Positions 1-32,553 of a stretch of 32,553 nucleotides of DNA are shown one piece after another; position 1 is the stretch's first letter, and each line of letters opens with the position of its first letter. Below the pieces are notes generated by a model, which worked only from the letters and a program-made list of their open reading frames with translations, was not told the origin of the DNA and ran no database searches. A program made the translations under genes and the position numbers. Source of the stretch: an uncultured bacterium (GTDB lineage: Bacteria > Krumholzibacteriota > Krumholzibacteriia > LZORAL124-64-63); NCBI GenBank assembly GCA_903912525.1, contig CAIWHK010000056.1, positions 1 to 32,553 of the forward strand, in the 5' to 3' direction.

Positions 1-1128
1 ACCCCGCTCGTGGCGGCCGCGCAGTTGAAGGCGATCGCGCGCGTGCACCGCGACCCCGGGCCGCAACTGCGCGAACATGCCGCCGGCCCGCTCGCGCCCC
101 ACGCCCTGATCCGCGCCGCCGCCATCGAGGGCCTGGCGCAGGTCGCCCTGGAACGGCCGACCGCGTTGCCGGCGGACCTGGGCCCGGCCCGCGTGGCGGC
201 CGTGCTGCTCGTGGCGACGCGCGACTCGTCGTTCGTCGTGCGGACGACGGCGGCCGACCTGCTCGGCGGTTTCCCCGGTGACGAGACGCTCGCCGGCCTG
301 CTGCGGACCTGGGACGAAGCCAGCGGGCCCGGGCAGGTCGACATCCGCCGCGGCGTGCTGAGCGGGTTGACGCGGCTGCTGAAGACGCCGGCCCCCGCGT
401 CGGCGACGGCGACCGCAGCTGCTGCCGTGCCCGCGCCCGTGCCCGTGCCGGCCGCCGCCGGGTCGACGGCAACGGCGCCGACGCCCGCCCGCTGGCAACC
501 GGAGGCCGGCCTGCGGGCCCGGACCGTGCAGTTGCTGTCCGCCGCATTCGCCGACCCCGACCTGCGCCTGCGCCGCGAGGGACGCAACCTCGCGCTGGCT
601 TCCGGGCTGGTGGCGACGCCGCTGGTCCCCAGCGAGGCGAGCCTGAAGGCGACCCTGCCGGCGGTCGTGCGTGACCCGGCACAGCCGGCGCCGGCCCTGC
701 CGTCCCGGACGCCCGACCTGCGGTGCGACACGCCGCGCGGCTCGTTCCGCATCCGCCTGCACCCGGACGTGGCGCCCCACACCTGCGCCCTGTTCGCGGC
801 GCTGGCCGGCCGCGGCTGGTTCGACGGGCAGACGTTCCACCGCGTGGTCCCGGACTTCGTCGCCCAGGGCGGCGACCCCGACGGCACCGGCTGGGGCGGC
901 CCCGGCTTCTTCATCCGCAGCGAGGCCAACCGTCGGCCGTACAAGCGGGGCGCGGTCGGCATCGCCGACGACGGCCTCGACACCGGCAGCAGCCAGTTCT
1001 TCGTCACGCTCTCGGAACAGCCGCACCTCAACGGGCGTTACACGCTCTTCGGTGACGTCGTCGAGGGCATGGACGTGGTCGACCGGCTGCAGTTGGGCGA
1101 CACGTTCAGCTTCTCGCTCGCGCCCTAG
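1..1128 (+). CDS. HEAT-repeat protein with C-terminal cyclophilin-type peptidyl-prolyl isomerase domain (5' partial)
   Basis: The reading frame is open from the first base, so the true start lies upstream; 375 residues are visible. The N-terminal part (about residues 1-125, and again about 165-215) is Ala/Leu/Arg-rich helical repeat sequence of HEAT type. It is interrupted by a low-complexity Ala/Pro/Val/Thr linker (about residues 130-165). The last ~135 residues are a cyclophilin domain: the core FHRVVPDFVAQGGDP, the GSSQFFVTL stretch and HLNGRYTLFGDVVEGMDVV are all present, including the catalytic Arg of FHRVV. Cyclophilins catalyse cis-trans isomerisation of Xaa-Pro bonds; the HEAT part is presumably a protein-binding scaffold (inference). 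Cell location cannot be judged without the N-terminus. A strong hairpin follows 30 bases after the stop. The cyclophilin assignment is secure; the HEAT assignment rests on sequence character. Confidence 0.9.
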   Translation, partial: TPLVAAAQLKAIARVHRDPGPQLREHAAGPLAPHALIRAAAIEGLAQVALERPTALPADLGPARVAAVLLVATRDSSFVVRTTAADLLGGFPGDETLAGLLRTWDEASGPGQVDIRRGVLSGLTRLLKTPAPASATATAAAAVPAPVPVPAAAGSTATAPTPARWQPEAGLRARTVQLLSAAFADPDLRLRREGRNLALASGLVATPLVPSEASLKATLPAVVRDPAQPAPALPSRTPDLRCDTPRGSFRIRLHPDVAPHTCALFAALAGRGWFDGQTFHRVVPDFVAQGGDPDGTGWGGPGFFIRSEANRRPYKRGAVGIADDGLDTGSSQFFVTLSEQPHLNGRYTLFGDVVEGMDVVDRLQLGDTFSFSLAP

Positions 1129-1159
1129 GCGCCGCGCCGGCGGGCGCGATGGCATCAAT

Positions 1160-1200
1160 GCAGAACGCCGGCAGCGCAAGGCAGCCGGCGTTCTGCTTGT
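1160..1200. terminator. Bidirectional hairpin terminator
   Basis: A perfect 13-bp inverted repeat (1160-1172 with 1184-1196) encloses an 11-base loop and is followed by TTGT on the plus side. It lies between two convergent genes, the cyclophilin fusion (plus) and the ABC permease (minus), and can serve both. The T-tract is weak. Confidence 0.75.
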
Positions 1201-1216
1201 GTGGTCCGGGCGGCGA

Positions 1217-2470
1217 TCAGGAGCGCAGCGCGCGTCCCAGCGTAGCCCAAGTCGGGGCCTGCCCGTACATCAGGATGCCGATCCGGAACAGCTTGCCTGC
1301 CGCGCGCGCCGACACCCAGATCGACAGGGCCATCAGCACCCACGACAGCAGGATCTGCCAGAGCGGAGGCGTCTCGACGCACACCCGCATGAACATCAGC
1401 ACCGGCGAGAACAGGGGCACCAGGCTGAGCACCGTGGCCATCGTCGAGTTGGGATCCCTGAGCACCGCGGTGAGCATCATCATCGGGATGATCAGGCCCA
1501 TGGTCAGCGGCAGGTGGAACTGCTGGCTGTCCTGGATGGTGTTGCACATCGAGCCCACACCGGCATACAGCGTCGCGTACAGGAAGAAGCCCAGCAGGAA
1601 GAACATCACGAACGAGACCAGGATGGTCGGCGTCAGGAAGCTGACGTCCAGGGTCGTGTCGCCGATGGTCAGGCCGCGCTGCGAGATCAGGAAGAACGCC
1701 AGCGTCCAGATGGCGAACTGCGTCAGGCCGGCCAGGCCGATGCCCAGCACCTTCCCGAGCATCAGGTTGCCGGGCGAGACGCTCGACAAAAGGATTTCGA
1801 CCATGCGGCTGCTCTTCTCCTCGATCACCGCCGTCAGCGTGTGGTTCCCGTACATCAGGACCATCATGTAGATGATCATGATCAGCACGAAGGCCATCGC
1901 GAAGGGGACGGCGTCGTCCTGCTTCGCCTCGCCGTCGGCCGTGACCGCCACGCTGTTCCACTCCGTGCGCGCCGAGAGGTACTCGAACAGCGAGTCGGGC
2001 ACCGCCGCACCCGCGAACCGCCGTTCGCGCATCACGCGGTCGAGCGCCGGCCGCAGCATGTCGTCGCGCACGACCAGCGAGCTGACCGACTTGTTGTAGA
2101 ACGCGACCTTGCCGGTGCGCGTGAAATCGGCCGGCACGACCAGGCCGCTGTGCACGTTGCCCGCAAGGATCTCGCGCTTGACGTCGGCGACGGCCGCGTC
2201 CAGGCCGCCCGGCCCCACCTCGACCGGCTGCAGGGTCAGGTTCTTGTGGCCCTCTTCCGCCAGCACGGCGGCCAACGGGCCGCGCACGTCGCCGGACTGG
2301 TCGATGACGGCGATCGTCCGCTGGTCCTTGCCTCCATTGCCGGCCGTGAGCAGGGGGATGACGATGAACATCGACATCAGCGCCGGGCCGAGGATCGTGC
2401 CGATCAGGAAGCTCTTCGAACGCACCCGCTCGAGGTACTCGCGGGAGACGACGGTCAGGATCTTGCTCAT
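1217..2470 (-). CDS. natB: ABC-2 type transporter permease, NatB-like
   Basis: This 417-residue inner-membrane protein starts MSKILTVVSREYLERVRSKSF, the usual N-terminus of NatB/ABC-2 permeases. A first membrane segment follows (about residues 20-42: GTILGPALMSMFIVIPLL). A large extracytoplasmic domain of about 150 residues comes next, then a cluster of hydrophobic helices in the C-terminal half (for example AFVLIMIIYMMVLMYG, LVSFVMFFLLGFFLYATLY and LPLTMGLIIPMMMLTAVL). The ATG overlaps the stop of the ATPase gene by four bases (ATGA, 2467-2470), so the two are translationally coupled subunits of one exporter. In Bacillus the homologous NatAB extrudes Na+, but this family is broad and the substrate here is unknown. 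A start further upstream is excluded because it would run through the ATPase gene. Confidence 0.9.
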   Translation of the reverse strand: MSKILTVVSREYLERVRSKSFLIGTILGPALMSMFIVIPLLTAGNGGKDQRTIAVIDQSGDVRGPLAAVLAEEGHKNLTLQPVEVGPGGLDAAVADVKREILAGNVHSGLVVPADFTRTGKVAFYNKSVSSLVVRDDMLRPALDRVMRERRFAGAAVPDSLFEYLSARTEWNSVAVTADGEAKQDDAVPFAMAFVLIMIIYMMVLMYGNHTLTAVIEEKSSRMVEILLSSVSPGNLMLGKVLGIGLAGLTQFAIWTLAFFLISQRGLTIGDTTLDVSFLTPTILVSFVMFFLLGFFLYATLYAGVGSMCNTIQDSQQFHLPLTMGLIIPMMMLTAVLRDPNSTMATVLSLVPLFSPVLMFMRVCVETPPLWQILLSWVLMALSIWVSARAAGKLFRIGILMYGQAPTWATLGRALRS

Positions 2471-3417
2471 GCCGCCACCCCCTGCCGCCTGCGCAGGACG
2501 GCCGTCAGGAAGATCTCGTTCAGGCTCGGCCGGTTGGCCGAGAACAGCGTCAGCTTGCCGACCGCCAGCAGGCGCGGCAGCAGCGATTGCGGGTCCACGC
2601 CCTCGGCCAGCGTCAGCCGCCAGGTGCCCTCGTTCAGTTCGCGGTGCAGCACGCCGGGCAGGTCGTCCGGCGGCGACAGTTCGCCCTCCCAGGCGACGCG
2701 CACCGAGTGCAGCGGGAACTCGGCCCGGATCCTCGGCAGCGGGCCGTCGAGGATCACTTCGCCGCCCTCGATCAGGCAGATGGCGTCGCAGATGCGCTCG
2801 GCCTCGGCCAGCATGTGCGTGGAGAACAGGATCGTCGTGCCGCGTTCGCGCTGTTCGACGATCATCCCCCGCAGCAATTCGATGTTGAGCGGATCCAGCC
2901 CGCTGAAGACTTCGTCGAGGATGACCAGGTCCGGCTCGCAGATGAACGTCGCGGCGAACTGGATCTTCTGCTGCATGCCCTTGCTCAGCGCGTCGACCTT
3001 GCGCTCGGCGTACTCGGTGAGCCCCATCCGCGCCAGCCACTCGCGCGCGCGCGTGCGCGCCACGGCCCGGGGCACGCCCTTCAGGCGCGCCAGGTACACG
3101 AGCTGGTCCTGGCACTTCATCTTGCGATAGAGGCCGCGCTCTTCCGGCAGGTAGCCGATGCGGTCGCGCAGCGCCGTGTCCAGCGGCTTGCCGGCCAGGA
3201 GGATCTCGCCCGAGTCGGGCAGGATGATGTTCATGATGCTGCGGATGGTCGTCGTCTTGCCGGCGCCGTTGGGCCCGAGGAACCCGTAGATGGCGCCGCG
3301 CGGGATCTCGAGGCTCACGTTGTGCACGGCGCGCTTCTCGCCGTAGCTCTTGCACACGCGACGCAGGGACAGGAGCGGCGCGCCGACCGGCGGCAACGCG
3401 AGGGATGCTGCTGACAT
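2467..3417 (-). CDS. natA: ABC transporter ATP-binding protein, NatA-like
   Basis: This 316-residue cytoplasmic ATPase energises the permease encoded just downstream. Walker A is GPNGAGKTT (residues 48-56, Lys54). The signature motif is LSKGMQQ (144-150), a variant of LSGGQ typical of NatA/CcmA-type exporters. Walker B ends in LVILDE (164-169, with Asp168 and catalytic Glu169), followed by the D-loop SGLDP and the switch His in STHM. The last ~80 residues match the small accessory domain (DUF4162 type) found in ABC-2 exporter ATPases. The ATG is chosen because GGAGG (3422-3426) stands five bases upstream and a good promoter ends 55 bases upstream; the longer open frame beyond it would cross that promoter. 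It forms an operon with the permease by a four-base overlap. The transported substrate cannot be read from sequence. Confidence 0.92.
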   Translation of the reverse strand: MSAASLALPPVGAPLLSLRRVCKSYGEKRAVHNVSLEIPRGAIYGFLGPNGAGKTTTIRSIMNIILPDSGEILLAGKPLDTALRDRIGYLPEERGLYRKMKCQDQLVYLARLKGVPRAVARTRAREWLARMGLTEYAERKVDALSKGMQQKIQFAATFICEPDLVILDEVFSGLDPLNIELLRGMIVEQRERGTTILFSTHMLAEAERICDAICLIEGGEVILDGPLPRIRAEFPLHSVRVAWEGELSPPDDLPGVLHRELNEGTWRLTLAEGVDPQSLLPRLLAVGKLTLFSANRPSLNEIFLTAVLRRRQGVAA

Positions 3418-3471
3418 GGGGCCTCCGTCAGGTGCTCGGCGGCAGTGGGGTCGTCGGGGGGTGAAGTGGGG

Positions 3472-3500
3472 ATTATCGCGGGCGCGCCGGCCGTTGGCAA
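3472..3500 (-). promoter_or_regulatory. Predicted sigma70 promoter of the natAB operon
   Basis: Reading on the minus strand: -35 TTGCCA (3495-3500), a 17-base spacer, then -10 GATAAT (3472-3477). The predicted transcript start is near 3465, leaving a leader of about 50 bases before the ATG at 3417, with GGAGG inside it. Confidence 0.6.
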
Positions 3501-3642
3501 CCGGGAGTCCGCGGCCACCGCCGCCTCGACCGCGATACCCGGTTGGTCCGGATTTCGTCACGTTACGGACGCGCCGGCGTGACTGTTTCGCAACAAACGC
3601 GGAATTCCGGGGCGATTTCGCCCGGCACCGGCGCCTGCCATC
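3501..3642. other. Intergenic stretch between the natAB and two-component promoters
   Basis: No credible gene is seen here; the whole gap between the natA start and the regulator start is 342 bases. An imperfect inverted repeat at about 3608-3625 (CCGGGGCGA / TCGCCCGG, tiny loop) lies just upstream of the -35 box of the two-component operon and could be an operator, but nothing supports that beyond position. Confidence 0.3.
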
Positions 3643-3671
3643 TTGAAACCGATCTATGGCCGTGGTATGAT
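3643..3671 (+). promoter_or_regulatory. Predicted sigma70 promoter of the two-component operon
   Basis: -35 TTGAAA (3643-3648), a 17-base spacer, then -10 TATGAT (3666-3671): one of the best consensus promoters in the window. The predicted transcript start is near 3678, about 80 bases upstream of the regulator ATG. It also rules out the in-frame upstream ATG at 3643, which would lie inside the -35 box. Confidence 0.65.
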
Positions 3672-3759
3672 TAAGTTTATGGGATCGGGTCATTGCCCTG
3701 GGGGAGCTGCGGCCACGCAGCCGGGCGCCCGGTCCGCCCCAAGGAAGGAAGTCACTGCC

Positions 3760-4488
3760 ATGTCCGCACCGACAGGCGCATCCCGCCGCATCCTGCTGAT
3801 CGAGGACGACGGGGATCTGATCGACCTGCTCTCGATGCACCTGACCGCCGAGGGATTCCAGGTCGATGCCGCCGCAGACGGCGAAGCAGGCCTGCGCGCG
3901 TTCCAGGCCGGTCAGTACGGCCTGGTGCTTCTCGACTGGATGCTGCCGACCACGACCGGCATCGATGTCCTGCGCGAGATCCGCACCACCGACACGCGCA
4001 CGCCGGTCCTGATGCTGACCGCGCGCGGCGAAGAAGCCGACAAGGTGCTGGGACTCGAGCTCGGCTGCGACGACTACCTGACCAAGCCCTTCTCCATCCG
4101 CGAACTCGTCGCCCGCATCAAGGTCGTGCACCGTCGCATCGAGCGCGCCGAGGAGCTTGCGCGCATCTCGTCCGGCGACCGCATCCTGGACCTCGGCCCG
4201 CTCAAGATCGACCACGGCAAGCGGAAGGTGCAGGTGGGCGGCGAGCAGATCCAGCTGACGGTCAAGGAATACGACCTGCTCTATACGCTGGCCAGCCGTC
4301 CCGGCCGTACGTTCAGCCGCCGGCAGCTGCTGGACCTGATCTGGGAACAGGATGCCGAAGTCTACGAACACACGGTGAACTCCCACGTCAACCGCCTGCG
4401 GAACAAGGTCGAGACCGATCCCAACCGCCCGCAGATGATCCTCACCGTGTGGGGCGTGGGTTACCGGTTCACCGAGGAGTTCAATTGA
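3760..4488 (+). CDS. OmpR/PhoB-family response regulator
   Basis: This 242-residue protein has an N-terminal receiver domain (about residues 10-122) and a C-terminal winged-helix DNA-binding domain (about 145-240). Receiver residues are intact: acidic pair Asp16/Asp17, phospho-acceptor Asp59 in LVLLDWMLP, Thr87 in MLTARG and Lys109 in LTKPF. The effector domain shows the OmpR-type ending with VNSHVNRLRNKVE and WGVGYRF. The kinase encoded next should phosphorylate Asp59, after which the protein binds promoter DNA as a dimer (family knowledge). The start is set by AAGGAAGGAAG at 3741-3751, and the upstream promoter rules out earlier in-frame starts. Its stop overlaps the kinase start. The signal and regulon are unknown; nothing in the sequence ties it to phosphate or envelope stress specifically. 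Confidence 0.95.
   Translation: MSAPTGASRRILLIEDDGDLIDLLSMHLTAEGFQVDAAADGEAGLRAFQAGQYGLVLLDWMLPTTTGIDVLREIRTTDTRTPVLMLTARGEEADKVLGLELGCDDYLTKPFSIRELVARIKVVHRRIERAEELARISSGDRILDLGPLKIDHGKRKVQVGGEQIQLTVKEYDLLYTLASRPGRTFSRRQLLDLIWEQDAEVYEHTVNSHVNRLRNKVETDPNRPQMILTVWGVGYRFTEEFN
4474..4479 (+). promoter_or_regulatory. Ribosome binding site that fixes a TTG start for the histidine kinase
   Basis: GAGGAG lies five bases upstream of TTG at 4485, inside the last codons of the response regulator. The TTG overlaps the regulator's TGA as TTGA. No ATG or GTG in frame lies near enough to give a complete first membrane helix, so TTG is the preferred start. Confidence 0.7.
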
Positions 4489-6071
4489 CCTCGACCCGTG
4501 CACCGCGTTTCACGAAGACGCTGATCTTCCGGCTGTCGGCGGTGTTCCTCGCCGTCCTGGCGGTGGGCATCGGCGGGTATGCCCTGTGGATCCAGTCAAC
4601 GGTCTTCTCGCCGTACGCGAACAAGGACGAGGAGCGGTGGTTCGAGCACAACGCCGACCAGGAGCTCGACGCGCTGGCCCTTCGGCTCGACCCCGAAGGC
4701 ACTCCGGAACACAACCAGGAAACCCTGGCCGCCTTCCGGAAGCGTGTCGCGCACTTCGGCGTCGAGTTGATGATCTTCGGCCCGGACGGTTCGGCCGTCG
4801 CCAGCGCGCCCGGCGACAGCCTGTTGGCCGCGGTGCCCAGCGTGGCCACCTCGCTGCTGGTGGCGATGATGGACACCAAGTGGAATTTCGACAGCTACCC
4901 GGAGAAATCGGACGTCGAGGCCTACGAGAACCGCATCTTCGACGTGGACCCGATCGGCGACCGCGCGGCCCCGCGCGGCTACCTCGTGGCCTCCTACCAG
5001 CCCGTACGCATGGGCGCCGACCTGCTCGAGGTCCACAGTTCGCTGATCGACACGCAGCGCCTCCTGGAAAAAGTGCTGACCGTGATGGTCGTCCTGGCGG
5101 CGTTCACCCTGCTGCTGCTCATCGGCTGGACAAGCAGCCGCGTCTCGCGGCTGTCGGTGGCGATGGAAGCCTTCACCGGCGGCGACCTTGACCGGCGTGT
5201 GCGCGAGAAGGGCTCGGACGAGATCGCGGACCTGGGCCGGCACTTCAACCACATGGCCAGCCATGTCGCCTCGCTGGTCGATTCGCTGCGCCAGAAGGAA
5301 CAGTTCCAGCGGCAACTGATCGCCAACCTGAGCCACGACCTGCGCACGCCCATGGCCAGCCTGCGCGGCCACGTCGAGACGCTGAGCGTGCGCTTCGACC
5401 AGCTCGAGCCCGCGCAGCGCGCGCGGGCCCTCGATACGATCACCGGCAACCTCGAGCACCTCGACCGCCTGGTCGAGCGCATGCTCGTGCTGTCGCGGCT
5501 CGACGCCGGCCAGGCGGCGATCCACCCCGAGGAATTCTCGATCGTCGAGCTTTGCGACTCGGTGGTCCGGCGCTGCGAGCACCTGGCCCTGCCGGGCGGC
5601 ATCTCGCTCCAGATGCGCGCCGAACTCGGGCTGCCCCTGGTCCAGGCGGACCCGCTGCAGGTGGCCCTGGTCCTGCAGAACCTGCTCGAGAACGGCATCA
5701 AGTTCAACCGGCCGCAGGGCAGTGTGACGCTGACCCTCGAAGCGACGGCGGATCGCCGCCAGGTGCGCATCTCGGTGGCCGACACCGGGCAGGGCATCGC
5801 CGACGCCGACCTGCCCCACATCTTCGACCGCTTCTTCACCGGCGATGCCAGCCGCACGCGGCACGAGGACGCGCCGGCGCACCTGAAGTACAGTTCGGGG
5901 CTGGGATTGGCGATCGCGGCCAAGGTCGTGGCCGCGCACGGCGACGAATTGAAGGTGGAAAGCCGTCGTGGCGAGGGCGCCACGTTCCGCTTCCACCTGC
6001 CGGCCACCGCCACCGAAACCCGCAAGGCCAACGCCACCGAGGCCGGCAGGACGATGGCCGCCGAGGGCTGA
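4485..6071 (+). CDS. Membrane sensor histidine kinase
   Basis: This 528-residue inner-membrane kinase pairs with the upstream response regulator. Order of parts: transmembrane helix about residues 13-36, a periplasmic sensor domain of about 160 residues with no recognised fold, a second helix around residues 200-220 (VMVVLAAFTLLLLIGW), a HAMP linker, a HisKA dimerisation helix with the phospho-acceptor His284 in NLSHDLRTPMASL, and a HATPase domain. The ATPase part shows the N box NLLENGIKFN (Asn399, Asn403), the G1 box DTGQGI and the G2 box SGLGLAIA. All catalytic motifs look intact. Translation probably begins at TTG, overlapping the regulator's stop by three bases with GAGGAG in front, which implies coupled expression. 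The gene converges on the acyltransferase with a 17-base gap. The ligand or stress sensed is unknown. Confidence 0.93.
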   Translation: MTSTRAPRFTKTLIFRLSAVFLAVLAVGIGGYALWIQSTVFSPYANKDEERWFEHNADQELDALALRLDPEGTPEHNQETLAAFRKRVAHFGVELMIFGPDGSAVASAPGDSLLAAVPSVATSLLVAMMDTKWNFDSYPEKSDVEAYENRIFDVDPIGDRAAPRGYLVASYQPVRMGADLLEVHSSLIDTQRLLEKVLTVMVVLAAFTLLLLIGWTSSRVSRLSVAMEAFTGGDLDRRVREKGSDEIADLGRHFNHMASHVASLVDSLRQKEQFQRQLIANLSHDLRTPMASLRGHVETLSVRFDQLEPAQRARALDTITGNLEHLDRLVERMLVLSRLDAGQAAIHPEEFSIVELCDSVVRRCEHLALPGGISLQMRAELGLPLVQADPLQVALVLQNLLENGIKFNRPQGSVTLTLEATADRRQVRISVADTGQGIADADLPHIFDRFFTGDASRTRHEDAPAHLKYSSGLGLAIAAKVVAAHGDELKVESRRGEGATFRFHLPATATETRKANATEAGRTMAAEG

Positions 6072-6088
6072 CCACGGGCGCCGGGCCC

Positions 6089-6982
6089 TCAGGCTCCGGC
6101 GCGCCCGTCTCCCCGCTCGACTTCCTTCCAGCGGCGATGCACCCAGAACCACTGCTCGGGCGCCAGGCGCACGTAGGATTCGACGGCGGCGGAGATCTCC
6201 GCCGCGTAGGAACGGATGCCGTCCTCGTCGGCGACCCGACCCTCGGGCGAAAGCGCCGCGCCGATGTGCAGCACGTGCCCGCCGTCGGGCTGCCGCAGGA
6301 TGCCCATCGGTACGACCGGGCAACCTGTCTGCAGCGAGAACCTGGCGGCGCCGGGCCACGCGGAAGCCTCGCGGCCCAGGAACGGCAGGCGCACACCCCC
6401 GGCCCCCGCGTCCTGGTCCAGCAGCAGCGACACGACGCCACCGGATCGCAGGTGCGCCAGCACCGCGGGCGCCGCGCCGTCCACCGTCACGGTGCCGATG
6501 CCGTGCCGTCGGCGCTCGCGCTCGAGCCAGTCGCCGAATCGCCGGTTGCGCATCGGTTTGACGACGTCGAGCAGTCGGTAACGCGCAGCCAGGACGCGTC
6601 CCCCCAGTTCGAAATTGCCGAGGTGGGCCGAGGCGACGATCGCCCCGCAGCCGCGGGACAGCGCCGCGTCGAGCGCCGTCCAGTCCGGTTCCACGCGCAC
6701 GGCCGACGGCCGGGCCCGGGGGTCATCAGCCACGATCTCGGCCAGGGACAGCGCCAGGTGCCGGTACACGCCGCGCGCCAGGCGGGCCCGCTCGCGCGCC
6801 GGCATCTGCGGGAAGCAGGCCGCCAGCTGCCGGTCGACGGTGCGGCGGCGGATGCGCAGGCCGTCGCCGGCCGCCTGGCCGAGGCCGACCCACATGGCGC
6901 GGGCGGTGGCGGGCGGCAGCGCGCGGTTCAGGCGCGCGAAGGCGGCGAAGGCGGCGTAGGCCATGTCGTCGAGGATGCGCAT
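6089..6982 (-). CDS. Lipid A biosynthesis acyltransferase, LpxL/HtrB family
   Basis: This 297-residue protein belongs to the lysophospholipid/lipid A acyltransferase family, which transfers a secondary acyl chain from acyl-ACP to the Kdo-lipid A precursor at the inner membrane. The catalytic HX4E motif is HLGNFE (His120, Glu125) in ASAHLGNFELGGR. The C-terminus carries EQWFWVHRRWK, the hallmark ending of the family, and LLLDQDAGAGGVRLPFLG matches the conserved central block. The N-terminus has a moderately hydrophobic segment (MAYAAFAAFARLN) that may anchor it. Length (about 300) is typical. No Shine-Dalgarno sequence is visible before either ATG (6982 or 6964). Which acyl position or chain it adds cannot be told. 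It implies lipid A-type LPS in this organism. It is divergent from the DJ-1 gene. Confidence 0.9.
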   Translation of the reverse strand: MRILDDMAYAAFAAFARLNRALPPATARAMWVGLGQAAGDGLRIRRRTVDRQLAACFPQMPARERARLARGVYRHLALSLAEIVADDPRARPSAVRVEPDWTALDAALSRGCGAIVASAHLGNFELGGRVLAARYRLLDVVKPMRNRRFGDWLERERRRHGIGTVTVDGAAPAVLAHLRSGGVVSLLLDQDAGAGGVRLPFLGREASAWPGAARFSLQTGCPVVPMGILRQPDGGHVLHIGAALSPEGRVADEDGIRSYAAEISAAVESYVRLAPEQWFWVHRRWKEVERGDGRAGA

Positions 6983-6988
6983 GGACTG

Positions 6989-7017
6989 AGGATAGGGCCG
7001 CGGCGCGTGTATTTCCA
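6989..7017 (-). promoter_or_regulatory. Weak candidate promoter of the acyltransferase, possibly leaderless
   Basis: On the minus strand TGGAAA (7012-7017), a 17-base spacer and TATCCT (6989-6994) give a plausible but imperfect promoter. Its predicted transcript start would fall on or next to the A of the ATG at 6982, which would fit the missing ribosome binding site. Low confidence. Confidence 0.3.
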
Positions 7018-7030
7018 GTCGTGCCGCCGG

Positions 7031-7059
7031 TTGGCCGCCGTCCCGCGCCGGGTTACCAT
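7031..7059 (+). promoter_or_regulatory. Predicted sigma70 promoter of the DJ-1/PfpI gene
   Basis: TTGGCC (7031-7036), a 17-base spacer and TACCAT (7054-7059). The predicted start is near 7066, giving a leader of about 36 bases that contains GGAG before the ATG at 7102. Confidence 0.45.
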
Positions 7060-7101
7060 GGCCGTGATGGCCGCGCCCACCCCGGACACCGGAGACCCGC
7101 C

Positions 7102-7686
7102 ATGGAAGCCGACTCGCGCCCCCGCGCCCTGGTGCCGATCGCCGACGGCACGGAAGAGATCGAGGCCGTCTGCATCATCGATGTGCTGCGGCGCGCCGGT
7201 GTCGAGGTCGTTGTCGCCGGCGTCGGGCCGGCCGGCGCCAGGGCCGCGACGCTCGCCTTCACGGCTTCGCGGGGCGTACGACTGGGCGCCGACATCGCGA
7301 TCGAGGATGCCTGCGGCGGTGCGTTCGACGCCATCGTCCTGCCCGGTGGCCTGCCCGGCGCCGAACACCTGCGCGACAACGCCGTCCTGGCGACCCTGCT
7401 GGCCGACCAGGACCGGTCCGGGCGACTGGTCGCAGCCATCTGCGCCGCCCCGGTCGTCGTGCTGCAGGCGCAGGGGCTGCTGCGCGCGCGCGGCGCCACG
7501 TGCTTTCCCGGCCTGCGCGACCGGTTGGAGCCGGGCTCGCTCCGCGACGGCGATGTCGTCCGCGACGGCAACCTGCTGACGAGCCGCGGGCCGGGCACGG
7601 CGCTCGCGTTCGCCCTGGCGATCGTCGAGCACCTGTGCGGACGCGCGAAACGCGATGCCGTTGCCGCGCAGCTGCTGGTCGACTGA
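7102..7686 (+). CDS. DJ-1/PfpI family protein (YajL-like)
   Basis: This 194-residue protein covers a single DJ-1 domain. The family's nucleophilic Cys is Cys114 in LVAAICAAPVVVLQAQGLL, in the nucleophile-elbow context seen in human DJ-1 and E. coli YajL. The supporting Glu is Glu21 in ADGTEEIEAV, matching Glu18 of DJ-1. IVLPGGLPGAEHL is the conserved substrate-pocket loop. Family members act as chaperones or glyoxalase/deglycase-like enzymes during oxidative and carbonyl stress in the cytoplasm; the exact reaction is debated and cannot be settled here. The start is fixed by GGAG (7091-7094) seven bases before the ATG; the frame stays open upstream but without a ribosome site. It ends before a strong hairpin shared with alaS. 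It is probably a single-gene transcript. Confidence 0.9.
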   Translation: MEADSRPRALVPIADGTEEIEAVCIIDVLRRAGVEVVVAGVGPAGARAATLAFTASRGVRLGADIAIEDACGGAFDAIVLPGGLPGAEHLRDNAVLATLLADQDRSGRLVAAICAAPVVVLQAQGLLRARGATCFPGLRDRLEPGSLRDGDVVRDGNLLTSRGPGTALAFALAIVEHLCGRAKRDAVAAQLLVD

Positions 7687-7710
7687 CGCTCCCGGGCCCG
7701 GGGATGCAGG

Positions 7711-7742
7711 AAGGCCGCGTCACCCCAGGGCGACGCGGCCTT
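7711..7742. terminator. Bidirectional hairpin terminator
   Basis: A perfect 11-bp inverted repeat (7711-7721 with 7732-7742) with a 10-base loop, starting AAGG and ending CCTT, so that a short A/T edge lies on each side. It sits between the convergent DJ-1 (ends 7686) and alaS (ends 7765) genes. Confidence 0.75.
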
Positions 7743-7764
7743 CACTGTTCATCCGGTGACGTTG

Positions 7765-10527
<2,763 letters not shown>

Positions 10528-10528
10528 C

Positions 10529-10545
10529 CGGCCGAAATCCGGCCG
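10529..10545 (-). promoter_or_regulatory. Hairpin abutting the alaS start codon
   Basis: CGGCCG (10529-10534) can pair with CGGCCG (10540-10545) across a five-base loop. In the alaS mRNA this lies immediately before the annotated ATG, where a ribosome site would be expected and none is seen. It may limit initiation at that ATG, or it may mean the real start is the TTG downstream. Confidence 0.4.
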
Positions 10546-10598
10546 AAGAACAATGTTGACAGCGGGTTGCCCGCAGCGGGCCGCCCATGTGACAGGAC

Positions 10599-10627
10599 AG
10601 TGTAAGCCGCGCGCGGAACCGGGTCAA
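10599..10627 (-). promoter_or_regulatory. Predicted sigma70 promoter of alaS
   Basis: On the minus strand: -35 TTGACC (10622-10627), a 17-base spacer, and -10 TACACT (10599-10604). The predicted transcript start near 10592 leaves a leader of about 65 bases with two small GC hairpins. Confidence 0.6.
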
Positions 10628-10688
10628 CCGGCTGCGGGCGCGCGCCGCCGCGGGGGCCGACCTCCAGCGCGGAAGGCGAGGCCGGGCC

Positions 10689-11054
10689 ATGCGCCATGCG
10701 TTCCATTTGGTGGCGTCGATCCTGATGTGGATCCTCTTCGGCTGGTACTGGTACCTGGTCATGCAGCGCCAGGTCAGCGGGACGTCGCTGCGGGCCGTCG
10801 GCCTGCTGTTGATCGTCTCGGTGTTCGGCCTGCTGGGCACGATGGCCTGGGTCGCGCACAACAAGCGCCTGGCCGCCCGCAACCGACGTCGCGGATCGCC
10901 GCCGCCGGTCTCCGAGCTCCTGGCGACCGACCACGTCGGCCGCCCCCTGGCCGGCGCCGATGCCGCATCCCTGAAGGCCGCCAAGGTCGTGGTGGTCAGC
11001 CTGGACGGACAGGGCCGCAAGGTACTGACCGCGGCGCAGGGGGTGCGTGACTGA
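10689..11054 (+). CDS. Small two-helix membrane protein, PgaD-like
   Basis: This 121-residue protein has two transmembrane helices, about residues 6-25 (HLVASILMWILFGWYWYLVM) and 35-57 (AVGLLLIVSVFGLLGTMAWVAH), then a basic stretch (KRLAARNRRR) and a cytoplasmic tail of about 50 residues. Its size, two-helix layout and position directly before a PgaC-type synthase match PgaD (137 residues in E. coli), the partner that PgaC needs for poly-N-acetylglucosamine synthesis and through which c-di-GMP acts in E. coli. The assignment relies mainly on context and topology; sequence identity is not obvious by eye. GGAAGGCGAG at 10671-10680 lies eight bases upstream. Its stop overlaps the next gene's ATG as TGATG, so the two are translationally coupled. 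No convincing promoter was seen in front of it. Confidence 0.7.
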   Translation: MRHAFHLVASILMWILFGWYWYLVMQRQVSGTSLRAVGLLLIVSVFGLLGTMAWVAHNKRLAARNRRRGSPPPVSELLATDHVGRPLAGADAASLKAAKVVVVSLDGQGRKVLTAAQGVRD

Positions 11055-12322
11055 TGTCGCTGTACGACGCCATCGTCGCCTTCGAGGACACGACGTTCTA
11101 CTGGGCGCTGCTCGTCTACTTCGCGTGGTACCCGCTCACCACCAGCGCGATGTGGATCTTCACGTCGCTCGTGTTCTACCGCCGCCGCGAGGCCAACGAC
11201 TCCCAGCAGACCGACGGCTTCTACGACTGGGACGTCACGCCGGCGGTGTCGTTCGTCATCCCGGCCTTCAACGAGGAGCGCAACATCGCCCGCACGCTGG
11301 CCGGCGTGCTTGCGGTGGACTACCCGGACTTCGAGGTCGTCGTGGTCGACGACTGCTCGACCGACGGCACGCTGGCCGCCATCGAGCCGTTCCTGGCCGA
11401 CCCGCGCGTGCGGTTGGTGCGCAAGACGGTCAACGAGGGCAAGGCCATGGCCCTGAACGACGCCATCCCCGTGACCCGCGGGGAACTGCTGATGGTGCAG
11501 GATGCGGACGCCGTGCCGGCGCCGAACATCCTGCGCGTGCTGGTGCCGCACTTCCGGTTCCCTCGCTGCGCCGCCGTGACCGGCAACCCGCGCGTGGTCA
11601 ACCGCGACAGCTTCCTGGCCAAGCTGCAGTCGATCGAGTTCGCCTCGATCATCTCGATGCTGCGTCGCGCCCAGCGCGTGTGGGGCCGCATCATGACGAT
11701 GAGCGGCGTCGTCGGCATCTTCCGCCGCTCGGCCCTGTACGACGTCGGGCTCTACAGCCCCGAGATGGCCACCGAGGACATCGACCTGACCTGGCGCCTG
11801 CAGCTGCGCCACTGGGACGTGCGGTACGAGTCGCGCGCCGTCATGTGGATGCGGGTGCCGCAATCGTTCACCGGGCTGGTGCGGCAGCGACGGCGCTGGG
11901 CGCTGGGGCTCAGCCAGGTGATGTGCCGCCACTGGCGGCAGCTGCTGCACTGGAGGCATCGCCGCTTCTGGCCGGTGCTGGTCGAGGCCAGCCTGTCGGT
12001 GATCTGGGCCTACGCCTACGTGCTGCTGACCATCGTGTGGCTGGCCAGCTACATGGTTGGGTATCCCCCGGTCGGCGTCTCGCCCATCCCCAACTTCTGG
12101 GGCATGCTGGTGGCCACCGTGTGCCTGATCCAGCTGGCCACGGGCGTCATGCTGGACAACGCCTACGACAAGGACCTGAAGAAGTACTTCTTCGTCGCGG
12201 TGTTCTATCCGTTGATCTACTGGATCCTGATGGCCGTCATTACCGTGGTGACCGCGCCGCAGGGCCTTGCCGTCAACCGCCAGAAGCGGAAGATCACGCT
12301 CTGGAAACCCGTGCGGGAGTAG
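11054..12322 (+). CDS. pgaC: Processive family 2 glycosyltransferase, PgaC/IcaA-like poly-N-acetylglucosamine synthase
   Basis: This 422-residue inner-membrane glycosyltransferase polymerises a beta-linked sugar, most likely GlcNAc from UDP-GlcNAc, and moves it into the periplasm. An N-terminal membrane region (about residues 15-42) precedes a GT-A domain with all processive GT2 motifs: VVVDDCSTDG, the DADAV metal site, TEDIDLTWRLQLRHW, and RQRRRWALG (the QxxRW motif). C-terminal helices end with YPLIYWILMAVITVV and a tail KRKITLWKPVRE, which resembles the end of PgaC closely. Length agrees with PgaC (441 in E. coli). It is second in a four-gene operon: TGATG overlap with the small membrane gene and a two-base gap to the barrel gene. 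Cellulose or hyaluronan-type synthesis is less likely given the LRHW block, tail and neighbours. Product identity is inferred. Confidence 0.88.
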   Translation: MSLYDAIVAFEDTTFYWALLVYFAWYPLTTSAMWIFTSLVFYRRREANDSQQTDGFYDWDVTPAVSFVIPAFNEERNIARTLAGVLAVDYPDFEVVVVDDCSTDGTLAAIEPFLADPRVRLVRKTVNEGKAMALNDAIPVTRGELLMVQDADAVPAPNILRVLVPHFRFPRCAAVTGNPRVVNRDSFLAKLQSIEFASIISMLRRAQRVWGRIMTMSGVVGIFRRSALYDVGLYSPEMATEDIDLTWRLQLRHWDVRYESRAVMWMRVPQSFTGLVRQRRRWALGLSQVMCRHWRQLLHWRHRRFWPVLVEASLSVIWAYAYVLLTIVWLASYMVGYPPVGVSPIPNFWGMLVATVCLIQLATGVMLDNAYDKDLKKYFFVAVFYPLIYWILMAVITVVTAPQGLAVNRQKRKITLWKPVRE

Positions 12323-12324
12323 CC

Positions 12325-13674
12325 ATGCGCGCCTGCCCCTCCATCGCCCCGGGACGCGCGCCGGCCACGCTGGCGCTCATGCTGGGAATCGTGTTCGCGG
12401 TCTGTACCGTGTCCGGCGCCGCCCGGGCCACGCCGGCCGCCGTGCGCGAACAGGCCTTCGCCGCCCTGTGGAACGAGGACACCCCTGCGGCCATCACGCT
12501 GTTCCGCGAGTACCTGGCGACGCCGGACGGCGACGCCGATCGCGAGGCGCAACGCGGCCTGGCCCTGGCCTGCAGCTGGGACGGCCGGCAGGGCGAGGCG
12601 ACGGCGCTGTACCGCTCGCTGCTGGCGGCCGATCCGGCCGACGGCGATGCGCAGGTCGGCCTCGGGCGCGCCCTGCTGTGGGACAACCGCCTGCGTGAAG
12701 GCTGGCGCGTGCTGGGCGAGGCCGCCGCGGGCGGATCACCGGGCGCCGCCGCCGGCGCACGCGACGTGATGCTCACCGCGCTGGACGAATACACGCCGCC
12801 GTGGGCGGCCGGCGTCGCGACGACGTGGGATTCCGACGACCTGCATGTGGTGCGCGCGGGCGTGACGGCGACACTGCCTGCCGGCGGGGCGCTCGTCCAG
12901 TTGATGCCCTCGCACGCCTGGTACCGGCAGCCGGGGCAGCCGGATGTCGAGGCAACACGTCTGGGCGCCGGCGTGGTGACGGGGCTGGGCGCACGCACCT
13001 CGCTGCACGCCTACGGCTGGGTGGACCGCTTCTCGAGCGACGGCGACCTGCCTGCCACCGCTGCCCCGCTGGACTGGGACCAGGCCGGCGGCGACGCCTG
13101 GCTGACCTGGCTGCCGGCCCCGCGCTGGCGCGTGGACCTGGGCGCGGGTGCACAGCCGGTCGAGACCTTCCTGGCCCTCGGCAACCACCTGGTGCGCCGG
13201 CAGGGCAGCCTCTCGGTCGAGCATCGCCTGTCGAAGAACTGGTCTGCGGGCGTGGCCGGAATCGCCGGCGACTACTCCGACGGCAACCGCAGCGACCGCC
13301 TGACCCTGCGGTTGAGCTGGCTACGCGACGGCCGCTGGCGCTGGCAGGTGGGCCCGGTCGCCAACTACCTGGACTTCCGCATGCCCTACCCCGGCGGCTA
13401 TTGGGCGCCGGCCGACATGCGCAGCGGCGGTCTCGAGGCCTCGGTGCGCACGCGCGGCCGCAACGTCACGCTGCGCCTGGCCGGGTCGATCGCGCAGGAG
13501 AAGGAAGCGGGCGCCGACGCCCTGACCGTCGGCGGCGGCAGCGCGCGGGTGGGCTGGCGATTGGCCCCCGACTGGCTGCTCGCGGTCGAGGGCGGGAAAT
13601 CGCAGAGTTCCTTCGGCAGCGCCAGCGGCTACCGCCGGACGTCGCTCACGGTGGACGTGCGGGCGTTCTTCTGA
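12325..13674 (+). CDS. TPR plus outer-membrane beta-barrel protein, PgaA/YaiO-like exporter
   Basis: This 449-residue protein has a signal peptide (about residues 1-35, cleavage near GAARA). A helical TPR-like region of about 110 residues follows, with repeats such as EAQRGLALACSWDGRQGEATALYRSL and DAQVGLGRALLWDNRLREG. The remaining ~295 residues are alternating beta-strand sequence ending in a terminal Phe (VDVRAFF), the usual outer-membrane insertion signal. This order, TPR then barrel, is that of PgaA, the poly-GlcNAc export porin, and of the YaiO family. It is much shorter than PgaA of E. coli (807 residues), having only about three TPR units. GGGAG (12315-12319) precedes the ATG by five bases. 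It is the third gene of the operon, and its stop overlaps the deacetylase ATG. A role in polymer export across the outer membrane is inferred from architecture and neighbours. Confidence 0.8.
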   Translation: MRACPSIAPGRAPATLALMLGIVFAVCTVSGAARATPAAVREQAFAALWNEDTPAAITLFREYLATPDGDADREAQRGLALACSWDGRQGEATALYRSLLAADPADGDAQVGLGRALLWDNRLREGWRVLGEAAAGGSPGAAAGARDVMLTALDEYTPPWAAGVATTWDSDDLHVVRAGVTATLPAGGALVQLMPSHAWYRQPGQPDVEATRLGAGVVTGLGARTSLHAYGWVDRFSSDGDLPATAAPLDWDQAGGDAWLTWLPAPRWRVDLGAGAQPVETFLALGNHLVRRQGSLSVEHRLSKNWSAGVAGIAGDYSDGNRSDRLTLRLSWLRDGRWRWQVGPVANYLDFRMPYPGGYWAPADMRSGGLEASVRTRGRNVTLRLAGSIAQEKEAGADALTVGGGSARVGWRLAPDWLLAVEGGKSQSSFGSASGYRRTSLTVDVRAFF

Positions 13675-14732
13675 TGCCCGGGTCGCGCCACCTGCTCGCG
13701 TCCACGCGCGGCGCGCCGGCGATCGTTGCCGCCGCGCTGCTGCTGGCCCTGCCGGCGGCGATGAACGGCTGCGGCAAGCCCGGCCATGACGCCGCCGGCG
13801 CCACGACGGCCGAAGCCCACACCACCGCGATGTCGCCCGGCAACCACCTCGATCCGCCCGCGCTGGCGGGCCCCGACGTGACGCCGGCCGCGACCGGCGC
13901 GCGCGGCGTTCCCGTGCTGTGCTACCACTACTTCCGCGGCCGCTTCGCCCCCGGCTACGCCGCTCGCGTGCTCGGGTCGGTCCTGTTCGGCCTGCCCGCC
14001 CTGGGCCCCCGCGAATTCTGGACGACGCCCGCCGTGGAGTTCGAGCGCCACCTGCGCTGGCTGCAGGCCAACGATCGCCGGGTGCTGACGCTGGACGAGG
14101 TGGCCGACCTGGTCGCCGCCGGCGCGCCCCTGCCGCCCAATGCGGTGGTGCTGACGATCGACGACGCCGACCGCAGCGTCTATGAGCACGCCTTCCCCCT
14201 GTTGCGGAAGTACGGCGTGAAGGCGCACCTCTTCGTCCCTACGGCGCACGTCGGCCGCTCGTGGAGCGGGCTGCGGGTGTGCACGGAATCCCAGTTGAAG
14301 GAGATGGCCGACTCGGGGCTCGTGCTTCTGGAATCGCACACGCACGACCTCCACTACAAGGTCGAAGCCGACGGCGCCCTGTCGCCGGTCTTCCTGCACC
14401 CCGAGCGAATTGCGGCGCCGCGTCGGCACGATGCCGCGGCGCTCGGCGCGGTTCCCGCACCGCTGGCGGCGGTGGCCGACGACCTCCTGTCCAGTCGCGA
14501 GGCCATCGACCGGCTGGGCGGACGCCCCGCGCGCTGGCTGGCCTGGCCGTACGGCTTCGCTTCGCCGCAACTGGACACGGTTGCGCGCGGACTCGGCTTC
14601 CGCGGCACGGTCAGCCTGTCGCCGCACGACTTCCGCGGCGACAACCTGGCCCTGCGCGTCGGTCGCTACACGCTGACCGCCCACACGACGATGGCCCAGG
14701 TGCAGGCCATGACCCCGCCCGCAGCACCGTAG
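13674..14732 (+). CDS. Polysaccharide deacetylase, PgaB/IcaB-like (probable periplasmic or lipoprotein)
   Basis: This 352-residue exported protein has a basic N-terminus, a hydrophobic stretch (IVAAALLLALPAA) and a Cys at residue 33 in MNGC, a loose lipobox. A low-complexity Ala/Thr/Pro linker follows (to about residue 78), then one NodB-type domain opening with GVPVLCYHYF, as in PgaB. Metal and catalytic residues expected for the family are Asp163/Asp164 in LTIDDAD and the His cluster SHTHDLHY (His222, His224, His227). PARWLAWPYG matches the later conserved motif. PgaB removes a fraction of N-acetyl groups so that the polymer can leave through PgaA. Unlike E. coli PgaB (672 residues) there is no C-terminal glycoside hydrolase domain. 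The usual FDDG is changed to IDDA. Its ATG overlaps the previous stop (TGATG). A strong terminator follows. Confidence 0.85.
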   Translation: MPGSRHLLASTRGAPAIVAAALLLALPAAMNGCGKPGHDAAGATTAEAHTTAMSPGNHLDPPALAGPDVTPAATGARGVPVLCYHYFRGRFAPGYAARVLGSVLFGLPALGPREFWTTPAVEFERHLRWLQANDRRVLTLDEVADLVAAGAPLPPNAVVLTIDDADRSVYEHAFPLLRKYGVKAHLFVPTAHVGRSWSGLRVCTESQLKEMADSGLVLLESHTHDLHYKVEADGALSPVFLHPERIAAPRRHDAAALGAVPAPLAAVADDLLSSREAIDRLGGRPARWLAWPYGFASPQLDTVARGLGFRGTVSLSPHDFRGDNLALRVGRYTLTAHTTMAQVQAMTPPAAP

Positions 14733-14753
14733 GCGCCGGCCCCAGACGTCGCG

Positions 14754-14791
14754 AAGGCGGCCGTGCCCACCGGGGCACGGCCGCCTTGTTT
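14754..14791. terminator. Strong bidirectional hairpin terminator
   Basis: A perfect 15-bp inverted repeat (14754-14768 with 14773-14787), four-base loop, begins AAGG and ends CCTT followed by GTTT. It ends the Pga-like operon (stop 14732) and also lies downstream of the convergent glutamine synthetase (stop 14814). Confidence 0.85.
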
Positions 14792-14813
14792 CCATCCCGC
14801 CGGTGAACCCGGC

Positions 14814-16184
14814 CTAGAAATCGAAGTACATCGTGTACTCGTAAGGGTGCGGGCGCTTGTTGATGGCGGCGATCTCGTCGCGCTTGACCGTCAGCCAGCG
14901 CGAAATCAGCGCCTCGTCGAACACGCCACCGCGCTGCAGGAACTCGTTGTCCCGCTCCAGCGCGTCGAGCGCGTCGGCCAGCGAGCGCGGCAGGAAATCC
15001 GCAGCCTTCTTCTCGCTCGTCGGCGCGGACTCGGGCGCGAAGCCGAGGGCCACGGGGTCAACGCCCTTCTCGATGCCGTCGAGCCCCGCCAGCAGGATCG
15101 CCGAACAGCACAAGTACGGGTTGGCCGTCAGGTCGGGCGGGCGGTATTCCACGCGACGCAAGGAGGGATCCTTCACGTAGCTCGGGATGCGGATGGCGGC
15201 GCCGCGGTTGCTCTTGCCGAACGTGCGCACCGTCGGCGCCTCGAAGCCCGGCACCAGCCGCTTGTAGCTGTTCGTGCTCGGGTTCGTCAGCGCGCACAGC
15301 GCGTCCGAATGCATCAGGATGCCGCCGATGTAGCTGAGCGCCTCGCGCGACAGCTGCGCGTACCCGTTCGGGTCGTGGAAGATGTTGCGCCCGCCCTTGG
15401 TCAGGAACTGGTGCAGGTGCCAGCCGCTGCCCGCGTTGTCCAGCAGGGGCTTCGGCATGAAGGTGACCTTTAGCCCGTGCGCCTCGGCCTTGTTGAACAG
15501 GATGTACTTCGTCAGCACGGCGTGGTCGCAGGTGGTGGCCAGGTCGGCGAACCAGCCTTCGATCTCCTGCTGGCCCTGCGCCCCCACCTCGTGGTGATGG
15601 TAGCGCACGGGGATGCCGAAGTCGGCCATGCAGGCGCAGACCTCGTCGCGGAAGTCGTCGTAGCGGTCGTGCGGGTTGCAGGCGTGGTAGGCGTTCTGGT
15701 AGAAGGCCTCGCCGCTGTGGATGCGGAACGCGGCGTCGTTCGTGCCCGAGGCGTGCGCGGCTTCGGCGAAGATGTGGAACTCGTACTCGGGGCCCCAGTG
15801 CGACGTGTCGGCGATGCCCGAGTCGCGCAGCGCCTGCTCGGCCCGCCGCGCGAGGTTGCGTCCGTCCTGGCCGAACGGCGTGCGCGCATCGTCGGTCAGG
15901 TGCGCCTGCGCGAACATCGTCAGTGTCGGGCGCTTGCGGAACGGGTCCACGCACGCGGTGTCGAGGTCCGGCCGCATCACCATGTCGCTGGCCTCGACCT
16001 TCAGGAATCCGTAGCTCGATCCGTCGAAGCCGATGCCGTCGGTGCAGACGTCCTCGGTGAACCGCGAGAGCGGGAACGACAGGTGGTGCAGGCGTCCGGA
16101 CAGGTCGAGCATCTTCAGGTCGATGAACTCGATGCCGCGGGTCTCGGCTTCCTGGCGGACCTCGGCGAACGTCTTCGGGGTCAT
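14814..16184 (-). CDS. glnA: Glutamine synthetase type I, lacking the adenylylation segment
   Basis: This 456-residue cytoplasmic enzyme makes glutamine from glutamate, ammonia and ATP. Family signatures run in order: DGSSYGF near the N-terminus, GPEYEFHIF (metal Glu), HHEVGAQGQQEI, NAGSGWHLHQFL (GSGMH variant with Trp), NPSTNSYKRLVPGFEAP, RGAAIRIP and EYRPPDLTANPYL. The C-terminus ends in KRPHPYEYTMYFDF. The segment that in GSI-beta enzymes holds the adenylylated Tyr (NLYDLPPE) is replaced by sequence without a comparable Tyr (ALGFAPESAPTSEKKAADF), so control by GlnE-type adenylylation is unlikely. The ATG at 16184 is chosen because a good promoter ends 90 bases upstream; the longer open frame to 16307 would span it. 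AAAGG is present seven bases before the ATG. It is a single-gene transcript. Confidence 0.95.
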   Translation of the reverse strand: MTPKTFAEVRQEAETRGIEFIDLKMLDLSGRLHHLSFPLSRFTEDVCTDGIGFDGSSYGFLKVEASDMVMRPDLDTACVDPFRKRPTLTMFAQAHLTDDARTPFGQDGRNLARRAEQALRDSGIADTSHWGPEYEFHIFAEAAHASGTNDAAFRIHSGEAFYQNAYHACNPHDRYDDFRDEVCACMADFGIPVRYHHHEVGAQGQQEIEGWFADLATTCDHAVLTKYILFNKAEAHGLKVTFMPKPLLDNAGSGWHLHQFLTKGGRNIFHDPNGYAQLSREALSYIGGILMHSDALCALTNPSTNSYKRLVPGFEAPTVRTFGKSNRGAAIRIPSYVKDPSLRRVEYRPPDLTANPYLCCSAILLAGLDGIEKGVDPVALGFAPESAPTSEKKAADFLPRSLADALDALERDNEFLQRGGVFDEALISRWLTVKRDEIAAINKRPHPYEYTMYFDF

Positions 16185-16274
16185 GTCGGGCCTTTCGGGT
16201 GATGTCAGGCACAGGCGAAGCCAGCGCGCGCCAAGGGACAACCATGTCCATCTGCAGGTCGGCGCTGGCCGTCG

Positions 16275-16303
16275 AATATATGAGCCGGGGCCCGACAGGA
16301 CAA
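16275..16303 (-). promoter_or_regulatory. Predicted sigma70 promoter of glnA
   Basis: On the minus strand: -35 TTGTCC (16298-16303), a 17-base spacer, -10 TATATT (16275-16280). The start is predicted near 16268, giving a leader of about 84 bases. No sigma54 (GG-N10-GC with TGC) promoter was seen. The -35 box lies just past the hairpin that ends the upstream yfcH-like gene. Confidence 0.65.
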
Positions 16304-16326
16304 ACAAAGGGGCCCTGCCGGGGCCC
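16300..16326 (-). terminator. Terminator of the YfcH-like gene
   Basis: On the minus strand a GGGCCC / GGGCCC stem (16321-16326 with 16310-16315, five-base loop) is followed by CCTTTGTTTG. It lies 29 bases after the stop of the SDR gene, and its T-rich tail overlaps the -35 region of the glnA promoter. Confidence 0.65.
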
Positions 16327-16354
16327 GAAAGCAGTCAGGAGGCGGGGATGCGGA

Positions 16355-17266
16355 TCAGGCGCCGAGGAGGTCGGCCAGCGCGGCGTCGAGGTCGCCGTGC
16401 TCGAAGCGGAACCCGGCCGCCCGCAGCGCCGACGGGACGGCCCGCTGGCTGGCCAGGACGAGCTCCGACTTGCGCCCGAGAAGCAGCCGCAACGCGAAGG
16501 CCGGCACTGCCAGCGGCGCCGCTTTGCCCAGGCGGCGGGCCAGGATCGCGGTGAACTCGGCCTGGCGCGGCGGGTCCGGGACCACGGCGTTGACGGGGCC
16601 CGCAAGGCCGGGGCGGTCCAGGACGAAGAGGATGGCGCGCGCCAGGTCGCCGCCGTGGATCCACGGCACGTACTGCCGGCCGCTGCCCAGGTGCCCGCCC
16701 AGGCCCGTCCGCAGCGACCCCACGAGCTTCGGCAGCATCCCGCCGGCGGGGTCCAGCACGGCGCCAATGCGGACCAGGACGACGCGCACGGATTCGCGCT
16801 CCGCCTCGCGGGCGGCGTTCTCCCACTCGACGGCCAGCCGCGCCAGGAAGCCGTCTCCCGGAGGGGCGTTCTCGGCCAGGGCGCGGTCGCCCTGGTCACC
16901 GTAATAGCCGGCCGCCGACGCGCTCACCAGGGTGACCGGGTGATCGGCCTCGGCAATCGCCGCCACCAGGTTTCGGGTACCTGCCAGCCGGGAGCGGCGG
17001 ATGCGCCGAAGCTTGCCGCGCGTCCACAGGCCCTCGCCCACCGACTCGCCGGCCAGGTTGATGACGGCATCGGCCTCGCGGACGCGATCCTGCCACGGGC
17101 CGCCGACCGCCGGGTCGCCCTCGCAGGCCTCGACCCCCGCCGGGAGCTTCGCCGAAGCCGCGGCCGGATCCCGCGTCAGGCACGTGACCTGGTCACCGCG
17201 CGCGGCCAGCAGGCCCACCACGCGGCGCCCCACCAGTCCCGTCCCGCCTGTCACGAAGATCCGCAT
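16355..17266 (-). CDS. SDR-family epimerase-like protein, YfcH/SDR39U1 type
   Basis: This 303-residue protein is an extended short-chain dehydrogenase/reductase-like Rossmann protein. The N-terminus MRIFVTGGTGLVGRRV carries the nucleotide-binding GxxGxxG (residues 7-13). NLAGESVGEGLWT and SASAAGYYGD are highly typical of the YfcH group (TIGR01777), and WIHGGDLARAI plus the C-terminal helical block (DUF1731-like, ALRAAGFRFEHGDLDAAL) complete the match. The group has no firmly known substrate. The YYG motif stands where classical SDRs have YxxxK, and no Lys follows in the usual place. The ATG is chosen because the Rossmann strand begins there and a G-rich stretch (GGGGGGACGGG) precedes it. It is upstream of glnA in the same direction but separated by a terminator and a promoter, so not an operon with it. 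Confidence 0.9.
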   Translation of the reverse strand: MRIFVTGGTGLVGRRVVGLLAARGDQVTCLTRDPAAASAKLPAGVEACEGDPAVGGPWQDRVREADAVINLAGESVGEGLWTRGKLRRIRRSRLAGTRNLVAAIAEADHPVTLVSASAAGYYGDQGDRALAENAPPGDGFLARLAVEWENAAREAERESVRVVLVRIGAVLDPAGGMLPKLVGSLRTGLGGHLGSGRQYVPWIHGGDLARAILFVLDRPGLAGPVNAVVPDPPRQAEFTAILARRLGKAAPLAVPAFALRLLLGRKSELVLASQRAVPSALRAAGFRFEHGDLDAALADLLGA

Positions 17267-17352
17267 GCCCGTCCCCCCGGTGGCCGCGGCGACTTGCCGG
17301 CGGCGATCGGCCCGCACGATAAGCGAAGCCCCCCGTGGTGTCCACCCGACGG

Positions 17353-17381
17353 TTGCCGCGCCCGGCGCCGGGCGCGATAAT
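17353..17381 (+). promoter_or_regulatory. Predicted sigma70 promoter of the crotonase-fold gene
   Basis: -35 TTGCCG (17353-17358), a 17-base spacer, -10 GATAAT (17376-17381). The predicted start near 17388 leaves about 25 bases of leader with GGGAG six bases before the ATG at 17413. This rules out the in-frame ATG at 17335. Confidence 0.6.
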
Positions 17382-17412
17382 GGGCGCCTACGTCCGCAAC
17401 CGGGAGAAGACG

Positions 17413-18219
17413 ATGCAGTACGACAATTTCGACGTCGAGATCGCCGACGGCTGCGCCACCGTCCGGATGACCGGGCCCGGCGCGCCCGACCTCGGCGCCC
17501 TGTGCGACGAGTTCACCGACCTGATGCTGCGCCTGCAGGAGGATCGCGCCGCGCGCGTCATCCTGCTGACGGACGGCGACCACGCCTTCGACCTGCATCG
17601 CGACCTCGAGGGCCTGACCGAGGCCCGGCGCGCCGGCGGCGGCTTCGAAATCCTGGCCGCCGGCGACGAGATCGCCCGGCGCATCGTCACGCTGGTCTCC
17701 GAATGCCCCAAGCCGGTCGTCGCGGCGACGCGCGGCGAGATCCGCAATGTCGGCCTCGGCCTCTACGCCGCCGCCGACATCCGCCTGGCGGGGGAATCAG
17801 CCACCTTCACCTCGCCCGACATGTCCGGGGGGCTGATCGGGGGCTGGGGACTGACGCTGACGCTGCCGCGCCTGCTGGGTCCCGGCCGCGCGCTGGACTT
17901 CCTGTGGTCGCACCGCACGGTCACCGCCCCCGAGGCCGCCCGCATGGGCCTGGTCGACCGCCTCGTGTCCGAGGACCAGTGGGAGCAGGAACTGCTGGAG
18001 ATCACGCGCCGCCTCAGCCAGATCCCGCAGCCCGCCGTGCACCTGACCAAGCTGGCTGTGCAGCAGGCCTCGGTGCTGGACCTGACCTCGATGCTGGCGA
18101 TGGAGTGGGAGTCGCAGCAGCAGTGCTGGGATTCGGACGAGACGAGCGAGGGCCTGCGCGCCTGGCAGGAGGGCCGGGCGCCCCGGCTCGAAGCGTCGAC
18201 CGGACCGGAAGAGGACTAG
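17413..18219 (+). CDS. Enoyl-CoA hydratase/isomerase (crotonase) family protein with altered active site
   Basis: This 268-residue protein has the crotonase fold: an N-terminal alpha/beta core with CPKPVVAATRGEIRNVGLGLYAAADIRLAGESATFTSPDM-type sequence in the middle and a C-terminal helical part (GPGRALDFLWSHRTVTAPEAARMGLVDRLV). The family handles acyl-CoA thioesters. In rat enoyl-CoA hydratase the two catalytic glutamates lie in GGGCELAM and FGQPEILLG. Here the corresponding places read NVGLGLYAA and FTSPDMSGG, so both Glu are replaced (Gly and Asp), and the CAGxD loop of the oxyanion hole reads FDLHRD. It may be a different crotonase activity or a non-catalytic member; plain hydratase activity is unlikely. 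GGAG (17403-17406) fixes the ATG. It is transcribed alone; a long hairpin follows. Confidence 0.8.
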   Translation: MQYDNFDVEIADGCATVRMTGPGAPDLGALCDEFTDLMLRLQEDRAARVILLTDGDHAFDLHRDLEGLTEARRAGGGFEILAAGDEIARRIVTLVSECPKPVVAATRGEIRNVGLGLYAAADIRLAGESATFTSPDMSGGLIGGWGLTLTLPRLLGPGRALDFLWSHRTVTAPEAARMGLVDRLVSEDQWEQELLEITRRLSQIPQPAVHLTKLAVQQASVLDLTSMLAMEWESQQQCWDSDETSEGLRAWQEGRAPRLEASTGPEED

Positions 18220-18313
18220 TCGATCACGGCAGCGTGCGCGGATCTTCCGGCCGGGCATCTTCCATCGGACGGAACGGCCACTTGGCGCGAGGTCCGCACA
18301 TCGCGAGGTCCAA

Positions 18314-18353
18314 ATGAACAGGGGCCCGGGCAAATGCCCGGGCCCCTGTTCAT
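18314..18353. terminator. 19-bp perfect palindromic hairpin between convergent genes
   Basis: The two 19-base arms (18314-18332 and 18335-18353) are exact reverse complements separated by only AA; the core is GGGGCCCGGGC. It lies between the crotonase-fold gene (ends 18219) and the small secreted protein gene (ends 18376), so it can act as terminator for both. It lacks a clear T-tract on either side, and the stem is unusually long and perfect. The rest of the gap (18220-18313) shows nothing recognisable. Confidence 0.65.
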
Positions 18354-18375
18354 AACCGTGAAAGCTTGGTCCGGA

Positions 18376-18951
18376 CTAGCGGAACAGGCTCTTCACGCTG
18401 CCGAAGCTGCTGGTCTCGGCCGGAACGACGCAACCGTTGTTGATCGTGATGACCGGGCTGCCGGCAGCCGAGATCTGGTGCAGTTCGCGGATCGGGGTGT
18501 TCGAGCCCTGATAGGCGGGAACCTTGCCCGGCAGCGAATGGAAGAAGGTGTTCTTGATCATGATGCCGGCAGGAGCGGTGTTCATGACCATGAACTGCAT
18601 GTCCGCGATGACCACGGTGCCGCCGACGACCGCGAGGGGCGCGGCCAGGCCGACGATGTGCTCGCCCGGGTTGATGGCGGCGTCGATCGGGCCGGTGCCG
18701 CGGGGCTGGAAGGCCAGCGTCGTCACGTTCGAGTTAACCAGCGCCAGTTCCCAGGCGTTGATGTCGGACGAATTCAGCTGCGTGCAGACCAGGTACGCCG
18801 TGACCGGCGTGAACGGGGCCGCAGTGATGCAATTGTTGGTTCCGGCTTCATCGATGTAGATACCGACGTTGTCCGAGAACCAGTCGGAAGCGAACGCACT
18901 GCCAGCGAAGGCAGTCAGGGTCAGCGCGAGGACGAGAGCCAGCTTCTTCAT
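18376..18951 (-). CDS. Small secreted protein of unknown family
   Basis: This 191-residue protein has a textbook signal peptide (MKKLALVLALTLTAFAGSAFA, cleavage after residue 21). The mature part of about 170 residues looks all-beta: alternating hydrophobic stretches (VTAYLVCTQL, TVVIADMQFMVM, SPVITINNGCVV), three Cys, few charged residues and a basic SLFR end. It starts SDWFSDNVGIYIDEAGTNNC. I do not recognise the family. Composition and codon use (more A/T-rich third positions and Asn/Thr-rich) differ from its GC-rich neighbours, as highly expressed or surface proteins often do. AAGGAG (18959-18964) seven bases before the ATG and an extended -10 promoter suggest strong expression. It is a single-gene transcript ending in a long hairpin. 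A secreted or cell-surface role is likely; function is unknown. Confidence 0.85.
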   Translation of the reverse strand: MKKLALVLALTLTAFAGSAFASDWFSDNVGIYIDEAGTNNCITAAPFTPVTAYLVCTQLNSSDINAWELALVNSNVTTLAFQPRGTGPIDAAINPGEHIVGLAAPLAVVGGTVVIADMQFMVMNTAPAGIMIKNTFFHSLPGKVPAYQGSNTPIRELHQISAAGSPVITINNGCVVPAETSSFGSVKSLFR

Positions 18952-19059
18952 TTTGTCGCTCCTTGGAGATGATCACGGTGAACAGGGCTTCACGCTTGCA
19001 AGGTGCGTTGCTTCCCGTGGGGCGCAAATCGGCCCGGGAAATCGCTCACCTATGACAGG

Positions 19060-19068
19060 ATTATAGCA
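19060..19068 (-). promoter_or_regulatory. Extended -10 promoter of the small secreted protein gene
   Basis: On the minus strand TGCTATAAT (19060-19068) is a perfect TATAAT with the TGn extension. No good -35 box sits at 17 bases, as is common for extended -10 promoters. The predicted start near 19053 leaves a leader of about 100 bases containing AAGGAG before the ATG. Confidence 0.6.
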
Positions 19069-19114
19069 TAAACGGGTGCTCAATACACAAGAAATATGTC
19101 ACAGCAGGCAGCGG

Positions 19115-19159
19115 ATACCGAAAAGGATCATCGGAAAGATGATAATTTCGTATCGGTAT
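19115..19159. other. Nested inverted repeat in an AT-rich intergenic region
   Basis: The gap from 18952 to 19286 (335 bases) has no convincing gene. Its middle is clearly richer in A/T than the surroundings. An outer 7-bp pairing (19115-19121 with 19153-19159) encloses an inner 6-bp stem (19127-19132 with 19138-19143, loop GGAAA). It lies between the divergent promoters of the secreted protein and the S9 peptidase. It could be an operator region or a small structured RNA; neither is shown. Confidence 0.4.
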
Positions 19160-19229
19160 TGGGGGCGAGGGCATGCGGCGCCAAGAACGGCCGGGACGCG
19201 GTTCCAACTCGCCATTTACCGACCCCGGA

Positions 19230-19238
19230 TGCTATCCT
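19230..19238 (+). promoter_or_regulatory. Candidate extended -10 promoter of the S9 peptidase gene
   Basis: TGCTATCCT (19230-19238) resembles an extended -10 element (TATCCT with TGn). No clear -35 box. The start would be near 19245, about 42 bases before the ATG, with GGAGG (19271-19275) in between. Confidence 0.4.
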
Positions 19239-19286
19239 GCGGGCCGGCCCTGACCTGATCGTTTACGACCGGAGGAACCTGTTGCG

Positions 19287-21353
19287 ATGAGAAAACTTGC
19301 GATGAGCATCGTTGCCATGTCGGCAGGCGCCCTGCTGCTGGCGTTTGCCGGCGGCGCAGGTGCCGCCGGCGCCGCCGCCCCCCTGCGCACCCACGACATC
19401 CAGCCGGAGGACTGCTTCACCCTGACCGCGGTGGAGAACCTCGCCGCTTCCCCGGACGGCGCCCTGGTCGCCTATACGGAGAACCGCTGGGCCGAGGGCA
19501 AGAAGGGCCGGACCAACGACTTGTGGGTCGCTGCGGTGACCGGCGGTCCGGCCCGGCGCCTGACCTTCGACGGCTTCGGGGGCGGCGGCTGCACCTGGTC
19601 CCCGGACGGTCGCTGGCTGTACTTCCTGGGCAAGGACAAGGCGGGCCGGGAAGCGCCCCCGCATGACGGCACCCCCCAGGTCTGGCGCCTGGCGCCCGAG
19701 GGCAGCACCCCCGTGCCGGTCACCCGTTTTGCCGACGGCGTCGAATCCTTCGTCTTGTCTCCCGACGGGAAGTCCCTGTACTACACGGTCAGCCGCGAGG
19801 AGACGGACGACGAGTTCGGCGACCTCCTCGGCAAGTACGACGACCTGCGCTACGGGCACGGTGTCCGCGACCTGACCGAGGTGCGCCGCCTGGACCTCGA
19901 CACCTGGCGCGACGAGGTCGCGGTGGCCGCCACGCGGGTCATCCACGACATGGATCTCTCGCCGGACGGCAGTCGCCTGGCGCTGCTGACCACCACCGAC
20001 AACGAGCTCATCTTCAACGAGGGCTGGTCGCGCGTCGAGATCGTCGACCTGGTCGGCGGCAAGGTCACCGAGGTGACGAACCAGGCCTGGCGCGACGGCC
20101 ACAAGTCGCCCTACGGCTGGCTCGAGGACCTGGCCTGGGCGCCCGACGGCAAGGCGCTCGCCTTCGCGATCTCGTTCGACGGCTATGCCTCGGACATCTG
20201 GGTGGCCGAGGAGACCGGCGGCGCCTGGCCGCTGCGGAAGGTCGCGCGTCCGGATCCCGTCAGCTATGACGGCGGCCTGGCCTGGCGCGGCGCCGGCCGT
20301 ACGCTGTGCTATCGCGGCGAGGCCATGGCCCGCGTGCAGGTGCTGGCGGTCGAGAGCGTGGCCGCCGGCTCACAGGGCCGCACGGTGGAGCTGACGAAGG
20401 GCGACCTCGTGGTCGCCGCCTTCGACTTCGACCGCAAGGGCGCCACGCTGGCGACCATCTGGGAGACGACCACCGACGCCAACGACGTCTACGTGGTGAC
20501 CGCGCCGGACAAGGCGCGCCGGCTGACGCGCACCAACCCGCAGGTCGACACCTGGAAGCTCCCGCAGATCAGCCATGTCAGCTGGGTCGGCGAGGGCGGG
20601 CGCACGTGCTGGGGCATCCTCGAACTGCCGGCCGACTACGTGAAGGGCAGCGGTCCTCTGCCGGCGATCGTCGAACTGCACGGCGGCCCCACCTCGTCCA
20701 CCCGCATCGGCTTCCGCCTGTGGATGTACGGCCGCGGCCTGATGCCCGCGCGCGGCTACGCCCTGCTGAACCCGAACTACCGCGGCTCGACGGGCTACGG
20801 CGACGCGTTCCTGGAGGAACTGATCGGGCGCGAGAACGACGTCGAGGTGAAGGACATCAGCGCCGGCGTGCGCTGGCTGGTCGAGCAGGGCCTGGCCGAT
20901 GCAAAGAAGATCGGCGTGATGGGCTGGAGCAACGGCGGCTACCTGACCGACTGCATGATCACGGCCGAGCCGGACATGTTCGCCGCCGCCAGCAGCGGCG
21001 CGGGCGTGATCGACCAGGTGATCCAGTGGGGCACCGAGGACACGCCGGGCCACGTCATCAACTTCATGCGCGGCTTGCCGTGGCAGGCGCCCGAAGCCTA
21101 CCGGGCCGCCTCGCCGCTGTACGGGCTCGACCGCGTGAAGACGCCGACGATCATCCATGTCGGCGGCAACGACCCGCGCGTGCCGGTGGCCCACAGCCGC
21201 GCGCTGTACCGCGCGCTGAAGCACTACCTGGACGTGCCGGTGCAGCTGGTTGAATACCCCGGCGAGCCCCACGGCCTGACCACGCAGCGCAACCGCATGG
21301 CCAAGATGCAGTGGGACCTGGCCTGGTTCGACAAGTACCTGCTCGGGAAATAG
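19287..21353 (+). CDS. Secreted S9 family (prolyl oligopeptidase-type) serine peptidase
   Basis: This 688-residue exported peptidase has a signal peptide (about residues 1-30, ending near GAAGAAA). An N-terminal beta-propeller region (about 40-420) follows, with PD40-like repeats such as WSPDGRWLYFLG, LSPDGKSLYYT and WAPDGKALAFAI. The C-terminal alpha/beta-hydrolase domain holds the catalytic triad: Ser548 in GWSNGGY, Asp629 in GGNDPRVP and His662 in GEPHGL. YVKGSGPLPAIVELHGGP and NPNYRGSTGYG are the conserved oxyanion-side motifs of acylaminoacyl/dipeptidyl peptidases of the S9 family. It probably works in the periplasm on peptides, though substrate preference is not evident. GGAGG lies 11 bases before the ATG. 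It converges on the PatB-like gene with only nine bases between stops and no obvious hairpin. Confidence 0.93.
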   Translation: MRKLAMSIVAMSAGALLLAFAGGAGAAGAAAPLRTHDIQPEDCFTLTAVENLAASPDGALVAYTENRWAEGKKGRTNDLWVAAVTGGPARRLTFDGFGGGGCTWSPDGRWLYFLGKDKAGREAPPHDGTPQVWRLAPEGSTPVPVTRFADGVESFVLSPDGKSLYYTVSREETDDEFGDLLGKYDDLRYGHGVRDLTEVRRLDLDTWRDEVAVAATRVIHDMDLSPDGSRLALLTTTDNELIFNEGWSRVEIVDLVGGKVTEVTNQAWRDGHKSPYGWLEDLAWAPDGKALAFAISFDGYASDIWVAEETGGAWPLRKVARPDPVSYDGGLAWRGAGRTLCYRGEAMARVQVLAVESVAAGSQGRTVELTKGDLVVAAFDFDRKGATLATIWETTTDANDVYVVTAPDKARRLTRTNPQVDTWKLPQISHVSWVGEGGRTCWGILELPADYVKGSGPLPAIVELHGGPTSSTRIGFRLWMYGRGLMPARGYALLNPNYRGSTGYGDAFLEELIGRENDVEVKDISAGVRWLVEQGLADAKKIGVMGWSNGGYLTDCMITAEPDMFAAASSGAGVIDQVIQWGTEDTPGHVINFMRGLPWQAPEAYRAASPLYGLDRVKTPTIIHVGGNDPRVPVAHSRALYRALKHYLDVPVQLVEYPGEPHGLTTQRNRMAKMQWDLAWFDKYLLGK

Positions 21354-21362
21354 CGCCCGCGG

Positions 21363-22523
21363 CTAGGACTGGACGGCGGCGCTGGCCGCGGCGGCGAGAC
21401 GATCGCAGGCCGCGGCCAGCGTCGCTCGCGGACACCCGAAATTCAGGCGCAGGTAGCCGGGCGAGCCGAAGTCGGCGCCGCTGCTGAGGCCCAGACCGTG
21501 CGCCAGCACGTGCGCCGCCGGGTCGGCCAGGGCCCACCCCCGCGCGTCGATCCACGCCAGGTAGGTGGCCTCGACCGGCGCCATCGTCAGCGGCGGCAAC
21601 CGGGCCACGCGATCGGCCAGGTAGTCGCGGTTGCCGCGCAGGTAGTCGCACAGCGCCTCGCGCCACGGGCCGCCCTCGGTCCACGCCACCTTCGCCGCCA
21701 GCAGGCCCAGGACGTTGACCTGCGGCACGATGCCGGACATCGCCTGCTTGAACCGCGCGCGCAGGCCAGGGTCGCTGATGACCGCGACCGCGGCGCCGAG
21801 CCCCGGCACGTTGAAGGTCTTGCTCGGGGCCAGCAACGTGATCGTGCGCGCGGCGACCGCCGGCGAGATGGTCGCGAACGGCACGTGCGGGCGGCCCGGT
21901 TCGAGCAGCAGTTCGCTGTGGATCTCGTCGCTGCAGACGACCAGGTCGCGGCGCTCGGCGAAGGCCGCAACCTCCTCCAGTTCGTCGCGGCGCCAGGCGC
22001 GCCCCACGGGGTTGTGCGGGTGGCACAGCAACAGCAGGCGCGTGCGCGCGTCGGCTGCCGCGTCCATCGCGTCGATGTCCAGCCGCCAGCCCGCCTCGTT
22101 GTCGCCGCCCAGGAACGCCGTCTGCAGGCGCCGGTCGACCAGCGGCGGCACGCGCCGGAAGGGCGGGTACACCGGCGGGTTCACGAGCACGCCGTCGCCC
22201 GGGTCGCCCACGGCGCGGCAGGCCACGGTCAACCCGCAGACCAGGCCCGGCAGCCAGACCAGCCACTCCGGCGACACGGACCAGCCGCACGAGCGCTCGA
22301 GCGCGTCGACGACCGCTCGCCCGTGGCTTGCATCCGGCAGCGCGTAGCCGAAGACCCCGTGGTCGACGCGCTGCCGCAGGGCTTCGACGACCGCCGGCGG
22401 CGCCGCGAAATCCATGTCCGCCACCCACAGCGGCAGCACGTCCTGGTCGGCCCAGCGCAGCCACTTCTCGCTGTCGGTGCCGCGGCGCTCGACGGGCGTG
22501 TCGAAGTCGAATTCACGGCTCAC
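21363..22523 (-). CDS. MalY/PatB-type PLP-dependent C-S lyase / aminotransferase
   Basis: This 386-residue cytoplasmic PLP enzyme of fold type I matches MalY/PatB. The N-terminus FDFDTPVERRGTDSEKW and LPLWVADMDF are hallmarks of this cystathionine beta-lyase group. The internal PLP Lys is Lys235 in APSKTFNVPGL. HPHNPVGRAW, CSDEIHSELL and YLRLNFGCPR are further conserved motifs. Family members cleave C-S bonds (cystathionine, cysteine conjugates); the true substrate is uncertain. Translation starts at GTG 22523, which overlaps the upstream gene's stop as GTGA, with GAGGTGG in front. A longer frame upstream would run through the neighbour and is rejected. It is thus the second gene of a two-gene coupled operon with the LOG-like protein. 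Confidence 0.9.
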   Translation of the reverse strand: MSREFDFDTPVERRGTDSEKWLRWADQDVLPLWVADMDFAAPPAVVEALRQRVDHGVFGYALPDASHGRAVVDALERSCGWSVSPEWLVWLPGLVCGLTVACRAVGDPGDGVLVNPPVYPPFRRVPPLVDRRLQTAFLGGDNEAGWRLDIDAMDAAADARTRLLLLCHPHNPVGRAWRRDELEEVAAFAERRDLVVCSDEIHSELLLEPGRPHVPFATISPAVAARTITLLAPSKTFNVPGLGAAVAVISDPGLRARFKQAMSGIVPQVNVLGLLAAKVAWTEGGPWREALCDYLRGNRDYLADRVARLPPLTMAPVEATYLAWIDARGWALADPAAHVLAHGLGLSSGADFGSPGYLRLNFGCPRATLAAACDRLAAAASAAVQS

Positions 22524-23020
22524 GAGCGCCCCACCTCGCACAGGTAGGCCGCCACTTTCGCCACGGCCGTCTCGGGGTCGGGCGCCAGTGCCCAGCGGGC
22601 GTCGGCGGCGCACTGGTCCAGGAAGGCGGCACCCGGGTCGAAATCCAGGAGCACGACCGGCCGGCCGAAACGCAGGGCGATCGCGATCTCGCTGAGCGTG
22701 CCGCCGGTGCCGCGACAGGCGACGACGACATCACTCGCCAGGACGTTGATGACGTTGCGCGCGGCCCCCATGCCGGTGGGGATCACGATGTCCAGTCCCG
22801 CGGCCGCGTCGTCCCGATCGTCGCCGTAGAGCACGCCGATCGTCAGCCCGCCGGCGGCGCGCGCCCCGGCGACCGAAGCCTGCATCACGCCGCCCGGCCG
22901 CCCGCCCGACAGCAGCGCCCAGCCGCTCGAGGCGATGAGCCTTCCGAGGGCGAACGCATTCGCGGCCGTTCTCTCGTCCGCCTCGGTGCCGCCCATCACG
23001 CCGATCACGGTCCTGCGCAT
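22520..23020 (-). CDS. LOG-like Rossmann-fold nucleotide-binding protein (TIGR00725 type)
   Basis: This 166-residue cytoplasmic protein starts MRRTVIGVMGG and has LLSGGRPGGVMQASVAGA and the GTGGTLSEIAIAL motif (the PGGxGTxxE motif of the lysine-decarboxylase-like / LOG superfamily), followed by VVLLDFDP. LOG enzymes release the base from cytokinin nucleotides or similar AMP derivatives; the TIGR00725 branch is shorter and its reaction is not established. GGAGG directly upstream fixes the ATG at 23020. Its stop overlaps the GTG start of the PatB-like gene, so both are made together; a shared metabolic role is possible but unproven. The 125 bases upstream hold no confident promoter; TTGCCG at 23104-23109 has only a poor -10 partner. 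Confidence 0.85.
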   Translation of the reverse strand: MRRTVIGVMGGTEADERTAANAFALGRLIASSGWALLSGGRPGGVMQASVAGARAAGGLTIGVLYGDDRDDAAAGLDIVIPTGMGAARNVINVLASDVVVACRGTGGTLSEIAIALRFGRPVVLLDFDPGAAFLDQCAADARWALAPDPETAVAKVAAYLCEVGRS

Positions 23021-23145
23021 GTTTCCTCCCGCGGCGCCGCTCGGACGCCGGACGTGGCCTGCCGTTGGATCAATCGGCACACGATGACAGAACTACCGGC
23101 AGGCGGCAACACGGTTCGCGACGGAAGAAGCTGCGGTGAATGGGA

Positions 23146-24366
23146 TCAGGCCGGCTGCGGCACGAGCACCGATTCAAGGTGGGTGCGGCTGAACACGATC
23201 GGGATCGTCGGCAGGTGCAGGGTGCCGGCCGGGGCGTGCGCGTCACGGTCCAGCATCAGCGCCGTCGGCGCCCCGACATCGCGCAGGAACGGCATCAACT
23301 GGTCGATCTGCTGGCGCGTCAGGCACTGGGCGTCCAGGAGCACCAGTCCGACATCCTGGCTGCCGGGGTCCTGGTTGAAGAAGGCCTGCATGGCCAACGT
23401 GCGGTGACCCAGCTGGCCCAGGACGAGCTCGGTCCAGTCGCGCCGGTCGTCCTCGGTGGTGATGACGACACACACAGTGCCGTGGTCGTTGCCGGCGTCC
23501 TTCTCGAGTCCCAGGTCCGGCAGGGCGATATGCATGAACTCGGCCGTCTCGGCGATCTTGCTGCGCATGCCGTCGAGGGCCACCCGCAGGCGCGCGGAGT
23601 CGGGACAGTGCGCGGCCATCAGTGCGCGCAGCTCCGCCTCGGTGGGCATCGGCTCGATGTTGCGGCCCCAGACGGTGGCCATCACGTCGGCCAGGGCCAC
23701 AAGCCCGGTCAGCGGCTGCGTTCCGTCCGTGGCGCGCACGAAGTCGTGGTGGTAGCGCGCGGAGTTGCTGAAGGCCTCGGGCAGCTCCCAGAACTGCATC
23801 AGGCCCTGACCCACCTGCGCGTGGGTCATGCCGATGGACTCCTGCTCGGCGGCCAGGCGGTCGCCGGCGCTGTCCTTCAGGATGGGTCCATAGATGTCCG
23901 GCACGGCGGCAGCCAGCACATAGGCCCCGATGTCATGCATCAGCCCGGCCAGGAAGGCCTCTTCGGGATCGATGCGGCGCTTCCCGAGCAGCGCCATGTT
24001 CTGCGCGGCGGCGCCGGTGGCCAGCGCGTGCGACCAGAACGAGCGCATGTCGATGGTGGTCTCCAGCGAGCGCAGCATCTCGATCGAGCCGAAGCCCATC
24101 GCCAGGTTGCGCACGCCGGTGAACCCGAGCACGACCACGGCGCGGCTGATCGTGGTCACTTCGGTGGGCAGGCCGTAGAACGACGAGTTGACCAGCTTGA
24201 GCACCTTGCCCGCGAGTGCCTGGTCGCTCGAGAGGATCCGCCCCACGTCGCCGGCCGTCGCGTCCTCGTTGCCGAGGACCGTCATCAACTGGCGCGTCAC
24301 CGCCGGCAACGGCGGGAGGTTCCGCATGACCGACATGATGCGGGCTTTGACGCGATCGACGCTCAC
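23146..24366 (-). CDS. HDOD domain protein with degenerate receiver-like C-terminal domain
   Basis: This 406-residue cytoplasmic signalling protein has an HDOD domain over residues about 10-220: NLPPLPAVTRQLM, LSSDQALAGKVLKLVNSSFYGLP and VLGFTGVRNLAMGF are highly typical, and a His-Asp pair (LMHDIG, His144-Asp145) is kept. HDOD proteins are linked to bacterial signalling, motility, stress and natural competence, but their enzymatic status is unclear. The last ~105 residues read like a receiver fold (VCVVITTEDD, then VGLVLLDAQCL with an Asp at the usual site), but the conserved Thr/Ser and Lys positions are not kept (TALMLD, PIVFSR). The start is taken as GTG 24366 with GGGGGAG eight bases upstream; an ATG at 24432 in frame would place translation across a hairpin. 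It sits alone between dinB and the LOG-like gene. Confidence 0.85.
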   Translation of the reverse strand: MSVDRVKARIMSVMRNLPPLPAVTRQLMTVLGNEDATAGDVGRILSSDQALAGKVLKLVNSSFYGLPTEVTTISRAVVVLGFTGVRNLAMGFGSIEMLRSLETTIDMRSFWSHALATGAAAQNMALLGKRRIDPEEAFLAGLMHDIGAYVLAAAVPDIYGPILKDSAGDRLAAEQESIGMTHAQVGQGLMQFWELPEAFSNSARYHHDFVRATDGTQPLTGLVALADVMATVWGRNIEPMPTEAELRALMAAHCPDSARLRVALDGMRSKIAETAEFMHIALPDLGLEKDAGNDHGTVCVVITTEDDRRDWTELVLGQLGHRTLAMQAFFNQDPGSQDVGLVLLDAQCLTRQQIDQLMPFLRDVGAPTALMLDRDAHAPAGTLHLPTIPIVFSRTHLESVLVPQPA

Positions 24367-24399
24367 GTTATCGGCTCCCCCGGGGACCAAGCGCTGCCC

Positions 24400-24422
24400 G
24401 GAGCCGGCCACCGGCCGGCTCC
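24400..24422 (-). terminator. GC hairpin between dinB and the HDOD gene
   Basis: A perfect 10-bp inverted repeat (24400-24409 with 24413-24422) with a three-base loop lies 60 bases after the dinB stop and 33 bases before the HDOD GTG start. No T-tract follows on the minus strand, so it may be a weak terminator for dinB or a leader hairpin of the HDOD gene. Confidence 0.45.
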
Positions 24423-24482
24423 CTGTCGCCAAGGGATCGGATCGCTAAGGGTTTCCTTGAGTGAAGTTTGGCCGCCCGCGCC

Positions 24483-25697
24483 TCAGGTGTCGTCGGGTTC
24501 CGGGACCGGCGGCGCGCCCCTCCGAAGCAGGGGACCAAAGCGGCCGGAAACCTCGTCCAGGACGCGGTCCAGCCGCTGGTTGCGTTCGCGTCCGGGCTCG
24601 CCGAACAGGGAACCCTGGGCCGCCGGGCCCTCGCCGGGCTGGACCAGGTTGGCGGCCGTCACGCCGAGCAGGCGCAGCGGCCGACGACCGCGGCCGAGCC
24701 GCTGTTCGAGCAGGTCGCGCGCCGCGTCGCGAATCTCGACGCCGCCGCTGGTCGCCTCCGGCAGCGTGACCGAGCGCGTCAGGGTGGTGAAGTCCGGGTA
24801 GCGCGCCTTCAGGACGACGGTGCGCGCGCGCAGGTCGTCGGCGCGCAGGCGGCGGGCGACCTTGTCGGCCAGTTCGTCGCAGACGGTCCGCAGTTGCGCG
24901 GCATCGGCGATGTCCTCGGCGAAGGTAACCTCGTTGCCGACCGACTTCGCCTCGTGCGTGGGCACCACCGGGCGGTCGTCGATGCCGGCCGCCAGTTCGC
25001 GCAGGTGGTGCACATGGGGGCCGAAGCGCGCCTCCAGCCAGGCGGCATCGAGCCGGAGCAGGTCGTCGATCCTCGCGCAACCTGCTTCGCGCAGCTGCAC
25101 CGACGCCACCTTTCCGACGCCCCACAGCCGCTCGATCGGCAGGGCGGCGATGCGCGCGCGCCCCTCGCCCGGCCCGATCACGACCAGGCCGTCGGGCTTC
25201 TCGAGATCGGACGCGAGCTTCGCCAGGAACTTGTTCGCCGCCGCGCCGACCGAGGCGGTCAGGCCGGTCTCGGCCCGGATGCGGCGCTTGATGTCGGCGG
25301 CAATCACGGGCGGTGTCCCAAGCAGGCGGCGGCAGCCGCTGACGTCCAGGAACGCCTCGTCGATGGACAGCGGTTCGACCAGCGGCGTGTACCCCCGCAG
25401 GATCGCCATGATGGCGCCCGAGACCTCGAAGTACCGGTCCGGGCGAGGCCTGATAAAAACGCCTTCGGGACACAACTGGCGCGCGCGGGCAGCGCTCATG
25501 GCGCTGTGGACGCCGAACTTCCGCGCCTCGTAGCTGGCGGCAGCCACGACGCCGCGGCCTTCCGGGGTGCCGCCGACAATGACGGGCCGGCCTCGCAGCG
25601 ACGGGTCGTCCAGCACCTCGACCGACGCGTAAAAGGCGTCCATGTCGACGTGCAGGACGGCGCGGGAATGCCCGCAATCCCAGGGCGGTGGCGTCAC
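24483..25697 (-). CDS. dinB: DNA polymerase IV (Y-family translesion polymerase)
   Basis: This 404-residue cytoplasmic polymerase copies damaged DNA. The catalytic metal ligands are Asp18 in VDMDAFYASVE and Asp113/Glu114 in LSIDEAFLDVSG. Tyr23 is at the steric-gate position that excludes ribonucleotides. YEARKFGVHSAM is the conserved finger motif, ASVGAAANKFLAKLASD and LWGVGKV mark the palm and thumb helix-hairpin-helix, and the little-finger domain follows (about residues 240-345). Near the C-terminus QGSLFG is a good sliding-clamp binding peptide (QxxLF type). Length is slightly above E. coli DinB (351) because of the tail. The predicted promoter is 58 bases upstream; no LexA-like palindrome was recognised. 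It is divergent from the pirin operon. Confidence 0.96.
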   Translation of the reverse strand: MTPPPWDCGHSRAVLHVDMDAFYASVEVLDDPSLRGRPVIVGGTPEGRGVVAAASYEARKFGVHSAMSAARARQLCPEGVFIRPRPDRYFEVSGAIMAILRGYTPLVEPLSIDEAFLDVSGCRRLLGTPPVIAADIKRRIRAETGLTASVGAAANKFLAKLASDLEKPDGLVVIGPGEGRARIAALPIERLWGVGKVASVQLREAGCARIDDLLRLDAAWLEARFGPHVHHLRELAAGIDDRPVVPTHEAKSVGNEVTFAEDIADAAQLRTVCDELADKVARRLRADDLRARTVVLKARYPDFTTLTRSVTLPEATSGGVEIRDAARDLLEQRLGRGRRPLRLLGVTAANLVQPGEGPAAQGSLFGEPGRERNQRLDRVLDEVSGRFGPLLRRGAPPVPEPDDT

Positions 25698-25754
25698 GGC
25701 GAGGGCTCCCGGAAGCAGCGGGTGGGCGGGGCAACCGACATGGCCGCCGGGGAG

Positions 25755-25783
25755 AAAATATCACGAAAACGGCGGAACCACAA
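25755..25783 (-). promoter_or_regulatory. Predicted sigma70 promoter of dinB
   Basis: On the minus strand: -35 TTGTGG (25778-25783), a 17-base spacer, -10 TATTTT (25755-25760). The start near 25748 leaves a leader of about 50 bases. Confidence 0.5.
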
Positions 25784-25834
25784 GCGCGGCGGCGCCAGGG
25801 CCCGCCGCGCCGTCCCCCTCGGGAAGCCCCTGGT

Positions 25835-25863
25835 TTGACAGCACCCGCCGCAGCGCCTAACCT
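25835..25863 (+). promoter_or_regulatory. Predicted sigma70 promoter of the pirin-SRAP-transaldolase operon
   Basis: A perfect -35 TTGACA (25835-25840), a 17-base spacer, and -10 TAACCT (25858-25863). The start near 25870 leaves a leader of about 70 bases before the pirin ATG. It is divergent from and close to the dinB promoter. Confidence 0.6.
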
Positions 25864-25938
25864 CGACACTGGCGGCCTGGTGGCGCGGCGCGGGATGTCC
25901 CTGTGCGCGCATGGCTGCCGTGAAAGGGGCGCAGGCCC

Positions 25939-26637
25939 ATGGTCACGGTCCGTCCGGCCGGCGAACGCGGTCATGTCAACCACGGGTGGCTCGACACCCG
26001 CCACACCTTCTCGTTCGCCGACTACCACGACCCGGCCCACATGGGCTTCGGCCCGTTGCGCGTCATCAACGAGGACATCGTCGCGCCGGGCGCCGGCTTC
26101 GGGACGCACCCGCACCACGACATGGAGATCGTGACGTGGGTGCTCGAAGGCGAACTAGAGCACCGCGACAGCCTCGGCCACACCTCTGTCATCCGCCGCG
26201 GCCTTCTGCAGCGCATGACGGCCGGCACCGGCATCGAGCACAGTGAAGCCAACGCCTCGCAGAAGCTTCCGGTGCACCTGCTGCAGGTCTGGATGCGCCC
26301 GGACCGGCCGGGCCACGCGCCAGAATACGAACAGCGCCACATGCCGCTGCCCGAGCGCTCGAACCGGCTGAAGCAGGTCGTGTCCGGGGACGGCGCCGAC
26401 GGCTCGCTGCGTTGGCACCAGGACGCGCGCCTGTGGGTGGCCGAGTTGGGCGCCGATGTGACGGTCGAGCACGTGCTGGCGCCGGGACGCCGGGCCTGGA
26501 TCCAGGTGACCGGCGGACGCGTCGCCGTCAATGCGGTCGGGCTGGTGGCCGGCGACGGCGCCGCCATCGAGGATGTCACGCGCATCGATCTGGCGGCCGA
26601 TGGCGAGTGTGCTTTGCTTCTGTTCGACCTGCCCTGA
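25939..26637 (+). CDS. Pirin family protein (YhhW-type)
   Basis: This 232-residue bicupin protein matches bacterial pirins such as E. coli YhhW. The metal ligands of the N-terminal cupin are all present at the same numbers as in YhhW: His57 and His59 in THPHHDMEIV, His101 and Glu103 in GIEHSEAN. The start HGWLDTRHTFSFADYHDP and MGFGPLRVINEDIV are also diagnostic. Pirins bind Fe or another metal; some have quercetinase activity in vitro, others act as redox-sensitive regulators, so the natural role is unknown. AAAGGGG lies about nine bases before the ATG. It leads a three-gene operon, with 49 bases to the SRAP gene. The in vivo substrate cannot be inferred. Confidence 0.93.
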   Translation: MVTVRPAGERGHVNHGWLDTRHTFSFADYHDPAHMGFGPLRVINEDIVAPGAGFGTHPHHDMEIVTWVLEGELEHRDSLGHTSVIRRGLLQRMTAGTGIEHSEANASQKLPVHLLQVWMRPDRPGHAPEYEQRHMPLPERSNRLKQVVSGDGADGSLRWHQDARLWVAELGADVTVEHVLAPGRRAWIQVTGGRVAVNAVGLVAGDGAAIEDVTRIDLAADGECALLLFDLP

Positions 26638-26686
26638 CCGCCGGCGGCGGTCGCGAACAAGCAACCATGCGCGGGGGACGTTGATC

Positions 26687-27391
26687 ATGTGCGGCCGCAT
26701 CGTCCTGAGTTCAGCCCCCCATGTCCTGGCCGAGGCGTTCTACCTGGACGTCGTGCCCGAACTGGGTCCGCGTTGGAACATCGCGCCCGGCACGGACATC
26801 GCGGCGGTGGTGACCAACCCCGGCAGCCCCGGCAACCTGGTGCGCATGCTGCGGTGGGGACTGGTGCCGCCGTGGGACCGCGGCGACGGCGGCAAGCCTC
26901 AGATGATCAACGCGCGCGCCGAGACTGTGCTGGAGAAACCCGCATTCCGCGAGGCGTTCCGTCACCGGCGCTGCCTGGTGCCCGCCGACGGATTCTACGA
27001 GTGGCAGAAGCGTGACGGCGGCAACCAGCCCTTCTACTTCCGTGCGCGCGATCACCGGCCGCTGGCGCTGGCCGGCCTGTGGGAGTCGCGCGAGCAGCCG
27101 GGCGACCGCCGTTTCGACACCTGCGCCATCGTCACGACGACCGCCAACGCGACGCTGCGCCCGGTTCACCACCGCATGCCGGTGATCCTGCCGGCCACGG
27201 CGTGGAAAGCCTGGCTCGGCGCGGGCCCGGACGAGGCCGTCGACCTGCTGCGCCTGCTGGTGCCGGCGCCGGTCGAGCTCTTGTTGGCGCACCCGGTCAC
27301 GCGCAAGGTAGGCAACCCGTCGTTCGACGATCCCGAGTGCGTCGAGCCGGTGGAGGATGAACGGCGCGGCCAACTGAACCTTTTCGGCTGA
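26687..27391 (+). CDS. yedK: SRAP domain protein (YedK/HMCES-like abasic-site crosslinker)
   Basis: This 234-residue protein begins MCGR, exposing Cys2 as the catalytic N-terminal residue after Met removal. SRAP proteins form a stable thiazolidine crosslink with abasic sites in single-stranded DNA and so shield them. Other conserved residues are present: Asn31 in WNIAPGTD, INARAETV, Glu105 in PADGFYEW and His161 in VHHRMPVIL. The C-terminal QLNLF could be a clamp-like peptide, but that is speculative. The start is certain because the MCGR motif must be N-terminal; GGGGGA stands about ten bases upstream. It sits in an operon after pirin and 17 bases before the transaldolase-like gene, and is divergently placed from the translesion polymerase gene dinB. 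Confidence 0.95.
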   Translation: MCGRIVLSSAPHVLAEAFYLDVVPELGPRWNIAPGTDIAAVVTNPGSPGNLVRMLRWGLVPPWDRGDGGKPQMINARAETVLEKPAFREAFRHRRCLVPADGFYEWQKRDGGNQPFYFRARDHRPLALAGLWESREQPGDRRFDTCAIVTTTANATLRPVHHRMPVILPATAWKAWLGAGPDEAVDLLRLLVPAPVELLLAHPVTRKVGNPSFDDPECVEPVEDERRGQLNLFG

Positions 27392-27408
27392 CCAATCGAA
27401 GGACGACG

Positions 27409-28119
27409 ATGAGCAACGAAACCACCAAGAAGCCGAAGCCCGGCGGCCCTCGCCTGTTCCTCGACAGCGCCGATACCGCGACCTGGGAGCGCCTGCTTCC
27501 GACCGGCGTGTTCCACGGCGTGACGACCAACCCGCTGCTGCTGGAACGCGCCGGTGTCCGCTGCGACGTACCGACGCTGGCCGCGCTCGCCCGCCGCGCG
27601 GCGGTGCTCGGCGCGCGCGAGATCCACCTGCAGGCCTGGGGCGACGACGAGGACGCGCTCGTGCGCACGGGCGAGGCACTGGCCGCCACGGCGCCGGGCG
27701 CGACCGCGGTGTTGGTGAAGGTGCCCGCCACTGTGCCTGGGTTCCGCGCTGCCGCGCGCCTGAAGGCGACCGGCTGCACGATCACGTTGACGGCCGTCTA
27801 CAACCCCGGCCAGTTGCTGGCCGCGGCGGCGCTGGGCGCGGCCTACGCCGCGCCCTACCTGGGACGCCTTGATGACGCGGGGCGCGACGGCCACGCTACC
27901 GTCTCGGCGATGCACGAGATCCTGAAGGGAACCGGGGCTGTGACGCGGCTGCTGGTGGCCAGCCTGCGGGGAGTGGAGCACGTCACCGAACTTGCGCGGC
28001 GGGGCCTCGACACGTTCACGTTCGGGCCCGAGGTGGCCGCGGCGCTGGTCACGGACGACCTGACGGACGAGGCGGCGGCGGCGTTCCTGGCCGCGGCCCG
28101 ACGCGCCGGCGCCGACTGA
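27409..28119 (+). CDS. Transaldolase / fructose-6-phosphate aldolase-like protein
   Basis: This 236-residue cytoplasmic TIM-barrel aldolase belongs to the small transaldolase (TalC/FSA) group. Key residues can be seen: Asp19 in LFLDSAD, Asn41 in GVTTNPLLL, Gln75 at the place of FSA Gln59, the Schiff-base Lys104 in VLVKVPAT, and the block TLTAVYNPGQLLAAAALGAAYAAPYLGRLDD, which parallels FSA including its Tyr. The family cleaves or transfers dihydroxyacetone units between sugar phosphates. Gln75 and the Tyr favour FSA-like aldolase chemistry over classical transaldolase, but this is inference. GAAGGA (27398-27403) precedes the ATG by five bases. It is the last gene of the pirin operon; its stop is 16 bases from the convergent aminotransferase stop and no hairpin is obvious. 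Confidence 0.88.
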   Translation: MSNETTKKPKPGGPRLFLDSADTATWERLLPTGVFHGVTTNPLLLERAGVRCDVPTLAALARRAAVLGAREIHLQAWGDDEDALVRTGEALAATAPGATAVLVKVPATVPGFRAAARLKATGCTITLTAVYNPGQLLAAAALGAAYAAPYLGRLDDAGRDGHATVSAMHEILKGTGAVTRLLVASLRGVEHVTELARRGLDTFTFGPEVAAALVTDDLTDEAAAAFLAAARRAGAD

Positions 28120-28135
28120 CGCGACTCGACGGGTG

Positions 28136-29452
28136 CTACGCCTGCGGCAGGGCCAGGTAATCGGCCAGCAGGCGCGCCAGCAGGTCCGGCGCCAGCTTCA
28201 TCTGGTCCGGCGGCAGGACGTAGGCCAGGCGCAGTTGCGTGCGCCCGGGATTCGGGCTGCCGGCCGGCACGCTGTAGAAGCCGGCCATCGGCGCCGTGAG
28301 CAGCGTCAGCGCACGCCCCTCCACGTCGCAACGGCCTTCCCGCGCACACCAGCGGACGAAAGCCACGCCGTCGAACGATGCCCCGACCACGTTCCTGAGT
28401 TCCACCACCGAGTAGATGCTGGCGTCCGGGCTCGAGACGATGGCCCCCGGGATCAGCGCGCGCGTGCGCGCCGTGAAGTCCTGCAGCATCGCGCCGTAGT
28501 ACGAGCGCTGGTTCGAGAACCACGCGCGCAGGTCCGCGTGCGACACGTGCGCCATCGCGCCGAAGATGTGCTGGCCGATCGCGTTCGAGCAGAGGCTGGC
28601 GGTGTTCTCGGCCACCGCGCGCTGGTGGAACTCCGCGCTGTCGGTCACCAGGGCCCCGATGCGCAGGCCGCAGGCGTTCCAGACCTTGGACGTGGTGTCG
28701 ATGCCGATGCGTCGACCGGTGATGCCGGGCGCCTCGTCCTCGCCGATCCCCCACACGCTGACCGGCGGCCCCTCGCGGTAGTAGAGTTCACGGTAGGCCT
28801 CGTCCGAGACGAACCAGGCGTCATGCTCCGCGCACAACCGCGCCAGGCCGACCAGCGAGGCGCGGTCGTAGAGGTGCCCGGTCGGGTTGTCGTACGGGAT
28901 GACCACGACGGCGCCCGGCTTCTCGGCGGCCATCACGCGCGCAATCTCGTCCATCGGCGGCAGGCTGAAGCGCCCGTCCTGGCCCATCGCGCGGGTGATC
29001 GACACCGTGCGGCGACCGAGGCGCTCGGCAAAGGCCTTGTAGTTGGTGTAGGCCGCATCGATCAGCAGCAGCGGCCTCTCACGGGACCCGGCCGGCCCGC
29101 AGCAGCCGACGATGACCAGTTCCATCGCCTGGCTGCCGCCGTCGGTGACCTGGCTGTGCAGCCCCGCCGTCTCGAAGCCGCTGGCGGCGATCACGTTCAG
29201 GAAGGCGGCGTTGGTCTCGGCCAGCCCCACCGTGGCGGTGTAGCCGACCACACCCTGCGCGAACGGCGTGCCGGCCTCGCCGAGGGTCCGCAGGCGGGCC
29301 TGCATCGCCGGGTGCATGGGCAGCGAGACGTTGCCGATGGCGGCATTGAGGGCCTGCACGCCGTCGGTGCGCGCGGCGAACTCGATCTGGGCCATGCGGA
29401 TGACCGAGGGGTTGCGCGAGGCGAAGTGGGCGGACAGCGTCGGGCCGGACAT
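28136..29452 (-). CDS. Class I/II PLP-dependent aminotransferase
   Basis: This 438-residue cytoplasmic enzyme of fold type I opens with MSGPTLSAHFASRNPSVIRMAQ. AlaAT/AspAT-like motifs follow: DGGSQAMELV (cofactor phosphate side), IPYDNPTGHLYDR (Asn-Pro contact), VSDEAYRELYY (PLP pyridine Asp) and the Schiff-base Lys256 in TTSKVWNACGLRIG; TQLRLAYVLP carries the substrate-carboxylate Arg. The amino acid handled cannot be deduced. The start at 29452 is favoured by GAAGGG six bases upstream; the open frame continues upstream to about 29551 with no ribosome site. It is transcribed toward the transaldolase-like gene. Upstream lies the terminator of the FKBP gene and a weak TTGCGC/AACATT pair. Confidence 0.9.
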   Translation of the reverse strand: MSGPTLSAHFASRNPSVIRMAQIEFAARTDGVQALNAAIGNVSLPMHPAMQARLRTLGEAGTPFAQGVVGYTATVGLAETNAAFLNVIAASGFETAGLHSQVTDGGSQAMELVIVGCCGPAGSRERPLLLIDAAYTNYKAFAERLGRRTVSITRAMGQDGRFSLPPMDEIARVMAAEKPGAVVVIPYDNPTGHLYDRASLVGLARLCAEHDAWFVSDEAYRELYYREGPPVSVWGIGEDEAPGITGRRIGIDTTSKVWNACGLRIGALVTDSAEFHQRAVAENTASLCSNAIGQHIFGAMAHVSHADLRAWFSNQRSYYGAMLQDFTARTRALIPGAIVSSPDASIYSVVELRNVVGASFDGVAFVRWCAREGRCDVEGRALTLLTAPMAGFYSVPAGSPNPGRTQLRLAYVLPPDQMKLAPDLLARLLADYLALPQA

Positions 29453-29628
29453 GCTGCACCCTTCGTTGGGCGGCGCGGTCGCGGGACCCGGCAGGGGCGG
29501 GACCGGCGCGCGCTCGGTTGGTTGGCGTGGCCGTCGGGCCACCGGCGGCATCGCGCGGACGGCGGCGACCGGCCCCCGCTGCCCCGTAATGTTGCGCCCG
29601 CCGACGGGGCGCGCAAATGGGAAACGAA

Positions 29629-29654
29629 AGGCGCCCCCGTAACCGGAGGCGCCT
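29629..29654 (-). terminator. Terminator of the tandem-FKBP gene
   Basis: On the minus strand an AGGCGCC stem with one mismatch and a 3-bp extension (29648-29654 and 29644-29646 with 29629-29635 and 29637-29639), loop of four bases, is followed by TTTCGTTTCCC. It starts 33 bases after the FKBP stop and lies upstream of the aminotransferase. Confidence 0.7.
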
Positions 29655-29686
29655 GTTCCCTGTCACGATCGAACGGCCGGGCCGGA

Positions 29687-30463
29687 CTACTTGCCGGCGA
29701 TCTCGACCAGCTCGACGTCGAAGGCCAGCACCGAATTCGGCGGGATCGTGCCGTCGGGCGTGCCCTGGCGGCCGTACGCCAGCATGGGCGGGATGATGAT
29801 GCGGGCCTTGGTCCCGACCTTCATGCCCTCGAACGCCGCGTCCCAGCCGGGGATGACCATGTTGGCCCCGAGGCGGAACCGGATGGGCTCACCGCGGTCG
29901 AGCGACGAGTCGAATTTCTTGCCGAGGGCGTTGTTCTCCCACAGGTAGCCCGTGTAGTGGACCGCGATCTGGTCCCCGACCGCCGCCACGGCGCCCGTGC
30001 CTTCCTGCTGGACCTGGATGTCGACCTTGACGATGTCGAGCGCCTTGACCTCGAAGTAGATGGTCGCGTTCGCGGGCACCAGCGGCGGGCGGCCGTCCGC
30101 ACCGAAGGCATGCTCGGGCGCCACCGTCAGTTCGCGCGTGCCGCCGATCTTCATGCCCAGGACGCCTTTTTCGAGTCCGGGGATCGCGGCATTGCTGCCG
30201 ATCCGGATCGTGATGGTGTCGCCGGCCGCCGACGAAAGCTGCTTGCCCTTGGCGAGCTTGCCATCGGCGCCGTTCTCCATCAGCCAGCCGGTGGTGTGCA
30301 CGATGACGAAATCGCCCTTGGCGACCACGGCACCGTTGCCGCCGACCCTGTCCACGTAGGTGAGGCCGGGTTCGATCGTCTGGACCTTCGGTCCGAAGCA
30401 GCCTGCCAATGCGACCACCAGGACCGCGGTCAGCGTCGCCGCCGCCATCTTCGCTCTGGACAT
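29687..30463 (-). CDS. Lipoprotein with two tandem FKBP-type peptidyl-prolyl isomerase domains
   Basis: This 258-residue lipoprotein has a signal with lipobox LAGC (Leu19 to Cys22). Two FKBP domains follow. The C-terminal one (about residues 155-256) has a complete active site: VHYTGYL, KFDSS, IRFRLG, VIPGWD, AYG, and FDVELVEI. The N-terminal one (about 45-140) keeps the fold but lacks key residues: HTTGWL (Tyr lost), QLSSAAG (Phe-Asp lost), AIPGLE (Trp lost) and HAFG (Tyr to Phe), so it is probably non-catalytic. It likely assists folding of envelope proteins from the membrane surface. AAGGAAG is four bases before the ATG; a longer upstream frame from a GTG is rejected because it would remove the signal peptide from the N-terminus. 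It ends in a good terminator. It may be co-transcribed with the Wzz-type gene upstream, but a weak promoter-like pair lies in the 131-base gap. Confidence 0.93.
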   Translation of the reverse strand: MSRAKMAAATLTAVLVVALAGCFGPKVQTIEPGLTYVDRVGGNGAVVAKGDFVIVHTTGWLMENGADGKLAKGKQLSSAAGDTITIRIGSNAAIPGLEKGVLGMKIGGTRELTVAPEHAFGADGRPPLVPANATIYFEVKALDIVKVDIQVQQEGTGAVAAVGDQIAVHYTGYLWENNALGKKFDSSLDRGEPIRFRLGANMVIPGWDAAFEGMKVGTKARIIIPPMLAYGRQGTPDGTIPPNSVLAFDVELVEIAGK

Positions 30464-30594
30464 GGTCTTCCTTTCCGGTCGGGTAAGGCCCCGCGGGTCG
30501 GGGCCGGGACATCCATCGCAATGTGACACAACGGGGTCCGCCGCGCAATGCGGCAGGCCCGTCCCCGGGGATCGGGCGGCCCTTGCGGCGGCGT

Positions 30595-31905
30595 TCAGCG
30601 CCGGGCGGTGATCACCGCGCGGTTGTTCTCGAAATACTCCCAGGCCAGGGCCAGCGCCGTGCCGCCGCACAGGCCCAGGAAGGTCAGGATCGCCGCCGCG
30701 CGGGTACGCCGCGGCCGGACGGGCTTCTCGGTCGCCGTCACGACGCCGATGCGCTGCAGGGGCGACGCGATTTCCAGCCGGGTCTGCTCGCCGTCACGGT
30801 CGGCCTGCAGCAGCGCGCGTTCGCGCGGCAGGTCGCGGTCGATGACGATCTGCAGGTCGTTGATCTTCTGTTCGACGTCGGCGGTCTTCTTCGCCAGTTC
30901 AATCTCGAGGACCAGGCGCAGGCGCCTCATCTCCAGATCGTTGGCGGTGATCACGGCGGCCAGGCTGTCGGCCCGCACGACCGCGTTGATGACGCCCAGC
31001 GACATGCTGTTGACGGTCCCCAGCAGCTCGCCCGCGCGCCCAGCCTGTTCGCGGCTGGCCGTCTGCAGCAGGACCTCGCTGACGGCCCCGCCGCCCTCGC
31101 CCGCGGCGACGCCGCCCCCGGTCTGGTGCTCGGTCTCCATCGTGCGGGCCAGCAGCTTGTCCGCCTCCTTCAGGCGCTCGCGACCGGCCGTGGCCTCGGC
31201 GCGCAGTTCAGTCACCGCGCGGCCGCGCCAGGCATTCTCCTCGCGCAGGCGCTGCAGTTCCAGCTCGAGGCTCTGCCGCTGCAGGCCGACCATCGTCAAC
31301 TCGCGCTTCTGCTCGTCGATCTTGAGTTGCGCGCGTTCCTTCTCGGCCTCGAGCTTGGCCATGTCCTGCGTCAGCCGCTCCATCCGCAACCGCGCGCCGC
31401 GCCGCGTCAGGTACAGGCTGCTGCCGAGCGAATCGAGCGAAGCCTGGTTGTTGTAGGAATCGATGCTGCGGACAAGCGTTTCCCGCGCCCGGTCGGGGCT
31501 GCGCGCCAGGTTCGTCAGCGTCACGACGTCGCCGCCCGCCACAAAGTTGAGCGTCGGCACGAATTCGGCGACGATGATCGGCGCCACCTTCGTCGTCGTG
31601 AAGCCTTCCTGCTTCTGCAGGTCGCGCCAGTAGAGCTTCTTGTCGAACCAGCCGACAAGGTCCTCGAGCGCCGTTTCGCGGATGGGTCCGCCCTCGGCGT
31701 TGTACGCGACGATGCCCGGCCGCACCTGGGCCGTGGCCCGGTAGAGCGGCTTGACGACGACCCCGTAGGCGATGCCTGCGGCCAGCCCCAGCGCCGTGGC
31801 GCCGACGATGAGCAGGCGCCGCCGGTACAGGATGTTGAGAACGCCGCCGACCGAAAGGACGGCGGCGCGGTTCGTGGGTTCCACGGCGTTGGGTTCCAGT
31901 TGCAA
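30595..31905 (-). CDS. Wzz-type polysaccharide co-polymerase (chain-length determinant family)
   Basis: This protein of about 436 residues has the polysaccharide co-polymerase layout. A transmembrane helix near residues 30-52 (LLIVGATALGLAAGIAYGVVV) is followed by KPLYRATAQVRPG as in the Wzz domain. A long, strongly charged coiled-coil stretch spans about residues 170-380, then IASPLQRIGVVTATEKPVRPRR, and a second helix (AAAILTFLGLCGGTALALAW) near the C-terminus. Such proteins set chain length of O-antigen or exopolysaccharide; no kinase domain is fused. No ATG lies at the proper place. TTG at 31905 preceded by GGGAG (seven bases) is chosen; GTG 31884 is the alternative, and an ATG at 31992 would overlap the fumarase gene. 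It follows the fumarase gene by 34 bases. No polysaccharide polymerase genes are next to it. Confidence 0.82.
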   Translation of the reverse strand: MQLEPNAVEPTNRAAVLSVGGVLNILYRRRLLIVGATALGLAAGIAYGVVVKPLYRATAQVRPGIVAYNAEGGPIRETALEDLVGWFDKKLYWRDLQKQEGFTTTKVAPIIVAEFVPTLNFVAGGDVVTLTNLARSPDRARETLVRSIDSYNNQASLDSLGSSLYLTRRGARLRMERLTQDMAKLEAEKERAQLKIDEQKRELTMVGLQRQSLELELQRLREENAWRGRAVTELRAEATAGRERLKEADKLLARTMETEHQTGGGVAAGEGGGAVSEVLLQTASREQAGRAGELLGTVNSMSLGVINAVVRADSLAAVITANDLEMRRLRLVLEIELAKKTADVEQKINDLQIVIDRDLPRERALLQADRDGEQTRLEIASPLQRIGVVTATEKPVRPRRTRAAAILTFLGLCGGTALALAWEYFENNRAVITARR

Positions 31906-31909
31906 CGGA

Positions 31910-31914
31910 CTTCT
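31910..31914 (-). promoter_or_regulatory. Ribosome binding site supporting a TTG start of the Wzz-type gene
   Basis: On the minus strand GGGAGAAG stands just upstream of TTG 31905, in the short gap after the fumarase stop. It supports the TTG over the in-frame ATG at 31992, which would lie inside the fumarase gene. Positions are approximate by one or two bases. Confidence 0.5.
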
Positions 31915-31939
31915 CCCGTCTGCCCGGCGTCCGTCGACG

Positions 31940-32506
31940 TCAGCCGAGCAGGCTCTTGAACTTCTCGGTGGAATCCGCCAGCACCTGCGCATGCAGGGAC
32001 TGGCCGTGTGAATCCATGGTCACCACAGCCGGGAACCGGTCGACCTGGAACTCCCAGATCGCCTCGGGCGAGCCGAACTTCTCGGCCAGGTGCACGCCCT
32101 TGACCGCAACGACCCGCTCGGCCAGCACCTGCGCAGCGCCGCCGATCGCGTGCAGGTAGACGCCACCCACCTTCTGGCAGTACTGCAGCGTCTTGGGCCC
32201 CATGCCGCCCTTGCCGATGACGGCGCGGATGCCGTACTGCTCCATCAGCGGGCCCTGGTAGGGCTCCTCGCGGGCGCTGGTCGTCGGGCCGGCGGCCTTG
32301 ACGACCCACTTGCCGTTCTCCTTCACCACGACCGGGCCGCAGTGGTAGACGATGCTGTCCTTCAGGTCGACCGGCGGCTTGCCGCCGTCGTGCAGGTACT
32401 TGTGGACCGCGTCGCGGCCCGTGAAGATCACGCCCGTGATCTCGACCAGGTCGCCGACATGCAGCGCCCGGATCTTCGCTTCGGTGAACGGGGCTTCCAG
32501 CAGCAT
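31940..32506 (-). CDS. Class I fumarate hydratase beta subunit (TtdB/FumB-C type)
   Basis: This 188-residue protein corresponds to the C-terminal domain of class I, iron-sulfur dependent fumarases, found as a separate beta subunit in many bacteria and archaea. Diagnostic motifs are GRDAVHKYL, YHCGPVV, AGPTTSAREEPY, VIGKGGMG, LHAIGGAAQ and the final WEFQVDRFPAVVTMDSHG. The [4Fe-4S] cluster is held by the alpha subunit, which should be encoded just upstream. The enzyme interconverts fumarate and malate in the TCA cycle; L(+)-tartrate dehydratase has the same architecture, so tartrate cannot be fully excluded. TAGGAGG eight bases before the ATG is a strong ribosome site and includes the stop codon of the upstream gene, implying coupling. 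The Wzz-type gene follows by 34 bases. Confidence 0.93.
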   Translation of the reverse strand: MLLEAPFTEAKIRALHVGDLVEITGVIFTGRDAVHKYLHDGGKPPVDLKDSIVYHCGPVVVKENGKWVVKAAGPTTSAREEPYQGPLMEQYGIRAVIGKGGMGPKTLQYCQKVGGVYLHAIGGAAQVLAERVVAVKGVHLAEKFGSPEAIWEFQVDRFPAVVTMDSHGQSLHAQVLADSTEKFKSLLG

Positions 32507-32518
32507 GACAGCAGCCTC

Positions 32519-32553
32519 CTAGGACGGGTAGAGCCAGCGCGAGATGCGCCCGC
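32519..32553 (-). CDS. C-terminal end of the gene upstream of the fumarase beta subunit (probably the alpha subunit)
   Basis: Only the last ten codons are in the window, read on the minus strand as GRISRWLYPS and a TAG stop whose bases belong to the TAGGAGG ribosome site of the beta-subunit gene. The sequence is too short to identify on its own. Position 12 bases before the beta-subunit gene makes the alpha subunit of class I fumarase the natural guess. Confidence 0.4.
   Translation of the reverse strand, partial: GRISRWLYPS

Follow-up and report, generated by a model that had tools for sequence, protein, structure and literature searches.

What is the small secreted protein encoded at 18376-18951 on the minus strand of the window, by which we mean the whole stretch of 32,553 nucleotides analysed here, and where is it sent? 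The features of the gene and its product are listed below, one per line.

18376..18951 (-), CDS of a secreted protein of 191 aa; ORF, with orthologs L046 (90% identical) and L047 (85% identical)
18889..18951 (-), signal peptide, residues 1-21 (MKKLALVLALTLTAFAGSAFA); from the sequence, heuristic score 2.54, putative cleavage site
18430..18885 (-), unrecognised domain, residues 23-174, family A3/A4; in 46 of 80 phylum genomes
18379..18429 (-), C-terminal tag, residues 175-191 (VVPAETSSFGSVKSLFR); from pattern searches and alignment
18959..18964 (-), ribosome binding site AAGGAG; conserved in both orthologs
19060..19068 (-), extended -10 promoter element TGCTATAAT; also present in L046, 117 nt upstream, and in L047, 118 nt upstream
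18314..18353 (.), perfect 18-bp hairpin with a 4-nt loop and no U-run; kept in L046 and L047

The gene is real. As an earlier note on this DNA had proposed, its product opens with a clear signal peptide, which by eye ends at AFA followed by SD, its ATG stands 7 nt after an AAGGAG ribosome site, and a perfect extended -10 element lies upstream; the promoter, the ribosome site and the hairpin are all kept in the two orthologs, which come from metagenome bins. TGNTATAAT occurs a single time in the window, both strands included, 117 nt upstream of the start codon. The distinct composition noted earlier also holds, the gene having a GC content of 63.4% against 70.6% for the window, and the three Cys residues are found at positions 41, 56 and 174. 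The long hairpin terminator fared less evenly. The stem is perfect and conserved, and among the perfect stems of at least 12 pairs (loop 3-8) in the window there is beside it one other, of 15; yet it lacks a U-run, and the terminator scan found no terminator. The hairpin possibly forms the 3' end of the transcript of the gene. The adjoining gene at 19287-21353 (+) resembles a secreted peptidase with a signal peptide, which we take to be of the S9 type.

The body of the protein belongs to no recognised family, as had been supposed. A check for known domains gave no Pfam, NCBIfam or PDB match for the window protein, across 59 diverse members of its domain family each Pfam or NCBIfam family had at most one match at E<=1, and a PDB profile search with the 59-member domain alignment returned nothing at E<=5. 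The prediction of an all-beta fold was not confirmed, since AlphaFold, run on the window protein and two orthologs (three sequences), gave a pLDDT of 30. A tblastn search of plasmids with the window protein gave nothing useful. On the other hand, the view that this is a secreted, lineage-specific protein with paralogs was borne out by the paralog search, in which the mature starts were much alike (G-I/V-Y-F/I-D); the domain family has 13 matches in the own genome and was found in 46 of the 80 phylum genomes. Taken as a whole, the earlier interpretation is partly supported.

The key feature of the window protein, overlooked in that first reading, is its C-terminal tag. It was first glimpsed through weak genome-wide matches limited to the final 23-35 residues of proteins that are otherwise unlike, and its consensus over the last 17 residues is VPxExx[ST][WF]Gx[VI]K[SA][LM][FY]R-COOH. 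The search for it covered 80 genomes of the phylum and the IMG/VR viral collection. With a first DNA pattern, [WF]Gx(hydrophobic)Kx[LMI][FY]R-stop, we obtained 34 matches from the own genome of 4.3 Mb and 0 from the reversed control, and 665 matches in 69 of the 80 phylum genomes with 0 in the controls; 557 of these 665 fell in the family that includes the window (f1), where 37 of the 38 genomes have a match. A second pattern, in which S or D may replace G, matched 66 of the 80 genomes (control 0). When the stop codon was removed from the pattern, the own genome gave 38 matches (reversed control 1), of which 34 abut a stop, three lie 1, 1 and 6 residues ahead of it and one sits in a 41-aa ORF; thus the tag is nearly confined to C-termini. 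The protein ends 8 residues past the W/F of the tag, and no transmembrane helix or Arg cluster is found there. Arg stands at -1 in all 34 own-genome tags, though the pattern demands it. An element acting at the DNA level was considered and rejected, because synonymous codons vary among the 34 tags (Gly written by four codons, Arg by four, and all three stops in use); Lys is always AAG. Strong folds are common downstream of these 34 tagged genes, where the median folding energy was -40.7 kcal/mol per 80 nt vs -29.1 kcal/mol per 80 nt for random stretches of tagged loci (n=400). A literature search, made partly under guessed phylum names, met no description of the tag.

The tag is modular. We grouped 122 distinct tag-ending ORFs by their bodies and obtained 40 clusters with no detectable similarity between them (blastp E<=1e-3). 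In an alignment of 40 representatives the column information stays at or below 0.61 bit up to -20, rises over -19 to -17 and does so sharply near -17. Since the pattern itself partly fixes columns -9 to -1, only the columns from -17 to -10 are independent evidence, and there V at -16 (26/40), P at -15 (20), E at -13 (24) and S/T at -10 (36) stand out, none of them demanded by the pattern. One might argue that the tag reflects nothing but common descent of all tagged proteins, with no function separate from theirs, for one large paralog cluster, which holds the window's family, makes up 68 of the 122 ORFs. However, 40 body clusters without detectable similarity, several known domains included, stand under this one tag, and conservation stops upstream of about -19, which makes such an origin hardly credible; pure paralogy was rejected on the same clusters.

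The proteins that carry the tag have signal-peptide-like N-termini. Those of the own genome, 34 in number, are 127-381 aa long (median 217). In our signal-peptide test the best start codon was picked for each gene and the cut-off was set at 2.19, the lowest score among the 34, so that all 34 pass by construction and the informative figure is that of the controls, 10 of 27 other window genes at the same cut-off. For profile searches two further proteins, L007 and L009, were added to the 34 pattern-tagged ones. Among these 36, Pfam recognised three PPC domains and one each of CHRD, CBM_20, DUF642 and Kre9_KNH, with one weak match each to CBM_4_9, GBD_T9SS_assoc and CBM46; NCBIfam recognised one choice-of-anchor C and one diheme_GEGP protein and, weakly, two others. 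Choice-of-anchor families owe their name to the swapping of C-terminal anchors. Membership of a known CTERM family was rejected, as no such model matched among the 36 scanned proteins. On these sequence grounds we consider it probable that the tag is a sorting signal, of which the window gene is one client, and it resembles an address label, so far undescribed, that marks proteins for exit from the cell.

Which machinery would read such a label? A lead comes from the window's own domain family. The fetched stretches hold 98 distinct ORFs with this domain, of which 57 end in the strict tag, 13 in a variant called by eye (e.g. SFDGLKALYR, SWSNVKALY), 20 in a type A C-terminal domain (CTD) of the type IX secretion system (T9SS), judged by reading (PNPFNP...KIMLLK type), and 8 are cut off at the C-terminal side and were set aside. 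The resulting split, 70 tag-ending (variants counted in) vs 20 CTD-ending, is an association and not a pair of proportions, because the stretches were chosen to hold small and large open frames; several ORFs on both sides of it have no N-terminus in the stretch. Most CTD-bearing members are long, 19 of the 20 having open frames of 577-1172 aa in the fetched stretches and one of 304 aa, while the tag-bearing ones range from 99 (cut) to 561 aa and are mostly of 200-270 aa. The own genome holds both kinds, L125 (782 aa) joining the domain to the CTD and P0001 joining it to the tag. At the locus of L125 (G000:C65:37500-42600) another ORF ends in the tag plus one residue. Domain relatives with a T9SS sorting domain, together with the presence of the tag on dissimilar secreted proteins, lend indirect support to the surface role suggested in the earlier note.

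We argue that the best explanation of these observations as a whole is a modular sorting tag which acts after Sec export and is read by T9SS, and we give this reading a probability of roughly one half. The window protein, made up of a signal peptide, one unrecognised domain and the 17-residue tag, would be exported through Sec, after which the tag would serve as a modular protein-sorting signal. The outer-membrane machinery of T9SS (SprA, PorV, PorU) may then recognise the tag through its L-phi-R-COOH end, and the tag would be a minimal C-terminal signal which spares small proteins the full Ig-like CTD. Among the 80 genomes SprA_N was found in 67, PorV in 79, the C25 peptidase in 80 and the type A CTD in 80, the last by TIGR04183 scored on at most 62 candidates per genome. 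The own genome holds SprA_N, PorV and C25, with a C25 (PorU-like) gene directly before the PorV gene, although C25 alone is no proof of PorU. Since almost every genome of the phylum has T9SS genes, their presence or absence cannot link the system to the tag. At G036:C121:59043-66978 a single PorV gene is preceded on its strand by two C25 peptidase genes, perhaps duplicated PorU-like sortases.

The sequence ends bear on the same question. Of 36 CTD proteins from the fetched stretches of the phylum, 33 end in [LMI]-phi-[KR]-COOH like the tag, vs 0 of 56 other coding-like ORFs, and 35 end in K or R. This shared L-phi-K/R end is a post hoc observation, and beyond the basic residue near the C-terminus motif E has no residue-by-residue match in the tag. 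The conserved Lys stands at -5 in the tag vs -6 in the T9SS CTDs of the phylum. TIGR04183 gave 0 matches at E<=0.01 among the 36 scanned tagged proteins, a CTD profile built here from the ends read as CTDs gave 0 matches anywhere along 129 tag-ending ORFs, and neither motif B nor motif D (GxY) was seen in the 40 representatives, which have no conserved columns before about -19 and no conserved GxY in the tag. A published account describes T9SS CTDs as beta-sheet folds with motifs B, D and E, long (69-82 residues) or short (40-55 residues), and reports that the short CTDs of Prevotella intermedia, of 40-55 residues, keep all three motifs (PMC11969387). Since the tag is shorter and motifs B and D are missing from it, we do not file it as a member of the T9SS CTDs; it may nevertheless work like one. 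That T9SS is the reader we regard as tentative, at a little under even odds.

The tag is also found on viral sequences. In IMG/VR the strict pattern was met on three contigs, and a wider pattern gave 19 stretches, those three included, of which seven are one repeated 20-aa ORF. S/T stands at -10 in nine of the other 12 (L168, L169, L170, L173, L174, L177, L184, L186, L187). By eye a signal peptide is present in L169, L170, L173 and L184 and a lipoprotein-like N-terminus in L183 (G at -10); L186 has no signal peptide, and L168 and L187 are cut at the N-terminus. PHROGs matches were obtained for six contigs, with a tail protein on L169, portal and terminase on L173, terminase on L174, portal, major head and tape-measure on L187, an Erf-like annealing protein on L183 and ParB-like matches only on L177. 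In L169, L173, L174, L183 and L187 the tag is the same as the bacterial one or closely matches it, and the tagged protein of L187 is Laminin_G_3 lectin-like. As the tag ORFs lie on contigs with phage genes, we infer that tailed phages encode tagged proteins of their own, which is an independent hint that host cells read the tag. An ORF at L169:5021-5719, which overlaps the open frame of the tagged one, has a weak P-domain match and the tag-like SWGQVKAKY a few residues short of its C-terminus.

Other readers and other roles have to be weighed against T9SS. The exosortase (PF09721 at E<=0.001) is present in 29 of the 80 phylum genomes, 16 of 20 in family f5, and has no match in the own genome or in any of the 38 genomes of the tag-rich family f1. 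Because of this 0/38 it is unlikely as a reader and was rejected. Its distribution is roughly opposite to the abundance of the tag. A dedicated machine other than T9SS and exosortase, be it a translocase of the outer membrane, a protease or a sortase, would account for this absence, for the lack of the CTD core motifs, and for the fact that tag and T9SS CTD form separate, mutually exclusive classes in the same genomes, 0 of 129 tag-ending ORFs having both. It would likewise suit five of the 46 good genomes (>=90% complete, <=5% contaminated) in which SprA_N found no match, namely G023, G024, G026, G066 and G079 with 2, 0, 11, 8 and 9 tags, respectively, three of them thus having 8-11 tags, though the SprA_N profile may miss divergent copies. 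However, no candidate for such a machine was found, and the shared L-phi-K/R end and the shared cargo domain point to T9SS, so that we hold a dedicated machine to be rather unlikely.

The tag might instead need no translocation machine and act, after ordinary export, as a docking or anchoring peptide which attaches to the outer membrane, to a surface polymer or to a partner protein. The aromatic, aliphatic and basic residues of WGxVKxLFR would suit an interfacial peptide, and no transmembrane helix follows the tag; but K, R and a free C-terminus recur everywhere, as if a defined end were being recognised, even though K and R are demanded by the pattern, and membrane-binding tails are usually less sequence-specific, and we therefore judge this role improbable. 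A quality-control or degradation signal for a periplasmic protease, with which a short and near-strictly C-terminal tag would agree, is more improbable still, for dozens of exported proteins would hardly bear a degron and the contigs with phage genes keep the tag on their own proteins.

Extended to the phylum, the reading of the tag as a sorting signal would mean a sorting system apart from the exosortase and from classical T9SS cargo, which reads a 17-residue tag without a transmembrane segment ending in K-x-L-[FY]-R-COOH and sorts dozens of secreted proteins in each cell, and which tailed phages exploit by sending secreted proteins of their own along the route of the host; this wider picture is possible, though we would sooner doubt than assert it. 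As a sorting signal the tag, being short and without a membrane segment, would be unusually compact, and it would reveal some of the proteins that an uncultured phylum exports. The tag also offers a handle on the minimal size of a T9SS-type signal.

Compared with known systems, the tag resembles the T9SS type A CTD of this phylum in being C-terminal, in sitting on exported cargo and, with Arg there demanded by the pattern, in its basic last residue after two hydrophobic ones, and the two share one cargo domain family; unlike the T9SS CTDs, it has about 17 residues and neither GxY nor a TIGR04183 match. With PEP-CTERM it has in common that a short region of homology, with V-P at its start, recurs at the C-termini of many exported proteins that are otherwise unlike, and that the types of cargo are similar, PEP-CTERM proteins including CHRD, DUF642 and choice-of-anchor members; it differs from PEP-CTERM in that no transmembrane helix or Arg cluster follows the motif and in that the 38 genomes of f1 gave no exosortase match. 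MYXO-CTERM and GlyGly-CTERM are lineage-wide C-terminal tags like this one, MYXO-CTERM also being found on dozens of proteins per genome. Both of these, read by myxosortase and rhombosortase, respectively, consist of a signature motif, a transmembrane segment and a basic tail, and the present tag is unlike them in having no such segment. In the case of PEP-CTERM and GlyGly-CTERM, it was the tags that led to the discovery of their sorting enzymes.
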